From Phycicoccus sp. CSK15P-2 (GTDB lineage Bacteria > Actinomycetota > Actinomycetes > Actinomycetales > Dermatophilaceae), in the NCBI RefSeq assembly GCF_016888005.1, contig NZ_JAFDVE010000017.1, forward strand, positions 1 to 64,000: 64,000 nucleotides of DNA, in the 5' to 3' direction. The translations under genes and the position numbers were made by a program. Every line of letters begins with the position of its first letter. Position 1 is the first letter of the stretch. The notes beneath the pieces were generated by a model. The model made no database searches. It was not told where the DNA came from and saw only the letters and a program-made list of their open reading frames with translations. Shown piece after piece: positions 1-64,000 of the stretch.

Positions 1-952
1 CGGCCCGCGTGTGTCTCACCCCGCCCGCCGGGGGGGGGGTACACACCCACGGTGCGCGGAGGCCGTGGTGCACCTGGGCCATGACGTCGGCCTCGTGGAG
101 GCGCAGCGCGAGGAGGTCGAAGCGCAGCACCCTGTCGCCGCCGAGCGTGACGGCGTTCTGCCGGAGGTTGTCCATCGTCAGGGCGAGCCCTGAGCGGTGT
201 CCCGACCCGTCGACCTCGACGACGAGCCGCGCCCGGTCCCAGCGCACGTCGAGGTAGATCCGCCCACGCGGCCCGCGCCGGACGACCTGGCGGCTCGGCT
301 CAGGGACGTCGTGCCGCCGGCACATCGCCGCGAAGTCGAGCTCTCCGAGCGAGTGGGCTCCGTCGGCGATGTCCCGGGCGACCTGCCGGACGAAGGGACG
401 ACGGCCGCGGATGCGGACGGCCCGCACCGCCCTGAGCAGCTGCGGACCTGTGACGAGGCGCTGCTGCACCACCATCGCGAGGACGAGCGCTGCCTGCCGG
501 TCGCTGGCCGCCCATCCGGCGGCACGCACGGCGGCCACATCCGGCCGGGTCCGGGGCGGCTCGGCCCCGCGACACAGCTCCTCCGGCCGGCGGGTGACTC
601 GGTGCACCTCGACGCCGTCGGGTCGCGGGCATCGGGCGTTACGCGTGACGGACACGTGCACGGCCGACTCGTCGAACCCGACGAGGCCGGCGGCCTGCAG
701 GCTGGTCACGCCGTCGAGCACCGCCACCCGGCGGCCGACCTCCCACACCGCACGCCGGCGGAGGGCATCCTCACCGAGGGGCCCGCGGTGCACGGCCACC
801 GTGTGTCGTCCGACCTCGAGCCACCGGGAGTCGGCGACGGCCCGGGCGACCGCGCCGCCGGACACCCCGAGCGCGGCGAGCCGTTGGCGCGACAGCACGC
901 CGCCGAGGGCGTCGCCCTCCGCCTCGACCGCACGTCGCGTCTCCCGATCCAC
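1..952 (-). CDS. DUF559 / AbiEi-like protein, 3' end cut by window edge
   Basis: Read on the minus strand from GTG at 952, the only usable start after an in-frame TGA at 992-994. About 300 residues are visible. The N-terminal part (RQRLAALGVSGGAVARAV) resembles the winged-helix region of type IV AbiEi antitoxins. The C-terminal third has the DUF559/Vsr-like nuclease-fold signature VRWDRARLVVEVDGSGH followed by RQNAVTLGGDRVLRFDLLAL. In this frame no stop appears before base 1. However, the last codons cross a nine-G run at 31-39, and one base fewer there would end the protein at a TGA at 16-18. The gene is therefore either cut by the window edge or frame-shifted in the homopolymer. Such proteins are common as solitary genes in Micrococcales. 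Their function is unproven and none is claimed. Confidence 0.7.
   Translation of the reverse strand, partial: MDRETRRAVEAEGDALGGVLSRQRLAALGVSGGAVARAVADSRWLEVGRHTVAVHRGPLGEDALRRRAVWEVGRRVAVLDGVTSLQAAGLVGFDESAVHVSVTRNARCPRPDGVEVHRVTRRPEELCRGAEPPRTRPDVAAVRAAGWAASDRQAALVLAMVVQQRLVTGPQLLRAVRAVRIRGRRPFVRQVARDIADGAHSLGELDFAAMCRRHDVPEPSRQVVRRGPRGRIYLDVRWDRARLVVEVDGSGHRSGLALTMDNLRQNAVTLGGDRVLRFDLLALRLHEADVMAQVHHGLRAPWVCTPPPAGGVRHTRA
9..46. repeat. GTGTGT...ACACAC inverted repeat, copy 1
   Basis: GTGTGT at 9-14 pairs with ACACAC at 41-46. The inside begins CTCACCCCGCCCGCCGG and includes a nine-G run. It shares outer arms and the CACCCCGCC core with the element at 1098-1138. It lies at the 3' end of the DUF559-like gene and could serve as its terminator. 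Confidence 0.5.
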
Positions 953-1005
953 CTGCCCATCGTGTCGAGAAGTGCCGAGACGCCCGGAGCGTCATCCACA
1001 GCCTC

Positions 1006-1073
1006 GGGGGGGGGGGGGGGGGGGGGCGGCGGCGGGGGGGGGGGGGTGGCCCCGCAAGCGGGCGGGGGGGGGG
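1006..1073. repeat. Poly-G tracts (21, 13 and 10 G)
   Basis: The plus strand carries runs of 21 G (1006-1026), 13 G (1034-1046) and 10 G (1064-1073), followed by C runs at 1081-1085 and 1087-1093. The tracts lie just upstream of the DUF559-like gene start (952, minus strand) and beyond the HAD gene end. They could form G-quadruplexes, could vary in length, or could be partly a sequencing artefact. Confidence 0.85.
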
Positions 1074-1097
1074 CGCCAAACCCCCACCCCCCCTACG

Positions 1098-1138
1098 GTG
1101 TGTCACCCCGCCGCGGATCCGGCGGCGTGTTCACACAC
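1098..1138. terminator. GTGTGT...ACACAC inverted repeat, copy 2, likely HAD gene terminator
   Basis: GTGTGT (1098-1103) pairs with ACACAC (1133-1138), and CCGCCG (1108-1113) with CGGCGG (1120-1125) around GGATCC. It lies 10 bases past the HAD stop codon, so a factor-independent-like terminator is plausible. It resembles the element at 9-46. Confidence 0.55.
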
Positions 1139-1147
1139 GTTCGCGGC

Positions 1148-1915
1148 TCAGGAGGGGGCGTTCCAGGCGTCGACGATGTCGAGGACGTCGAGCAGCTCGT
1201 GGGCACGCGCGTCCGGCACGGCCGTGACGTCGACCTTCTGCGTCGCCGGGATGTCCGAGTGCGGGATCCACACCGCCCGCATCCCCACCTGCTGCGGGCC
1301 GTGCACGTCCTCGAACATCCGGTCGCCGACGTACACCGCGTGCTCCGGCTCGACCCCCACGGCGGCGCACGCCGCCCGGAACACCGACGGATGCGGCTTC
1401 ACGTGGTCGAGCTCGCTCGAGTAGAGGTCGGCATCGAGGAGGTCGAGCACGCCGTCGCGCTCGAAGATGCCGCGATGGTACTCGCGGTTCCAGATCGTGT
1501 TGGACAGCACGCCGACCCGGATGCCGCGCTCGCGCAGGCCCTCCCAGAGCGGACGCACCTGCGGGTCGGTGTGCGTGTGCGGCTCCCAGAAGCCCCGGTA
1601 GGCCGCGAGCGCGAGGTGGTGTCGGTCGTGCTCGGCGTCGACCCCGGCGGCGTCGAGGATGCGTTCGAGCGAGGCCGACGAGTGCTCGGCCTGGCCGCGG
1701 CGCCAGGCGGCCGCCTCGACCTCGAGGATGCGTTCCGCGAGCCGGTGCGCGGCGTCGAGGTCCTCCGGAGGCACGTCCGGGGAGTCGACCGGCAGGCCGT
1801 GCACCTCGCGCGCGAAGACCCTCCACTGCTCGGGCAGGTCGACGTCGTGCCACGGGGTGAGCGTCCCGCCCCAGTCGAAGACGACGGCCTCGACCGGGCG
1901 CCCGACGGGGCTCAC
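1148..1915 (-). CDS. HAD-superfamily hydrolase (subfamily IA)
   Basis: A 255-residue haloacid-dehalogenase-fold hydrolase. Motif I is [10 protein letters not shown] with nucleophile Asp14. Motif II is GVLSNT, the motif III lysine lies in [10 protein letters not shown], and motif IV is [10 protein letters not shown]. The usual second Asp of motif I (DxD) is Gly here, so the general acid of phosphatases is missing. Phosphatase activity is thus uncertain, although the DWGGTL variant recurs in actinobacterial HAD proteins. The GTG start overlaps the proS stop by four bases, so the two genes are co-transcribed and translationally coupled. Substrate is unknown. Confidence 0.85.
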
Positions 1916-3675
1916 GACCGGCCGATCTCGCGGAGGACCTCGGCGAGCGCGTCCGTGCTCGCGACCTCGCGCTTCTCGCCGGACCGGCGGTCGCGGACCT
2001 CGACGGTCCCCTCGGCCAGCCCGCGCCCCACGACGACGATCGTCGGGACACCGATGAGCTCGGCGTCCTTGAACTTCACCCCGGGGCTGGCCTGCTTGCG
2101 GTCGTCGAAGAGCACCTCGACACCCTCGGCCTCCAGGCCCCGGGTCAGCTCCTCACCGAACTGGAAGACGGCCGGGTCCTTGCCGGTGGCGACGACGTGG
2201 ACGTCCGCGGGCGCGAGCTCGCGAGGCCAGACGAGACCCAGCTCGTCGTGGTTGCCCTCGGCGACGCAGGCGACGGCGCGCGAGACGCCGACGCCGTACG
2301 AGCCCATGACGACGGTGCGCAGCTTGCCGTGCTCGTCGAGCACCTTGAGGTCGAGCGCCTCGGCGTACTTCGTCCCGAGCTGGAAGACGTGTCCCATCTC
2401 GATGCCGCGGGCCGACTCCAGCGCGTGCCCGCACGAGGGGCAGGCGTCGCCCGGGCGGACCTCGGCGGCCTCGATCGTGCCGTCGGCGGTGAAGTCGCGC
2501 CCGGCGACGAGGTCGAGGACGTGCCGCCCGTGCTCGTCGGCGCCGGTGACCCACGCCGTGCCGTCGACGACCCGCGGGTCGAGCAGGTAGCGGATGCCGG
2601 ACACCTTCTCGGAACCGAGCACACCGGGGCCGATGTACCCCTTCGCCAGCGTGGGGTTGGCCGCGAAGTCCTTCTCGTCGAAGGCCTCGACGACGGCCGG
2701 CTCCACCTGCGCTCCCAGCCGCTTCTCGTCGACCTCGCGGTCACCGGGCAGCCCGATGGCCAGTGGCTCGCGGGTGCCGTCCGGGTGGGCGAGGACGACG
2801 ACGACGTTCTTCAGCGTGTCCGCGGCGGTCCACGCGCGCCCGTCGCCGCGCGGGAAGGCATCCTCGAGGTGCGCGACGAGGGTCTCGATGGTCGGGGTGT
2901 CGGGGGTGTCCTCGACGTGCGCCGCCGGCAGCCCGGACGCGTCGACGGCGTCGGGCACCGGCACCCGGACGGCCTCGACGTTCGCGGCATACCCGCAGGA
3001 CGCGCACCGCACGTAGGTGTCCTCGCCGTTCTCGGCGGTGGCGAGGAACTCCTCCGACTTCGAGCCACCCATCGCCCCGGCCATCGCCTGGACGATGACG
3101 TAGTGGAAGCCGAGCCGGTCGAAGATCCGGACGTAGGCGTCCCGGTGCAGCTGGTAGCTCTTGTCGAGCCCGGCCTCGTCGATGTCGAAGGAGTAGCTGT
3201 CCTTCATGACGAACTCGCGCCCGCGCAGGATGCCGGCGCGCGGCCGCGCCTCGTCGCGGTACTTCGTCTGGATCTGGTAGATCGCGAGCGGCAGGTCCTT
3301 GTACGACGAGTACATGTCCTTGACGGCGAGGGTGAACATCTCCTCGTGCGTCGGCCCGAGCAGGTAGTCGTCGTCGCGGCGGTCCGTGAGCCGGAAGATG
3401 TTGTCGCCGTACTCGACCCACCGTCCGCTCGCCTCGTAGGGCTCCCGGGGCAGCAGCGCCGGGAAGAGGAGCTCCTGGGCGCCGATGGCGTCCATCTCCT
3501 CGCGGACGACCGTCTCGACCCGTCTCAGCACCTTCAGTCCGAGCGGCAGCCACGTGTAGATGCCCGGGCTCACCCGCCGGACGTAGCCGGCCCGGACGAG
3601 CAGCCGGTGGCTCGGGACCTCCGCGTCCGCCGGGTTCTCGCGAAGGGTTCGCAGGAACAGGGACGACATGCGCAT
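1912..3675 (-). CDS. proS: Prolyl-tRNA synthetase (bacterial type)
   Basis: Charges tRNA-Pro with proline in the cytoplasm. The 587-residue product matches the bacterial ProS length. It starts [15 protein letters not shown], with class II motif 2 in [19 protein letters not shown]. Motif 2 and motif 3 are separated by the editing (INS) domain, near [18 protein letters not shown], and the anticodon-binding domain is C-terminal ([13 protein letters not shown]). ATG at 3675 is preferred because family members begin MR(M)S and a GGAG-like site lies upstream. A second ATG lies at 3669. The open frame continues upstream without homology. It overlaps the HAD gene downstream. Confidence 0.95.
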
Positions 3676-3810
3676 GGCCACGGAGGGGCTCCTCGGAGAG
3701 CGTTGGGGTCTGGCCGGGTCAGGATATCCAGCGTGTCCCGCCCTGCCCTGCCGCGGGCACCCCCGCGCGGCCGGGGGCGGGAGGGACCGGGGGCCGCGCC
3801 GGCGTGGGCA

Positions 3811-3833
3811 TTTTGTTCTCCGGTCGAACGAAT
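3811..3833. promoter_or_regulatory. Candidate ROK operator 1
   Basis: GTTC (3815-3818), seven bases, then GAAC (3826-3829), flanked by TTTT and GAA, forms an inverted repeat 27 bases before the ROK gene start. The same half-sites with identical spacing occur at 5213-5227 before the ABC operon. A -10-like TACGCT lies at 3847-3852, so binding here would block the regulator's own promoter. Confidence 0.55.
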
Positions 3834-3859
3834 GGCTGGGCGTGGGTACGCTGACCGCC

Positions 3860-5143
3860 ATGTCGACGCCGACGGGGTCCCCCGCCACCAGTGGCCGGAT
3901 CGCCCGTGGGCGACGACACGAGGAGGCCGCCCGGCAGTCGACTCTGCGAGAGCACAACCTCGCACTCGTCCTCGACCGCATCGTCGGCGCCCACGCCGTC
4001 GGGTCCCCGGCACCACGCGCGTCGATCGCCGCGGAGGTGGGCCTGGCCCGGGCCACGGTGTCGGACCTCGTCGACCGGCTGATCGGCGCCCGCCTCGTCA
4101 CCGAGCTCGCCCCCCGCGCCGGCGAGCGCGCCGGCCGTCCGGGCGTCCCGCTCGCGCCGGCCCCGAGGTCCGTCGTGGGGCTCGGCCTCTCGGTCGGGGT
4201 CGACCACCTCGCCGCCGTGGTCGTCGACCTCTCCGGCATCACGGTCTCCGAGCGCGTCGTCGAGGTCGACCTGCGCGGCAGCGACCCCGACCCCACCCTC
4301 GCCCGCCTCGCCGACCTCGCGGCCGACACCTGCCGGGCGGTGACGTCCCAGGGGATGCGTGTCGCCGGCGCCTGCGTGTCCCTCCCGGGCCTGGTGAGCC
4401 GCGAGACCGCGACGCTGCGCTACGCACCCAACCTGAACTGGCACGACCTCGCCGTCGACGCCGCGCTGCGCACCCACCCCGACCTGGCCACCCTCCCGGT
4501 CACCGCGGCGAACGACGCCGACCTGGCGGCTCGCACCGAGGTCGGCGAGCGCACCCGCAGGTTCGGCGTCCCCGCCGAGGAGCAGAACTTCCTCCTGCTC
4601 TTCGGCGCGGTCGGGATCGGCGCCTCGATGGTCCTCGCGGGGCGGGTCTTCCAGGGCATGCACGGGTGGGGTGGCGAGATCGGGCACGTCGTCGTCGACC
4701 CCGCGGGTCGGGAGTGCCCCTGCGGCGCGCGCGGATGCCTCGAGCCGTACGCCGGCCGCGACGCGATGGTCCGTGGGGCGGGGTTACCGGCCGGGTCCGG
4801 CTCGGCCGTCCTCGACCGGCTCGCCGCGGCGTCGACGACCGCGGGGCCCGCCGCGGAGACCGTCGCCGCCGCTGGGCGCGCCCTCGGACAGGCCGCGGCG
4901 ACGGTGGTCAACGTCGTGGACGTCGACGAGGTCGTCCTCGGCGGGGTGTACAGCGCGCTGCACGACACCCTGGCCCCGCACGTGCTCACCGAGCTCGAGC
5001 AGCGGGCCGTGATCGCCCGCTGGGCGCGGATCCGGGTCAGCTCGTCGACCGGCGCGGCCGGAGGCTCGGCACGGGGTGCCGCCCTCAGCGTCCTGGACGA
5101 CGTCGTCGCCGACCCCAGCGCCTGGCTCGCCCCCGCAGGTTGA
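3860..5143 (+). CDS. ROK-family transcriptional regulator
   Basis: A 427-residue ROK (NagC/XylR-type) regulator. The N-terminal winged helix is around [20 protein letters not shown] (roughly residues 50-80). The sugar-kinase-fold domain carries the ROK zinc signature [15 protein letters not shown]. The start ATG at 3860 lies seven bases after a -10-like TACGCT (3847-3852), with no Shine-Dalgarno between, so a leaderless mRNA is likely. It is divergent from proS and directly upstream of a monosaccharide ABC transporter operon. It probably senses the transported sugar or its phosphate and represses the operon through the palindrome at 5207-5232. The ligand is unknown. Confidence 0.9.
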
Positions 5144-5186
5144 GCCCGGGTTACCGGATTGTTACGCCGAGATGGCGTGTGGGATC

Positions 5187-5232
5187 TTGCGTGACAACGG
5201 TGTCCGCAATATGTTCGGCCATAGAACTATTG
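5187..5232 (+). promoter_or_regulatory. Promoter and ROK operator 2 of the sugar ABC operon
   Basis: A -35-like TTGCGT (5187-5192) and a -10-like TATGTT (5210-5215) are 17 bases apart. Overlapping the -10 is a 26-base near-palindrome at 5207-5232, CAATA(T)GTTC ... GAAC(T)ATTG, with the same GTTC-N7-GAAC core as at 3815-3829. This arrangement fits repression by the ROK protein. The surrounding 5144-5307 is otherwise empty apart from a GAGGA ribosome-binding site at 5298-5302. Confidence 0.55.
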
Positions 5233-5307
5233 GCGTCGACCGCGCACCCGGCGATCGGCGCCGATGTGTGATCCGACAGGGGCAGCCCCTCAACGACGAG
5301 GACAGTG

Positions 5308-6906
5308 ATGAGCGACGACGCACCCGCCCGCACCGGGAAGAGCAGCGCCTCCGGTGACGTCATCCTCGAGATGCGCCACATCACCAAGGAGTTCCCCGGC
5401 GTCAAGGCCCTCGACGAGGTCGACATGGTGGTCCGGCGCGGCGAGATCCACGCCATCTGCGGTGAGAACGGTGCCGGCAAGTCGACCCTCATGAAGGTCC
5501 TGTCGGGCCTCTACCCCCTCGGGAGCTACGAGGGCGAGATCCACTTCGAGGGCGAGCTGGCGCGGTTCCACACGATCCGCGACAGCGAGCACAGCGGCAT
5601 CGTCATCATCCACCAGGAGCTCGCGCTCATCCCCGAGCTCTCGATCGCCGAGAACATCTTCCTCGGCAACGAGCAGACCCACCGCGGGTCCATCGACTGG
5701 GTGACGACCCGGGCCAAGGCCGCCCAGCTCCTCGAGCGTGTCGGCCTGCACGAGGACCCGACGACGAGGATCAAGGACATCGGCGTCGGCAAGCAGCAGC
5801 TCGTCGAGATCGCCAAGGCGCTCTCCAAGGACGTCAGGCTGCTCATCCTCGACGAGCCCACTGCCGCGCTCAACGAGTCGGACTCCCAGCACCTGCTGGA
5901 GATCATGTCCGGCCTGCGTCAGGACGGCGTCACCTGCATCATGATCAGCCACAAGCTGAACGAGATCGAGCAGATCTCCGACGCCATCACGATCATCCGC
6001 GACGGGCGCACCATCGAGACGCTGCGGGTGCACGAGGACGGTGTCGACGAGAACCGCATCATCCGGGGGATGGTCGGGCGCGACCTCGGCTCCCGCTTCC
6101 CCGAGCACACCCCGGACATCGGCGAGGTCTTCTTCGAGGTCAAGGACTGGCGGGTACAGCATCCGGTCCGGGCCGACCGGCTCGTGTGCAAGGACGCGAG
6201 CTTCTTCGTCCGTCGCGGCGAGATCGTCGGTTTCGCCGGTCTCATGGGCGCGGGCCGCACCGAGCTCATGCGCAGCGTCTTCGGCCGCTCCTACGGGAAC
6301 CTCCTCGGGGGCACGATCGTCAAGGACGGCCAGGAGCTCCGCCTGGGCCACGTGCGCGACGCCATCGACGCCGGCCTCGCCTACGTCACCGAGGACCGCA
6401 AGTCGCTCGGCCTGAACCTCCTCGACGACATCAAGACGACCACCGTCTCGGCCAAGCTCTCCCGGATCACCGAGGGCCTCGTCGTCAACGAGGCGCTCGA
6501 GTTCCGCTACGCGGAGCAGTACCGCAAGGAGCTGCGGACCAAGACCCCGGACGTCGAGGAGGGCGTCGCCAAGCTGTCCGGCGGCAACCAGCAGAAGGTC
6601 GTGCTCGCCAAGTGGCTCTTCACCGAGCCCGACCTCCTCATTCTCGACGAGCCCACGCGCGGCATCGACGTCGGTGCGAAGTTCGAGATCTACGGGATCA
6701 TCCAGCGGCTGGCGTCCGAGGGGAAGGGCGTCATCGTCGTCTCCTCCGAGCTGCCCGAGCTGCTCGGCCTCTCGGACCGCATCTACACGATCTGCGAGGG
6801 CGAGATCACCGGCTGCCTCGACAAGGGCGAGGCCAACCAGGAGTCGCTGATGCGCCTCATGACCACGACCACGAACGGCCGGTCGGAGACCCCGGCCGCT
6901 TCCTGA
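5308..6906 (+). CDS. mmsA: Multiple monosaccharide ABC transporter, ATP-binding protein (MmsA/GguA/XylG type)
   Basis: A 532-residue protein with two fused ABC ATPase domains, typical of CUT2 sugar importers. Domain 1 has Walker [10 protein letters not shown], signature [13 protein letters not shown] and Walker [12 protein letters not shown]. Domain 2 has the degenerate P-loop [11 protein letters not shown] usual for this family, signature [16 protein letters not shown] and a second [15 protein letters not shown] at 5308 is chosen because GAGGA at 5298-5302 is correctly spaced; a GTG lies directly before it. First gene of the operon with the permease and ChvE-like lipoprotein. Closest in design to the Agrobacterium gguAB-chvE system for xylose, arabinose, galactose or glucose; the real substrate is not shown. 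Confidence 0.92.
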
Positions 6907-6933
6907 CCCTCCCCACCCAGACAGAGGACATCC

Positions 6934-8244
6934 ATGAACGTCGTCCGCAAGATCTTCGGGGGTGACACCCGCCAGCTCGGGATGGTGCTCGCGCTCGTCG
7001 CTCTCATCGTCTTCTTCCAGTGGAAGACCGGCGGGCTCACCCTGAAGCCCGACAACGTCAACAACATCATCCAGGGCAACGCCTACATCCTCGTCCTCGC
7101 GATCGGGATGGTCCTGGTCATCATCGCCGGGCACATCGACCTCTCCGTCGGGTCGATATCGGCCTTCGTCGGCATCGTCGTCGCCATCGCCATCCGCGAC
7201 TGGGGCATCCCCTGGCCGCTCGGCATCCTGCTGGGACTGGCACTCGGTGTCCTCGTGGGCATCTGGCAGGGCTTCTGGGTCGCCCGGGTCGGCATCCCCG
7301 CCTTCATCGTGACCCTGGCGGGCATGCTGCTCTTCCGCGGTGCCAACCAGTACGTCGGCCAGTCGACCACCGTCCCGGTGCCCACGGGCTTCCGCGTCAT
7401 CGGCTCCGGGGCGCTCCCCGAGGTCGGCCCGTCCACCGGCTACAACAACCTCACCGTGCTCCTCGGCATCGTCGGCTGCGCGGCCATCGTCGTGGGCTCG
7501 CTGCGCTCCCGTACGCGCCTCACCAAGATCGGCGCACACGTCGAGGAGTCCTGGGTCATGTGGACCCGGCTGGCTCTCATCTGCGCCGCCATCATGGGCG
7601 CGATGATGCTCATCGCCTCCGGGCGCAGGGGCTTCCCGGTCTCCGGGCTCATCCTCGTCGTCCTCGTCCTCGTCTACGGCTTCGTCGCGAGCAAGACGAT
7701 CCTCGGCCGACACATCTACGCCGTCGGCGGCAACCGGCACGCGGCCGAGCTGTCCGGCGTCAAGAGCCGGGCCATCAACTTCTTCGTCATCGCGAACATG
7801 TCCACCCTGGCGGCCCTCGCCGGGATGATGTTCGTCGCCCGCTCCACCGCCTCCGGCCCGTTCGACGGTGTCGGCTGGGAGCTCGACGCCATCGCCGCGG
7901 TCTTCATCGGCGGCGCGGCCGTCACCGGCGGCGTCGGGACGGTCGTCGGGTCCATCGTCGGCGGTCTCGTCATGGCGGTTCTCAACAACGGCCTCCAGCT
8001 CGAGGGCGTCGGTGCGGACAAGACGCAGATGATCAAGGGCCTCGTGCTCCTCATCGCCGTCGCGTTCGACGTCTACAACAAGTCGCAGGGCAAGCCGTCG
8101 ATCACCGCACTCCTCCTGCGCAACGTCCGCGGTGGGGGCGGCAGCGACGACGGCAAGGCCCAGGCCGAGTCCCACCTCGACGAGCAGAACCCGGCGGAGG
8201 CGGAGACCCGCTCCACGTCCGCGACCGTCGGCGAGGACCGCTAG
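6934..8244 (+). CDS. mmsB: Multiple monosaccharide ABC transporter, permease (MmsB/GguB type)
   Basis: A 436-residue polytopic membrane protein with about ten hydrophobic segments, for example MVLALVALIVFF and ILVLAIGMVLVIIAGHIDL. The IAGHIDLSVGS stretch and the later VFIGGAAVTGGVGTVVGS loop are hallmarks of CUT2 permeases that contact the ATPase. It is longer than ribose permease RbsC (about 320), as usual for the GguB/XylH branch. The C-terminus is a hydrophilic Gly/Glu-rich tail (about residues 390-436). GAGG precedes ATG 6934, which follows the ATPase stop by 27 bases. Confidence 0.92.
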   Translation: MNVVRKIFGGDTRQLGMVLALVALIVFFQWKTGGLTLKPDNVNNIIQGNAYILVLAIGMVLVIIAGHIDLSVGSISAFVGIVVAIAIRDWGIPWPLGILLGLALGVLVGIWQGFWVARVGIPAFIVTLAGMLLFRGANQYVGQSTTVPVPTGFRVIGSGALPEVGPSTGYNNLTVLLGIVGCAAIVVGSLRSRTRLTKIGAHVEESWVMWTRLALICAAIMGAMMLIASGRRGFPVSGLILVVLVLVYGFVASKTILGRHIYAVGGNRHAAELSGVKSRAINFFVIANMSTLAALAGMMFVARSTASGPFDGVGWELDAIAAVFIGGAAVTGGVGTVVGSIVGGLVMAVLNNGLQLEGVGADKTQMIKGLVLLIAVAFDVYNKSQGKPSITALLLRNVRGGGGSDDGKAQAESHLDEQNPAEAETRSTSATVGEDR

Positions 8245-8327
8245 CCACCACCTCCGGGCGGCAGCCAGTCGTCCGACCCACCCAGAACCCCCGCGTCCAC
8301 AGGACGCGCGAGTAGAAAGAGATGCAC

Positions 8328-9431
8328 ATGCGTCACATCACCAAGGCCCTCGCGATCACCGCGGTCGCCGGGCTCGCCCTCACCGGCTGCGGCCGGTCCG
8401 ACTCGACCCAGGACGCCGCGGAGGCCGGCGACGACGCTGCGGCGAGCGGCTTCGACGCCAGCGCCGTGATCGGCGTCTCGCTGCCGCAGAAGACCTCCGA
8501 GAACTGGGTCCTCGCCGAGAACCTGTTCAACGACGGGCTGACCGAGGCCGGCTTCCAGGGCGATGTCCAGTTCGCCAACGGCGGCGTCGCCGAGCAGCAG
8601 AACCAGATCCAGGCCATGGTGACCAAGGGCGCCAAGGTCATCGTCGTCGGAGCCATCGACGGCTCGCAGCTGGGCACCCAGCTCGCGGCCGCCAAGGAGT
8701 CCGGCGCCACCGTCATCGCCTACGACCGGTTGCTGACCAACACCGAGGACGTCGATTACTACGTCGCGTTCGACAACTTCAAGGTCGGCGAGCTGCAGGG
8801 CCAGGCCCTCCTCGAGGGCATGGAGGCCAAGAAGAAGAACGGCCCGTACAACATCGAGATCTTCGCCGGCTCGCCCGACGACAACAACGCCAAGGTCTTC
8901 TTCGACGGCGCGATGAGCGTCCTGCAGCCGAAGATCGACGACGGCACCCTGAAGGTCGTCTCCGGGCAGACCTCGTTCGAGCAGGCCGTCACCCAGGGCT
9001 GGAAGGCCGAGAACGCCCAGAAGCGGATGGACACCCTCATCGCGGGCAGCTACTCGGGCAAGACGGCGATCGACGGCGTCCTGTCCCCGAACGACACCCT
9101 CGCGCGGGCGATCATCACGTCGGTCAAGCAGGCCGGCAAGGACATCCCGGTCGTCACCGGCCAGGACTCCGAGGTCGAGTCGGTCAAGTCGATCATGGCC
9201 GGTGAGCAGTACTCGACGATCAACAAGGACACCCGCAACCTCGTCGAGGAGACCATCAAGATGGTCCAGTCCCTCCAGAAGGGCGAGGAGCCGACGGTCA
9301 ACGACACCGACTCCTACGACAACGGCGTCAAGACCGTCCCGGCCAACCTCCTCGAGCCGGTCATCGTGACCAAGGAGAACGCCGCCGAGGCCTACGCCGG
9401 CAACGAGACCCTCGAGCCGCTCACCCAGTGA
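8328..9431 (+). CDS. chvE: ChvE-type monosaccharide-binding lipoprotein
   Basis: A 367-residue periplasmic-binding-protein-fold lipoprotein. The signal peptide MRHITKALAITAVAGLALTGC ends in lipobox LTGC, so it is anchored outside the membrane. The mature protein has the CUT2 sugar-binder pattern IGVSLPQKTSENWVLAENL, then VIVVGAIDGSQL and VVTGQDSEVESVKSI. ATG 8328 is preferred over ATG 8322 because GAAAGAG (8315-8321) abuts 8322 but is six bases from 8328. It is the third and last operon gene and is followed by a strong hairpin at 9458-9490. It delivers sugar to the permease; chemical identity of the ligand is not shown. Confidence 0.92.
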   Translation: MRHITKALAITAVAGLALTGCGRSDSTQDAAEAGDDAAASGFDASAVIGVSLPQKTSENWVLAENLFNDGLTEAGFQGDVQFANGGVAEQQNQIQAMVTKGAKVIVVGAIDGSQLGTQLAAAKESGATVIAYDRLLTNTEDVDYYVAFDNFKVGELQGQALLEGMEAKKKNGPYNIEIFAGSPDDNNAKVFFDGAMSVLQPKIDDGTLKVVSGQTSFEQAVTQGWKAENAQKRMDTLIAGSYSGKTAIDGVLSPNDTLARAIITSVKQAGKDIPVVTGQDSEVESVKSIMAGEQYSTINKDTRNLVEETIKMVQSLQKGEEPTVNDTDSYDNGVKTVPANLLEPVIVTKENAAEAYAGNETLEPLTQ

Positions 9432-9457
9432 GCCGCTCGGCCCGAGGGTCGACCCAC

Positions 9458-9490
9458 GAGGGGCCCGTCCGCACTGCGGGCGGGCCCCTC
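9458..9490 (+). terminator. Terminator of the sugar ABC operon
   Basis: A 15-base stem (9458-9472 with 9476-9490, one G-T wobble pair) with a three-base loop ACT. There is no long T run. It sits between convergent chvE and the TauE gene and may stop transcription from both sides. Confidence 0.75.
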
Positions 9491-9500
9491 GCTCGTCCGG

Positions 9501-10253
9501 TCAGCCGCCGACCACGCTCTGCCCGAGGACGAGCATTCCCATGACGAGGACGAACCACCCGAAGCCCTTGCGCAGCCCCTCGTGCGGGACACGGCGAGCG
9601 AGAAGGCCGCCGAGGACGCTGCCGACGACCGCTGTCGCCGTGACCGCGAGTGCCAGCCGGCCGTCGATGCTCACCGACGACAGGTAGCCGACGAGGCCGG
9701 CGAAGGACTTCATCGCGACGACGAGCAGCGACGTACCGACCGCCACCGGCATCGGGAGGCCACCGAGCAGGACGAGGGCGGGCACGACGAGGAAGCCGCC
9801 ACCGGCGCCCACGACGCCGGTGACCAGGCCCACGACGACCCCCTCGACGAGCACGAGCGCGACGGGGAGGTCCCGCCCCTCGCCACCGGCCGGCTCGGTG
9901 CTGCGCCCCCGGATCATCGCGACCGCGGTGGCGAGCATCATGACGGCGAACCCCACGAGCAGCACGGAGCCCGGGACGAACGCGGCGAGCCGTCCGCCGG
10001 CGTAGGCCCCGACCATGGCCGCCGCCCCGAAGACGAGACCCGTCCGCCACCGGACGGTCCCCGCGCGAGCGTGGGTGACGAGCGCCGCGACACTCGTCGC
10101 GCCGACGACGAGCAGGGACGTCGCGATGGCCTCCTTCGCGGACTGTCCTGCGACGTAGACCAGCAGCGGCACGGTGAGGATGGACCCCCCTCCGCCGAGC
10201 AGGCCGAGTGACGCACCGACGAGCACCGCGAGCGTGAGAGTCAGCCAGAGCAC
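9501..10253 (-). CDS. TauE/SafE-family sulfite/sulfur-anion exporter
   Basis: A 250-residue membrane protein with about eight hydrophobic segments and the two TauE repeats, each containing a Gly-rich turn: GASLGLLGGGGSILTVPLLV near the N-terminus and GVVGAGGGFLVVPALVLLGG in the middle. The family exports sulfite, sulfoacetate or related sulfur species. The GTG start at 10253 follows GAGG closely. A CsoR/CstR-type operator at 10262-10277 lies directly upstream, suggesting induction by persulfide or copper. No CsoR-like regulator is in the window. A second TauE-like gene at 53606 has different control. Confidence 0.88.
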   Translation of the reverse strand: MLWLTLTLAVLVGASLGLLGGGGSILTVPLLVYVAGQSAKEAIATSLLVVGATSVAALVTHARAGTVRWRTGLVFGAAAMVGAYAGGRLAAFVPGSVLLVGFAVMMLATAVAMIRGRSTEPAGGEGRDLPVALVLVEGVVVGLVTGVVGAGGGFLVVPALVLLGGLPMPVAVGTSLLVVAMKSFAGLVGYLSSVSIDGRLALAVTATAVVGSVLGGLLARRVPHEGLRKGFGWFVLVMGMLVLGQSVVGG

Positions 10254-10261
10254 ACCTCAAT

Positions 10262-10277
10262 ATACCCCCATGGGTAT
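10262..10277 (-). promoter_or_regulatory. CsoR/CstR-type operator upstream of tauE-like gene
   Basis: ATACCCCCATGGGTAT is a near-palindrome with the A/T-flanked C-tract and G-tract layout of CsoR-family operators (ATACCCC...GGGTAT). It sits eight bases before the exporter start, in the 25-base gap after the acetyltransferase gene. Known CstR regulons pair this site with TauE-type and rhodanese genes. Confidence 0.6.
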
Positions 10278-10278
10278 G

Positions 10279-11124
10279 TCAGAGCAGCACGGTGGCGAAC
10301 TCTCCGACCTCGCGGAACCCGAGCCGGTCGTAGGTAGCCCGGGCCGCGGCGTTGAAGTCGTTGACGTAGAGGCTGACCACCGGGGCGTCGCCGGCCATCA
10401 TCTGCTCCAGCACCGCGGCGAGCATCGGTACCGCCAGCCCCTGTCGGCGCAGCCGCGGCGTGACCCAGACCCCCTGGAGCTGGGCGCACCCCTGGGCCAG
10501 GCTGCCGATGTCCGTCTTGAAGATGACCTCGCCGTCCTCGACGACGACGAAGGTGTGCCCTCGTGCCACGAGACCCGCCAGTGACGCCCGGTACCCGCGG
10601 CTCGACCCGCGGTAGGGCGGGTACCCGATCTCCGCCGTGAACATGTGCTCGGCGGCGGGCAGGACGAGGTCGACCTCGTCGGGGCGCGCGGGCCGCACCC
10701 GTGGGTCGGGCTCGACCCCGAGGGCCGACGGCGGCAGGTCGGCGACGAGAAGCGGCTGGTGCGCCCGCATCGCACGTGCCGGCCCCCACGAGGGCTCGAG
10801 GTGGCGCCACAGGCCGATGACCTCCTCCCGTGGGCCGAACACCGACGCACACCGGCCGCGCCACCGGCGCAGCCGCTCGGCGAAGAGCGGACGGTCGTCC
10901 TCGGTGGTCCCGACGGGGACGACGTTCGCACTGGCCCAGCACAGGGAGTCGAGCCGCCCCTCGACGCGGTGGCCGAGGACCGAGGACAGCGACCCCGCCC
11001 GGGCGCTCTCGACCACCCGCGCGGCGACGAACACGCTCGCGGGGAGGTCCTGGTCGCACACCTCGAGCGCGGCGTCGCGGTCGTCGAGCGACAGCGGCCG
11101 GACCGGGGAGCGGGTGCGCAGCAC
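10279..11124 (-). CDS. GNAT acetyltransferase with N-terminal DUF4081 domain
   Basis: A 281-residue protein. The N-terminal half (residues about 1-150) is DUF4081-like. The C-terminal half is a GNAT fold with acetyl-CoA-binding loop VTPRLRRQGLAVPMLAAVLE and the final strand pattern SLYVNDFNAAARATYDRLGF. It sits downstream of ispG on the same strand, as does the mycobacterial homologue next to gcpE. The linkage is conserved, but I know of no demonstrated substrate. ATG/GTG alternatives near the N-terminus are not resolved. Confidence 0.88.
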   Translation of the reverse strand: MLRTRSPVRPLSLDDRDAALEVCDQDLPASVFVAARVVESARAGSLSSVLGHRVEGRLDSLCWASANVVPVGTTEDDRPLFAERLRRWRGRCASVFGPREEVIGLWRHLEPSWGPARAMRAHQPLLVADLPPSALGVEPDPRVRPARPDEVDLVLPAAEHMFTAEIGYPPYRGSSRGYRASLAGLVARGHTFVVVEDGEVIFKTDIGSLAQGCAQLQGVWVTPRLRRQGLAVPMLAAVLEQMMAGDAPVVSLYVNDFNAAARATYDRLGFREVGEFATVLL

Positions 11125-11211
11125 GAGGCCAGCCTAGGGCCGCGGGGGCGGCGCCACTGCCGGCTCCACCGTGCCGGGCCGCCGGACCACGACGGCGGCA
11201 GAGCGCCGCGG

Positions 11212-12372
11212 TCAGCCGACGGTGACGGAGGGGGCTCCCGCGGTGGTCTCGTGTTCCGGCTCGCCCATCTCCTCGGCGATGCGCATCGCCTCCTCGATGA
11301 GGGTCTCCACGATGTCCTTCTCGGGGACGGTCTTGATGACCTCGCCCTTCACGAAGATCTGCCCCTTGCCGTTGCCGGAGGCCACGCCGAGGTCGGCCTC
11401 GCGGGCCTCGCCCGGGCCGTTGACCACACAGCCCATGACGGCGACCCGCAGCGGCACGGTCATCCCCTCGAGCCCGGCCGTGACCTCGTCCGCGAGCTTG
11501 TAGACGTCGACCTGGGCCCGGCCGCAGGACGGGCACGAGACGATCTCGAGCTTGCGCGGACGCAGGCCCAGCGACTGGAGGATCTGGATGCCGACCTTGA
11601 CCTCCTCGACGGGGGGCGCCGAGAGCGAGACCCGGATGGTGTCGCCGATGCCCTGGCTGAGCAGTGCGCCGAAGGCCGTGGCCGACTTGATCGTGCCCTG
11701 GAAGGCCGGACCGGCCTCGGTGACCCCGAGGTGCAGCGGCCAGTCGCCGCGCTCGGCCAGGAGCTGGTAGGCGCGCACCATGACGACGGGGTCGTTGTGC
11801 TTCACCGAGATCTTGAAGTCGTGGAAGTCGTGCTCCTCGAAGAGGCCGGCCTCCCACACCGCGGACTCGACGAGCGCCTCCGCGGTGGGCTTGCCGTACT
11901 TCTCGAGCAGCCGCTTGTCGAGCGAGCCGGCGTTGACCCCGATCCGGATGGAGACCCCGGCGTCCTTCGCCGCCCGCGCGATCTCCTTGACCTGGTCGTC
12001 GAACTTGCGGATGTTGCCGGGGTTGACCCGGACCGCCGCGCATCCGGCGTCGATGGCCGCGTAGACGTACTTGGGCTGGAAGTGGATGTCGGCGATGACC
12101 GGGATCTGGCTCTTCTGCGCGATGGCCGGCAGCGCCTCGGCGTCGTCCTGGCTGGGGCAGGCGACCCGCACGATGTCGCAGCCGGAGGCGGTGAGCTCGG
12201 CGATCTGCTGGAGGGTGGCGTTGATGTCGGTGGTGGGCGTGGTCGTCATCGACTGCACCGAGACCGGTGCGTCGCCCCCGACGTCGACCGACCCGACCCG
12301 GATCTTGCGGCTGGCCCGGCGCGGGGCGAGGACGGGCGGAGGCGCGGCGGGCATACCGAGGGAGACGGACAT
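11212..12372 (-). CDS. ispG: 4-hydroxy-3-methylbut-2-enyl diphosphate synthase (flavodoxin)
   Basis: Seventh enzyme of the MEP isoprenoid pathway, converting MEcPP to HMBPP with a [4Fe-4S] cluster. The 386-residue product has the TIM-barrel start [20 protein letters not shown] and cluster-ligand cysteines in [11 protein letters not shown] and [14 protein letters not shown] at 12372 gives the usual N-terminus; the frame stays open upstream without similarity. It lies in the conserved block GNAT-ispG-rip1-dxr, divergent from the coiled-coil gene at 12407 with only 34 bases between. dxr, another pathway enzyme, is at 14745. Confidence 0.96.
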
Positions 12373-12406
12373 GGAACCCAGGGTACGGTCACTTCCTCCA
12401 AGGACC

Positions 12407-13352
12407 ATGAACGACCTCTCGGCCACCCGGGCCGCGCTCGACGCAGCGACCGCCGACGACCGCGAGGCGGTACGCCTGCGCGCCCTGGTCACCTCGCTGC
12501 ACCGTGAGGCGGGTGACGCCCGCACCGAGCTGGAGGGGGTCCGGCGCCGGCACCGCCTCGAGGAGGACGACGTCCGCCGTCTGGAGCGGGTGGGGCTGAC
12601 CGCGCTCCTGGCCGCGCTCCGGGGCACCCGCACCGGCGAGCTCGACCGTGAGCGGGCGGAGGAGGTTGCCGCGCGCTACGCACTCCAGGCGTCCACCGCC
12701 CGGGTCGCCCACCTGGACCAGCGTCGCCAGGAGGCCGAGCAGCAGCTCGCTCGGCTCGGTGACACGCCCGGCCGTCGGGAGCGCGCCGCCCAGGCACACG
12801 CGGACGCCGTCCGCGCGTCGGGGTCCTCCCCCGAGCTCGAGGCCGTCCTCGACGACCTGGCGGCCGTCGAGTCGGACGCCCGCGAGGTCCGGGAGGCTCT
12901 CGCGGCCGGACGGCGCGCCGCGAGCCGGCTCGACGAGGCCCGCCGCACGCTCGGGTCCGCCGACTCGTGGTCGGCCTACGACACCTGGGGTGGCGGCGGG
13001 ATGCTGTCGTCGATGGTCAAGCACGACCGGCTCGACGCCGCGGGGGACCACGTGGCCGCAGCGCAGGACGCACTCGTCGACTTCTCCCGGGAGCTCGCCG
13101 ACGTCGGGCCCAGCGCTGCGGCTTCGCACCGACCTCGGGATCACTCCGACGAGCCGCACGATCGATATCTGGTTCGACAACATGCTGACCGACCTGTCGG
13201 TGCGCTCCCGGATCAAGGACTCGCTGCGCGCGGTCGACGAGGCCTCCGCGTCGGTACGCGACGCCCTGGGGTCGCTGACGCTGCGCGGCGCCGAGCTCGA
13301 CCGGCACGGGGCCGACCTGCGCGCCCGGCGCGACGCCCTGCTCGGCCCCTGA
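12407..13352 (+). pseudogene. Coiled-coil protein gene with apparent one-base frameshift
   Basis: Coding from ATG 12407 gives a highly charged, Ala/Arg/Glu-rich coiled-coil stretch starting [18 protein letters not shown]. It runs in frame to ELADVG near 13107. The following homologous-looking segment LRTDLGITPTSRTIDIWFDN and the rest to the TGA at 13352 are in the +1 frame. Dropping one G of the GGG at 13105-13107 joins them smoothly as ADVGPALRLRTDLG, for a product of about 314 residues. The original frame instead runs on through arginine/proline-rich noise. This is either a real disruption or a base error. No named family recognised. It is divergent from ispG. Confidence 0.7.
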
Positions 13353-13375
13353 CCGGCCCGGTTCGTGGCGCCGGC

Positions 13376-14740
13376 TCAGCCGCCGAGCTTGACCGGTGCG
13401 ACGACGTCCGCGTAGATGAGCAGGGCCGAGACCCCGATGAGCACCATCGCGACCGTGTAGGCCACGGGCAGCGCCTTCGCGACGTCGACGAACCCGGGGT
13501 CGGGCCGGCCGCGCAGGCGGGCCCACACGCGCTTCGCCCCTTCCCAGAGCGCGCCGGCGACGTGGCCACCGTCGAGCGGGAGGAGCGGGACCAGGTTGAA
13601 CACGAAGAGCATGAAGTTGAGCCCGGCGAGCAGCGAGACGAGGGTCCACAGCTTGTCCGAGAACGTCTCGCCGACGAGGTCGTCGTACTTCCCCATTCCG
13701 ACCTCACCCGCGACGCGCCCGACCCCGACGACGGACATCGGGCTGTCCGCGGACCGCTCGGCTCCACCGAACGCGGCGTCCCAGACGCCACCGAGCCGCT
13801 CCGGGATGTGCACGAGCGCCTCGGCGGTACGCGCCGTGTAGTCCCAGACGATGGCCGGGACGACCGTGACCGGCTGGGGCTCGAGCTCGGCCACCGGGCG
13901 GGTGACGACGCCGAGGAAGCCCGCCTCGGTCGTGCGCGGCGTGCCGTCGGCAGCGAGGACCGGGCGGCCGTCGTCGTCGAGGACGGGCACGACGTTGCGG
14001 ATGGGCGTCACGGCCAGGGTGAGCTGTCGACCGTCCCGCTCGACGAGGAGGTCGACGTCGCGTCCGAGCGCGGGGCGCACGAGGCTGCCGACGTCCCGGT
14101 TGCCCTCGACCGGTTGGCCGCCGATGGACAGGATGCGGTCGTCGGGCCGGAGGCCGGCCGCGAGCGCTGGCGTCTCGTCGCGTCCCTCGCAGGACGTGGT
14201 CGTCTCGGCCTCCAGGACAGGGACGACGCACTGCGAGACGGCCACGACGTCGGCCCCGGGCCGCGGGGAGAGCACGCCGTGGACCGTCACGAGGATGGTG
14301 AGGAGGACCACGCCGATGAGGAGGTTCATCACCGGCCCGCCGAGCATCACGACGACCTTCCGCGGGACGGAGAGCTTGTAGAAGACGCGGTTCTCGTCGC
14401 CAGGACGCACCTCCTCCATGCTCGCCGCACGTGCCTCGTCGACGAGCTGGCTGAACCGTCCGGTGCTCGACGCCCGCAGCATGCCGTCGGCGTCGCCCGG
14501 TCGGGGCGGGAACATGCCGATCATCCGGATGAACCCACCGAGCGGGATGGCCTTGACGCCGTACTCGGTCTCGCCCCGCCTCCGGGACCACAGGGTCGGG
14601 CCGAAGCCGACCATGTACTGGGTGACGCGCACCCCGAAGCGCTTGGCGGGCACGAGGTGCCCGATCTCGTGCAGCGCGATGGACAGCGCGAGCCCGGCGG
14701 CCATGAACAGGACGCCGAGCACGAACGCGAGGGTGGTCAC
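13376..14740 (-). CDS. rip1: Site-2 intramembrane metalloprotease (RseP/Rip1)
   Basis: A 454-residue S2P-family membrane protease that cleaves transmembrane segments such as anti-sigma factors. The zinc site HEIGH is at residues 24-28, the central PDZ domain is around LRPDDRILSIGGQPVEG, and the third metal ligand lies in the C-terminal PLLPLDGGHVAGAL motif. Hydrophobic helices occur at both ends. GTG at 14740 is chosen because the protein begins directly with the first helix. It starts four bases after the dxr stop, so the two are coupled. The M. tuberculosis orthologue Rip1 occupies the same position between dxr and gcpE. Confidence 0.93.
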   Translation of the reverse strand: MTTLAFVLGVLFMAAGLALSIALHEIGHLVPAKRFGVRVTQYMVGFGPTLWSRRRGETEYGVKAIPLGGFIRMIGMFPPRPGDADGMLRASSTGRFSQLVDEARAASMEEVRPGDENRVFYKLSVPRKVVVMLGGPVMNLLIGVVLLTILVTVHGVLSPRPGADVVAVSQCVVPVLEAETTTSCEGRDETPALAAGLRPDDRILSIGGQPVEGNRDVGSLVRPALGRDVDLLVERDGRQLTLAVTPIRNVVPVLDDDGRPVLAADGTPRTTEAGFLGVVTRPVAELEPQPVTVVPAIVWDYTARTAEALVHIPERLGGVWDAAFGGAERSADSPMSVVGVGRVAGEVGMGKYDDLVGETFSDKLWTLVSLLAGLNFMLFVFNLVPLLPLDGGHVAGALWEGAKRVWARLRGRPDPGFVDVAKALPVAYTVAMVLIGVSALLIYADVVAPVKLGG

Positions 14741-14744
14741 GCGG

Positions 14745-15935
14745 TCACTCCCTGGTGGGGTCGGTGGCGGAGGCGGACCCGACGAGCTGCCGGGCACGTT
14801 CCCGTGCCCAGCGGTCGGCGGCGAGCACGGACTCGACGCCCGAGGGGTCGAGGTCACTCCCATTGTGCCCCTCGACGACGCGCTCCACGGTGTCGACGAT
14901 GTCGGTGAACCCGATCCGGCCGTCGTGGAAGGCGTCGACGCAGACCTCGTTGGCGGCGTTGTAGACCGCCGGGGCGGTGCCACCGGCCTCCCCCACCTGC
15001 CGGGCGAGCCGGACCGCGGGGAAGGCGTCGTCGTCGAGCGGCTCGAAGTCCCACGACTGGGCCAGCGACCAGTCGCAGGGCTCGTCGACGTCCTCGAGCC
15101 GATCGGGCCAGGACAGCCCGAGCGCGATCGGCACGAGCATCCGTGGCGGACCGCACTGGGCGATCGTCGACCCGTCGTGGAACTCGACCATCGAGTGGAT
15201 CCACTGCTGGGGGTGCACGACGACGTCGATGCGCTCGAAGGGGATGTCGAACAGCAGGTGCGCCTCGATGACCTCGAGCCCCTTGTTGACGAGGGTGGCA
15301 GAGTTCGTCGTGATGACGCGGCCCATCGAGAAGTTCGGGTGGGCCAGCGCCTGCTCGGGGGTGACGTCGGCGAGGTCGGCCCGGCTCCGGCCCCGGAACG
15401 GGCCGCCCGAGGCGGTGACGACGAGCCGACGGACCTCTGCTGCCCTGCCGCCGCGCAGGCACTGCGCGATCGCGCTGTGCTCGGAGTCGACGGGGACGAT
15501 CTGCCCGGGCGCCGCGGCGTCCCGCACGAGGGGGCCGCCCACGATGAGCGACTCCTTGTTCGCGAGCGCCAGGGTGGAGCCGGCCTCGAGCGCGGCGAGG
15601 GTGGGGCGCAGCCCGATCGAGCCGGTGATGCCGTTGAGGACGACGTCGGCGCCACACGCCGCCGCACGCACGGCCGCGTCCTCCCCGACCACGACGTCCG
15701 GGGTGGCCCCGGGAGCGAGCGCGGCGACGGCGTCGCGGAGGGTGGTGGCGTCCCCCGTGGCCGCCGCGACGAGCGGCGCACGCGTGGCGGCCGCCTGCCG
15801 GGTGAGCAGGTCGGTGTTGCCCCCGGCCGAGAGGGCCACGACCCGGAACCTGTCCGGGTGCCGGTGGATGACCTCGAGAGCCTGGGTACCGATGGATCCG
15901 GTGGAGCCGAGGACGGCGACGGTGCGCTGGGTCAC
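14745..15935 (-). CDS. dxr: 1-deoxy-D-xylulose-5-phosphate reductoisomerase
   Basis: Converts DXP to MEP with NADPH, the committed MEP-pathway step. The 396-residue product has the NADPH-binding start [18 protein letters not shown], the [11 protein letters not shown] motif, and substrate/metal-site residues in [14 protein letters not shown] and [13 protein letters not shown] at 15935 is used; the ATG at 15943 is out of frame. It forms an operon with rip1 downstream and is 34 bases from the DnaB-like gene. Confidence 0.96.
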
Positions 15936-15969
15936 GCGCCCATTGTCCCGGGTCGCCACGCGGCGACCG

Positions 15970-17016
15970 TCACGTGGTGAAGATCCGCTCCTCGATGAGC
16001 CGCTCGGCGACGACCCGGGCCTTGGGCTGGAAGCGGCCGTGCTCGAAGTTCTTGTGCAGCTCCAGCTCGATCTGCCCGCTGCCGTGCCGGTTCTTCTCGA
16101 CCGTGACGACCGACCAGCGGCGGAACACCTTGACGGCCCCGAGGTCGTAGACGAGGTGCTCGCGGGAGACGATCTTCTCCTTGCTCGAGAGGATGAGCAC
16201 GACATCCGCCTCGTACGCCAGGGCCGAGGACCCGCGCAGGTCGCTCGTGCGCATCCGGTGGCCGGAGCCGAGGCTCTCGCGGTCGGCCGCGGAGATGGCG
16301 ACGATGGGGCAGCCCATCTCCATCGCGAGGTCCTTGAGGCTCTCGGTGACGACGGTGACGCGAGCGATCTCGTCCTCGGTCGTCCCGGGGCGAGGCACCT
16401 TCTGCAGGTAGTCGACCAGGACGATGGGCGGCTCGCCGGCCTCCTCGGTGACGGCCGAGACGACGCCGAGGATCTCCTGCATCGTCGTGTGGCTGTTCGA
16501 CTCGTGGATGTGCAGCCGCTCGGCGTAGGCGTCCACCATCGTCAACGCCGCACGTCCGTACGCGAGCTTGCCGAGGGCCTCGGAAAGCCCCTTGCGGTGC
16601 GGGTCCGCGGCCTCGAACACGGCGCGGAAGGCGTGCACGTCGGCTGCCGTCGAGACCGGCTGCTCGGACGCCTCGGCCGCGAAGGCCGCCTCGAGCCCGA
16701 GGAGCCGCTGGACGATCGTCTGGGCCTCGTGCTCGTAGGAGAACACGACGGCCGAGCGGCCGGAGGCCACGGCGTTGCGGACCATCTGCACCGCGAGGGT
16801 CGTCTTGCCGGAGCCCTCCGTGCCACCGAGGAGCACGAGCTCACCCGAGCGCAGGCCGCCGTCCAGCGTCTTGTCGAGGAGGTCGAAGCCGGTGGGCCAG
16901 ACGGTTGCCCCGGCCCGGGCGCCGCGGCGCAGCGCGTCGTCGGTCTCGTCGAGCAGGGTGCGCACGGACCGGCGGCGGTCCAGGCCGTTCCGGGTGGTGG
17001 GCGTGGTGATGCTCAT
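15970..17016 (-). CDS. Freestanding DnaB-like helicase C-terminal (RecA-fold) ATPase
   Basis: A 348-residue protein consisting essentially of the DnaB C-terminal motor. Walker [10 protein letters not shown] is at residues 64-72, Walker B is in [12 protein letters not shown], and the [16 protein letters not shown] segment matches the DnaB sensor/arginine region. The DnaB N-terminal DnaG-interacting domain is absent, and a short basic tail replaces it. A role in replication or repair is possible but nothing here shows it. It sits 34 bases upstream of dxr on the same strand. ATG at 17016 is the first good start. Confidence 0.8.
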
Positions 17017-17095
17017 GGGACAAGTCCACCATCGGCAGGGGCAGCGTGCACGGGCTTCGGAGCGATCCCGGCCGTGCGGTGGATGACCGTCCCGG

Positions 17096-18556
17096 TCAGG
17101 TGGCGATCCCCACGTACTTGACCTCGAGGTACTCCTCGATGCCCTCGGCGCCGCCCTCGCGTCCGAAGCCGGAGTGCTTGACCCCACCGAACGGTGCGGC
17201 GGGATTGGAGACGATGCCGGTGTTGACCCCGACCATCCCGAACTCCAGCGCCTCGGCGACGCGCAGCACGCGGGCGTTGTCGCGCGTGTAGAGGTAGCCG
17301 ACGAGGCCGTACTCGGTGGCGTTGGCGCGGGCCACGGCCTCGTCCTCGTCGCGGAAGGTGCACACCGGCGCGACGGGGCCGAAGATCTCCTCGGTGAGGC
17401 ACCGGCTGCCCTCGGGGACGTCGGCGAGCACGGTCGGGCGGTAGAAGTGCCCGCGCCCCTCGATGGCCTCGCCTCCGGTGAGCAGCCGCGCCCCGCGCCC
17501 CACTGCGTCCTCGACGAGCTCGTGGACCCCGGCCCGTGCCTCCTCGGTGATGAGGGGACCGACCTCGACGCCCTTCTTCGTGCCCTTGCCGACCGTGAGG
17601 GCGTCCATCCGTGCAGCCAGCTTCTCGGAGAACTCCGCGGCGACGGACTCGTGGACGAGGAACCGGTTGGCGGACGTGCAGGCCTCGCCGATGTTGCGCA
17701 TCTTCGCCAGCATCGCGCCGTCGACGGCAGCGTCGACGTCGGCGTCCTCGAAGACGAGGAAGGGTGCGTTGCCACCGAGCTCCATCGAGACCCGGAGCAG
17801 CTGCTCGGCCGCCTGTCCGACGAGCACCTTGCCGACGGCGGTGGACCCGGTGAAGGTCAGCTTGCGCAGCCGGGAGTCGCGGATGACCGGCTCGCAGACC
17901 CCGCCGCTGTCGGTGGTCGTCACGACGTTGAGGATTCCGTCGGGCAGCCCGGCCTCCTCGAGGATGCGCGCGAGGAGCAGCATCGTCAGGGGGGTCTCGG
18001 CGGCCGGCTTGACGACCATCGTGCAGCCCGCCGCGATGGCCGGGGCGATCTTGCGGGTCCCCATGGCGAGCGGGAAGTTCCACGGCGTGATCATCAGCGT
18101 GGGCCCGACGGGCTGGCGCATCGTGAGCAGCCGGGTGGCCCCGTTCGGGGCCACCGCGTAGCTGCCGCGCACCCGCACGGCCTCCTCGGAGAACCAGCGC
18201 AGGAACTCGGCGCCGTAGGCGACCTCGCCGCGGGCCTCGGGCAGCGCCTTGCCCATCTCGAGCGTCATGAGCACGGCGAGCTCCTCCGCCCGCTCGGTGA
18301 CCATCTCGAAGGCGCGGCGGAGGATCTCACCGCGGTCGCGCGGCGGGGTGGCGGCCCATCCGGCCTGCGCCTCGTGGGCCGCGGCGAGTGCCGCGAGGCC
18401 GTCCTCCGGGGTCGCGTCGGCGCACGTCGTGATCGTCCCGCCGGTGGCGGGGTCGTGGACGTCGAAGCGCGCTCCCCCGCTGGCCTCGCGCCACGTCCCG
18501 CCGACGAGGAGACGGGTGGGGACCGAGTCGACGAGTGCCTTCTGGGTGATGGCCAT
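17096..18556 (-). CDS. gabD: NAD(P)-dependent succinate-semialdehyde dehydrogenase
   Basis: Oxidises succinate semialdehyde to succinate, the last step of GABA and putrescine degradation. The 486-residue aldehyde dehydrogenase has N160 in TPWNFPLAMG, general base E259 in MELGGNAPF and nucleophile C293 in GEACTSANRF. The EACTSANR context is typical of SSADH rather than aminobutyraldehyde dehydrogenase (compare 25379). ATG at 18556 gives the expected N-terminus. It is separated from the other putrescine genes by the higBA patch and a small unknown gene. Confidence 0.88.
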   Translation of the reverse strand: MAITQKALVDSVPTRLLVGGTWREASGGARFDVHDPATGGTITTCADATPEDGLAALAAAHEAQAGWAATPPRDRGEILRRAFEMVTERAEELAVLMTLEMGKALPEARGEVAYGAEFLRWFSEEAVRVRGSYAVAPNGATRLLTMRQPVGPTLMITPWNFPLAMGTRKIAPAIAAGCTMVVKPAAETPLTMLLLARILEEAGLPDGILNVVTTTDSGGVCEPVIRDSRLRKLTFTGSTAVGKVLVGQAAEQLLRVSMELGGNAPFLVFEDADVDAAVDGAMLAKMRNIGEACTSANRFLVHESVAAEFSEKLAARMDALTVGKGTKKGVEVGPLITEEARAGVHELVEDAVGRGARLLTGGEAIEGRGHFYRPTVLADVPEGSRCLTEEIFGPVAPVCTFRDEDEAVARANATEYGLVGYLYTRDNARVLRVAEALEFGMVGVNTGIVSNPAAPFGGVKHSGFGREGGAEGIEEYLEVKYVGIAT

Positions 18557-18749
18557 GAGCTCCTCCGGGACGGTGGGCGGCGCGTCGGTGCGCTGCTGGT
18601 CCGAGCCTAGGCCCAGCGTGCTCCCCGCCCGCCGGGCGGCCCTCCGGCGGGAACCGGCGACCACGAGCGCGTCGCTGCGCCCGTGAGGCCGCCGCTGCAC
18701 AGAGAGGGCGTGGCGTTGTGCCGGCCGCGGCTGTCACCACCTCGGAGGG

Positions 18750-18778
18750 TTGTATCGTATAGCGATACACGCTACGTT
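18750..18778 (+). promoter_or_regulatory. higBA promoter with embedded operator
   Basis: TGTATCG-TATAG-CGATACA (18751-18769) is a perfect 7-base inverted repeat with a five-base centre. It lies almost exactly between a -35-like TTGTAT (18750-18755) and a -10-like TACGTT (18773-18778) spaced 17 bases. Binding of HigA here would block its own promoter. The toxin GTG is six bases beyond the -10, so its mRNA is probably leaderless. Confidence 0.65.
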
Positions 18779-18784
18779 GGGGCT

Positions 18785-19063
18785 GTGATCGTCAGCTTCC
18801 GGCACAAGGGTCTGGAACGGCTCTACCGGGACGGGTCGAAGAAGGGCGTGCAAGCAGTGCACGCCCCGAAGTTGTTGCGGATCCTGTCGGCACTGGACGT
18901 GGCGCAGACCCCGGAGGACCTGTCGATCCCCTCGTTCCGGACCCACCGGTTGAAGGGCGACCTGGCCGGCCACTGGTCGATCTGGGTCAACGGCAACTGG
19001 CGGGTGACGTTCCGTTTCGTCGAGAACGACATCGAGCTCGTGGACTATCAGGACTACCACTGA
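18785..19063 (+). CDS. higB: HigB-type toxin (RelE/ParE superfamily mRNA interferase)
   Basis: A 92-residue basic protein with the HigB core LKGDLAGHWSIWVNGNWRVTFRF, which carries the conserved Trp-Arg and Phe positions, and a C-terminal IELVDYQDYH like the usual VDYHDYH ending. HigB toxins cut mRNA on ribosomes and are blocked by HigA. GTG 18785 is used because it directly follows the promoter; earlier in-frame starts lie upstream of the -35. Toxin precedes antitoxin, the normal hig order. Confidence 0.9.
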   Translation: MIVSFRHKGLERLYRDGSKKGVQAVHAPKLLRILSALDVAQTPEDLSIPSFRTHRLKGDLAGHWSIWVNGNWRVTFRFVENDIELVDYQDYH

Positions 19064-19080
19064 AGGAGAAGGTGAGGACC

Positions 19081-19368
19081 ATGGCGATGAAGACCCCGGT
19101 GCACCCCGGTGAGATCCTGCGCGAGGACGTCCTGACCGACCTCGGCCTCGGTGTTGGTGAGGCCGCATCGCGCCTGGGGATCTCCCGCGTGACGCTCAGC
19201 CGGGTGCTTCACGGCCACGCCCGGATCAGCCCGAACCTCGCCGTGCGCCTCGAGGAGGCCGGAGTCGGGACCGCCCGCGGCTGGTTGGCCATGCAGACCG
19301 CCCACGACCTGGCTGCCGAGCGAGCCACCGGCTCCCACAACGTCCGCCCTCTGGGCGGCGCTGCCTGA
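19081..19368 (+). CDS. higA: HigA-type antitoxin (XRE family)
   Basis: A 95-residue protein with the HigA opening PVHPGEILREDVL and helix-turn-helix EAASRLGISRVTLSRVLHG. It binds HigB and represses the operon, most likely at 18751-18769. AAGGAG at 19063-19068 lies 12 bases before ATG 19081, and GTG 19072 is closer to it. HigA family members usually begin near MxMKxPxHPG, which favours 19081 or 19087. It lies 17 bases after higB. Confidence 0.92.
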   Translation: MAMKTPVHPGEILREDVLTDLGLGVGEAASRLGISRVTLSRVLHGHARISPNLAVRLEEAGVGTARGWLAMQTAHDLAAERATGSHNVRPLGGAA

Positions 19369-19427
19369 TCGACCTCGCGCCGCCCACATCGCGCCGGTCG
19401 ACTATGTGCTGTCCTTCTCCGCAGGTG

Positions 19428-19835
19428 CTATGGGCTCGGTCGCTCGGGATCCGTCAGGCGAACCTCGTCGGCGTCGACACGGAACTGAGAGCTGCCGCGC
19501 CAGCGTGGCAGCTTGCGTTGAAGACCGCGCAGAATTGAGATGGCTTCTCCATCTGGGATGCCGCTCGTGATCGACCAGTCGATGCCCGATCCGACGACGT
19601 CACTCACGAAGACCACCTCGGCGGCGAGCAAGACGCGCCGCCAGTCTTCGTGGCTGAGGTCTTCACGCCTTTCGATGCGTCTCCAGAGTCCCCACGCCTC
19701 GCTCGACATCGACTCGGCGTCGGTAAAACCGAGCGCGGCAGCGAGAGCGTCGTCAGGAGACAACAGGCCGCCCCAATCCAGCATTGCGGCCCGCAGGAAC
19801 CGCAGTTCCTCCTCGCTCAGCTGAACCGGGCTCAC
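19428..19835 (-). CDS. Hypothetical acidic protein next to higBA
   Basis: A 135-residue acidic, mostly helical protein: it starts SPVQLSEEELRFLRAAMLDW from GTG 19835, with Trp-rich segments EAWGLWRRIERREDLSHEDW. The end reads SQFRVDADEVRLTDPERPSP. I recognise no family. The frame is open to 19907, but that extension is Arg/Gly-rich and unlikely to be coding. Codon use is less GC-biased than its neighbours, consistent with acquired DNA. Located with higBA between gabD and the polyamine operon. Confidence 0.6.
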   Translation of the reverse strand: MSPVQLSEEELRFLRAAMLDWGGLLSPDDALAAALGFTDAESMSSEAWGLWRRIERREDLSHEDWRRVLLAAEVVFVSDVVGSGIDWSITSGIPDGEAISILRGLQRKLPRWRGSSQFRVDADEVRLTDPERPSP

Positions 19836-19955
19836 GGCATCACTGCCATGTGCGTTTGCCCGACCTACTCCACGACGCGGCACTGGGGCGGCATACGCAT
19901 GCCTCATTCACCGCGTGACGGCAGTGGTCGATCTCGCGGGACCGTCGCGCGGGGC

Positions 19956-21221
19956 TCAGCGCTCCTCGAGACCCCACGGAGAGCCGTAGCCCTCCGGCGC
20001 CGGGGCCGCGAGCAGGTCGAGGAACGGGACGGCGTCGAAGGCCTCCGGGCCGAGGACGCCGGCACCCGACCACGCGCCGGTCGCGAGCAGCTCGAGCGCG
20101 ACGACCGGGCCCAGCGCGGTCTGCCAGACGACGCACTGGGCGTCGTCCTCGCGCATCGAGTCGGCGTTGTCGACGACGTGGTACAGGTAGGTCCGCCGCG
20201 GGCTCCCGTCCGTCCCGGTGCCCGTGACCAGCACCCCGGCGCACGTGCGCCCCTCCATCCGCGGCCCGATCGTCAGCGGGTCCGGCAGCACGGCGGTCAC
20301 GACGTCCCGCGGGCTGACCGTCGCCGTCCCGACCCGGACGGGCTCGGTGCGGTCCAGACCCAGCGTGTGCAGGGTCCGCAGAACGGAGATCATCTCCTCG
20401 CCGAGCCCGTACTTGAACGTCACGCGGCGGGCGTCGATCCAGCGCGGCATGAGGAGGACCTCCTCGTGCTCGACGTGGACGCACTCGACCGGCCCGATGC
20501 CCTCGGGGAACTCGAAGACCTCCGGCTCGCTGAACGGCGGCAGCGTGAACCATCCGCCGTCCTCCTCCCCCGCCCGCCCGCGCTCCCACACGACCGGCGG
20601 GTTGAGGCACTCCTCGATGGTGGTCCACATCGAGAACCCGGGGGCGAACACCGGGTTGCCCGCCTCGTCGCGGACCACGAGGTTCGCCCCGTCCCGGACC
20701 GCGAGCTCGTCGACCTCCGAGAAGAGGTGGTCGGCGGCGTACCGCGCGAAGACGTCCGACAGACCGGGCTCGACGCCCATGCCGACGAGCGCGAGCCGGC
20801 CCTGCGCCTCCCACGCCCCCGCCGCGGCGAACTGCTCGTCGCCGAGCCGGACACCGACCCGTGCGTACGGCTCGTCGGGGTGTGCCCGCGACAGGCTCAT
20901 CGCCATGTCGAGGTAGTCAGCGCCGGCCGCCCGAGCGCCCTCGAAGACCGGCATGACGAAACGGGGGTCCACGGCGTTGAGCACGTGCGTGGCCCCGGCC
21001 TGCCGGGCCAGGGCGGTGACGGCGGCGGTGTCGGAGGCGTCGACCTCGGCGGGGGTGAACCGGGTCTCCCCCGGGTTCCGGCCGACGACCGCGTCGACGG
21101 TCCGCTCGGCCCGGGCCAGGTCGCGGTCGGCGACCACCCAGGCGTCGAAGAACGACCGCCGCGCGGCGATCCGGGCCGCGGCGTCGCCGACGCCGCCCGA
21201 CCCGATGACGAGCACCCGCAT
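19956..21221 (-). CDS. Saccharopine-dehydrogenase-like NAD(P)-dependent oxidoreductase
   Basis: A 421-residue protein with an N-terminal Rossmann fold (VLVIGSGGVGDAAARIAARR) and a saccharopine-dehydrogenase C-terminal domain (PGFSMWTTIEECLNPPVVWE). Family members include saccharopine reductase, lysine 6-dehydrogenase and carboxynorspermidine/homospermidine synthases. It begins 16 bases after the potC stop, so it is the last gene of the polyamine-uptake operon. Action on an amine or a Schiff base derived from imported polyamine is a reasonable inference. The substrate cannot be told from sequence. Confidence 0.85.
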   Translation of the reverse strand: MRVLVIGSGGVGDAAARIAARRSFFDAWVVADRDLARAERTVDAVVGRNPGETRFTPAEVDASDTAAVTALARQAGATHVLNAVDPRFVMPVFEGARAAGADYLDMAMSLSRAHPDEPYARVGVRLGDEQFAAAGAWEAQGRLALVGMGVEPGLSDVFARYAADHLFSEVDELAVRDGANLVVRDEAGNPVFAPGFSMWTTIEECLNPPVVWERGRAGEEDGGWFTLPPFSEPEVFEFPEGIGPVECVHVEHEEVLLMPRWIDARRVTFKYGLGEEMISVLRTLHTLGLDRTEPVRVGTATVSPRDVVTAVLPDPLTIGPRMEGRTCAGVLVTGTGTDGSPRRTYLYHVVDNADSMREDDAQCVVWQTALGPVVALELLATGAWSGAGVLGPEAFDAVPFLDLLAAPAPEGYGSPWGLEER

Positions 21222-21237
21222 CCGGGCTCCTTCCGGC

Positions 21238-22035
21238 TCAGCCCGCTCGGCTGCGCTCGCGGCGGGCGGCGAGCGCCTGCCCGGCGACGACGACGAGGAG
21301 GGCGACGAGGAACATCAACGTCCCGATGACGTTGACCTGCACCGGGGCCCCGCGCTGGGCCGCACCCCACACGTACATGGGGAAGGTGACCGAGCTCGGG
21401 CTCGCGGTGAAGTTCGTGATGATGTAGTCGTCGAAGCTCAGCGAGAACGCCAGCAGCGCCCCGGCGAGGATCCCCGGGAAGGCGAGCGGGAACGTCACCC
21501 GCAGGAACGTCTGCAGCGGCGTGGCCCCGAGGTCGGCCGCCGCCTCCTCGAGCCGTGGGTCGAGCGTGGCGACCCGCGCCTTGACCGCGACGACGACGAA
21601 GCTGATGCAGAACATGATGTGCGCGATGGTGATGGCGAGCGTCCCGGCCGGCAGCCCCATCATGAGGAAGAGCGTGAGGAGGCTGGAGCCCATGACGACC
21701 TCGGGGGTGGCCATCGGCATGAAGATCAGCAGGTTCGTCCCGGCCCGCCCGCGGAAGCGGTGCCGCCCGAGCGCGAACGCGACCATCGTCCCGAGGACGG
21801 TCGCGGTGAGCGAGGCGACGAGCCCGACGCGCAGCGACAGCCCGAGCGACTGGCAGATCCCCGCGGCGCCGCACGGGTTGGCCCAGGCGTCGAGCGAGAA
21901 GGCCCGCCACGTGTAGTTGTAGCGACCCACGGGGTCGTTGAAGGAGAACACGGCGACGACGACGTTCGGCACGAGCATGTACGCGAGCACGAGGACCGCC
22001 GCGAGGAACAGCAGGTGGCGCCGGACCCAGGCCAT
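21238..22035 (-). CDS. potC: Polyamine ABC transporter permease PotC
   Basis: A 265-residue inner-membrane permease with six hydrophobic segments (first LLFLAAVLVLAYMLVPNVVV). The ATPase-contact EAA loop is EEAAADLGATPLQTFLRVTFP. It matches PotC length. It follows potB with one base between. Works with PotB in the membrane channel of the putrescine/spermidine importer. Confidence 0.92.
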   Translation of the reverse strand: MAWVRRHLLFLAAVLVLAYMLVPNVVVAVFSFNDPVGRYNYTWRAFSLDAWANPCGAAGICQSLGLSLRVGLVASLTATVLGTMVAFALGRHRFRGRAGTNLLIFMPMATPEVVMGSSLLTLFLMMGLPAGTLAITIAHIMFCISFVVVAVKARVATLDPRLEEAAADLGATPLQTFLRVTFPLAFPGILAGALLAFSLSFDDYIITNFTASPSSVTFPMYVWGAAQRGAPVQVNVIGTLMFLVALLVVVAGQALAARRERSRAG

Positions 22036-22036
22036 G

Positions 22037-22942
22037 TCAGACCAGCTCCTCGGTGCCGGCCCGGCGCACGTAGGCGGTGACGAGCCCGAGGATCATGAGG
22101 AGCAGGACGAAGGACAGCGCCGCGGCCAGCGGGTAGTCGAGCACCCGCAGGAACTGGCTGTCGATGACCTGGCCGATCATGACCGTCTGGGTGTTCCCGA
22201 GCAGCCGGCTGTTGATGAAGTCACCGGCGGCCGGGATGAAGGTCAGGAGCGTCCCCGCGACGACGCCCGGGAGCGACAGCGGCCACGTGACGTGGCGGAA
22301 CGCCTGCCACGGCGAGGCGTAGAGGTCGCCGGCGGCCTCGACGAGCCGGGGGTCGAGACGGTCCAGGGCGGCGTAGAGCGGCAGGATCATGAACGGCAGG
22401 AAGTTGTAGGTCAGCCCGGCGATGACCGCGAACTTCGAGGACAGCAGGGTGTCGTTGTTCGTCAGGTGCAGCAGCTGCAGGAGGTCGGTGAGGTGCAGCG
22501 CCTGGGCGACCTCGGTGACCGGCCCGGTGTCGGAGAGGATCGTCCGCCAGGCGAGGGTGCGGATGAGGAAGCTCGTGAAGAACGGTGCGACGACGAGTAC
22601 GAGCAGGACGTTCTTCCACCGGCCCGCCTTCTGCGCCATGAAGTACGCGAGCGGGTACGCGAGCAGCAGCGCGAACACGGTGGCGGTCGCCGCGTAGCCG
22701 ACCGAGCGGAGCAGGTGCGGCCAGTACTTCCCGACGGCGTCGGCGTAGATGCCGACGTTGCCCGTCAGGGTGTAGCCGTCGTAGACGTTGCCCTCCTGGA
22801 GGGACTGCGACCCGAGGGTCACCATCGGCGCGACGAAGAACACCGCGAGCCACAGCAGGCCCGGCGCGAGGAGCGCGTACGGCACCCAGCTGCGCCGGCG
22901 ACGCCTCGCGGGGCCGCCGGGCGCGAGCGCGGCCTCAGCCAT
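22037..22942 (-). CDS. potB: Polyamine ABC transporter permease PotB
   Basis: A 301-residue permease with about six transmembrane segments and EAA loop VEAAGDLYASPWQAFRHVTWP. The N-terminus is [19 protein letters not shown], a short basic cytoplasmic tail. ATG 22942 lies inside the end of potA (8-base overlap), so translation is coupled. Partner of PotC. Confidence 0.92.
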   Translation of the reverse strand: MAEAALAPGGPARRRRRSWVPYALLAPGLLWLAVFFVAPMVTLGSQSLQEGNVYDGYTLTGNVGIYADAVGKYWPHLLRSVGYAATATVFALLLAYPLAYFMAQKAGRWKNVLLVLVVAPFFTSFLIRTLAWRTILSDTGPVTEVAQALHLTDLLQLLHLTNNDTLLSSKFAVIAGLTYNFLPFMILPLYAALDRLDPRLVEAAGDLYASPWQAFRHVTWPLSLPGVVAGTLLTFIPAAGDFINSRLLGNTQTVMIGQVIDSQFLRVLDYPLAAALSFVLLLMILGLVTAYVRRAGTEELV

Positions 22943-24053
22943 CGACGGCGACCTCGTCGAGGCCGGCGTGGTCGTCCTGTGCGGCGTCGAGGACGAACTC
23001 CCGCCCGGGCTCCCAGGACAGCGTGACGTCCTCACCGGGGGTCGCGCGCGCGGAGCCGTCGTTCTGCTGGACGACGACGAGATCGGCACCCCACGGGGTG
23101 CGCACGACGTACTGGGTCGCGACTCCGGTGAACGAGGCGTCGACGACACGGCCGCCCAGCCGGTTGCGACCGCCCGCCTCGCCGAGGGTCAGCTTCTCGG
23201 GACGAACCCCCACCCACAGGTCGGTGAGCCCCTCCGGGACCGAGTCCGCGGCCAGGAGCAGCTCCTGGCCCTCGGTGTTCGCCCGCACGAGGCCGTCGCG
23301 GGCGCCGCCCTCGACCCGCGCGCGCAGGAGGTTGGACTGGCCGAGGAAGTTCGCGACGAAGGTCGACGCCGGGTGCTCGTAGAGCGTCGCGGGGTCGGCG
23401 AGCTGCTCGATCCGACCGGCGTTCATCACGGCGATGTGGTCGGCCATCGTCATGGCCTCCTCCTGGTCGTGCGTGACGTGGACGAACGTCAGCCCGACCT
23501 CCTGCTGGATGCGCTTGAGCTCGATCTGCATCTGCCGCCGCAGCTTGAGGTCCAAGGCCCCGAGCGGCTCGTCGAGCAGGAGGACGTCGGGGCGGTTGAC
23601 CAGGGCCCGGGCGAGCGCCACCCGCTGCTGCATCCCGCCCGAGAGCTGGCCGGGCCGCCGCCCGCCCGCCTGCCCCAGCTGGACGAGCTCGAGCGCCTCG
23701 CGCGCCTTGGCCTCGGCCTGCTTGTCCCCCTTGCGGCGCAGCCCGAACATCACGTTGTCGAGGACGGTCATGTGCGGGAACAGCGCGTAGGACTGGAACA
23801 CCGTGTTGACGTTGCGCCGGTGGGCACGGGTGCCCGTGACGTCGGTGTCGCCGAGGTGGATGGTGCCGCCACTCGGCTCCTCGAGGCCGGCGACCATGCG
23901 CAGCGTGGTGGTCTTGCCGCACCCCGACGGGCCGAGCAGGGCGAAGAACGAGCCCCGCGGGATCGTGAGGTCGAGCGGGTGGACGGCCGTGAAGTCGCCG
24001 AAACGCTTCGTGAGCCCGGTGAGCCGGAGGTCCCCCGCACCGTGCTCGGCCAT
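22935..24053 (-). CDS. potA: Polyamine ABC transporter ATP-binding protein PotA
   Basis: A 372-residue ABC ATPase. Walker A is LLGPSGCGKTTT, Q-loop NTVFQSYALFPHM, signature QLSGGMQQRVALARAL, Walker B VLLLDEPLGALD, and the switch His is in VTHDQEEAMTMAD. The C-terminal regulatory TOBE domain is around VGVRPEKLTLGEAGG. Its ATG shares a base with the potD stop (TGATG). Energises PotBC. Confidence 0.94.
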   Translation of the reverse strand: MAEHGAGDLRLTGLTKRFGDFTAVHPLDLTIPRGSFFALLGPSGCGKTTTLRMVAGLEEPSGGTIHLGDTDVTGTRAHRRNVNTVFQSYALFPHMTVLDNVMFGLRRKGDKQAEAKAREALELVQLGQAGGRRPGQLSGGMQQRVALARALVNRPDVLLLDEPLGALDLKLRRQMQIELKRIQQEVGLTFVHVTHDQEEAMTMADHIAVMNAGRIEQLADPATLYEHPASTFVANFLGQSNLLRARVEGGARDGLVRANTEGQELLLAADSVPEGLTDLWVGVRPEKLTLGEAGGRNRLGGRVVDASFTGVATQYVVRTPWGADLVVVQQNDGSARATPGEDVTLSWEPGREFVLDAAQDDHAGLDEVAVDG

Positions 24054-25291
24054 CAGGACGCCGTGAGGTCCGAGTACGCGCTGGTGTACCGCTGCTCCTC
24101 CTCGGGCGTCAGACCGCGGAAGACGTGGGCCCGGGCGAGGACGTCGTCGCTCGGCACGATGAGCTCGTTGCTCGCGAGCTCGGGGTCGATCGCCTCGAGC
24201 TCGGCCTGGGTGCCCTGGACCGGCGGGATGTAGTTGACCCACGCCTCGACCTCGGCCATGACCTCCGGCCGGTAGTAGTAGTCGATGAGGGTCTCGGCGT
24301 TCTTCTTGTGCTTCGCGAGCGCCGGCACCACGAAGTTGTCCGACCACAGCATGAAGCCGGCCTGCGGCAGGGCGTACTGCACGGCGTCGTTCTCGAACTG
24401 CAGCTGCACGACGTCGCCGGTCCACGCGACGCACGCTGCGATGTCGCCCTTGGTCAGCCCGTCGGTGTAGTCGTTGCCGGTGAAGCCCTTGAGCTGGCCG
24501 GAGTCCTTGGCGTCCTGGAGCATCTGCATCGCGGCGTCGAAGTCGGCGTCGGTGAACGCGGCCGGGTCCTTGCCCATCTCGAGGAGCACCAGGCCGACCG
24601 TGTCGCGCATCTCGGTGAGCAGGGTGACCTTGCCCTTGAGCCTCGGGTCGGTGAGCAGCTGGGTCATCGTCTCGACCTCGGTCCCGCCCGTGGCGTCGAG
24701 GTTGTAGGCGATGCCCGCGAAGCCGCTCTGCCAGGGCAGGCTGAACTTCCGACCGGGGTCGAACTCGACCTGACGGAGCGACTCGACGAGGTTCTTCTCC
24801 CCGTTGGGGATGTTCGCGTAGTCGAGCTCCTGGACGTAGCCCTGCTGGATGAGCCGGGCGACCATCCAGTCGGTGCTGCACCAGAGGTCACGGCCGGTGT
24901 CCTCGCCGCCGTCGAGCAGCGGGCGGACCTTGGCGTAGAACTCGTCGTTGTCGTTGTAGTCCTCGGTGTACTCGACCTCGATCCCGGTCTCTTGGGTGAA
25001 GGCGTCGAGCGTCGGGCGGCTCGCCTCGTCGTCGGAGACGTCGATGTACTGGGTCCAGTTGGACCAGTTGACGACCTTCTCGGTGTCGCTGAGGTCCTCC
25101 GCGGCCGCGGCGGTCCGGGTGCCGCTCGCACCGCTGCCGCCACCGCGGCCCTCGCTGCCGCACGCGGAGAGGGCGGCCGTCGTACCCAGCCCGAGGGCTC
25201 CGGCCATGAGGGTCCGACGGGTCGTCAGGCCACGGGCCAGCGCCACCCGCAGGGCGGGCGACAGGGGGTCGGGGGTGGGGCGTGTCGCCAT
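24053..25291 (-). CDS. potD: Polyamine-binding lipoprotein PotD
   Basis: A 412-residue extracytoplasmic binding protein. The N-terminal region TTRRTLMAGALGLGTTAALS has a twin-arginine motif and is followed by lipobox LSAC. The mature part begins KVVNWSNWTQYIDVSDDE, like PotD/PotF. TDWMVARLIQQGYVQELD and FVVPALAKHKKNAETLIDYYY are further PotD family segments. First gene of potD-potA-potB-potC-dehydrogenase. Putrescine is the favoured ligand from the neighbouring enzymes. Confidence 0.93.
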   Translation of the reverse strand: MATRPTPDPLSPALRVALARGLTTRRTLMAGALGLGTTAALSACGSEGRGGGSGASGTRTAAAAEDLSDTEKVVNWSNWTQYIDVSDDEASRPTLDAFTQETGIEVEYTEDYNDNDEFYAKVRPLLDGGEDTGRDLWCSTDWMVARLIQQGYVQELDYANIPNGEKNLVESLRQVEFDPGRKFSLPWQSGFAGIAYNLDATGGTEVETMTQLLTDPRLKGKVTLLTEMRDTVGLVLLEMGKDPAAFTDADFDAAMQMLQDAKDSGQLKGFTGNDYTDGLTKGDIAACVAWTGDVVQLQFENDAVQYALPQAGFMLWSDNFVVPALAKHKKNAETLIDYYYRPEVMAEVEAWVNYIPPVQGTQAELEAIDPELASNELIVPSDDVLARAHVFRGLTPEEEQRYTSAYSDLTAS

Positions 25292-25378
25292 CGGCGTTCT
25301 CCTCGGGTGGTGCGGGGCCCTGCGCGGCCCGGTCGTGCGGACAGGATGCGCGTGCTCGTGTGTCGGTCGTGTTTCGGG

Positions 25379-26824
25379 TCAGATCTCGATGTTGGCCATC
25401 ACGTGCTTGACCCGGGTGTAGTCCTCGAACCCGTACATCGACAGGTCCTTGCCGTAGCCGGACTTCTTGTAGCCGCCGTGCGGCATCTCGGCGACGAGCG
25501 GGATGTGGGTGTTGATCCAGACGCAGCCGAAGTCGAGCGCGCGGGACATCCGCATCGCCCGGCCGAAGTCCTTGGTCCACACCGAGGACGCGAGCCCGTA
25601 CTCGACCCCGTTGGCCCAGCGGACCGCCTCGTCCTCGTCGGTGAAGCGCTGCACGGTGATGACCGGGCCGAAGATCTCGTGCTGGACGGCCTCGTCGTCC
25701 TGGTGCAGCCCGGAGACGACGGTGGGCTCGAGGAAGAACCCGTCGCCGAGGGCGCCGACCCGGTTGCCGCCCGCGGCGACGCTCGCGTGCGAGGGCAGCC
25801 GCTCGAGGAACCCGGAGACGCGCTCGAGCTGGGCCGCGTTGTTGACCGGTCCGAAGAGGGCGTCCTCGTCGTCCGGGAGCCCGACCGGCGCCGAACCCTT
25901 CGCGTACTCCGCGAGCGCGGCGACGAAGTCGTCGTGGATGCCGGGTGCGGCGAGCACGCGGGTCGCGGCCGTGCAGTCCTGGCCGGCGTTGAAGTAGCCC
26001 GCGACCGCGATTCCCTCGACGGCGGCCTCGAGGTCGGCGTCGTCGAAGACCACGACGGGCGCCTTGCCGCCGAGCTCGAGGTGGACGCGCTTGAGCGCGG
26101 GCGCGGCACTCGCGGCGACCTCCGCGCCGGCCCGGACCGACCCGGTGATGGCGACGAGGGACGGCACCTCGTGCTCGACGACGAGTCGCCCGGTGTCGCG
26201 GTCGCCCGTCACGACGTTCAGGGTTCCCGCGGGGAGGAGCTCGGACGCGATCTCGGCGAGGAGGAGGGTCGACTCCGGCGTGGTGTCGCTCGGCTTGAGG
26301 ACGACGGTGTTGCCCGCGGCGAGGGCCGGCGCGATCTTCCACACCGCCATGAGCAGCGGGTAGTTCCACGGCGTGACCTGTCCGACGACCCCGATCGGCT
26401 CGCGACGGACCCACGAGGTGTGGCCGGCCAGGTACTCGCCAGCGGCCCGGCCCTCGAGGACCCGCGCCGCTCCGGCGAAGAACCGGAGCTGGTCGACCAT
26501 CGGCGGGATCTCCTCGCTCGCCGTGAGCGCCTTGATCTTGCCGGTGTCCTCGGACTCGAGCGCGATGATCTCCTCGGCCCGCGCCTCGATGGCGTCGGCC
26601 AGCCCGAGGAGCGCCTGCTGACGCTCGCTGGGCGTGGTGCGCCCCCACTCGCCGAACGCGCGGTCGGCCGCGGCGTAGGCGGCGTCGACGTCCTCGGCCC
26701 CGCTGACCGGCGCCGTCGCGACCACCGCACCGGTGGCCGGGTTGACGATGTCGGACCGGACGTCGGTCCGGGCGTCGACGTACTGCCCGTCGACGAAGCT
26801 GCGCAGGGCGCGGGGGCTGGTCAT
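25379..26824 (-). CDS. patD: Gamma-aminobutyraldehyde dehydrogenase
   Basis: Oxidises 4-aminobutanal to GABA. A 481-residue aldehyde dehydrogenase with N154 in [11 protein letters not shown]250 in [17 protein letters not shown] and C284 in [11 protein letters not shown]; the GQDCTAATR context is characteristic of PatD-type aminoaldehyde dehydrogenases. ATG 26824 is the family start. It lies 87 bases upstream of potD on the same strand and is divergent from the lrp-aminotransferase pair, sharing the operator region at 26885-26929. Confidence 0.9.
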
Positions 26825-26884
26825 CGCAGGGCCTCCCGGGATCTCGCTGGACACGTGGCTGTGGCGGCACAGTAGTACTCCCGG

Positions 26885-26929
26885 CCGCGAAATCACTAGC
26901 CTCGTCCGCGAAATTCAAGGGAATCTTGA
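26885..26929. promoter_or_regulatory. Candidate Lrp operator between patD and lrp
   Basis: CCGCGAAAT occurs twice, at 26885-26893 and 26906-26914, exactly 21 bases apart (two helix turns). Next to it TCAAG-GGAAT-CTTGA (26915-26929) is a perfect 5-base inverted repeat. This is the layout expected for multi-site Lrp binding, controlling both divergent transcripts. Confidence 0.5.
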
Positions 26930-26997
26930 TGCAGAAGCAGTGCGGTCCACGGATTCCGCCCGTCCGAGACTTGCGCCGTGCAGCGTTCGTCGTCACC

Positions 26998-27489
26998 ATG
27001 GGCCGCGTGAGCACCCGTACCGGACGAGACCGCGGCCCGGAGATCCGCCTCGACGACGTCGCCAAGCGGATCATCGAGCTGCTCCAGGAGGACGGGCGCC
27101 GCTCGTACGCCGCCATCGCCAAGAGCGTCGGCCTCTCCGAGGCGGCGGTGCGCCAGCGCGTCCAGCGGCTGCTCGACGCCGAGGTCATGCAGATCGTCGC
27201 CGTCACCGACCCCCTCCAGGTCGGCTTCCGGCGGCAGGCGATGATCGGCATCCGTGCCTCCGGCGACCTCGTCGAGCTCGGTGACGCACTCTCGGCGATG
27301 TCCGAGGTCGACTACGTCGTGACCACCGCCGGGTCCTTCGACGTGCTCGCCGAGGTCGTCTGCGAGGACGACGACCATCTCCTCGAGCTCCTGACGGAGC
27401 GGATCCGCACGCTTCCCGGTGTGACCACCACCGAGACCTTCGTCTACCTCAAGCTCAACAAGCAGCACTACAACTGGGGAACCCGATGA
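26998..27489 (+). CDS. Lrp/AsnC-family regulator of putrescine genes
   Basis: A 163-residue protein. The N-terminal helix-turn-helix is RRSYAAIAKSVGLSEAAVRQRV. The C-terminal RAM/AsnC domain is MIGIRASGDLVELGDALSAM ... YVVTTAGSFDVLAEVV. ATG 26998 is taken; GTG 27007 is an alternative, and the frame is open further upstream through the operator region, which is unlikely to be coding. Its last four bases (ATGA) hold the aminotransferase start. It is divergent from patD-pot and probably controls both sides in response to a polyamine or amino acid. Confidence 0.9.
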   Translation: MGRVSTRTGRDRGPEIRLDDVAKRIIELLQEDGRRSYAAIAKSVGLSEAAVRQRVQRLLDAEVMQIVAVTDPLQVGFRRQAMIGIRASGDLVELGDALSAMSEVDYVVTTAGSFDVLAEVVCEDDDHLLELLTERIRTLPGVTTTETFVYLKLNKQHYNWGTR

Positions 27490-28925
27490 CCACCACGCCG
27501 CAAGAGACCACCGCGACCGGCAGCGAGCGCCGCACGGGCAGCGGGGCCACGTACTCCGACGCCGCGCGCGACCACCTGTGGATGCACTTCACCCGCCACT
27601 CGGTGTTCGAGGACCGCGAGCACGGCGGGCTCGGCCAGCGCGTGCCCGTCATCACCCGTGGCGAGGGCTGGCGGATCTGGGACGACCGCGGCCGCGAGTA
27701 CATGGACGCCCTCGCCGGGCTGTTCGTCAACAACGTCGGGCACGGCCGCACCGAGATCGGCGAGGCGATGGCGAAGCAGGCGGGCGAGCTCGCGTTCTTC
27801 CCGCTGTGGTCCTACGCGCACCCGCGCGCCATCGAGCTCGCCGAGCGGCTCGCCGCGAACGCGCCGGGCGACCTGAACAGGGTGTTTTTCACGACCGGCG
27901 GCGGTGAGGCCGTCGAGACCGCGTGGAAGCTCGCGAAGCAGTACTTCAAGCTCACGGGCAAGCCGCGCAAGCACAAGGTGATCTCCCGGTCGGTCGCCTA
28001 CCACGGCACCCCGCAGGGCGCGCTGTCGATCACCGGCATCCCGGCCGCCAAGGCCGACTTCGAGCCGCTCGTGCCGGGCGCGCACAAGGTCCCGAACACC
28101 AACCTCTACCGCGCCCCGGAGCACCTGCGCGACGACGAGAAGGCCTTCGGCCGGTGGGCCGCCGACCGGATCGCCGAGGCCATCGAGTTCGAGGGCCCCG
28201 ACACCGTCGCGGCGGTGTTCCTCGAGCCTGTGCAGAACTCCGGCGGCTGCTTCCCCCCGCCCCCCGGCTACTTCGAGCGGGTCCGCGAGATCTGCGACGC
28301 GTACGACGTCCTCCTCGTCTCCGACGAGACGATCTGCGCCTTCGGGCGGATCGGGTCGATGTTCGCCTGCGACGACTTCGGCTACGTGCCCGACATCATC
28401 ACGACCGCCAAGGGCATCACCTCCGGGTACGCGCCACTCGGTCTCATGGTCGCGAGCGAGCGGCTCTTCGAGCCGTTCCGCACGGGCACGACGACCTTCC
28501 CGCACGGGTACACGTGGGGAGGCCACCCGGTCTCCTGCGCGGCGGCGATGGCCAACCTCGACATCTTCGACCGCGAGGGCCTGAACGACCACGTCAAGGA
28601 GAACGCGCCGCACTTCCGCACCGCGCTCGAGCGGCTGCTCGACCTGCCGCTCGTCGGAGACGTCCGGGGCGCCGGGTACTTCTACGGGATCGAGCTCGTC
28701 AAGGACAAGGAGACGCGGCAGACCTTCGACGACGCCGAGAGCGAGCGGCTGCTGCGCGGCTTCCTCTCCGGCGCGCTCTTCGAGGCCGGCCTCTACTGCC
28801 GGGCCGACGACCGTGGCGACCCCGTCGTCCAGCTGGCACCCCCGCTGACGATGGGCCCCGCGGAGTTCGACGAGATCGAGCGCCGGCTGCGCGACGTGCT
28901 GACCGAGGCCGAGAACCACCTCTGA
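27486..28925 (+). CDS. spuC: Putrescine aminotransferase (SpuC-like, class III)
   Basis: A 479-residue PLP enzyme of aminotransferase class III. The PLP lysine is K309 in IITTAKGITSGYAPLGL, D280 lies in VSDETICAFGRIG, and the phosphate site is FFTTGGGEAVETAWK. Closest in pattern to putrescine/diamine-pyruvate transaminases (SpuC) and beta-alanine-pyruvate transaminases. With patD and pot genes adjacent, putrescine to 4-aminobutanal is the best call. It could also act on GABA, as no separate gabT is in the window. ATGA overlap with lrp. Confidence 0.82.
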   Translation: MTTTPQETTATGSERRTGSGATYSDAARDHLWMHFTRHSVFEDREHGGLGQRVPVITRGEGWRIWDDRGREYMDALAGLFVNNVGHGRTEIGEAMAKQAGELAFFPLWSYAHPRAIELAERLAANAPGDLNRVFFTTGGGEAVETAWKLAKQYFKLTGKPRKHKVISRSVAYHGTPQGALSITGIPAAKADFEPLVPGAHKVPNTNLYRAPEHLRDDEKAFGRWAADRIAEAIEFEGPDTVAAVFLEPVQNSGGCFPPPPGYFERVREICDAYDVLLVSDETICAFGRIGSMFACDDFGYVPDIITTAKGITSGYAPLGLMVASERLFEPFRTGTTTFPHGYTWGGHPVSCAAAMANLDIFDREGLNDHVKENAPHFRTALERLLDLPLVGDVRGAGYFYGIELVKDKETRQTFDDAESERLLRGFLSGALFEAGLYCRADDRGDPVVQLAPPLTMGPAEFDEIERRLRDVLTEAENHL

Positions 28926-28956
28926 CCCGGCCGGCGGACGGTGCGCCCGCGGACGG

Positions 28957-28962
28957 TACGTT
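28957..28962 (+). promoter_or_regulatory. -10-like element, probable leaderless start
   Basis: TACGTT lies six bases before the LOG-family ATG (28969), matching the higB -10 sequence. No clear -35. Confidence 0.35.
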
Positions 28963-28968
28963 CGCGAC

Positions 28969-30066
28969 ATGCGGGAGATCGAGACCCTGGCCGCCCTCGA
29001 CGCGGCGCTCGACGCCGGGACGCCGCTGCGCGGGCTGCGGCTGCAGGACCTCGACCTCACCGGCCGCGCGGCACGGCTGCTCGGGCGGGACGACGTCGAG
29101 GGCCTCGTCGTCCTCGGCGGCCGGCTGCCGGACGACCTCGACGCCCACCTGCGCTCGCACGGAGCGCTCGTCTTCCCCACCGACCCGCGGGCGCCGGTCG
29201 ACCCCTACCGGGCGCGGCTCTACACGCCGGACGAGCTCTACGACGGTCTCCGTGAGGTCGGCTACGCCGCGACCCCCGACGCCCGGGCCCACGCGTGGTC
29301 CCGCGACGCCGCCCTGGCCCACGACGCGTTCGCGACGCTGCTGCGCGCCATCCACGACGACTCGATGAGCGACGCCCTGACGGACGTCCTCGGGACGACC
29401 CCGGTCGTCGGGGTCATGGGCGGGCACTCGCTCCGGCGCGACGAGGAGGGCTTCGCCCGGGCAGCCGCCCTCGGGCACGCACTGGCAGGGGCGGGCCTCG
29501 TCGTCGCCACCGGCGGCGGACCGGGTGCGATGGAGGCGGCGAACCTCGGCGCCCTCGCCCGGTCCGCGGACGCTCTCGCCGACGGGGTCGAGGCCCTCCG
29601 AGCCGTGCCGTCGTTCGAACCGGACGTCCGCGAGTGGGCCGCGCTCGCCCTCGACGTCCGCCACGGGCTGCTCGACGGCGCCCCGGACGGCTCGGGGGTG
29701 CGCAGCATCGGCATCCCCACGTGGCACTACGGCCACGAGCCGCCGAACGTGTTCTGCGACGGGGTCGCCAAGTACTTCTCCAACGCCATCCGCGAGGACG
29801 GCCTGCTCGCCCGGAGCACCGCAGGGGTCGTCGTGCTCGAGGGGGCGGCCGGCACGGTGCAGGAGATCTTCCAGGCCGCGACCGCCCTCTACTACGGCGA
29901 CCACGAGCGCCCGCTCCCCCGGCTCGTCCTCGTCGGCCACCGGCACTGGTCGCAGGACGTTCCGGTGTGGCCGGCGCTGCACGCGCTCGGGTCGGGCCGG
30001 GCCATGGCCGAGCACGTCCATCTCGTCGACGACCTCGCCGAGGCGGTCGACGTCCTGTCCACCTGA
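28969..30066 (+). CDS. LOG-family Rossmann-fold nucleotide-binding protein
   Basis: A 365-residue protein. An N-terminal extension (about residues 1-140) precedes a LOG/TIGR00725-like Rossmann fold: TPVVGVMGGHSLRRDEEGF, VVATGGGPGAMEAANLGALA and the later LEGAAGTVQEIFQAAT. The last replaces the usual PGGxGTxxE; the glycine-threonine-glutamate core is kept. LOG enzymes hydrolyse nucleoside 5'-monophosphates (cytokinin activation in plants, PpnN in E. coli). The catalytic Arg-Glu set is only partly recognisable. Convergent with the copper monooxygenase gene. Confidence 0.75.
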   Translation: MREIETLAALDAALDAGTPLRGLRLQDLDLTGRAARLLGRDDVEGLVVLGGRLPDDLDAHLRSHGALVFPTDPRAPVDPYRARLYTPDELYDGLREVGYAATPDARAHAWSRDAALAHDAFATLLRAIHDDSMSDALTDVLGTTPVVGVMGGHSLRRDEEGFARAAALGHALAGAGLVVATGGGPGAMEAANLGALARSADALADGVEALRAVPSFEPDVREWAALALDVRHGLLDGAPDGSGVRSIGIPTWHYGHEPPNVFCDGVAKYFSNAIREDGLLARSTAGVVVLEGAAGTVQEIFQAATALYYGDHERPLPRLVLVGHRHWSQDVPVWPALHALGSGRAMAEHVHLVDDLAEAVDVLST

Positions 30067-30090
30067 CGCGGGGCCCCGCCCGTTCCGTCC

Positions 30091-30200
30091 GTCCGCGGGC
30101 GGGACACATGTCCGCGGGCGGGACACATCGGAGCCCGACCGGCCGGGGCACTCGTGCTCGTCCCGACGACGGGTGGGTGGTCGGTGTATCCGGCCCGTCG
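30091..30200. repeat. REP-like palindromic repeats at LOG/monooxygenase junction
   Basis: A 19-base unit, GTCCGCGGGCGGGACACAT, occurs twice in tandem at 30091-30109 and 30110-30128. A facing copy, TGTATCCGGCCCGTCGCG, starts at 30185. The units fit the consensus CGGGCSGGAYACA also seen at 46371 and 58254/58323. The element fills the gap between two convergent genes and may act as a bidirectional terminator. Confidence 0.55.
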
Positions 30201-30219
30201 CGAGTGGCGTGTCCTCGGG

Positions 30220-31401
30220 TCAGTCGCGGGTGAGCAGGACGATGCCCAGGCACATCTCGTCGGTCGTCCCGTCACCCCACACGACGTACCGGTCGGGCCG
30301 GCCGTCGAAGGCCGGGAGGCGGTCGCGCAGCGACTGGTCGTGCCGGCAGGTGACGGTGAGCTCGTCCCCCGGCTCGACCCGGACGGGCTCGTCGAGCGGG
30401 ATGCTGCCCTGGTCGTCGAAGTCCCAGCTCGCGACCTCGAGCAGCCGCTGGGCCTGCGGCGTGCCCTTGGCGAGGTCCACGGTGATCTCGCGGCCGAGCA
30501 GGTGCATGTGCCCTGCGACCGCCCGGACCGTGCCGCCGCGGCGGACCGTGCGGGTACAGCTCTGCACCGGACCGGGGTCGACGGGGCCGCAGAGCGCGTG
30601 CAGGAGGTCGGCGGTGGCGACCTCCTCACCGAACCGCTCCTTGACGTCCGCGACGGCGACCCCGCGGGCGCACGGGCCGGCGGAACGACCGCTCCGGCAG
30701 GGCAGCTCGACGGGCGCCGGCAGCAGCATCGTCGCGAGCGGGGTGCGGTCCCCGTCCGCCGCGTCGGAGACCCGCAGCCGCACGGTGCTGCGGTCCGATC
30801 CGGTGCCGCCGAGCAGGTTGTAGTGCATCTGCACGACGAGCCGGGACCCGGCCTCGAGCGGGATGCCGATGTCCTCCGCCATGACCCGCTCCCCGCCGCC
30901 GGGCGCCCAGGCGCCGACCCAGTCGGCGTTGTCGAGGTCGGTCCCGGCCGAGCGGACACCGCTGCCGCCGAAGCACGACCACCCGGGGCCGGGGGCGTCG
31001 GCGTCCAGCCGCTGGGCCACCTCGACGTCCCGGGGCAGCACCGACGAGACGATGACGTGGTGGACGAGGTCGGCGTTGTCCGGCCGGATGTCGACACCGC
31101 TCACGAGCTCGTCGACGTCGAAGCCCGGGTCGACGAGGAAGCACCGGTAGTCGTCGGTGCCCGCCCCGGAGGGTGCCGAGGGCGTGTACTCGACGGGCAG
31201 CCGGAGCTCGACGAAGCGCTCCCCCGGGCGCAGCGGGACGTCGGTGGCCGTCGGCTCCGGTGAGACCGCCGCCGGGTCGACGTGACCCGAGTGCGGCTCC
31301 GCGGCACGGTCCCGCAGGTTCTCCGGCAGGTCCTCGGCCGACGAGCAGCCCGCCGCGAGGAGGAGCACCGTCGCAGCGGCCCCGAGCACCCGGCGTCGCA
31401 C
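30220..31401 (-). CDS. Secreted copper type II ascorbate-dependent monooxygenase-like lipoprotein (PHM fold)
   Basis: A 393-residue lipoprotein (signal peptide, lipobox LAAGC with C19). All six copper ligands of peptidylglycine alpha-hydroxylating monooxygenase can be matched in order: H114 and H115 in DLVHHVIVSS and H193 in VQMHYN (first copper), then H298 and H300 in AGHMHLLGREI and M383 in TTDEMCLGIV (second copper). The DEMC motif is the PHM methionine motif. Cysteines at 87, 143, 235, 244, 271, 282, 352 and 384 could form disulphides outside the cell. The enzyme family hydroxylates C-H bonds using copper, oxygen and ascorbate. Natural substrate in bacteria is unknown. No companion gene lies beside it. 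Confidence 0.8.
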   Translation of the reverse strand: MRRRVLGAAATVLLLAAGCSSAEDLPENLRDRAAEPHSGHVDPAAVSPEPTATDVPLRPGERFVELRLPVEYTPSAPSGAGTDDYRCFLVDPGFDVDELVSGVDIRPDNADLVHHVIVSSVLPRDVEVAQRLDADAPGPGWSCFGGSGVRSAGTDLDNADWVGAWAPGGGERVMAEDIGIPLEAGSRLVVQMHYNLLGGTGSDRSTVRLRVSDAADGDRTPLATMLLPAPVELPCRSGRSAGPCARGVAVADVKERFGEEVATADLLHALCGPVDPGPVQSCTRTVRRGGTVRAVAGHMHLLGREITVDLAKGTPQAQRLLEVASWDFDDQGSIPLDEPVRVEPGDELTVTCRHDQSLRDRLPAFDGRPDRYVVWGDGTTDEMCLGIVLLTRD

Positions 31402-31449
31402 CCTACGAGGGTAACCACCGCATGCGGTTCGGGCGCGCCGTTCGCCAGG

Positions 31450-32640
31450 TCAGGCCGTGGACGCGGCCAGCTGGCCGCAGGCGCCGTCGATGTCCGACCC
31501 GCGGGTGTCGCGCACCGTCGTCGGGATGCCGTGGGCACGCAGCCGCTCGACGAACTGCTGCTCGACGCCCGGCCGGGACGCGGTCCACCTCGACCCGGGG
31601 GTGGGGTTGAGGGGGATGGGGTTGACGTGAACCCACCCCTTGCCCCGCGCGGCGAGCTTCTCGCCGAGGAGGTCGGCCCGCCAGGCCTGGTCGTTGACGT
31701 CCCGGATCAGGGCGTACTCGATGCTCACCCGGCGACCGGTGGCCTCGTAGTAGCGGCGGGCGGAGTCGATCGCCTCGTCGACCTTCCACCGGGTGTTCAC
31801 CGGCACCAGCTCGTCCCGCAGCTCGTCGTCCGGCGCGTGCAGCGAGAGGGCGAGCGTCACCGGGATGCCCTCGGCCGCCAGCCGGTCGATACCGGGCACG
31901 AGGCCGACGCTCGACATCGTGACGCCGCGCGCCGAGATGCCGAGGCCGGACGGCGGTGGCTCGGTGAGCCGGCGGATGGCACCGATCGCCGCCTTGTAGT
32001 TGGCGAGCGCCTCCCCCATGCCCATGAACACCACGTTGCTCACCCGGGTCGGACCGCCGTTCCCGTCGCCCTCCGCCTCGTCGCCGAGCGCCACTCCGCG
32101 GCCCGCCGGAGCCTGGGGCAGGCCGCCGTGTCGCAACATCCGGGCGGCCGCGACGACCTGCTCGACGATCTCCGCCGCGGACATGTTGCGGGTCAGGCCC
32201 TCCTGCCCCGTCGCGCAGAACGGGCAGTTCATCCCGCAGCCGGCCTGGCTCGAGATGCACACCGTGACCCGGTTCGGGTAGCGCATGAGGACGGACTCGA
32301 CGAGCGCGCCGTCGAAGAGCCGCCACACCTGCTTGACCGTGGCGCCGCCGTCCGCCGTGAGGTGCCGGACCGGGGTCAGCAGGGGCGGCAGCAGGTCGCG
32401 GACGAGGTCGTCCCGCACCGCTGCCGGGAGGTCGGTCATGCCCTCCGGCGTGTCGACGAGCCGGTCGAAGTAGTGCGTCGAGAGCTGGTTGGCGCGGAAC
32501 GCCGGGTGCCCGAGCGCGGTGACGGCCTCGCGGCGTCCGGCGACGTCGAGGTCGGCCAGGTGTCGTGGCGGTTTGCCCCGGCGTGGCGCCGTGAGGGTCA
32601 GCTCGCCGGGGGCAGGGCGGGGGGCGGGCGGCTCGGTCAT
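31450..32640 (-). CDS. rlmN: 23S rRNA (adenine2503-C2)-methyltransferase
   Basis: A 396-residue radical-SAM enzyme that methylates A2503 of 23S rRNA (and A37 of some tRNAs). The SAM cluster motif is [19 protein letters not shown] (CxxxCxxC after Q-A-G). The methyl-carrying cysteine region [19 protein letters not shown] is at the C-terminus, and [15 protein letters not shown]-like sequence follows the cluster. Length is typical. Ends 48 bases from the monooxygenase start, same strand. Confidence 0.95.
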
Positions 32641-32742
32641 CGGGCCTCATTGTCGCAGGTTCGCCGTCACCGGTGCCGCGACCGTTCCCCGCGGGAACGC
32701 ACCGAAAGGAGGACGGCACCTGGCCGTTCGGCCGATCCTCCG

Positions 32743-32777
32743 GAACTTCTGCGAAGTTCGCCCCGAGGACCTACTCT
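32743..32777 (+). promoter_or_regulatory. Inverted repeat and -10 upstream of gene at 32829
   Basis: GAACTTC-TGC-GAAGTTC (32743-32759) is a perfect 7-base inverted repeat. A -10-like TACTCT follows at 32772-32777, so the palindrome covers the -35 position. Candidate operator for an unknown regulator. Ribosome-binding site GGAAGGA at 32815-32821. Confidence 0.45.
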
Positions 32778-32828
32778 GGTCGAAGTCTCGTTCGGCAGGG
32801 GAACGGGAATTGCAGGGAAGGAACGGCC

Positions 32829-33665
32829 ATGGGCCTGTTCGACCGTCTTCGTGTCCACTCCGAACGACCCGCGGGTGCTCCGGTCTCCACGACCTTGGCT
32901 CCGCCTCCACCGCTCATGGCGGTTCCCGACGTCGACGACGAGGCGGGGGTGCTCCACGGCGACGTCCGGGCCCACCTCGAGCGACTGACGGAGGCCGCCG
33001 AGACCGACATCGACCGCCTCGACCACTCCGCCTTCGAGGCCGCGCTCACCTCGCGGCTCGTGGGCGCCGAGCGCATCCAGTCCACCGGGCTCGGGTTCAG
33101 CTACGCGTCACCGTTCGCCACGCATCTTCACGAGGTGCTCACCCTCGACCTGCCGACGGCGGTCGTGACCCTCCCGGACGACCGCGTGCAGGAGAGCGGC
33201 ATGCGCCTCCCCAAGCTCATGGACCGGGCAAGGCGCAACCTGTGCACGCTGATGCACAGCGTGCCGGCCGAGGTCATGCGGGTCGGGGACGGCTCGCGGT
33301 CGGTCACCGCGGTGATGAGCGACTCGCCGTACACGGCGTCCTTCGCGCGCTTCCTGGCCGACGCGGTCGAGCTGTGGACGCCCGGCGCCGACCAGGGCGG
33401 CGGCATCGTCTTCGCCCTCCCCCACCGGCACGCCGTGGTCTTCCAGGTGTGCGCGACCCCGCAGCAGACCCGCGACGCCCTCGACCTCGTGCCGCTCCAG
33501 GCCGAGGCGATGCAGGCCGACGGCCTCACACCGGTGTCGCCGCACGTCTACCACTGGCTCGACCGGCGGATCACCTGCCTGACGACCGAGAACACGGACG
33601 GCTCCCTCCGCCTGGGCACGACGCCCGAGCTCGACTCCCTGATGGGTCTGCGCCGCGCCGTCTGA
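32829..33665 (+). CDS. Conserved hypothetical protein
   Basis: A 278-residue soluble protein with no signal peptide. It begins MGLFDRLRVHSERPAG, has a Pro-rich linker (TTLAPPPPLMAVPD), a charged helix HLERLTEAAETDIDRLDHSAFE, then an alpha/beta region with VVTLPDDRVQESGMRLPKLMD and GGGIVFALPHRHAVVFQV. I cannot name a family. Good codon bias and a strong ribosome-binding site (GGAAGGA) argue that it is real. It is single-gene, between divergent rlmN and convergent cdsA, with its own palindrome-covered promoter. Confidence 0.8.
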   Translation: MGLFDRLRVHSERPAGAPVSTTLAPPPPLMAVPDVDDEAGVLHGDVRAHLERLTEAAETDIDRLDHSAFEAALTSRLVGAERIQSTGLGFSYASPFATHLHEVLTLDLPTAVVTLPDDRVQESGMRLPKLMDRARRNLCTLMHSVPAEVMRVGDGSRSVTAVMSDSPYTASFARFLADAVELWTPGADQGGGIVFALPHRHAVVFQVCATPQQTRDALDLVPLQAEAMQADGLTPVSPHVYHWLDRRITCLTTENTDGSLRLGTTPELDSLMGLRRAV

Positions 33666-33677
33666 CGACGACCGGTC

Positions 33678-33703
33678 CCGGGCCCGCCGTCAGGCGGGCC
33701 CGG
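33678..33703. terminator. Bidirectional terminator between 32829 gene and cdsA
   Basis: CCGGGCCCGCC, loop GTCA, GGCGGGCCCGG: a perfect 11-base-pair stem between two convergent genes, 12 bases past one stop and 25 from the other. No clear T run on either strand. Confidence 0.8.
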
Positions 33704-33728
33704 AACCCGACGGTTCGCCGGTCGCCCG

Positions 33729-34661
33729 TCAGCCGTTCGGGACGAACCAGCTGAGGATCGCCCACGCCACCGGCGCCACGACGACGAGGGAGTCCAGGCG
33801 GTCCATGGCGCCACCGTGGCCCGGGAGCAGCCTGCCCATGTCCTTGATGCCGAGGTCGCGCTTGATGCTCGACTCGATGAGGTCGCCGACCGTCGCCGCC
33901 CCCGCGGCCACCGCGCCGAGCGCGGCACCGGCCCACCACTGGCCGCCGAGGAGCATCGGGAGGGAGACCGCCCCGACCACGGCGCAGGTGAGGACCGAAC
34001 CGGCGAAGCCCTCCCAGGACTTCTTCGGGCTGAGCGAGGGCGCCATCGGGTGCTTGCCGAGCAGGACCCCCACGGCGTAGCCGCCGATGTCCGAGAACAC
34101 GGTGACGAGGACGAAGGCGACGATCCGCTGCCGCCCGTCCTCCTCGGCGAGCATCAACGACGCGAACCCCCCGAGGAAGGCCGGGTAGAAGGCGACGAGC
34201 GCCGACGCCGCCAGGTCACGGGCCGCCCCGGCCACGCCGTCCGCGACACGCCACACGAGCAGCCCGACGACGGTGAGCCCGAAGGTGACGACGAGCGCCT
34301 CGGTGCCGCGCAGGTACGCGGCGACGATCATCCCCACCGTGCCGAGCAGCAGCGGCAGGAGCGGGACCTGCATCCCCTGGGCCGCGACCGCGCGCCGCAC
34401 CTCCCAGGCGCCCACCGCGACGGCCGCGGCGAGGACGACGAGGAAGGCGCGGGCGTCGTAGGAGAGGCTGCCCACGACGAGCGCCCCGAGGAGCAGGCCG
34501 ACCCCGATCGCGGCGCGCAGGTCGCGGCCCGCGCTCGGCGTCCGACGGCGCCCCGCCCCGCCGCGGGTCGCCTCGGCCTCGTCCGGGGAGTCCTCGGACG
34601 AGGGCGAGGCGAGGTCGGCCGACGAGGGTGTCGGGGGCCTCAGGTGCGCGGGGTCGGTCAT
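33729..34661 (-). CDS. cdsA: Phosphatidate cytidylyltransferase
   Basis: Makes CDP-diacylglycerol from phosphatidate and CTP, feeding membrane phospholipid synthesis. 310 residues with about eight transmembrane helices. The family signature SSIKRDLGIKDMGRLLPGHGGAMDRLDS region (positions near the C-terminus; S, K-R, K-D, G-HGG, D-R conserved) is complete. A 50-residue hydrophilic N-terminal tail precedes the first helix. Conserved actinobacterial order pyrH-frr-cdsA; starts nine bases after frr. Confidence 0.95.
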   Translation of the reverse strand: MTDPAHLRPPTPSSADLASPSSEDSPDEAEATRGGAGRRRTPSAGRDLRAAIGVGLLLGALVVGSLSYDARAFLVVLAAAVAVGAWEVRRAVAAQGMQVPLLPLLLGTVGMIVAAYLRGTEALVVTFGLTVVGLLVWRVADGVAGAARDLAASALVAFYPAFLGGFASLMLAEEDGRQRIVAFVLVTVFSDIGGYAVGVLLGKHPMAPSLSPKKSWEGFAGSVLTCAVVGAVSLPMLLGGQWWAGAALGAVAAGAATVGDLIESSIKRDLGIKDMGRLLPGHGGAMDRLDSLVVVAPVAWAILSWFVPNG

Positions 34662-34670
34662 CGGCGGCGC

Positions 34671-35228
34671 TCAGACGTCGAGGAGCTCGGCTTCCTTGTG
34701 CTTGAGGAGGTCGTCGATCTGGTCGACGTGCCGCTTGGTCACGGACTCGAGCTCCTTCTCGGCGCGTGCCCCCTCGTCCTCGCCGACCTCGCCGTCCTTG
34801 ACGAGCTTCTCGAGTGCGGTCTTCGCCGTGCGGCGGATGTTGCGGACCGAGACACGGGCGTCCTCGGCCTCCGAGTGCGCCATCTTCACGTACTCGCGGC
34901 GGCGCTCCTCGGTGAGCTGGGGCATGGTGCAGCGGATGATGGTGCCGTCGTTGCTCGGGTTGACCCCGAGGTCGGCCTGCTGGATGGCCTTCTCGATCGC
35001 GTGCATCGAGGACTTGTCGAACGGGCTGATGATGATGGTGCGCGCCTCGGGCGTCTGGAACGAGGCCAGCTGCTGCAGCGGGGTCGGCGCCCCGTAGTAG
35101 TCGACGGTGATCTTCTGGAACATGCCGGGGTGCGCACGACCGGTGCGGATGCCGGCGAAGCCGTCCTTGGCGACCTCGACGGCCTTCTCCATCTTCTCCT
35201 CGGCCTCGAACAGGGTCTCGTCGATCAT
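34671..35228 (-). CDS. frr: Ribosome recycling factor
   Basis: Splits post-termination ribosomes with EF-G. 185 residues, exact family length. [20 protein letters not shown] opens the three-helix bundle; [23 protein letters not shown] and PPF-like [15 protein letters not shown] are conserved; the C-terminal helix has [23 protein letters not shown] 35228. Upstream pyrH is on the same strand with a hairpin between. Confidence 0.97.
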
Positions 35229-35292
35229 CCGGGCGCTTCTCCTTCGGTCTGCGCCACGGTGATGCGGCGCTGCGGGGTCAAGTATGTCGAAC

Positions 35293-35312
35293 GCCCGGAC
35301 CGTCCCGGGCGC
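35293..35312 (-). terminator. Hairpin between pyrH and frr
   Basis: CGCCCGG and CCGGGCG (35293-35299, 35306-35312) form a 7-base-pair stem with a six-base loop, followed on the minus strand by TTCGACATACTT. A partial terminator that sets pyrH and frr levels apart is likely. Confidence 0.5.
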
Positions 35313-35320
35313 GGCCGCGC

Positions 35321-36082
35321 TCAGCCGGCGGAGACCAGCGTGCCGATGGGCTCGCCACGCAGCGCCCGCGTGACGTTGCCCTCCCCCTCCATGCCGAAGA
35401 CGACCATGGGCAGCTTGTTGTCCATGCACAGGCTGAACGCTGCGGCGTCGACCACCTTCAGGCCCAGGCGCAGGGCGTCCTCGAAGGTCACCTGGTCGAG
35501 CTTGCGGGCGTCGCTCGTCGTCCGGGGGTCGGCGTCGTAGACGCCGTCGACACCGTTCTTGCTCATCAGGACGGCGTCGCACTGGCACTCCAGGGCCCGC
35601 TGGGCGCTGACCGTGTCGGTGGAGAAGTACGGCATGCCGGCCCCCGCACCGAAGATGACGACCCGCTTCTTCTCGAGGTGACGGATGGCCCTGCGCGGGA
35701 TGTACGGCTCGGCCACCTGACCCATCGTGATGGCGGTCTGGACGCGGGTGTGCACGCCTTCCTTCTCGAGGAAGTCCTGGAGCGCCAGGCAGTTCATCAC
35801 CGTGCCGAGCATGCCGATGTAGTCGGCCCGGGCGCGCTCCATCCCCTTCTGCTGGAGCTCGGCCCCGCGGAAGAAGTTGCCCCCACCGACGACGATCGCG
35901 ACCTCGATGCCGTCCCGGACCGCCTCGGCGATCTGGCGGGCGACGCCGCGGACGACGTCGGGGTCGACCCCGACCCTGCCCCCGCCGAAGACCTCGCCGG
36001 ACAGCTTGAGGAGCACGCGGCGGGCGCGGGGGTTCGCCTGCTCCTCGACCCGAGGGGCGGTGGCGGTGGCAGTCGTGGTCAC
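35321..36082 (-). CDS. pyrH: Uridylate kinase
   Basis: Phosphorylates UMP to UDP with ATP; hexameric amino-acid-kinase-fold enzyme controlled by UTP and GTP. 253 residues: [41 protein letters not shown], and [18 protein letters not shown] are the conserved substrate-binding segments. The 20-residue N-terminal tail [20 protein letters not shown] is low-complexity; a later start is possible. Conserved pyrH-frr order. Confidence 0.96.
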
Positions 36083-36189
36083 AGGGCCTCCTCGAGGGCG
36101 GTGCGGCGGTCACCCGATCCTGTCACAGCCCGGACCTCGCGGCCCAACCGGGAAACGTCGCCGAAACCCGCGCCTGCCACGATGGCGCG

Positions 36190-36729
36190 ATGGAGACCGA
36201 GCGTGAGGTGCTCACCTGGCAGGCCTTCGGCGACGCCGTGCGGGACCTCGCGGCGCTGGTCGCCGTGGACGGCGTACCGGACGCGGTGCTGTCCATCGCC
36301 CGGGGCGGTCTGCTCGTCGGTGGCGCGCTCGGGTACTCCCTCGGCGTGAAGACCACCTACACCCTCAACGTCGAGCTCTACACGGGGGTGGACGAGCGGC
36401 TCGGAGAGCCGCAGGTGCTCGCGCCGGTGCCCGACCTCGCCGACCTGCACGACGCCGACGTGCTGCTGGCCGACGACGTGGCCGACACCGGGCTGACGCT
36501 CCAGTGCGTCCAGGCGTTCTGCTCGGGGCGGGTCGGGCGGCTGCGCACGGCCGTCGTCTACGAGAAGCCACGCTCGGTCGTCCGACCGGAGTACGCGTGG
36601 CGCAGCACCGACCGTTGGGTCACGTTCCCGTGGAGTGCGCTGGACCCGGTGACCGCGGCGACCGGGGCCGGCCCAGCAGCGGCCGTCCCGGCGGTACCGG
36701 AAGCCGTTGCGGACACCGGACGGCTCTGA
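36190..36729 (+). CDS. Phosphoribosyltransferase
   Basis: A 179-residue type I PRTase. The PRPP loop VLLADDVADTGLTL (about residues 95-108) has the two acidic residues and the T-G-x-T turn. The N-terminal DAVLSIARGGLLVGGALGYSLG and C-terminal AWRSTDRWVTFPW resemble the xanthine/hypoxanthine PRTase group found alone in actinobacteria. The purine substrate is not determined. Ends with an Ala/Pro-rich tail. The ATG lies seven bases after CACGAT, possibly leaderless. Divergent from pyrH. Confidence 0.82.
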   Translation: METEREVLTWQAFGDAVRDLAALVAVDGVPDAVLSIARGGLLVGGALGYSLGVKTTYTLNVELYTGVDERLGEPQVLAPVPDLADLHDADVLLADDVADTGLTLQCVQAFCSGRVGRLRTAVVYEKPRSVVRPEYAWRSTDRWVTFPWSALDPVTAATGAGPAAAVPAVPEAVADTGRL

Positions 36730-36829
36730 GGGCGCCCGCCTCGAGGCCCTCAGCGGGTGGGTGCCGGCCCCGAGCGGGTTCCGCTGCGCCGTGGACCGGC
36801 CGGCCCCGACGGTCCCCGCACGATGTCGC

Positions 36830-37093
36830 TCAGATGCCTCCGCCGGCGTAGCGGAGCATGAAGTCGCGCTCGGTGTCGCGGCCACCCTCGGGGTCACGGG
36901 CGGTGTCGACGTCGTGGGTCGTCACCATGTCCTCCGGGGCCACGCGTGGCAGGTCCACGTGGACCCTCCGCCCGAGGTCGTCGGCACCTGCGTCGTCGGC
37001 ACCTGCGTCGTCGGCACCTGCGTCGTCACCACCCGGCTCCAGGTCGTCGCGCGTGCTCGACGCGGTGCCGCTCGTGTTCCGCCACTCGGTCAT
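36830..37093 (-). CDS. Small acidic protein with in-frame tandem repeat
   Basis: 87 residues, very acidic, beginning MTEWRNTSGTASSTRDDLEP, then a repeated GADDA unit, then VHVDLPRVAPEDMVTTHDVD and a fixed-looking end RDFMLRYAGGGI. A 15-base DNA unit is repeated three times plus part of a fourth at 36977-37030, giving the repeat. No family recognised. It sits between convergent-ended PRTase and tsf, whose terminator is at 37274-37305. Confidence 0.6.
   Translation of the reverse strand: MTEWRNTSGTASSTRDDLEPGGDDAGADDAGADDAGADDLGRRVHVDLPRVAPEDMVTTHDVDTARDPEGGRDTERDFMLRYAGGGI
36977..37030. repeat. 15-base tandem repeat inside the small acidic gene
   Basis: GTCGTCGGCACCTGC starts at 36977, 36992 and 37007, with a partial copy from 37022. 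On the coding strand it encodes repeating Gly-Ala-Asp-Asp-Ala. The length keeps the frame, so copy number can vary without breaking the gene. Confidence 0.85.
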
Positions 37094-37273
37094 GGGACCC
37101 ACCTCCGGTCCCATCGTCGCACGCGCGGCCCGGGAACCCACCGGATCGGCAGGGGGATCCGCGCCGCGTCGGGCCGGCACTCGCCCGACGCCACGGGGAC
37201 CTCGGAGGAATCGGTGCTCCAACCCCGGTCGGCACCACGGGGGACGCCGGCGCGGGCCCCCGCCCGGGGTACG

Positions 37274-37305
37274 ACGACGCCCCCGGGATCTCCCGGGGGC
37301 GTCGT
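37274..37305 (-). terminator. Terminator of rpsB-tsf
   Basis: ACGACGCCCCCGGGA pairs perfectly with TCCCGGGGGCGTCGT (15 base pairs, short TC loop), 21 bases past the tsf stop. One of the strongest hairpins in the window. Confidence 0.85.
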
Positions 37306-37325
37306 GGTGTGCGCGGTCGCGCCCG

Positions 37326-38162
37326 TCAGGCGTCGGCGCCGACGCGGAAGCGCGCGAAGCCGGTGGCCTCGGCACCCGCCTCACCGAGAACCGCCGCGAC
37401 GGTCTTCTTCGGCTCCTTGGCGAAGGGCTGCTCGAGAAGGACCTGCTCCTTGAAGAAGCCGTTGACCCGTCCCTCGACGATCCGCGGGAGGGCGGCCTCG
37501 GGCTTGCCCTCCTCCTTGGCGGTGGCCTCGGCGACGCGCCGCTCGTTCTCGACCGTCGTCTCGTCGATCTCGTCGCGGGTGAGCACCGAGGGGCTGAACG
37601 CGGCCACGTGCATGGCGACGTCACGGGCGACGACGTCGTCGCCGCCGGACGTCGAGACCAGGACGCCGATCTGCGCCGGCAGGTCGGGGCTGGTCTTGTG
37701 CAGGTAGGAGACGACGTGCTCGCCCTCGAGCCGAGCGACCCGCTTGACCTCGATCTTCTCGCCGATCGTCGCGTTCGCGTCGTCGAGCAGCTCCTGGACG
37801 GTCTTGCCGTCCGAGAGCGTCGAGGACAGCAGGCTGCCCGCGTCGCCCGACTTGGTCGCGACGGCCTGGGCGAGGACCTGGCCCGCGAGCTCGCCGAACT
37901 TCTCGCCCTTGGCGACGAAGTCGGTCTCGCAGAGGACCTCGACGAGGGTGCCCTCGCCGTCGCCGGCCTGGGCGGCGACGAGACCGTTCGACGTCGTGCG
38001 ACCCTCGCGCTTCGTCACGCCCTTCTGGCCCTTGACGCGCAGGATCTCCTCGGCCTTCGCCATCTCGCCGTCGGCCTCGTCAAGGGCCTTCTTGACGTCC
38101 ATCATCCCGGCGCCGGTCTTCTCGCGGAGCGCCTTGATGTCAGCGGCGGTGTAGTTCGCCAT
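37326..38162 (-). CDS. tsf: Elongation factor Ts
   Basis: Nucleotide-exchange factor that regenerates EF-Tu-GTP. 278 residues; the N-terminal UBA-like module is MANYTAADIKALREKTGAGM, then MDVKKALDEADGDMAKA-like sequence (here GEMAKAEEILRVKG), the core has VEVLCETDFVAKGEKF. Follows rpsB in the usual order, with an attenuator-like hairpin at 38202-38233 between them. Confidence 0.97.
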   Translation of the reverse strand: MANYTAADIKALREKTGAGMMDVKKALDEADGEMAKAEEILRVKGQKGVTKREGRTTSNGLVAAQAGDGEGTLVEVLCETDFVAKGEKFGELAGQVLAQAVATKSGDAGSLLSSTLSDGKTVQELLDDANATIGEKIEVKRVARLEGEHVVSYLHKTSPDLPAQIGVLVSTSGGDDVVARDVAMHVAAFSPSVLTRDEIDETTVENERRVAEATAKEEGKPEAALPRIVEGRVNGFFKEQVLLEQPFAKEPKKTVAAVLGEAGAEATGFARFRVGADA

Positions 38163-38201
38163 GGGTTCCTATCTCGCTCGTTCGTGATGGATGGGTGGTG
38201 C

Positions 38202-38233
38202 GGGTGGAGGCTGGCCGGGGCCCGCCTCCACCC
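38202..38233 (-). terminator. Attenuator-like hairpin between rpsB and tsf
   Basis: GGGTGGAGGC (38202-38211) and GCCTCCACCC (38224-38233) form a perfect 10-base-pair stem around a GC-rich 12-base loop, just after the rpsB stop. Typical place for partial termination lowering tsf relative to rpsB. Confidence 0.65.
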
Positions 38234-38243
38234 GGGGCACGGG

Positions 38244-39185
38244 TCAGGACTGCTCGGCCGGGGCCTCGGTCGCGGTCTCGGCGGGAGCCTCGCTCTGCGC
38301 CGGGACCTCGGTCGCCGCGGCGGGCTCCGTGACGGCGGACTCGGCGGCCTCCGGCGCGTCCGCGGCGGCGGTCTGGCCGGCCTCGGGCGCGACGGCCTCG
38401 GCGGCCTGCTCTGCGTCACCGGCGAGGAGCTCGCGCTCCCACTCGGCGAGCGGCTCCTCGGCCTGGGTCTCCTCGCCGGAGGCGGCCTGGCCACCGGAGC
38501 GGGCGATGAGGCCCTCGGCGACGGCGTCGGCGATGACCCGGGTCAGGAGGGTGACCGAGCGGATGGCGTCGTCGTTGCCCGGGATCTTGTAGTCGACCTC
38601 GTCGGGGTCGCAGTTCGTGTCGAGGATCGCGATGACCGGCAGGCCGAGCTTGCGGGCCTCGTCGACGGCGAGGTGCTCCTTCTTGGTGTCGACGACCCAG
38701 ACCGCGGACGGGACCTTGGTCATCGACCGGATGCCGCCGAGCGTCTTCTCGAGCTTCTCCTTCTCACGGCTCATCATGAGGAGCTCCTTCTTCGTGCGGC
38801 CGCTGCCGGCGACGTCGTCGAAGTCGATCTCCTCGAGCTCCTTGAGGCGCGTGAGGCGCTTGGAGATGGTCTGGAAGTTCGTGAGCATGCCGCCGAGCCA
38901 GCGGTGGTTGACGTACGGCATCCCGACCCGGGTCGCCTGCTCGGCGACGGGCTCCTGTGCCTGACGCTTGGTGCCGACGAAGAGGATCGTGCCGCCGTGG
39001 GCCACGGTCTCCTTGACGAACTCGTAGGCGTTGTTGATGTACGTCACCGACTGCTGCAGGTCGATGATGTAGATGCCGTTGCGCTCCGTCATGATGAAGC
39101 GCTTCATCTTGGGGTTCCAGCGACGGGTCTGGTGCCCGAAGTGGACGCCGCTCTCGAGGAGCTGGCGCATGGTGACGACGGCCAT
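38244..39185 (-). CDS. rpsB: Ribosomal protein S2 with long acidic C-terminal tail
   Basis: The core (about residues 1-230) has [40 protein letters not shown] and [20 protein letters not shown], all diagnostic of S2. The total of 313 residues exceeds E. coli S2 (241) because of a C-terminal tail of about 80 residues made mainly of Ala, Glu, Pro and Thr (for example [18 protein letters not shown]). A similar tail is on S16 at 52329. First gene of the rpsB-tsf operon. Confidence 0.96.
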
Positions 39186-39507
39186 CGTCGTTCTCCTTGT
39201 GCTGTGTGGTTGTCAGTTACGTCGGTGGTGCCCGAGCCCCGGAGGGTGGGCCCACCTGCCTGGCGTCCTGACGCACCCCGGACGGCCCGGCCGCGAAGGC
39301 CGTGTCCGTCACTGCCGTGGTGCGCCCTGCTCGGAGGAGACCTCGTCGCAGGAAGGTGACGCGCGAATTTTCGGCACCGTGTGCGAGCACACGAGAACCA
39401 GCGGACATCGTACGTGGAGGGGGTGCCTCAGTGGAAATCGGACAGCGGCCGTGTGGGCTCCCGGAGACGTCGTCGCGTGCGCGGGCGCCGCCGCATAGCC
39501 TGCGACC
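39186..39507. promoter_or_regulatory. Intergenic region upstream of rpsB, with inverted repeat
   Basis: 322 bases between divergent rpsB and the aminotransferase. A perfect inverted repeat CGTGTGC-GA-GCACACG lies at 39378-39393. On the minus strand a -10-like TACGAT lies at about 39405-39410. On the plus strand TAGCCT (39496-39501) lies six bases before the aminotransferase ATG. I see no further gene; it presumably holds the rpsB promoter and a long leader. Confidence 0.5.
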
Positions 39508-40668
39508 ATGCCCTCCTCCCCCGGCCACCCCGCCATGGCCCCGTTCGGCACCACGATCTTCGCGACGATGACACAGCTGGCCGTCGACCTCGACGCGGTG
39601 AACCTCGGGCAGGGCTTCCCGGACACCGACGGACCGCCGGAGGTGCTGGAGGCGGCGGTCGAGGCCATCCGGTCGGGCCGCAACCAGTACCCGCCCGGGA
39701 TCGGCGTCCCCGAGCTCCGGCAGGCCGTCTCCGCCCACCAGGAGCGGTTCTACGGGCTGCGCCCCGACCCCGACACGGAGGTCCTCGTCACGGTGGGGGC
39801 CACCGAGGCGCTCGCCGCGGCGGTCCTCGCGCTCGTGCGGCCCGGGGACGAGGTCGTGACGTTCGAGCCGTACTACGACAGCTACGCCGCGAACATCGCC
39901 ATGGCCGGTGGGGTGCGGCGCACCTCGCTGCTGCGCTTCCCCGACCTCTCGGTCGACGAGGCGTCGCTGCGGGCCGCCTTCTCCGCGCGCACCCGGCTCG
40001 TCCTGCTCAACTCCCCGCACAACCCGACGGGGAAGGTGTTCAGCAGGGAGGAGCTCGAGCTCGTCGCCGAGCTGGCGCGTGAGCACGACACCTGGGTCGT
40101 CACCGACGAGGTCTACGAGCACCTCGTCTTCGACGGGCTGCGGCACGTCCCGCTCGCGACCCTGCCGGGGATGGCCGAGCGCACCGTGACGATCTCCTCC
40201 GGCGGGAAGACGTTCTCGACGACGGGCTGGAAGGTCGGCTGGATGACCGGCCCGGCGGAGGCGGTGGCCGCGGCCCGCGCGGTCAAGCAGTTCCTCACCT
40301 TCGTCGGCAGCGGCCCGTTCCAGCCGGCCGTCGCGCACGGGCTGGGTCTGCCGGACGAGGTCTTCACCGGGCTGGCGGCATCCCTCCAGGACCGACGTGA
40401 CCGCCTGGTCGCGGGGCTGCGCGACGTCGGTTTCGAGGTCCCAGTCCCGCAGGGCGGGTACTTCGTCGTCGCCGACGCCGCTCCGCTGGGCGTCGAGGAC
40501 GCCGTGTCGTTCTGCCTCGAGCTGCCGGAACGCGCGGGGGTGGTCGGCGTCCCGGCATCCGCGTTCTACGACGACGCGCGGGCCGGCCGCTCGCTCGTGC
40601 GTCTCGCCTTCTGCAAGCGCCCGGAGGTCCTCGACGAAGGGGTACGGCGGCTGCGCGCCGCGTTCTGA
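39508..40668 (+). CDS. Class I/II PLP aminotransferase
   Basis: A 386-residue aminotransferase. NLGQGFPDTDGPPEVLEAA and LLNSPHNPTGKVFSREEL are the family substrate-binding motifs. The PLP lysine is in TISSGGKTFSTTGWKVGWM, and the Arg that binds the carboxylate is in SLVRLAFCKR. The group includes methionine aminotransferase/kynurenine transaminase (YbdL-like) and N-succinyldiaminopimelate aminotransferase (DapC). This arrangement cannot decide between them. Probably leaderless (TAGCCT at 39496-39501). Confidence 0.87.
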   Translation: MPSSPGHPAMAPFGTTIFATMTQLAVDLDAVNLGQGFPDTDGPPEVLEAAVEAIRSGRNQYPPGIGVPELRQAVSAHQERFYGLRPDPDTEVLVTVGATEALAAAVLALVRPGDEVVTFEPYYDSYAANIAMAGGVRRTSLLRFPDLSVDEASLRAAFSARTRLVLLNSPHNPTGKVFSREELELVAELAREHDTWVVTDEVYEHLVFDGLRHVPLATLPGMAERTVTISSGGKTFSTTGWKVGWMTGPAEAVAAARAVKQFLTFVGSGPFQPAVAHGLGLPDEVFTGLAASLQDRRDRLVAGLRDVGFEVPVPQGGYFVVADAAPLGVEDAVSFCLELPERAGVVGVPASAFYDDARAGRSLVRLAFCKRPEVLDEGVRRLRAAF

Positions 40669-40759
40669 CCGTCGTCCACAGGAGCGCGTCGTCCGGTCCC
40701 CGTCCACAGGGCTCCCGGCCGCCCTGGCCGGCCGGCGCGGCCCGGCACACGGTGGTGCC

Positions 40760-41467
40760 ATGGCTCTCCCGGCGCTGCGCCCCGTCCTTGCCCTGGCCAC
40801 CCTCGCGGGCGCGGTGGTCGCGGCCATGTCCCTCGCACCCGCCGCGGGCCCGGTCCCGGGCGCCGCCGCGGACGGCCGGGTCGTGGGGGCGACGGCACCG
40901 GCACGGTCGAGTGCTCCCCTCGGCGGCGGTCCCGGGGACGCCGCCGACGGACCCGGAGCGCTCGCCGGCAGCGTCACCTCGGTGCGTCCCGGCGGTCCAC
41001 CGGTGGCCTCGGGTGTGAGGTCGTCCGGGGAGGCGAGTCCGGTCCGGCCGCGCTGGCGGTGGCCCCTGGCGCCGCGCCCCTCCGTGGCCCGGTCCTTCGT
41101 CGCTCCACGTACCCGGTACGGCGCCGGCCACCGCGGGCTCGACCTGCGCTCGCCCGTCGGCGCGACGGTCAGGGCCGTGGAGGGAGGGGTGGTGACGCAC
41201 GTGGGTGTCCTCGCGGGGCGGGGCACCGTCACCGTGCGTCACGCGGACGGGCTGCGCAGCACCTACGAGCCGGTGGTCGGCACGGTGGGACACGGCGAGA
41301 CGGTCGTCGCGGGGCAGCCCCTGGGAACGGTGGGGGTCGGGACGTCGAGCCACTGTGCCCCCGACAGCTGCCTGCACCTCGGCGCGGTACGCGGCCGGGA
41401 CTACCTCGACCCGTACCCGCTGCTGGCGGGGGGCCGGGTCCGGCTGCTCCCCCTCACGGCGCGGTGA
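40760..41467 (+). CDS. Secreted M23 (LytM-type) peptidase
   Basis: A 235-residue protein with an N-terminal signal/membrane segment (PVLALATLAGAVVAAMSLAP) and a Gly/Pro/Ala-rich linker. The M23 domain has metal ligands H124 and D128 in GAGHRGLDLRSPVG and H206 in SCLHLGAVRG. The first His of the usual HxH motif is replaced by Cys (C204-L-H), as in many actinobacterial relatives beside rpsB. Likely cell-wall peptidase or amidase activator; activity is unproven. Confidence 0.85.
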   Translation: MALPALRPVLALATLAGAVVAAMSLAPAAGPVPGAAADGRVVGATAPARSSAPLGGGPGDAADGPGALAGSVTSVRPGGPPVASGVRSSGEASPVRPRWRWPLAPRPSVARSFVAPRTRYGAGHRGLDLRSPVGATVRAVEGGVVTHVGVLAGRGTVTVRHADGLRSTYEPVVGTVGHGETVVAGQPLGTVGVGTSSHCAPDSCLHLGAVRGRDYLDPYPLLAGGRVRLLPLTAR

Positions 41468-41476
41468 CTGCCCGGG

Positions 41477-42172
41477 TCAGCCGGCACCGGCGCCGTCGAC
41501 CACCGCAACGACCGCCGTGGGGTGGGCCGCCGACGGCGGGCCGTCCGGCTCGGCCGCCGAGACCGGCCCCGAGCGGTGCACCACGATCCAGGTCGTCGCG
41601 ATGACCACGAGGATGGCGAGCGCGGCCGCCACCGACATCCGGCGCCGGCGGGAGGTACGGGCCTGGCCGCCCCCGCGCGCAGCGGCGCGGGAATGGGCCC
41701 GGGTGCCCGGGAGGTCGGCGTTGTCGAAGCGTGCCGGCGCCAGGCCCTCGGGTGTCGCGGCTGCACGCTCGGCGCGCTGCTCCACCGGCGGGGTGGCGCG
41801 GCTCTCGACGTGGCGTGGAGGCCGACGGGCATCGGACTGCCGCACGCGACGCTCGGCAGGCGGCCTCGCCCGGTGCCGGTCGGAGCGCCGCACCACCGTC
41901 GGGCCCGCATCGGGCGCCGTGGAGTCCTCGGGACCGGCGGGGTCGGCACCGCCGCTCGGGGTCCCCCGCCGAGGGCCCGAGGACCGGCGTTCGACGGGCC
42001 GGGCAGCCGGTCCGCCACGCTTGACGTCGGCGCGCCGCTTGGGCTCGACGTACAGGCGACGTACCTCGGACACCCACTCGCTGATGTCCGCGTCGGACTC
42101 GCCGTCCGCGTCCTGCGCTCCCACGAGGTCGGGACTCGCGGGGTCGCGGTGCGCGGGGTCGGGCGTCGTCAT
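41477..42172 (-). CDS. Hypothetical single-pass membrane protein
   Basis: 231 residues. A hydrophilic, Arg/Pro-rich, probably disordered N-terminal region (about 175 residues) precedes one hydrophobic helix, MSVAAALAILVVIATTWIVV, and a short outer tail. No family recognised. It ends 9 bases from the M23 stop and starts 7 bases from the xerC stop, on the xerC strand, so it is probably co-transcribed with xerC. Confidence 0.6.
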   Translation of the reverse strand: MTTPDPAHRDPASPDLVGAQDADGESDADISEWVSEVRRLYVEPKRRADVKRGGPAARPVERRSSGPRRGTPSGGADPAGPEDSTAPDAGPTVVRRSDRHRARPPAERRVRQSDARRPPRHVESRATPPVEQRAERAAATPEGLAPARFDNADLPGTRAHSRAAARGGGQARTSRRRRMSVAAALAILVVIATTWIVVHRSGPVSAAEPDGPPSAAHPTAVVAVVDGAGAG

Positions 42173-42178
42173 GGCAGG

Positions 42179-43090
42179 TCAGGCACGGGGATGGGCTTGC
42201 GCGTAGGAGTGCTTCAGGCGGTCGACGGAGACGTGCGTGTAGATCTGGGTCGTGGCCAGCGAGGCGTGGCCGAGGAGCTCCTGGACCATCCGGAGGTCGG
42301 CGCCACCTTCGAGGAGGTGGGTCGCCGCGCTGTGGCGCAGGCCGTGCGGCCCGATGTCGGGCGCGTCGGGGACGTGGGCCACCAAGCGGTGTACGACGTC
42401 ACGGATCTGCCGCTGGTCCGCCCGGCGTCCGCGGCGCCCGAGGAGGAGGGCCGGACCGCTGCCGGCCACGGCGAGTGCCGGACGGCCCTCGGCGAGCCAG
42501 GTGCGCACCGCGTCGCGGGCCGGGACCCCGAAGGGGACGCGCCGCTCCTTGTCGCCCTTGCCGACGACCCGCAGGACGCACTGGTCGAGGTCGACGTCGT
42601 CGACGTCGAGGCCGACGAGCTCCCCGACCCGGATGCCCGTGGCGTAGAGCAGCTCCAGCGCCGCACGGTCGCGCAGGTGTACGGGGTCGGCGTCGTCCGC
42701 CGCGACGGCCGCGACCTGGAGGAGACCGACGGCCGACCGCTCGCCGAGCACGGGGGGCAGTGTGCGTTGGCGGCGGGGCGCTGCGAGCCGCAGCGACGGG
42801 TCGGCGTCCATGCGCCCGGTGCGCTCACACCACCCGAAGAACGTGCGCAGCGAGGCCGACGTGCGGGCGACGGTGGCGCGCGCCGCACCCGCGCGCGCGA
42901 CCTGGCCGAGCCAGGCGCGCAGGTCGGCGAGGGTGATGGAGCGCAGGCCGGCGTCGTCCTCGGCCCCGACGGCACCGAGGAAGGTCCCGACGTCGCGCAC
43001 GTAGGCACGGACGGTGTGGTCGGACCGCCCTCGTTCCACGCGCAGGTGGCGCTCGAACGCGTCGAGTGCCTGGGGATGCACAGCGCTCAC
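42179..43090 (-). CDS. xerC: Site-specific tyrosine recombinase XerC
   Basis: Resolves chromosome dimers at dif with XerD. The 303-residue product has an N-terminal SAM-like core-binding domain ([20 protein letters not shown]). The catalytic residues are R154 (ATGIRVGEL), K178, H249 and R252 ([12 protein letters not shown]), H275 (LLGHASL) and Y284 (IYTHVS). GTG 43090 gives the family N-terminus. Part of the conserved xerC-dprA-comM-yraN block, so it is chromosomal and not a mobile-element integrase. Confidence 0.93.
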
Positions 43091-43165
43091 ATGACAACGT
43101 TGGCACCACGCGCTACCAGGCGCAACGGATTCGTCGACATGTCGGCCGTTCGTCCGGCACGAAGG

Positions 43166-43181
43166 CGTGATGTACATCACA
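43166..43181. promoter_or_regulatory. Crp/GlxR-like site upstream of xerC
   Basis: CGTGATGTACATCACA matches the actinobacterial Crp/GlxR consensus TGTGANNTANNTCACA at all but the first base, and holds the 14-base perfect palindrome GTGATGTACATCAC. It overlaps the last codons of dprA and lies 76 bases before the xerC start, where it could control an internal xerC promoter. Confidence 0.5.
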
Positions 43182-44301
43182 TTGCGCTCTTCTTCCGGTA
43201 GCCCCCCGGCCCCGACTCGACGAGCCCGAGCGCCTCGAGCACGGCGAGTGCCCCGGGCACCTTGGCGGGGTCCACGCCGGCGAGCTCCGCGAGCCGGTCG
43301 GGTGTGCACCGACGGCGCATCGGGGCCACGGACCACACGGTGTGCTCGAGAGGGTCGAGGTCGTCGGTGGGCCGCCGCGGAGCGCGCCGCTCGACGTCCG
43401 GCCCCTCCCCGATGGGCGCGGCGAGGTCCAGCACGTCGTCGACGTCGGTCACGAGGACGGCCTCGGTGTCGCGCAGCAGACGGTGGCACCCGGCCGATGC
43501 CACGCTGGTCACCGGACCGGGTACCGCTCCCACGGGCAGATGGCACTCGAGGGCGTCCCGCGCGGTGACGAGCGACCCCGAGCGCAGCCCGGCCTCGACG
43601 ACGACCGTGGTCCGGGACATCGCGGCGATCAGCCGGTTGCGGGCGAGGAACCGACCGCGGTACGGCGGCGACCCGGGCGGCACCTCGCTGACAACCGCAC
43701 CGGACTCGGCGATCCGCGTCAGGTCGCGCTCGTGGGCCCGGGGGTAGGCGACGTCCACTCCGCAGGCCAGCACGGCGACCGTCGGCGCACCCGCGGCGAG
43801 GGCACCGCGGTGGGCCGCGACGTCGATCCCGTAGGCGGCGCCGCTGACCACCGTCCACCCGCGCTCGCCGAGCTCCTCCCCGAGCTCGGCCGCCACCCGA
43901 CGGCCGTACGCCGTGGCCGCCCGCGAACCGACGACGGAGACCGACCTCGCCGTCAGCGACGCGAGGTCCGCCTCGCCGCCGACGAACAGGCAGTACGGCG
44001 GATGCTTCAGGCGATCGAGTCCGGGTGGCCAGCGGTCGTCCCCGGGCACGAGGACCTGCGCCCCGATGCGCGCGACGTCGGCGACGAGGCCGTCGAGGTC
44101 GAGCCTGGGCAGCCGGACGTATAGCTCGGCGGCCGAACCGGCACGGCGCTCCCGGAGGGCCGCCAGGGCCCCGGCGCCGCCGTGCTCGGCGAGCAGGTCC
44201 CGGATCACGCCGTTGCGTGGTTCCACGAGGAAGGACAGCGCGGCGCGCGCCCAGCGGTCGTCGTCCTCGAGCCGCCCCACGGTGCGGAGCACGCCCGTCA
44301 T
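43177..44301 (-). CDS. dprA: DNA-processing protein DprA
   Basis: Loads RecA on incoming single-stranded DNA. 374 residues. The Rossmann-like DprA core has [37 protein letters not shown] and [24 protein letters not shown]-terminal winged-helix (DprA_WH) is [23 protein letters not shown] 44301 overlaps the comM stop by four bases (ATGA). Together with comM this suggests a natural-transformation toolkit, though both are widespread in non-competent bacteria. Confidence 0.94.
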
Positions 44302-45842
44302 GCCGCCACCGCCTCGCCGCGGCGCAGCGACAGGCCGGTGACGACGTCGTCGCGGGTGGGCGCGGCCCTCCCGGCGAGGTCCGCGGAGGACCACGCGACC
44401 CGTAGCACGCGGTCGTACCCGCGCAGGGTGAGCCGACCGTGGTCGAGGGCGCGGTCGATGACGGCCGTCGCGGCCCCCGGAAGACGGAACGGTGCACGGC
44501 GCAGCACATGCCCCGGCACGAGACCGTTGACCTGCCACCCTCCGGCGGACCATCGCTCCTCCTGGACCGCGCGGGCCTGCGCCACCCGACCCGCGACCAC
44601 GCTGCTCGGCTCCGCGGTCTCGTCGGCGAAGGCCGCCCGTCGCACGGGCGGAACGTGGACCTGGAGGTCGACCCGGTCCATGAGCGGGCCGCTGAGCCGG
44701 CTCGCATACGTGCGCAGGTCCCTCGGGGAGCACGTGCAGTCCAACCCTTTGCCGTAGGCCCGGCCGCACGGGCAGGGGTTGGCCGCGAGCACGAGGAGCA
44801 CCCGGGCCGGGTACCGGACGACGTGTCGGGCCCGGGCGATGACGACCTCCCCGGACTCGAGCGGCTGGCGCAGCCCCTGGAGCACGCTCGGCCGGAACTC
44901 GGCGGCCTCATCGAGGAAGAGGACGCCTCGGTGTGCGCGGGAGACCGCACCCGGGAGGACCAGGCCGCTGCCACCACCGGTGAGTGCCGCCATCGAGGTG
45001 CTGTGGTGTGGCGCGACGAACGGCGGGGACGGGTCGAGTGCGGCGACCTCCCCCACCGGTGCCACGAGCGAGCGCACCGCGTGCACCTCGAGGGCCTCCT
45101 CCCGGGTCAGCCGGGGCAGGACGGTGACGAGACGCTCCGCGAGCATCGTCTTGCCGACACCCGGTGGACCCGTCATGAAGAGGTGGTGCGCCCCGGCCGC
45201 GGAGAGCTCGAGCGCGGCACGGGCCTCGGGCTGCCCGACCACGTCGGCCAGGTCCGCACCTCGGACCGGACCGTCCACCGGCGGCTCGCGGCGCGGCGGC
45301 TCGGGGAGCGCGTCCGGGGCGGTCACCTCGCGGTACCAGGCGACGACCTCGGCCAGCGACGACGCGGAGTGGACGGCCACACCGTCGACGAGCTGCGCCT
45401 CGGCCAGGTTCTCGTCCGGGACGACGACGTGGCGGACCCCGGCCCGGCTCGCGGCCAGGACCGCCGGCAGCACGCCCCGGACGCCACGCAGCCGGCCGTC
45501 GAGCGCCAGCTCCCCCAGATGCATCACGTCCTCCGCGACCCGCCGGTCCACGGCCCCGGATGCTGCGAGCACCGCGACGGCGATGGCGAGGTCGAAGCCC
45601 GAGCCGTGCTTCGGCACCGACGCCGGGGAGAGGTTGACGGTGACCCGGTGCGGCGGCACGGCGGCACCCACCGTCGCCGCGGCAGCCCGGACCCGGTCCG
45701 GCGCCTGGGCGCACGCGGCGTCGGGCAGCCCGCCGACGGTGAACGCGGGCAGCCCCTGCGCGACGTGGGCCTCGACGTCGACGAGCATCCCGTCGATGCC
45801 CGTGAGGGAGACCGACCGCGTCCGGGCCAGCCCGAGCGTCAC
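44298..45842 (-). CDS. comM: Mg-chelatase-like AAA+ ATPase (ComM/YifB)
   Basis: 514 residues. N-terminal Lon-protease-like domain ([21 protein letters not shown]), AAA+ module with Walker [18 protein letters not shown] and Walker [14 protein letters not shown], zinc-like cysteine cluster [19 protein letters not shown], and C-terminal Mg-chelatase helix bundle. ComM is a helicase that speeds branch migration during transformation. GTG 45842. Overlaps dprA downstream and yraN upstream by four bases each. Confidence 0.93.
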
Positions 45843-46222
45843 GAGCCCACCCCCACGACGTGCCGGACCTCGGGGACCCGGCCCCGGACGCAGAGGACGC
45901 CCACGACGTCGACCCGCACCTGCTCGGGCCGTACCCCCCGTGCCGCCACGTAGGCCGCGGCGAGACGGCGCAGCCGGAGTGCCTTGGCGACCGTCACGGC
46001 CTCGACGGGGTCGCCGTACGCCGTCCCCCGCCGGGTCTTGACCTCGCAGACCACGAGGCATGCGCCATCCCGCGCGACGATGTCGATCTCGCCGTGCTCG
46101 CACCGCCAGTTGCGCTCCAGGACCTCGAGCCCTCGGTCACGCAGGTACCGCGCTGCGAGCGTCTCCCCGTACCGACCGAGCGTTGCCCGGTCAGGTGGCT
46201 GCCGTGTCGTGTCCGTGCCCAT
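45839..46222 (-). CDS. yraN: UPF0102 family putative nuclease YraN
   Basis: A 127-residue protein with the restriction-like core GRYGETLAARYLRDRGLEVL, ERNWRCEHGEIDIVARDG and VVCEVKTRRGTAYGDPVEAV. The Asp, Glu and Lys of the E/D-x-K motif are all present. Function is unproven. First gene of a tightly overlapped set with comM and dprA; the 418-base region upstream (46223-46640) separates it from DUF2469. Confidence 0.92.
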   Translation of the reverse strand: MGTDTTRQPPDRATLGRYGETLAARYLRDRGLEVLERNWRCEHGEIDIVARDGACLVVCEVKTRRGTAYGDPVEAVTVAKALRLRRLAAAYVAARGVRPEQVRVDVVGVLCVRGRVPEVRHVVGVGS

Positions 46223-46640
46223 GGGTCGAGCGAAGCCGACCGGGGGTGAGGGGCGCCACGTGCCGGGCCCGGCCTGTGGACGACCGCGTCGGAGGCGCCG
46301 GCTGTGGACGAACCGTCGTCCGGGCGGCGCCGTGCCGCAGCGGCCGGGAGCATCCGAGCCCGCCGACAACGGGCGGGATACAGCGGGACCACCCGACCAC
46401 GGTCCGACCTGTACATCTACCCCCCGGGGCGCCCGTCGGTGTCGTCCGCCCGTCCCGGGCGCACCGATGCGCCGGACGGGGGTGCAGGAGCGGTCGTCGG
46501 ACGCTTCCGCACCCGCGAGGGGCGAAGCGCACGGGCGTCGACGGAACAACGGCCCGGACACGGCCGGGTGGGAAGATCGCGTCGGAGGCGCCGGCTGTGG
46601 ACGGCGGCGGTGTCAGGAGGTCGGGGTCAGGAGGTCGGGG
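46223..46640. repeat. Gene-free region with 26-base direct repeats and a REP-like palindrome
   Basis: No convincing gene. The same 26 bases (starting CGCGTCGGAGG, ending GGCTGTGGACG) occur at 46285-46310 and 46578-46603. Between them lies an inverted repeat, GGGCGGGATACAGCGGGACC (46371-46390) facing GGTCCGACCTGTACATC (46401-46417), related to the elements at 30091 and 58254. Two further short direct repeats (AGGAGGTCGGGGTC) lie at 46616-46643. A non-coding mobile remnant or a small RNA locus is possible. Confidence 0.55.
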
Positions 46641-46955
46641 TCAGAAGTCGCCTTTGGGCAGCTCGAGGTCGCTCTTGGCGAGCTCCTCGACGTTGACGTC
46701 CTTGAAGGTCACGACCCGCACGGTCTTGGCGAAGCGCGCCGGGCGATAGATGTCCCACACCCAGGCATCGTGCATCGTGACGTCGAAGAACACCTCGCCG
46801 CCGTCGCTGCGGACCTTCACGTCGACGCTGTTGCACAGGTAGAACCGCCGCTCGGTCTCGACGACGTGGCTGAACAGCCCGACGACGTCGCGGTACTCGC
46901 GGTACAGCGCGAGCTCCGCCTCGCTCTCGTACTTCTCGAGATCCTCCGAGCTCAT
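46641..46955 (-). CDS. DUF2469 family protein
   Basis: A 104-residue acidic protein conserved in actinobacteria: [20 protein letters not shown], then [20 protein letters not shown] and [20 protein letters not shown]. Always found beside rnhB and yraN. No known function. ATGA overlap with rnhB indicates coupled translation. Confidence 0.93.
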
Positions 46956-47683
46956 CGCTCTCCCACCGGCATCTGCGTCACCAACCCATCATCGTCCATC
47001 GAACCCGGCAGCCGCCACGAGCGCCGGTGCCACACCGACGGACCGTGGGCCCGCAGCGCGTCGAGGTGCTCCGGAGCGGCGTAGCCCTTGTTGCCTGTCC
47101 ACCCGTAGGCCGCATGCTCGCCGTCCTCGGCGCCGAGCCCGACCATGATCGCGTCCCGCTCGACCTTCGCCAGCACGCTGGCGGCGGCCACCGAGGAACA
47201 GCGGAGGTCGGCCTTGACCATGGTGGTCACGGGGGGCGTGGGCACCTCGTCCTCGTGCGCGAAGGCGAGCAGCCCGACGTCCTCGGGGGCCGTGAGCCAG
47301 TCGTGGTTGCCGTCGAGGATGACCAGGTCCGGCCGCACGCCACAGGCTGCGAGGGCGCGCATCCCGGCGAGCCGCAGCGCCGCCATGATCCCGACCGTGT
47401 CGATCTCCGCCGCGCTCGCGTGCCCCACGGCGTGACAGAGGGCCCACCGTTCGATGCGCGGCACCATCGCCTCGCGCGCCTGCGGCTGGAGGAGCTTGGA
47501 GTCCCGCACGCCCTGCGGCGCGGTGCGGCAGGTCTCGTCGATGACGCAGACGCCGACGGTGACCGGACCGGCGAGGGCGCCCCGGCCGACCTCGTCCATG
47601 CCGGCGAGGACCCGGTGTCCGTCCCGCTGCAGGGCACGCTCGACCCGCAGGTTCGGCGCGCGCGACCGGGCCGCCCGGCTCAC
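46952..47683 (-). CDS. rnhB: Ribonuclease HII
   Basis: Removes ribonucleotides and RNA from RNA-DNA hybrids. 243 residues: catalytic DE in [20 protein letters not shown], third acidic residue in [10 protein letters not shown], and the D in [13 protein letters not shown]. The N-terminal 25 residues are Arg-rich. A C-terminal extension of about 30 residues follows the core. GTG 47683 overlaps the lepB stop (GTGA). Confidence 0.94.
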
Positions 47684-48444
47684 GGTGACGCGGCAGCCGA
47701 CGGCACGTCGGCGAACGTCGTCTCGTGGTCGGAGAGCCAGGCGAGGCGGGAGAACGGCCAGACGACGGCGACGGCGCGCCCGGTGATCCGGTCGACCGGT
47801 ACCGAGCCCTGCTCCCCCGTCCCGTCGGGGTCGTGGAACCGCGAGTCCTCGCTGTCCGACCGGTGGTCGCCCATGACCCACACCTTGCCCGCGGGCACGG
47901 TGATGTCGAAGGGCATCGAGCTCGCGACGTCGCCGTCGTGGACGTAGGGCTCCTCGATCGGCTCGTCGTTGACCGTGATCCGCCGGTCGTCGTCGCAGCA
48001 CACGACGTGATCGCCGGGCAGCCCGATGACCCGCTTGATGAGGTGGTCCTCGGACTCACTGGGCAGCACCCCGACGAACACGAGCGCGTCGTGGAGCGCC
48101 TTGGTGGCGCCCGTACGGGTCTCGGCCTCCTCCTGCGGGAGCCCACCGAGCCAGTCGTCCGGGTCCTCGAACACGACCACGTCCCCGTGGTGGAGGTCGA
48201 CGGGCGACGGCGTGAGCTTGGAGACGACGACCCGGTCCCCGACGAGGAGCGTGGTCTCCATGGAGCCGGACGGGATGTAGAAGGCCTGGAGGAACCAGGT
48301 CTTGACGACGAAGGAGAGCACCATCGCCATGACGAGGACCAGGACGGTCTCCTTGACGGCCGCCCCGAGCCAGCGCAGCGCGGCGGAGCCTCCCGACCCG
48401 TCCGACCCGTCCGTGCCCTCTCGGGTGCGTTCGGGGGCGCTCAC
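47680..48444 (-). CDS. lepB: Signal peptidase I
   Basis: Cleaves signal peptides at the outer face of the membrane. 254 residues: one N-terminal transmembrane helix ([20 protein letters not shown]), catalytic Ser61 in [16 protein letters not shown], general-base Lys137 in [11 protein letters not shown], and box [16 protein letters not shown]. Overlaps rnhB by four bases and the degenerate paralogue upstream by four bases. Confidence 0.95.
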
Positions 48445-48818
48445 GGGAGCGCGGAGGTGGTCGGGGCCACGACGCGGCCGACCCGCGAAGGGGGCCAGTA
48501 GCGCAGGACCACCGAGCCGGCTGCCTCGCCGCGGACGTCCCGGGAGGGCACGAGCCGTGCGGCGCCGTCGGTGGCCTCGACGAGGGCGAGGTCACCGGCG
48601 CGGGCGTCGCGGTCGGTTCTGAGGACGAGCACGCGGTCTCCCGGCTCTACGGTCGGCACCTGGACGGCCGACGGGACGTGGTAGGTCTCCAGGAGGAGAC
48701 CCCGGACGAGGCTGGCGACGACGAGCCCTACGACGAGGGCCGGGACCACCGGCGAACGCCGCGACCCGGCACCCACGCGGTCGGTGGGCACCGGGTCGGT
48801 GCGGGCTGGTGCCGTCAT
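48441..48818 (-). CDS. Degenerate signal-peptidase-I-like protein, no catalytic dyad
   Basis: 125 residues. One transmembrane helix (PVVPALVVGLVVASLVRGLL) is followed by ETYHVPSAVQVPTVEPGDRV. That stretch aligns with the signal peptidase box B PSxSMxPTL but has Val52-Gln53 where the catalytic Ser-Met should be. The Lys box and the GDN-SxDSR box are missing; the end VVLRYWPPSRVGRV resembles the family's final strand. It cannot be an active Ser/Lys peptidase. It is intact and in frame, and its stop overlaps the lepB start by four bases, so it may modulate LepB. Confidence 0.78.
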   Translation of the reverse strand: MTAPARTDPVPTDRVGAGSRRSPVVPALVVGLVVASLVRGLLLETYHVPSAVQVPTVEPGDRVLVLRTDRDARAGDLALVEATDGAARLVPSRDVRGEAAGSVVLRYWPPSRVGRVVAPTTSALP

Positions 48819-48872
48819 CGCGTCGAGGGTAACCCCCCGGCCTGTCGACGGCGGCCCGGCGGGTGGTCCGGA

Positions 48873-49232
48873 TCAGGCGTTGGCCGGGGTCTCGCGCTTC
48901 TCGCGGATCTTCGCGGCCTTCCCGCGCAGGTCGCGCAGGTAGTAGAGCTTGGCCCGGCGGACGTCACCGCGCGTCACGACCTCGATCTTGTCGATGATCG
49001 GGGTGTGCAGCGGGAAGGTCCGCTCGACACCGACGCCGAAGGAGACCTTGCGGACGGTGAAGGTCTCTCCGACGCCACCACCGTGGCGGCGGATGACCAC
49101 GCCCTGGAAGACCTGGATACGCGAGCGGGTGCCCTCGACGACCTTGACGTGGACCTTGACGGTGTCGCCGGCGCGGAAGTCCGGGACGTCGGTCTTGATC
49201 GACGCGCGGTCGAGCTCGTCGAAACGCTGCAT
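48873..49232 (-). CDS. rplS: Ribosomal protein L19
   Basis: 119 residues, with [60 protein letters not shown] and the [15 protein letters not shown] end, all typical of bL19. ATG 49232 gives the normal start; the frame runs open 30 codons further up but that part has no L19 similarity. Downstream lie the signal-peptidase genes. Confidence 0.97.
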
Positions 49233-49330
49233 GACGAATCGCTTTCTCGCGGGCTGCCACAGGTCATCCGCGGTTCTCGGTACTGCTCTGATGTCGTTCG
49301 CGGCGTCGTCACCGGGCCACATGCCTGGGT

Positions 49331-49367
49331 CGGACCGGAGGTCCGGGCACTCCCCCTGCGGCGGGGG
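49331..49367 (-). promoter_or_regulatory. Two hairpins in the rplS leader
   Basis: CGGACC-GGA-GGTCCG (49331-49345) and CCCCC-TGCGGC-GGGGG (49352-49367) are tandem stems 100-135 bases before the L19 start. They may serve in leader-based control of ribosomal protein synthesis. I cannot match them to a named leader. Confidence 0.35.
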
Positions 49368-49461
49368 CCGTTCGTCGGCGGGACGCAGCGCTCAAGTCTG
49401 CCAGAGGTGGGCCACCCCGGCGAAATCGTGCGGCGTCGGCGGCCGGCCCTATCCTGCCGCC

Positions 49462-50220
49462 GTGACGATCGACCCCGGGATCCCCGTCGTCCTCGCCGTC
49501 CTCCTCCTGCTGGGCGTCACCGTCGGCGGGTACGTCGTCGGCCGGCTGCCGGATCCGGCGTCACCGGCCCTGGCCGCCGCCCGCGCCGTCGGGCAGCTCG
49601 GTGTGGCCGCCGTGGTCATCACGGCGGTCGTCCGTTCGCTGCTCCTCTCGGTCCTCCTCCTGTGCGTGATGTTCGGTGTCGCCGTCCTCACGACCACCGG
49701 ACGGGTGGACGCGCGGGGCGCCTGGCCGTGGGCGACGACGGCGATGCTCGCGGGGCTGCTGCCGGTCGTCGTCGTGGTGCTCGCCACGCGCACCGTCCCC
49801 CCGACCGGCCTGGCGCTCATCCCGGTCGTCGGGATCATCGCCGGCAACACGATGAACGGGCACACGCTCGTCTGCCGCCGCGCCTTCTCGGCCCTGCGGG
49901 ACGAGCACGGACAGTACGAGGCGGCACTCTCCCTCGGCCTGACCCGGGCCCAGGCGGTCGAGGAGATCGTCCACCGCCGCGTGCCGGAGGCGCTCGTCCC
50001 TGGGCTGGACCAGGTCCGGACCGCGGGGGTGGTCACCCTGCCGGGCGCCTTCGTCGGGGTCCTGTTGGGTGGCGGGACGCCGGCGCAGGCGGCGGCCGCC
50101 CAGGTGCTCGTGCTCGTCGGGATCATGGCCGCACAGACCGTCACGGCCACCGTCGCCGAGCGGCTCATCGGACGGGCCCTGCTCCTGCCCGACGACCTAC
50201 GGGCAGCCCTGCGGCCCTGA
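49462..50220 (+). CDS. fetB: FetB-like (UPF0014) ABC transporter permease
   Basis: A 252-residue permease with about seven hydrophobic segments and the UPF0014 motif PVVGIIAGNTMNGHTLVCRR, followed by the loop YEAALSLGLTRAQAVEEIVH and the conserved VTLPGAFVGVLLGGGTPAQA. In E. coli, FetA (ATPase) and FetB export iron. No FetA-like ATPase lies nearby. Probably leaderless: TATCCT at 49450-49455 ends six bases before GTG 49462. Divergent from rplS, convergent with trmD. Confidence 0.85.
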   Translation: MTIDPGIPVVLAVLLLLGVTVGGYVVGRLPDPASPALAAARAVGQLGVAAVVITAVVRSLLLSVLLLCVMFGVAVLTTTGRVDARGAWPWATTAMLAGLLPVVVVVLATRTVPPTGLALIPVVGIIAGNTMNGHTLVCRRAFSALRDEHGQYEAALSLGLTRAQAVEEIVHRRVPEALVPGLDQVRTAGVVTLPGAFVGVLLGGGTPAQAAAAQVLVLVGIMAAQTVTATVAERLIGRALLLPDDLRAALRP

Positions 50221-50244
50221 CCCCGCACCGAGCCCGGTCGCGAG

Positions 50245-51462
50245 TCAGCGGCGGCGTCTGGTGAGGTCGACGGTGCCGGGGAAGGTGCCCTCGCCGGGGA
50301 CGAGCCGGTAACCGGCGCGCTTGTACCGGCGGATGTTCGCCTCACTGACCAGGGCGGTGTTGACCCAGAACGTCGTGACCGACCCGGGTGCGCCGGCCTC
50401 GGCGAGGGCGAGCAGGGCTCGGCCCAGCCCACGTCCGCGCAGGTCGGGCGCGACCATGAGCCGCCCCGTCTCCCAGACGGCCGCGTCGCCGGCGCGAACC
50501 CGCCCGCGGACCGCCCCGACCAGTCGCCCCGGTGCCGTGCCGGCGGAGGGCAGCCGGGCGACCCACGTCGTCCACTCGGTGAGCCCGCGGGCCACGTCCT
50601 CGAGGGACTCGACGTGCGCCGGGATCTCCCAGCTGCGAGCACGCTGGGCCTCGGGCACCCAGCAGGCGAGCTGGAGAACGTGCAGCTCCGGCACGTCGGC
50701 GGGCACGGCGGGCCGGACGTCGAGGTCGTCGAGCCCCTCGACACCGGCGGAGGCGGCCGCGAGGTCCGGGCGGCGAGCGACCGTGCGGGCGACGCGCTGC
50801 GCGTGCCGCCACCGCTCGATGTCCGTGTGGTTCCCGGAGAGGAGGACCGGAGGTACCTCACGCACCGTGCCGTCGTCGTCCCAGGCTGCGGGGCGGGTGT
50901 ACACCGGGTACTCGAGCAGGCCGCCCTCGTGCGACTCCTCGAGGAGCGACTCGGCGTTGCCGACGACGCCCGGCAGCAGCCGCGCGACGGCCTCGACCAT
51001 GGCGAGGACCGCGACCTCGCCACCGTTGAGCACGTAGTCGCCGAGTGAGACGACCGTGACGGGCATCCGCTCCGCGGCGTGCTCGTAGACCCGCTCGTCG
51101 ATGCCCTCGTAGCGACCACAGGCGAAGGCCAGCCACGGCTCGTCGGCCAGCCGGTGCGCCATCGCCTGGTCGAAGGGGACGCCACCCGGACCGGGGACGA
51201 GCAGGTGCGGCACCGGAGCGGCCTCCACGGTCCCCGTGGCCACGACGTGGTCGAGTGCCTCGGCCCACGGCTCGGGCTTCATGACCATCCCCGCGCCGCC
51301 ACCGAACGGGCTGTCGTCGACCGTGCGGTGGCGGTCGTGGGCGAAACCGCGCAGGTCGTGGACGTGGACGTCGAGCAAGCCGTCACGCCGGGCCCGGCCG
51401 ATGAGCGACAGCTCCAGCGGCTCGAGGTACTCCGGGAAGATCGTGACGACGTCGAGGCGCAC
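50245..51462 (-). CDS. trmD: tRNA (guanine37-N1)-methyltransferase fused to a GNAT acetyltransferase
   Basis: 405 residues. The first about 240 are complete TrmD, which makes m1G37 in tRNAs: [32 protein letters not shown], knot segment [20 protein letters not shown] and [21 protein letters not shown]. The last about 150 ([20 protein letters not shown] onward) are a GNAT acetyltransferase with acetyl-CoA loop [19 protein letters not shown] and AGYRLV near the end. No stop or frame break lies between. Normal TrmD is about 240-270 residues. The GNAT substrate is unknown. Starts three bases after rimM. Confidence 0.92.
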
Positions 51463-51464
51463 GG

Positions 51465-52004
51465 TCAGCCCTCGAGGTCGAACAGGCCGTCGGGTGCCTG
51501 GAGGACGAGCCCACCGCCGGCGACGTCCACGTCCGGGACGAGGGCGGCGACGAACGGGACGAGCCCTTCGCGGCCGTCGTCGAGGCGCACGACGAGCCGG
51601 TCCTGGGCGGCACCGACCTCGAGCCCGGCCACCTCGCCGAGACGCGCGCCGCCGGGGTCGTGGACGACGAGGCCGACGAGGTCCTCCTCGGTGAAGGTGT
51701 CGGGGTCGTCCTCGTCGGCGACCGGTGGACCGTCGGCGGAGAGAACGAGCCGGGTGCCGCGCAGCCCCTCGGCGGCGGTGCGGTCCGGCACCTCGGCGAA
51801 GGCGACGAGCCAGATGCCACGGTGGACGCGCGTGGAGCGGACGGTCAGCTCGCGGGGCACCCCGGACCCCGGCTCGGCCCGGGTCTCGAGTACGGCGCCG
51901 TCGGCGAGCCGCCGCTCGGGCTCGTCGGTGTGCAGCCGCACGGTGACCTCACCGCGCAGACCGTGCGGCTTGCCGATCCGGGCGACGACGGTGCGCTCGC
52001 TCAC
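51465..52004 (-). CDS. rimM: 16S rRNA processing protein RimM
   Basis: Assists 30S head maturation and binds S19. 179 residues; N-terminal RimM barrel [20 protein letters not shown], then a PRC-barrel with [20 protein letters not shown] and [22 protein letters not shown] 52004 is used. Separated from khpA by the hairpin at 52027-52071, and tightly linked to trmD. Confidence 0.95.
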
Positions 52005-52026
52005 GGGCTCCTCCTCGGGGACGACG

Positions 52027-52071
52027 ACGGCGGGGCGCACCGGGGAGTCTCCTCCCGGCACGCCCCGCCGT
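52027..52071 (-). terminator. Strong nested hairpin between khpA and rimM
   Basis: ACGGCGGGGCG (52027-52037) pairs perfectly with CGCCCCGCCGT (52061-52071); inside, CCGGG pairs with CCCGG. The nested hairpin sits mid-operon and probably reduces rimM-trmD transcription relative to rpsP-khpA. Confidence 0.7.
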
Positions 52072-52083
52072 GGTGGACGCGGG

Positions 52084-52326
52084 TCAGCGGACCCGGTCGG
52101 TGTCGACGATGTCGATGCGGACCGGGCGGCCACCGGCGAGGGCACCCATGACGGTGCGCAGCGCGCTGGCGGTACGGCCCGAGCGGCCGATGACCCGGCC
52201 GAGGTCCTCGGGGTTCACGCGTACCTCGAGGACCTCGCCGCGACGGTTGTCACGGCGCCGGACCTGCACGTCGTCCTTGTGGTCGACGATGCCGGTGACG
52301 AGGTGCTCGAGCGCCTCCTCGAGCAC
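52084..52326 (-). CDS. khpA: KH-domain RNA-binding protein KhpA
   Basis: An 80-residue single KH domain: VRRRDNRRGEVLEVRVNPED, then the GxxG loop in LGRVIGRSGRTASALRTVMG. KhpA works with KhpB in RNA binding and cell-size control in Gram-positives. The LEEALEHLVTGIVDHKDDVQ start is the family N-terminus. Sits one base after rpsP stop region, standard rpsP-khpA-rimM-trmD order. Confidence 0.93.
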   Translation of the reverse strand: MLEEALEHLVTGIVDHKDDVQVRRRDNRRGEVLEVRVNPEDLGRVIGRSGRTASALRTVMGALAGGRPVRIDIVDTDRVR

Positions 52327-52328
52327 GG

Positions 52329-52868
52329 TCAGGCCTTGTCCTCGCCGGAGGCGGAGTCCGCCGCGTCGGCGTCGGCGTCCGTGGACTCCGCGGCGGCCTC
52401 GCCCGAGTCGGTGTCGGCGGCCGGAGCGGCCTCGGCCTGCGGCGCCTCCGCCGGGGCCTCGTCAGCAGCCGGAGCCTGCTCGGCGGGAGTCTCCTCCGCG
52501 GCCTTCTTGGCGGTCTTCTTCCGCGGGGTGGTGGCGGCGCCACCGTCGGTGTCCGCGCGGCCCGCGGCGGCGACCGCGGCCTCGTACAGGTCCTTCTTGC
52601 TCTGCTTCGGCTCGGCGACCTTGAGGGTGCCGTCCTTGTAGTGCTTGAGGAGCGCGGCGACGGCCTCGGTCGGCTGGGCGCCCTGGCCGACCCAGTAGTC
52701 GGCCCGCTCCATGTCGATCTCGATGAGCGAGGGCTCCTGGTTGGGGTCGTACCTGCCGATCTCCTCGATCGCCCGGCCGTCCCGCTTGGTGCGGGAGTCC
52801 ATGACGACGACGCGGTAGATGGCGGTGCGGATCTTGCCCATCCGCTTCAGACGGATCTTGACGGCCAC
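52329..52868 (-). CDS. rpsP: Ribosomal protein S16 with acidic C-terminal tail
   Basis: Core S16 in the first about 85 residues: [40 protein letters not shown], and [20 protein letters not shown]. Total 179 residues, about twice E. coli S16 (82), because of a basic [18 protein letters not shown] linker and KKTAKK patch, then a long Ala/Glu/Asp-rich tail. GTG 52868 is preceded by GGAGA. The tail is like that of S2 at 38244. Confidence 0.95.
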
Positions 52869-53037
52869 GTGTGTGGTCTCCGTTCGGTTGTGAGCGCGGC
52901 GAGACCGCACGGGTTCATGCGGGGTACCGACACTCGGTGTGTAGGCGTCCGGTCCGGTGCCTCGGAAGACGGCGGGCCCGGACGGGTACAGCCCGCCATT
53001 GTGCCAGAGCCCGGCCCGTCGGCCGAATCCACGACCG

Positions 53038-53511
53038 TCAGCGGTTGGTCCACGCGTCGGGCGCGTCGAGCAGGGGGCGGACGTGCTCCGGCAGCCGGCC
53101 CGACAGGACGTCCGCCAGCGTCGTGGCGTCGAGGACGTCGCGCAGCGCGGCCCGGACGGCCACCCACAGGGCGGGGAGGTGCTCGGCGACACCGGTGTAG
53201 GCGGTGTCCTGCGGCCGGAGCCCGCGCACCTCCGCGAGAGGGCCGGACACGGCCCGGAACACCTCGCCCACACTGACCTCGGCGGCCGGCCTCGACAGCG
53301 TGTAACCGCCGCGCGCTCCGCGGGTGCTCTCGACGAGGCCGGCGGACCGCAGGTCGGCGACGACCGCCTCGAGGAACCTGCGCGGCAGCTCCTGGGCCGT
53401 CGCGAGCGCGTCGACGCTCACCGGGCCCCGTTCCTCGTCGGCGGCACGGGCCAACGTGAGCATGGCCCGGACGGCATAGTCGGTGCGGGCGGAGATGTCC
53501 ACGGGCGCCAT
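53038..53511 (-). CDS. Rrf2-family transcriptional regulator without cysteines
   Basis: A 157-residue Rrf2 protein: winged helix [40 protein letters not shown], wing [20 protein letters not shown]. It contains no cysteine, so it is not an Fe-S sensor like IscR or NsrR; CymR-type or other ligand sensing is more likely. Divergent from the TauE-like exporter, with an AT-rich shared control region at 53512-53605. The natural inference is control of sulfur-anion export. Confidence 0.9.
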
Positions 53512-53539
53512 CCTGACAGGCCGTCCGAGGGGGCGTGGT

Positions 53540-53600
53540 TTGCACTCATCTTATTCCTACCCGTACAGTAGAGATTAAATACCTACTAGTTAGATAGGAT
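53540..53600 (+). promoter_or_regulatory. Promoter and candidate Rrf2 operator
   Basis: TTGCAC (53540-53545) and TACAGT (53564-53569), 18 bases apart, form a good promoter for the exporter at 53606. Just after it ATACCTAC...GATAGGAT (53579-53600) is an imperfect inverted repeat around TAGTTA. The stretch is strikingly AT-rich compared with the rest of the window. Confidence 0.5.
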
Positions 53601-53605
53601 TTACG

Positions 53606-54538
53606 ATGCGCAGGCTCCTCCTCCTCGCTCTCGTCGGCCTCGGCGCGCAGCTCGTCGACGGCTCGCTCGGGATGGCGTACGGGGTCACCTCGACCACGCT
53701 CCTGCTCGCGATCGGCACCAACCCCGCCGCGGCCTCGGCGACGGTCCACCTCGCCGAGATCGGGACGACCCTCGCCTCGGGGGCGTCCCACTGGCGCTTC
53801 GGGAACGTCGACTGGCGGGTCGTGCTGCGCATCGGCATCCCCGGTGCGGTCGGGTCCTTCGCCGGTGCCACCTTCCTCGCCGGGCTCGACACGTCGGTTG
53901 CGGCGCCGGTCATGTCGCTCGTGCTGCTCACCCTCGGCGTGTACGTCCTCACCCGCTTCACGGTCAAGGGCCTGCGCCGCGACCGGCTCGGGCACCCGCT
54001 CCGGCGTCGCTTCCTGGCCCCGCTCGGGCTCTTCGCCGGCTTCGTCGACGCCACCGGTGGGGGTGGCTGGGGGCCGGTCGGCACCCCGGCGCTCCTCGCC
54101 AGCGGGCGTATGGAGCCGCGCAAGGTCGTCGGCTCGGTCGACACCTCGGAGTTCCTCGTCTCGCTCGCCGCGAGCCTCGGGTTCCTGCTCGCCCTCGGCA
54201 CGGCCGGCGTCGACGTCGCCTGGGTGCTGGCTCTCCTCGCCGGCGGGCTCGTCGCGGCACCGGTCGCCGCGTGGCTCGTCCGGCACGTGCCGCCGCGCGT
54301 CCTCGGCTCGGCGGTCGGCGGGGTCATCGTCCTCACGAACTCCCGCACCCTGCTCAAGAGCGAGTGGGTGGACGCCGGCGAGGGCACCCGCTGGATCGTC
54401 TACGCGATGCTCTACGCGGTGTGGGCCGGGGCCGTCGCGTGGTCGGTACGGGCACATCGCGCCGAGCAGGCCGCCGTGGACGCCGAGCTTGCCGAGCTCG
54501 CCGAGCCCGAGGGGACCGGCCGCACCGTCACACGGTGA
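53606..54538 (+). CDS. TauE/SafE-family exporter (second copy)
   Basis: A 310-residue membrane protein with about eight hydrophobic segments: LLLALVGLGAQLVDGSLGMA start, GLFAGFVDATGGGGWGPVGT in the second repeat, and SEFLVSLAASLGFLLA. The DGSLGMAYGVTSTTLL opening marks the larger TauE branch related to predicted sulfite/thiosulfate transporters. Different in sequence from the 250-residue copy at 9501. A charged C-terminal tail ends in overlap of 11 bases with the convergent amidohydrolase. Regulated with the Rrf2 gene. Confidence 0.85.
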   Translation: MRRLLLLALVGLGAQLVDGSLGMAYGVTSTTLLLAIGTNPAAASATVHLAEIGTTLASGASHWRFGNVDWRVVLRIGIPGAVGSFAGATFLAGLDTSVAAPVMSLVLLTLGVYVLTRFTVKGLRRDRLGHPLRRRFLAPLGLFAGFVDATGGGGWGPVGTPALLASGRMEPRKVVGSVDTSEFLVSLAASLGFLLALGTAGVDVAWVLALLAGGLVAAPVAAWLVRHVPPRVLGSAVGGVIVLTNSRTLLKSEWVDAGEGTRWIVYAMLYAVWAGAVAWSVRAHRAEQAAVDAELAELAEPEGTGRTVTR

Positions 54539-55610
54539 CGCCACGCAGCACGACGGCCCGCGGGTGGGCGAGGACTCCTACGTCCACCCGCGGGTCGGCG
54601 GCGTACACGACGAGATCGGCGTCGGCCCCCTCGTCGAGACCCGGGCGGTCGAGCCACGTCCGCGCCGCCCACGTCGCGGCGTCCAGCGCCTCGACCGCCG
54701 TGAACCCGCAGCGCGTCAGCCGCTCGACCTCCTCCCCCGCGAGCCCGTGCGGCAGCGAGCCGCCCGCGTCGGTGCCGACGTAGACGGGGATGCCGGCCTC
54801 GCGCGCGGCGGCGACGGTCTCGTAGCGGCGGGCGTGGAGGTCGAGCATGTGCCGGTGGTAGTCGGGGAACTTCTCCCGGGCGGGCTCGGCGATCTGGGGG
54901 AACGTGTCGATGTTGACGAGCGTCGGCACGATGGCGATGCCCTGGCGGGCGAAGGCGTCGATGCTCTCCGGCACCAGGCCGGTGGCGTGCTCGATGCAGT
55001 CGGTGCCGGCCGCCGCGAAGTCATGCAGGCTCTGTTCGCCGAAGCAGTGCGCCGTGACCCGGGCGCCCTCCTCGTGCGCGGCGGCGACGGCCTCGGTGAG
55101 GACGTCGACGGGCCAGCACGGCGTGAGGTCGCCCTCCTCGCGGTCGATCCAGTCACCGACGAGCTTGACCCATCCGTCCCCGGCGCGGGCCTCGAGCCGC
55201 ACCCGTTCGACGAGGTCCTCCGGCTCGACCTCCCAGGCGAAGTTCCGGATGTACCGCTTCGTGCGCGCGATGTGCCGGCCGGCCCGGACGATCCTCGGCA
55301 GGTCGGCGCGGTCGTCGACCCAGCGCGTGTCGGAGGGCGAACCGGCGTCCCGGATGAGAAGGGTCCCGGCGTCGCGGTCGGCCGTCGCCTGCGCCTCGGC
55401 GGTCTCGGCGTCCGTGGCCCCGGTGGCCACGAGACCGACATGGCAGTGCGCGTCGACCAGGCCGGGCAGCACCCATCCCTCGAGCGTCGTGACGTCGTGG
55501 TCGCCGACCGGGCGCTCGTAGGTGACCTGACCACCGACGACCCATGCCTCGGCGCGTTCCTCCTCGCGGCCGACGAGGACGGGACCCGTGAGGTGCAGCA
55601 CCGATGCCAT
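54528..55610 (-). CDS. Amidohydrolase (imidazolonepropionase/prolidase-like)
   Basis: A 360-residue metal-dependent amidohydrolase. Ligands visible: H55 and H57 in LVDAHCHVGLV, K149 (carboxylated Lys candidate) in GWVKLVGDW, H188 in ARVTAHCFGE, H208 in CIEHATGLV, and D281 in VYVGTDAGGSLPHGL. All are in the normal order for a subtype I/III amidohydrolase. Substrate unknown; hydantoin-, prolidase- or peptide-type amides are possible. Overlaps the exporter end by 11 bases, convergent. Confidence 0.85.
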   Translation of the reverse strand: MASVLHLTGPVLVGREEERAEAWVVGGQVTYERPVGDHDVTTLEGWVLPGLVDAHCHVGLVATGATDAETAEAQATADRDAGTLLIRDAGSPSDTRWVDDRADLPRIVRAGRHIARTKRYIRNFAWEVEPEDLVERVRLEARAGDGWVKLVGDWIDREEGDLTPCWPVDVLTEAVAAAHEEGARVTAHCFGEQSLHDFAAAGTDCIEHATGLVPESIDAFARQGIAIVPTLVNIDTFPQIAEPAREKFPDYHRHMLDLHARRYETVAAAREAGIPVYVGTDAGGSLPHGLAGEEVERLTRCGFTAVEALDAATWAARTWLDRPGLDEGADADLVVYAADPRVDVGVLAHPRAVVLRGVTV

Positions 55611-55719
55611 GGCCCGACCCTAGCGGCGGCGCCGAGCGCAACATCGGGTAGCCGGGGACGACCCGTCCCCGGACGAGGACGGCCTTCATCCGCGGCCGGA
55701 GGCGCCGCAGGCTGGAGCC

Positions 55720-56502
55720 ATGACGGAGAACACCAGCACCCAGCACCGGAAGATCGCCCTCGTCACGGGGGCCAACCGAGGACTCGGCCGCGAGGAGGCG
55801 CTCGCCCTCGCCGGCGACGGGGTCGACGTCGTCCTCACCTACCGCAGCCACGCGGACGAGGCACGGACCGTCGTCGAGGAGGTCGAGGCCCTCGGGCGTC
55901 GCGCCGTCGCGCTCCACCTCGACACCGCGGACCACGAGAGCATCCCCGCCTTCGTCGAGACGCTCCTCTCGACCCTTCGGGAGACCTGGCACCGCACCGA
56001 CCTCGACATCCTCGTCAACAACGCCGGCCACTCCGGTGACACCGTCCTCGGCGAGATCACCAAGGAACACGTCACCTCGCTGCTCGACGTGCACTTCACC
56101 GGGGTCGTCCTGCTCACCGACGCCCTCGTGCCCCACCTCGTCGACGGCGGGCGGATCGTCAACACCTCGAGTGGCCTCGCCCGGTTCAGCACCATGTTCC
56201 AGTACGCGGTGTACGGCGCGGCGAAGGGCGCCGTCGAGGTCTGGACCCGCTACCTCGCGGGTGCCCTCGGTCCGCGCCGGATCACCGTCAACGCCGTCGC
56301 ACCCGGCGCCACGGCCACCGACTTCGGCGGTGGCGGGCTGCGGGACAGCGAGGAGATGCGCGCCGGGCTCGCCCAGGTCATCGCCATGGGGCACGTCGGC
56401 CGGCCCGAGGACATCGGGTCCGTCGTCGCCGCAGTCGCCTCGGACCGGATGGGCTGGGTCACCGGCCAGCGCATCGAGGCCTCCGGCGGCATGCTGCTGT
56501 GA
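55720..56502 (+). CDS. Short-chain dehydrogenase/reductase
   Basis: A 260-residue SDR. Cofactor loop VTGANRGLG (residues 15-23), NNAG at about 100-103, catalytic Ser around SSGLARF (about 150), Y165 and K169 in AVYGAAKGAV. The ASGGML end is typical of classical SDRs such as FabG-like reductases. The next gene, an MmyB-like regulator, starts within its stop codon (4-base overlap), suggesting co-transcription. Substrate unknown. Confidence 0.88.
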   Translation: MTENTSTQHRKIALVTGANRGLGREEALALAGDGVDVVLTYRSHADEARTVVEEVEALGRRAVALHLDTADHESIPAFVETLLSTLRETWHRTDLDILVNNAGHSGDTVLGEITKEHVTSLLDVHFTGVVLLTDALVPHLVDGGRIVNTSSGLARFSTMFQYAVYGAAKGAVEVWTRYLAGALGPRRITVNAVAPGATATDFGGGGLRDSEEMRAGLAQVIAMGHVGRPEDIGSVVAAVASDRMGWVTGQRIEASGGMLL

Positions 56503-57386
56503 CAGCGGCTCCCCCCGACCGGCAGGATGGACGGGTGACCGGCTCACGTGGCGACCGCGCCCAGCTCGCCGACTTCCTCCGGACCCGCCGGGAGGCACTG
56601 CAACCGGAGGACGTCGGCCTGCCGCGCGGAGCCCGCCGCCGCACCGAGGGACTGCGCCGCGAGGAGGTCGCCGCCCTCTCCGGGATGTCCGCCGACTACC
56701 TCGGCCGGATGGAGCAGCAGCGCGGCCCGCACCCGAGCGAGCCGATGCTCGCGGCGCTGGCACGCGGTCTACGGCTCAGCCTCGACGAACGCGACCACCT
56801 CTTCCGGCTCGGCGGCTTCCCGACGCCGAGCCGGGCCGGTCGCCATCCCCACGTCGACGCCGGGATCATGCGGATCCTGGACCGTCTGACCGACACCCCC
56901 GCGATGGTGCTGGGGCCCGCCGGGGAGTGCCTCGCCGTCACGCCGCCCGCCGCGGCGATCTTCGGCGACCGCTCGTCCGACGAGGGCATGCGCGCCAGCG
57001 CGGTCTACCGCTGGTTCGCCGAACCCGCTTCCCGTCGGGTCTACCCTCCCGAGGACCGCGACCAGCGTGGCGCCGAGATGGTGGCCGACCTCCGCGCGGC
57101 CTACGCCCGACACGGCGACGGGTCGTCGGCCGGCGAGGTCGTGACCGCCCTGGACGCCGAGAGTGCCGAGTTCCGCGAGCTCTGGGCGCGGCACGACGTC
57201 CGGCACAAGCACTCGCAACGCAAGCGACTCGTGTCCGAGGTCGGCGTCCTGGACGTCTACTGCACCACGTTGTTCGACGCCGGCCAGAGCCAGTCGCTGC
57301 TCGTCTTCACCGCGGCCACCGCCGAGACCGCCGACCGGTTGCGCCTGCTCGGCGTCGTGGGGTCACCGTTCGGTCCGCGGGACTAG
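56499..57386 (+). CDS. XRE-family regulator with MmyB-like ligand-binding domain
   Basis: A 295-residue regulator. Helix-turn-helix GLRREEVAALSGMSADYLGR with the EQQRGPHPSEPMLAALARGL follow-on is diagnostic of the MmyB group. The C-terminal half (ILDRLTDTPAMVLGPAGECL to the end) is the PAS-like MmyB ligand-binding domain. Start 56499 is the first in-frame GTG (overlapping the SDR stop); GTG 56535, just before GSRGDRAQLADFLRTRR, is equally good. Such proteins often repress an adjacent dehydrogenase. Its stop overlaps the convergent hydrolase. Confidence 0.87.
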   Translation: MTAAPPDRQDGRVTGSRGDRAQLADFLRTRREALQPEDVGLPRGARRRTEGLRREEVAALSGMSADYLGRMEQQRGPHPSEPMLAALARGLRLSLDERDHLFRLGGFPTPSRAGRHPHVDAGIMRILDRLTDTPAMVLGPAGECLAVTPPAAAIFGDRSSDEGMRASAVYRWFAEPASRRVYPPEDRDQRGAEMVADLRAAYARHGDGSSAGEVVTALDAESAEFRELWARHDVRHKHSQRKRLVSEVGVLDVYCTTLFDAGQSQSLLVFTAATAETADRLRLLGVVGSPFGPRD

Positions 57387-58207
57387 CCGGCGTCGGGGCC
57401 CGGCAGGGACCCGAGCACGCGTCGCAGGGTCTCGACGACGACGCCCGGGGCGTCGGTGTGCACCCAGTGCGCCGCGCCGTTGACCCGCACGAGACGGGTG
57501 CGCGGGAACAGCGCGCGCATGGCCGGGACGTCCTCGTCGCGGACGTACTCCGACTCACCTCCCGCGAGCCAGACGACCGGCCCGTCCCACGTGGCGTCGC
57601 CGAGATCGGGGAAGCCCGCGATGCGCGAGCCACTCCCACGGTCCGCGTCCGCGGCGACGAGGTCGAGGTTGACCTGCCAGGACCACTCGCTGCCGTGCCG
57701 GCGCAGGTTCTGCAGGAGGAACGCCTTGACCCCGGGGTCCGGCTCGTCGAACCGCTCCTCGGCGTCGGCACGGGTCGTCAGCTCGTCGAGCGGCAGGCGG
57801 AGCATCTCGTCGATGTAGCCGGTGAACCGGTCGAGGCTGCCGTACCCCGTGGGCGCGATGTCGACGACGACGAGGCTCGCGACGACATCCGGGTACGTCA
57901 GGGCCAGGACCATCGCGACCTTGCCGCCGAGGCTGTGCCCGACCACGACCCACGGCTCCCCCGGCGCCTGTGCCTCGAGCGTCGCGGCCACGGCATCGGC
58001 GTACCCGCGGTAGGAGAGCTCGTCCGACCACGGGGAGCGCCCGTGGTCGGGCAGGTCGACGAGCAGGCACCGGGCAGCGGCACCGTCGGGGCCGGCGATC
58101 GCCTTGGCGATCTGCGCCCAGTTGCGGCCCTGCCCGAACAGCCCGTGCAGGAACGCGACCCGCGGCCCGTCCGTGCCGACCGAGAGAGTGTTCAGCGGCT
58201 CGCTCAC
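57383..58207 (-). CDS. Alpha/beta-hydrolase
   Basis: A 274-residue alpha/beta-fold hydrolase. Oxyanion-hole region VAFLHGLFGQGRNW, nucleophile S92 in VVVGHSLGGKVAMVLA, catalytic His in NGAAHWVHTD. General pattern of YbfF/esterase-type hydrolases. GTG 58207 chosen; a longer in-frame reading upstream runs into the ffh region and lacks similarity. Substrate unknown. Confidence 0.85.
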   Translation of the reverse strand: MSEPLNTLSVGTDGPRVAFLHGLFGQGRNWAQIAKAIAGPDGAAARCLLVDLPDHGRSPWSDELSYRGYADAVAATLEAQAPGEPWVVVGHSLGGKVAMVLALTYPDVVASLVVVDIAPTGYGSLDRFTGYIDEMLRLPLDELTTRADAEERFDEPDPGVKAFLLQNLRRHGSEWSWQVNLDLVAADADRGSGSRIAGFPDLGDATWDGPVVWLAGGESEYVRDEDVPAMRALFPRTRLVRVNGAAHWVHTDAPGVVVETLRRVLGSLPGPDAG

Positions 58208-58250
58208 GCGCCCCGTCCCCACGCGCAGGCGGCCAGCCAGGCCACGCCTC

Positions 58251-58342
58251 GCCGGGCGGGATACACCGAGCCGTGCGACGCGATCGGCGCCCTGCAGCAC
58301 GGGACCTCGCGGCGGGCCCGGATGTATCCGGCCCGTCCGGCT
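58251..58342. repeat. REP-like palindromic pair downstream of ffh
   Basis: GCCGGGCGGGATACACC (58251-58267) faces TGTATCCGGCCCG (58323-58335); the right unit with its left neighbour is itself a near-perfect palindrome, CGGGCCCGGATGTATCCGGCCCG region at 58313-58335. It matches the elements at 30091-30200 and 46371. Lies between the hydrolase start and the ffh stop, so it may terminate ffh. Confidence 0.55.
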
Positions 58343-58367
58343 GCCGGCATCAGAAGCGCCGAGGCGC

Positions 58368-59990
58368 TCACTTGCCCAGGAACTTCTCGAAGCCCTTCGG
58401 CAGCTGCGCCGGGTCGAGCTGGGAGGGGTCGAGATCGCCGAGGCCACCGGCGCCTCCCGCGCCGCCGAAGCTCGACCCGGAGGCGGGGGCCTGGGATGCC
58501 CGCTCGCGAGCGGCACGCTCCTCGGCCGCGCGCTTCGCCGGGTTGCCGGACTTGGACTTCTTGCGCTGCTGCTGCTTGCCGCCGCCACGCTTGCCCGGCC
58601 CGGAGCCCGGCCCGGGCATCCCTGGCATGCCGGGGATGCCGCCACCCTTGGCGAGCTGCTTCATCATCTTCTGCGCGTCACCGAAACGCTCGAGGAGCTG
58701 GTTGACCTCGGAGGTCGTGACCCCGGATCCCTTCGCGATACGGGCCCGCCGCGAGCCGTTGATCTGCTTGGGGTGGTTCCGCTCGAACGGGGTCATCGAG
58801 CGGACCATGGCCTCGACGCGGTCGAACTCGCGCTCGTCGAAGGCGTCGAGCTGGGCGCGCATCTGACCCATCCCGGGCATCATCCCGAGCAGCTGCTTGA
58901 GCGAGCCCATCTTCTTGATGGCCGCCATCTGCTCGAGGAAGTCGTCGAAGGTGAAGTCCTCGGCCGCGAGGAACTTGCGTTCCATCTCGGCGGCCTGGGC
59001 GCGGTCGAAGGCGCGCTCGGCCTGCTCGATGAGGGTGAGGACGTCACCCATGTCGAGGATGCGCGACGCCATCCGGTCGGGGTGGAAGACCTCGAAGTCC
59101 TTCACGTTCTCGCCGGTGGACGCGAACATGATCGGCCGGCCGGTGACCTCGGCGACCGACAGCGCCGCGCCGCCGCGGGCGTCGCCGTCGAGCTTGGAGA
59201 GGACGACGCCGGTGAGGCCGACGCCCTCGAGGAACGCCTCGGCGGTCTCGACGGCCGCCTGGCCGATCATCGCGTCGATGACGAAGAGCACCTCGTCCGG
59301 CTCGATCGCGCTGCGGATGTCGGCGGCCTGCTGCATGAGGCCCTCGTCGACCGCGAGCCGTCCGGCGGTGTCGACGATGACGACGTCGTGCTGCCTGGCC
59401 CGCGCTTCCGCGATACCGGCGCGGGAGACCGCGACCGGGTCCCCGTGCGAACGGGTGCCTTCGATGTCCCCGCCGACGACGTCGTGGCCGGCCATGTTGC
59501 CGCGCTCGGGCGCGAAGACCGGGACGCCGGCGCGCTCGCCGACGACCTCGAGCTGGGTGACGGCGTTGGGGCGCTGGAGGTCGGCCGCGACGAGCAGCGG
59601 GGTGTGGCCCTGCTCCTTGAGCCAGTACCCGAGCTTGCCCGCGAGCGTGGTCTTGCCGGACCCCTGGAGGCCGGCGAGCATGACGACGGTCGGGGGCTGC
59701 TTGGCGAAGCGGATACCGCGCGTCTCACCACCGAGGATGGCGACGAGCTCGTCGTTGACGATCTTGACGACCTGCTGAGCCGGGTTGAGCGCCTCGCTGA
59801 CCTCGGCCCCGAGCGCCCGCTCGCGGACGTTCGCCGTGAAGGTCTTGACCACCGGGAGCGCGACGTCGGCGTCGAGCAGCGCGAGCCGGATGTCGCGGAC
59901 CGTCTTGTTGACGTCGGACTCGCTGAGGCGGCCCTTGGTCCGCAGGTTGCGGAAGGTCTCGGTCAGGCGGTCGGACAGGCTCGTGAACAC
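58368..59990 (-). CDS. ffh: Signal recognition particle protein Ffh
   Basis: SRP GTPase that targets nascent membrane and secreted proteins to FtsY. 540 residues. N domain MFTSLSDRLTETFRNLRTKG; G domain P-loop [37 protein letters not shown] and KLDGDARGGAALSVAEVTG; Met-rich M domain LLGMMPGMGQMRAQLDAFDE plus SRRARIAKGSGV. An unusually long Gly/Lys/Ala-rich tail (PGPGSGPGKRGGGKQQQRKK) follows. No 4.5S RNA gene recognised nearby. Confidence 0.96.
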   Translation of the reverse strand: MFTSLSDRLTETFRNLRTKGRLSESDVNKTVRDIRLALLDADVALPVVKTFTANVRERALGAEVSEALNPAQQVVKIVNDELVAILGGETRGIRFAKQPPTVVMLAGLQGSGKTTLAGKLGYWLKEQGHTPLLVAADLQRPNAVTQLEVVGERAGVPVFAPERGNMAGHDVVGGDIEGTRSHGDPVAVSRAGIAEARARQHDVVIVDTAGRLAVDEGLMQQAADIRSAIEPDEVLFVIDAMIGQAAVETAEAFLEGVGLTGVVLSKLDGDARGGAALSVAEVTGRPIMFASTGENVKDFEVFHPDRMASRILDMGDVLTLIEQAERAFDRAQAAEMERKFLAAEDFTFDDFLEQMAAIKKMGSLKQLLGMMPGMGQMRAQLDAFDEREFDRVEAMVRSMTPFERNHPKQINGSRRARIAKGSGVTTSEVNQLLERFGDAQKMMKQLAKGGGIPGMPGMPGPGSGPGKRGGGKQQQRKKSKSGNPAKRAAEERAARERASQAPASGSSFGGAGGAGGLGDLDPSQLDPAQLPKGFEKFLGK

Positions 59991-60095
59991 CGGTCAACCC
60001 TAACGGCTGCGCCGGGCCGCCCCGGACGGATGGCGCCACTGCCGACCCGCAAACCCGTTGAGCGCCGCGTGGCCGCTCCGCCATGCTGTCGGACC

Positions 60096-60614
60096 ATGCC
60101 GACCAAGCCGAGCGCCCCGACCGCACCACTCGTCCGCGCCGTCGAGGAGCACGACCACGAGGCCGTCCACGCCATCCTCACGAGCCGGTCCGTCATCGCG
60201 GGGACGATGCGCCTGCCGTACGCGGCCCTCCACACGACCAAGGAGCGGCTCTCTCCCGACCCCGGCGTACACCGTCTCGTCGCCGAGGTCGACGGGACGG
60301 TGGCCGGCTTCGCCGAGCTCATCACCTCGCCGGGCCACCCGCGCGCGGCCCACGTCGGCGACCTCAACATGCTGTGCGTGCATCCCGACCACGAGGGTCG
60401 CGGCGTCGGGCGGGCCCTGCTCGACGCCGTCCTCGAGCTCGCCGACGACTGGCTGAGCCTCACCCGGCTCTCCCTCGTCGTCTTCGCGGACAACCCGCGC
60501 GCGGCCCGGCTCTACGAGCGCTACGGCTTCGAGCACGAGGGCGTCATGCGCCGGCTCAACCGCAGTCGCGGCACCGACGTCGACGGGCTGATGATGGCCC
60601 GGCTGCGGGACTGA
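60096..60614 (+). CDS. GNAT N-acetyltransferase (YhhY/RimI-like)
   Basis: A 172-residue GNAT: VRAVEEHDHEAVHAILTSRS N-terminal strand-helix, DLNMLCVHPDHEGRGVGRAL acetyl-CoA loop, VVFADNPRAARLYERYGFEH end. The AILTSRSVIAGTMRLPYAAL segment resembles E. coli YhhY, an amino-acid N-acetyltransferase. ATG 60096 is near a -10-like CATGCT (60082-60087). Divergent from ffh, convergent with glnD. Substrate unproven. Confidence 0.88.
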   Translation: MPTKPSAPTAPLVRAVEEHDHEAVHAILTSRSVIAGTMRLPYAALHTTKERLSPDPGVHRLVAEVDGTVAGFAELITSPGHPRAAHVGDLNMLCVHPDHEGRGVGRALLDAVLELADDWLSLTRLSLVVFADNPRAARLYERYGFEHEGVMRRLNRSRGTDVDGLMMARLRD

Positions 60615-60691
60615 CCAGCGGCCCGTTCCAGGACGTCGGTGGCGGGCCCTCCGCAGGGCGACACACCGGACGCCGTCTCCCCCGGTGGGTC

Positions 60692-63097
60692 TCAGGAGGG
60701 GTTGACGCCGTCGCAGGTGTCGATGACGATGCTCACCGCCTGGGCCACCTTCGCCGGCGGCAGCGGCATCCCGTCGGCCCCGGTGAGGTAGAAGGTGTCG
60801 AGGGTCTGCCCGGCGTAGGTGGCGATGTGCGCCGAGCGCACCGACACCCCGGCTCCCGCGAGCGCGGCCCCGAGCTCGTGGAGCAGCCCCGGACGGTCCT
60901 GGGCGCGTACCTCGAGGACGGTCGCCTCGGCGCTGGCCCCCGGCACGACGAGCGCACGGGCCTGACCCGGCGACCCGATCCCGGAGGTGGCCGACGGCCG
61001 CGGCAGGTGGGCTCGGCGCCGGTCGAGGGTCTGCAGCGGTCCGCGGTCGCCCCGCGCGAGCCGGGCCAGACCACGGACGATGCGCTCGGGGTCGGGCACC
61101 GCACCGCTCGGGGACTCGACGTGCCACTCGTCGATGGCCACGCCGTCGACGGTCCGCAGGATGGCGGTCCGGACGGTGTGGCCCTCGGCGGCCAGCAGCC
61201 CGGCGGTGTCCGCGAAGAGACCCACCCGGTCCTGGTCCACGATGTCGAGGCGGTGCGAACCTCCGCCCGACACGACGGTCACGACCGGCTGACCGGCACG
61301 GACCGACTCGACGATCGCCGGGTCGAGGGTCGGCGCGGCCCAGGTGCTCTCGGTCGCGGCGCCGGCGACCGGCCGGGCCGCCGGCCGCGGCGCGTCGAGC
61401 CTGGCCCGTACCGCGACGGCCAGCTGCTCCAGGAGCGTCGCCCGCCAGTCCGTCCAGGCCATCGGCCCCGCGGCGGAGGCGTCGGCCTCGGTGAGCGCGA
61501 GCAGGATCTCGAAGACCTCGCGGTTCCCGCCGACGGCCTCGACCGCGGCGTCGACCGTCGCGGGGTCCTGGTGGTCGCGGCGGGTGGCGAGCTCGATGAG
61601 GGTGAGGTGCTCGCGCACGAGTGTCGTGAGCGTGTCGACATCGCGGTCCGGGAAGCCCCAACGGGCGACGACCGTCCGGGCGATGTCGGCCCCGGTGACG
61701 GAGTGGTCGTGGGAGCCACGGACCTTCCCGATGTCGTGCAGCAGCGCCGAGGCGAGCAGGAGGTCGGGGCGGGAGGTCCTGCGGACGAGGCCGGCCGCCC
61801 GGACGACGGTCTCGACGAGGTGCCGGTCGACGGTGTGCCGGTGCACGGCGCTGCGCTGCGGACGGGATCGCACGGCTGTCCACTCGGGCAGCCACTGCTC
61901 GACGAGGCCGACCTGGTCCAGGCCCTCCCACACGGTGACGAGTCCCGGGCCGGAGGCCAGGAGGTCACCGAGGAGGTCCCGGAAGGGTTCTGGCCACGGG
62001 GTCGGGATGGGCCGGGCTCCCGCGGCGAGGTTCTCGAGGGTCGTCGGCGAGATCGGCAGGCCCGCGCGAGCCGCGACGACCCCGGCACGCATGGCCATCC
62101 CCTCGTCGCTCTCGGCGAGCCTCGGCGTGCCGAGGACGACCTCGCCGTCGCTCGAGAACAGACCGTGGCCGAGCGGGGTCATCTGCGGGCGGCGCGGACC
62201 GACCCGCAGGGTGCGCGCCCGCTGGGACTGGCCGGCCCGGCGCACGGTGCCGTCCAGGGCGTAGGCGATGGTCCGGCCGGCACCGGAGACGGCCGTGAGC
62301 AGCTCGTCGCCGTCCGGGTGACCGAGCAACGCGGCGACGGCGTCGTGGTCCTCGCGACCGAGGCGGTCGCGGCCACGGCCGGTGACGACGTGGACGGCGT
62401 CCCGGACGTCGAGCAGCAGCGCGTGGGCTGCGTCCACACCCCCGTGCGGCCGGTCGGCCAGCCAGGCCTCGGCGAGAGCACGCAGGACGGTCATGTCCCG
62501 CAGACCCCCGTGGGCCTCCTTGAGCTCGGGTTCGATGGACTGCGCGAGGTCACCCTGGCGGGCGTGCCGGGAGGACAGGGCCTCGACGAGCTGGGGAAGC
62601 CGCTTGCGCGCGTTGCCCCGCCAGTCGTGGGCGACGGTGGAACGAGCCGCGGCGACGAGCTCGGCGTCCCCCGCGATCGGCGCGAGGTCGAGCAGGCCGA
62701 CGGCGGCGGTGAGGTCCTCGGCGGCGACCTGCCGGCACTGCGTCACGGTGCGGACGCTGTGGTCGAGACGCACTCCGGCGTCCCAGATCGGGTACCAGAT
62801 GCGCTCGGCGAGCGCGGTGATCTCCTTCGTCGGGAGCGAGCGGTCGGAGTGCAGCAGAACGAGGTCGTAGTCACTGAGCGGGCCCGCGTCGGCCCGTCCG
62901 AGGCTGCCGACGGCGGCCAGGGCGACCCCCTCGGGGCGGACCCCACCGATCGCGGTCCGCCACACCTCGGCGAGCCACTGCCGGTTGAAGGTCGCCAACG
63001 CCTCCCGGCGCGCCGGGCCGGCACCCGCGACGGCGAAGTCGCGAGTGCCGGCCAGGTCGAGCCTCCGGGAGCCGATGTCGCTCGAGGAGGGCGTCAT
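60692..63097 (-). CDS. glnD: [Protein-PII] uridylyl/adenylyltransferase GlnD
   Basis: 801 residues. Nucleotidyltransferase site GSLGRADAGPLSDYD (64-78, with D76 and D78), HD phosphohydrolase motif with H454-D455 in ALLHDIGKVRGSHDHS, and two C-terminal ACT domains (first around LDIVDQDRVGLFADTAGLLA; second LEVRAQDRPGLLHELGAALA). It modifies PII on Y51; in actinobacteria GlnD adenylylates PII rather than uridylylating it (known from Streptomyces and Corynebacterium). Last gene of amtB-glnB-glnD. Confidence 0.95.
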   Translation of the reverse strand: MTPSSSDIGSRRLDLAGTRDFAVAGAGPARREALATFNRQWLAEVWRTAIGGVRPEGVALAAVGSLGRADAGPLSDYDLVLLHSDRSLPTKEITALAERIWYPIWDAGVRLDHSVRTVTQCRQVAAEDLTAAVGLLDLAPIAGDAELVAAARSTVAHDWRGNARKRLPQLVEALSSRHARQGDLAQSIEPELKEAHGGLRDMTVLRALAEAWLADRPHGGVDAAHALLLDVRDAVHVVTGRGRDRLGREDHDAVAALLGHPDGDELLTAVSGAGRTIAYALDGTVRRAGQSQRARTLRVGPRRPQMTPLGHGLFSSDGEVVLGTPRLAESDEGMAMRAGVVAARAGLPISPTTLENLAAGARPIPTPWPEPFRDLLGDLLASGPGLVTVWEGLDQVGLVEQWLPEWTAVRSRPQRSAVHRHTVDRHLVETVVRAAGLVRRTSRPDLLLASALLHDIGKVRGSHDHSVTGADIARTVVARWGFPDRDVDTLTTLVREHLTLIELATRRDHQDPATVDAAVEAVGGNREVFEILLALTEADASAAGPMAWTDWRATLLEQLAVAVRARLDAPRPAARPVAGAATESTWAAPTLDPAIVESVRAGQPVVTVVSGGGSHRLDIVDQDRVGLFADTAGLLAAEGHTVRTAILRTVDGVAIDEWHVESPSGAVPDPERIVRGLARLARGDRGPLQTLDRRRAHLPRPSATSGIGSPGQARALVVPGASAEATVLEVRAQDRPGLLHELGAALAGAGVSVRSAHIATYAGQTLDTFYLTGADGMPLPPAKVAQAVSIVIDTCDGVNPS

Positions 63098-63100
63098 CGG

Positions 63101-64000
<900 letters not shown>

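Follow-up and report, generated by a model that had tools for sequence, protein, structure and literature searches.

PHM and DBM are textbook animal enzymes, which make amidated peptides and noradrenaline. The lyase partner of PHM, PAL, has the NHL repeat as its fold unit, and DBH has an N-terminal DOMON domain. We take R240, N316 and Y318 of PHM to be the residues that hold the terminal glycine of the peptide, or substrate carboxylate. The LPMO site is a single copper in a histidine brace. PHM/DBM-type domains of bacteria are, as we understand it, already in Pfam, so the protein described here is not a new kind of protein.

A 2020 review has a table that lists PHM and DBM under eukaryotes only (PMC7435645), and PHM is treated as eukaryotic in the relevant portions of PMC8812541. 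The available excerpts of two further papers (PMC6529398, PMC5461114) hold nothing on bacterial members. We found no paper on a bacterial member among the matches listed by our literature search, which most subscription journals lie outside. In Cellvibrio japonicus, a YceI-like domain and c-type cytochromes are reported to occur together in the protein Cbp2D. The cytochrome domain of this protein, CjX183, when isolated, reduces LPMOs in vitro and sets off the oxidation of cellulose, with less peroxide and damage than ascorbate gives (PMC8981238).

Here we describe a PHM/DBM-type protein encoded in a 64,000-nucleotide stretch of the Phycicoccus sp. CSK15P-2 genome, called the window below, together with its relatives. 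Within the searched literature, a stand-alone lipoprotein clade that has lost the peptide site and a YceI-cytochrome-PHM architecture seem to be new.

The gene and its predicted lipoprotein product

A sequence-only reading of the window had proposed a PHM-like copper monooxygenase made as a bacterial lipoprotein. It placed the gene exactly (Table 1), as a minus-strand frame of 393 residues. The frame starts with GTG and has a second GTG at codon 5. Six close relatives (L002-L007), under starts chosen by hand, all open with M or V followed by RRR, which favors the first GTG. The residues H114, H115, H193, H298, H300 and M383 and the motifs HH, QMHYN, HMH and DEMC are all found as described in that reading, as is the count of eight mature cysteines: the protein contains nine in all, and C19 lies in the lipobox LAAGC (residues 15-19), where lipidation is predicted. 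A lipobox-like motif occurs in 62 of the 69 relatives, whose start codons had been picked with a lipobox in mind, and 63 of 70 aligned rows have a cysteine in the lipobox column. The lipoprotein assignment thus stands, and to judge from these sequence features the window protein is probably exported and tethered to the membrane.

Scans for promoters and terminators found none, and an Rfam scan of the window gave no match at gathering scores. A perfect 19-bp tandem repeat (GTCCGCGGGCGGGACACAT x2) occupies window positions 30091-30128, between the converging SLOG-type and PHM-like genes.

Table 1. Features of the window and of the fusion loci. Window positions are given unless a locus is named.
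Feature	Position	Strand	Basis
CDS, PHM/DBM-type two-copper monooxygenase, predicted lipoprotein, 393 aa	30220..31401	minus	sequence, profiles, fold match
Lipoprotein signal peptide, residues 1-18	31348..31401	minus	sequence, lipobox-like motif in relatives
Lipobox Cys19, predicted lipidation site	31345..31347	minus	sequence, alignment column
N-terminal domain match (Cu2_monooxygen), residues 105-195	30817..31089	minus	below Pfam cut-off; profile alignment to PHM
Predicted CuH ligands H114, H115	31057..31062	minus	70/70 rows; aligned with HH of PHM
Predicted CuH ligand H193 (in Q-x-H-Y)	30823..30825	minus	70/70 rows; aligned with QVHY of PHM
C-terminal domain match (Cu2_monoox_C), residues 287-385	30247..30543	minus	above Pfam cut-off
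Predicted CuM ligands H298, H300 (H-M-H)	30502..30510	minus	70/70 rows; aligned with H-T-H of PHM, DBH
Predicted CuM ligand M383 (in D-E-M-C)	30253..30255	minus	70/70 rows; aligned with DEMC of PHM
Radical SAM protein, upstream neighbor, 48 bp gap	31450..32640	minus	Pfam; context
SLOG-type protein, convergent downstream neighbor	28969..30066	plus	Pfam; context
YceI-cytochrome c-PHM fusion	L092 8293-10446
YceI-cytochrome c-PHM fusion	L093 8858-10969
YceI-cytochrome c-PHM fusion	L094 811-2970
YceI-cytochrome c-PHM fusion	L096 8586-10739
YceI-cytochrome c-PHM fusion	L123 5611-7779
YceI-cytochrome c-PHM fusion	L124 5949-8069
YceI-cytochrome c-PHM fusion	L125 6294-8531
YceI-cytochrome c-PHM fusion	L127 5682-7862
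CcmF, redoxin, CcmH, TPR genes directly upstream of L127 fusion	L127 1422-5677	same strand as fusion

Family and fold

Of the two Pfam profiles expected to match, Cu2_monoox_C did so above its cut-off (E 6.3e-8, 32.7 bits, cut-off 23) and Cu2_monooxygen stayed under its own (E 0.0024, 18.5 bits, cut-off 30), the gathering score in Pfam being a curation threshold. At E <= 1 the N-terminal profile matches 70 of 70 members (best 5.5e-8) and the C-terminal profile 60 of 70. No NCBIfam model matches the window protein; on eight relatives only YceI and cytochrome models do so, all far under cut-off.

A single-sequence search of the PDB with the window protein returned chance matches only, and a profile of close relatives gave weak ones (best E 0.014 for DBH and 0.021 for PHM). 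The profile of 30 diverse relatives matched PHM at E 7.2e-8 and DBH at 7.7e-8 (whole sequence). In the alignment to PHM, HH, Q-x-HY, H-x-H and DEMC each fall on the columns of the PHM ligands; the C-terminal stretch of this alignment is weak alone (7.5 bits). Searched against the PDB, an AlphaFold2 model of the window protein (pLDDT 86.7, pTM 0.83) returned PHM or DBH chains in all of the best 31 rows (E 3.4e-14 to 2.3e-10), as anticipated for a pair of PHM jelly-rolls, and row 32 (E 1.5e-5) was about five orders of magnitude worse. The highest TM seen was 0.72, normalised by target, for PHM 6ala; because this is moderate and the rmsd over both domains is at least 5 Angstrom, the arrangement of the two domains relative to each other is less certain than the fold itself. 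The ligand alignment to PHM and the fold match bear out the PHM-like two-copper fold, and the modelled structure supports membership of the copper type II monooxygenase superfamily (PF01082 + PF03712). One scan for viral relatives confirmed 0 of 8 candidate stretches, and in a BFVD fold search TM was never above 0.35 among the best 50 rows.

Rat PHM (PDB 1phm, 1opm, 6ala) and the window protein share the two-jelly-roll fold and the six ligands, whose order and motifs agree, at 16-18 percent identity in fold alignments. In the profile alignment, window residues C87, C143, C282, C352 and C384 align with PHM cysteines, C235, C244 and C271 lying outside the aligned stretches. Unlike PHM, the window protein is a predicted bacterial lipoprotein. 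Human DBH (PDB 4zel) gave the best fold-search E-value, 3.4e-14, with 18 percent identity to the window protein, and its H-x-H-L-x-GR and later Cys motif align with the window family. Unlike DBH, the window protein has no DOMON match: DOMON is not among the three Pfam families that match it at E <= 10.

Conserved metal sites and a lost peptide site

The relatives were collected as 78 loci (L001-L078), of which L001 is the window itself. L064 (a contig-end copy beside L063), L068 (a partial match, residues 191-392) and six duplicates with identical cores (L011-L014, L020, L077) were dropped from the alignment, leaving 69 relatives. The six ligands and C87, C143, C235, C244, C271, C282, C352 and C384 show no substitution in any of the 70 rows (the window protein and its 69 relatives) or in any of 30 diverse relatives. 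They are also without exception in a wider set of 123 domains, in which HH and [DE]EM[CS] served as cutting anchors and are hence partly constant by construction; the 70-row and 30-row counts are free of this effect. A Gln two residues ahead of H193 is likewise invariant in the 123 domains. These 123 rows come from 125 profile matches (L099, a 208-residue frame, and L170, cut by a contig end, were left out), and 117 of them differ; the tree built from them is unrooted. H354 was considered as a seventh ligand. It is present in 70 of 70 rows of close relatives, but the role was rejected because Trp, Phe or Tyr replaces it in 25 of the 123 domains.

The conservation bears on the idea that the protein is a non-enzyme, a copper-binding or copper-storage lipoprotein that has retained the fold. 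This idea draws on a patchy spread (the gene is in 7 of the 12 genomes of the genus and in 22 of 81 from another family) and on there being no partner or substrate known. Against it, both full sites, the CuM-marking Met and the Gln before H193 are exceptionless in the 123 domains, and we regard it as improbable.

The positions that correspond to PHM R240, N316 and Y318 were located relative to H-x-H and the ligand Met. Across the 123 domains the first is never Arg (Ala in 99), the second never Asn (Leu in 112, Phe in 8, Tyr in 3) and the third never Tyr. With the ligands conserved and the glycine-holding residues replaced, the metal sites have been kept and the animal peptide site has not. The description "PHM-like" therefore holds for the fold and the copper-site ligands and fails for the peptide-binding residues, found in 0 of 123 domains. 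A genuine bacterial PHM, which would hydroxylate the C-terminal glycine of exported peptides ahead of breakdown to amides, would have a fold and copper ligands identical in kind to those seen here, but would be expected to carry Arg, Asn and Tyr at these positions, which 123 of 123 domains lack. The genome of Phycicoccus sp. CSK15P-2 also has no NHL repeat at E <= 1, a search in which 10 of 14 control genomes match, two of them over cut-off. We consider a genuine PHM very improbable, since the absence of the three residues makes peptidylglycine an unlikely substrate; glycine-extended peptides are probably not what the protein acts on.

Fusions with YceI and cytochrome c domains

A sample of the phylum Actinomycetota yielded 18 proteins. 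In 11 of them (L092-L097, L123-L127) the frame that encodes the copper domain also has a CxxCH motif, upstream of that domain; the other seven are stand-alone, one of them incomplete. In the alignment of the 11 fusions, the haem Cys pair, the haem His and an M-P-P-W motif, which we take to be the usual place of the haem Met ligand, are invariant. The cytochrome matches in Pfam are all under cut-off, and the cytochrome part of a fusion model has low confidence. A YceI domain is over the Pfam cut-off in 8 of 11 fusions. With a profile of all 11, E. coli YceI is matched at E 7.3e-9. A model of one fusion matches solved YceI structures: that of E. coli, with a TM of 0.79 (normalised by target), and the polyisoprenoid-binding domains 2x32/2x34, that of Saccharophagus degradans included. 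The YceI-bearing fusions have about 700 residues and a predicted N-terminal membrane helix, and the three without a YceI match have a lipobox-like start by eye.

The fusions share the copper domain of the window protein, with 31-36 percent identity in the six that were aligned, and keep its six ligands and eight cysteines. They differ from it by the c-type cytochrome (11/11) and YceI domain (8/11) and by a Trp in place of H354 in all 11. An upstream CxxCH is present in neither the window protein nor 106 other stand-alone frames (66 from named genomes, 29 from the class sample and 11 from small genomes). In the unrooted tree the fusions, which have long branches, are split from every stand-alone row by a branch with 100/100 support; since they are a separate branch, the stand-alone clade need not share their donor.

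In the Cbp2D system a YceI-like domain and a c-type cytochrome are tied to the reduction of a secreted copper monooxygenase (PMC8981238), and the fusions would resemble it in this respect. The difference is that Cbp2D serves an LPMO, whose copper site is of another kind and which is not part of the same chain. With the modules of Cbp2D placed ahead of a PHM-type domain in a single polypeptide, the analogy suggests that the haem may feed the coppers and that YceI may hold a quinone or isoprenoid.

Several neighbors of fusion genes are single cases, none common to several fusions. The L127 fusion gene begins 4 bases past a run of CcmF, redoxin, CcmH and TPR genes, which is a cytochrome c biogenesis run. 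A glutaredoxin gene follows the L094 fusion after one base, and the L092 fusion has a peroxiredoxin gene three genes upstream. An EXPERA (EBP) domain gene on the minus strand (L096 7841-8593), seen once, overlaps the end of the fusion gene by 8 bases and might point to a substrate that resembles a sterol or isoprenoid.

Gene neighborhoods of the stand-alone copies

Around the window gene, Pfam assigns radical SAM (presumably rlmN), SLOG-type, cytidylyltransferase, RRF, class III aminotransferase, AsnC regulator, aldehyde dehydrogenase, phosphoribosyltransferase and solute-binding proteins, and one neighbor has no match. A 249-residue protein without a Pfam match is encoded between the radical SAM and cytidylyltransferase genes (window 32916-33665, plus strand), and its family is present in 7 of 67 loci, the window included.

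We surveyed these 67 loci, window included, with Pfam names taken from single representatives. In 18 of the 67, those of Intrasporangiaceae type, the gene is preceded on its own strand by a radical SAM gene (the next gene in 16, the second in 2). Nocardioides-type loci have a HIT gene directly upstream (31/67) and PhoH and YbeY genes downstream (32/67, next gene in 23). Eight Terrabacter-type loci have a PfkB kinase gene directly downstream, and in six of the eight a gene for a glycerophosphate-oxidase-like flavoprotein, which reads as metabolic, lies directly upstream. No electron carrier recurs near the stand-alone genes among the 67 loci, where this flavoprotein gene is the closest redox gene, and the small-genome copies and the fusions have no recurrent partner either, closely related pairs aside. 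Because the neighbors vary by lineage, the neighborhood was ruled out as a guide to substrate, and the earlier remark that no neighbor reveals the substrate was correct.

Distribution

The genome of Phycicoccus sp. CSK15P-2 (3.9 Mb, 45 contigs) has one copy, its sole match to the family. Phycicoccus sonneratiae is the nearest named relative by core identity (76 percent). With its own genome included, the gene is present in 10 of 39 near genomes and 7 of 12 genomes of the genus. It was found in at least 43 of 394 genomes of a class sample, where 11 of the 17 matched sequences without a locus id were read. The 18 proteins of the phylum sample come, by profile, from at least 16 of 396 genomes; the Pfam model finds 12 of 396, nine of them over cut-off. 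In both samples at most five first-look candidates per genome were scored, so that the genome counts are lower bounds. A family of small genomes (f109, 0.9-2.2 Mb) has the gene in 22 of 81 members, patchily even within one genus. The patchy spread across genus, class, phylum and small-genome family marks it as an accessory gene. Among control genomes, 0 of 14 match over the Pfam cut-off and three match below it at E <= 1.

Some f109 genomes of 1.3-1.6 Mb (e.g. L160, L161, L162, L168) keep the gene, at different sites. Two stand-alone PHM-like genes adjoin on the minus strand in one small actinobacterial genome (L102 8085-9251 and 10093-11244). One locus (L103, NZ_LT559118.1) lies in an 11.85 Mb Nonomuraea gerenzanensis record that is titled plasmid I and is chromosome-sized.

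Proposed function and electron source

On balance we lean toward an exported two-copper monooxygenase that takes its electrons from the membrane, through a quinol or a c-type cytochrome, rather than from ascorbate. The lipoprotein would be anchored in the cytoplasmic membrane, facing outward, and folded as two PHM-type jelly rolls. It would bind two copper ions, CuH via H114, H115 and H193 and CuM via H298, H300 and M383. The analogy with PHM and DBM points to hydroxylation of an sp3 C-H bond in a substrate outside the cytoplasm, with O2 and two electrons consumed. These electrons would most likely come from a quinol or a c-type cytochrome; an example of the latter is the one dihaem cytochrome that the genome encodes, which reads like QcrC. 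The one YceI protein of this genome has no export signal by eye, which speaks against the route. We infer copper binding, catalysis and the electron route, as we do the use by the stand-alone form of the route of the fused form. The weakest link is the separate membrane-bound donor that would serve the stand-alone window protein.

An alternative donor is ascorbate or another small reductant, driving a monooxygenase of a small molecule (phenol, amine or lipid) without a dedicated cytochrome. All frames read from the window clade are stand-alone, no conserved electron carrier adjoins the stand-alone genes and the match to DBH is as good as that to PHM, all of which would fit such an enzyme. Related bacterial proteins, however, bear a haem donor domain, and we know of no ascorbate synthesis in these bacteria, which we count against it; we judge this alternative the less likely of the two.

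The reading with a membrane donor can be extended, more tentatively, to an actinobacterial branch of the PHM/DBM enzymes that does without ascorbate and draws on the respiratory chain. Electrons would pass from quinol (at YceI) to a c-type cytochrome and on to CuH/CuM, in one fused chain in some lineages and to a stand-alone lipoprotein in Phycicoccus, Nocardioides and others, acting on a membrane- or wall-associated, possibly isoprenoid, substrate. We hold this extension to be possible, at rather less than even confidence.

The YceI-cytochrome c-PHM fusions are a finding in their own right, beyond the window protein. The bacterial set has kept all the copper ligands and lost the animal substrate site, and it includes cousins with a built-in haem donor. 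With such proteins one can ask where the coppers get their electrons, on which substrate the ancestor acted, and whether this chemistry requires ascorbate or animals took up its use later.
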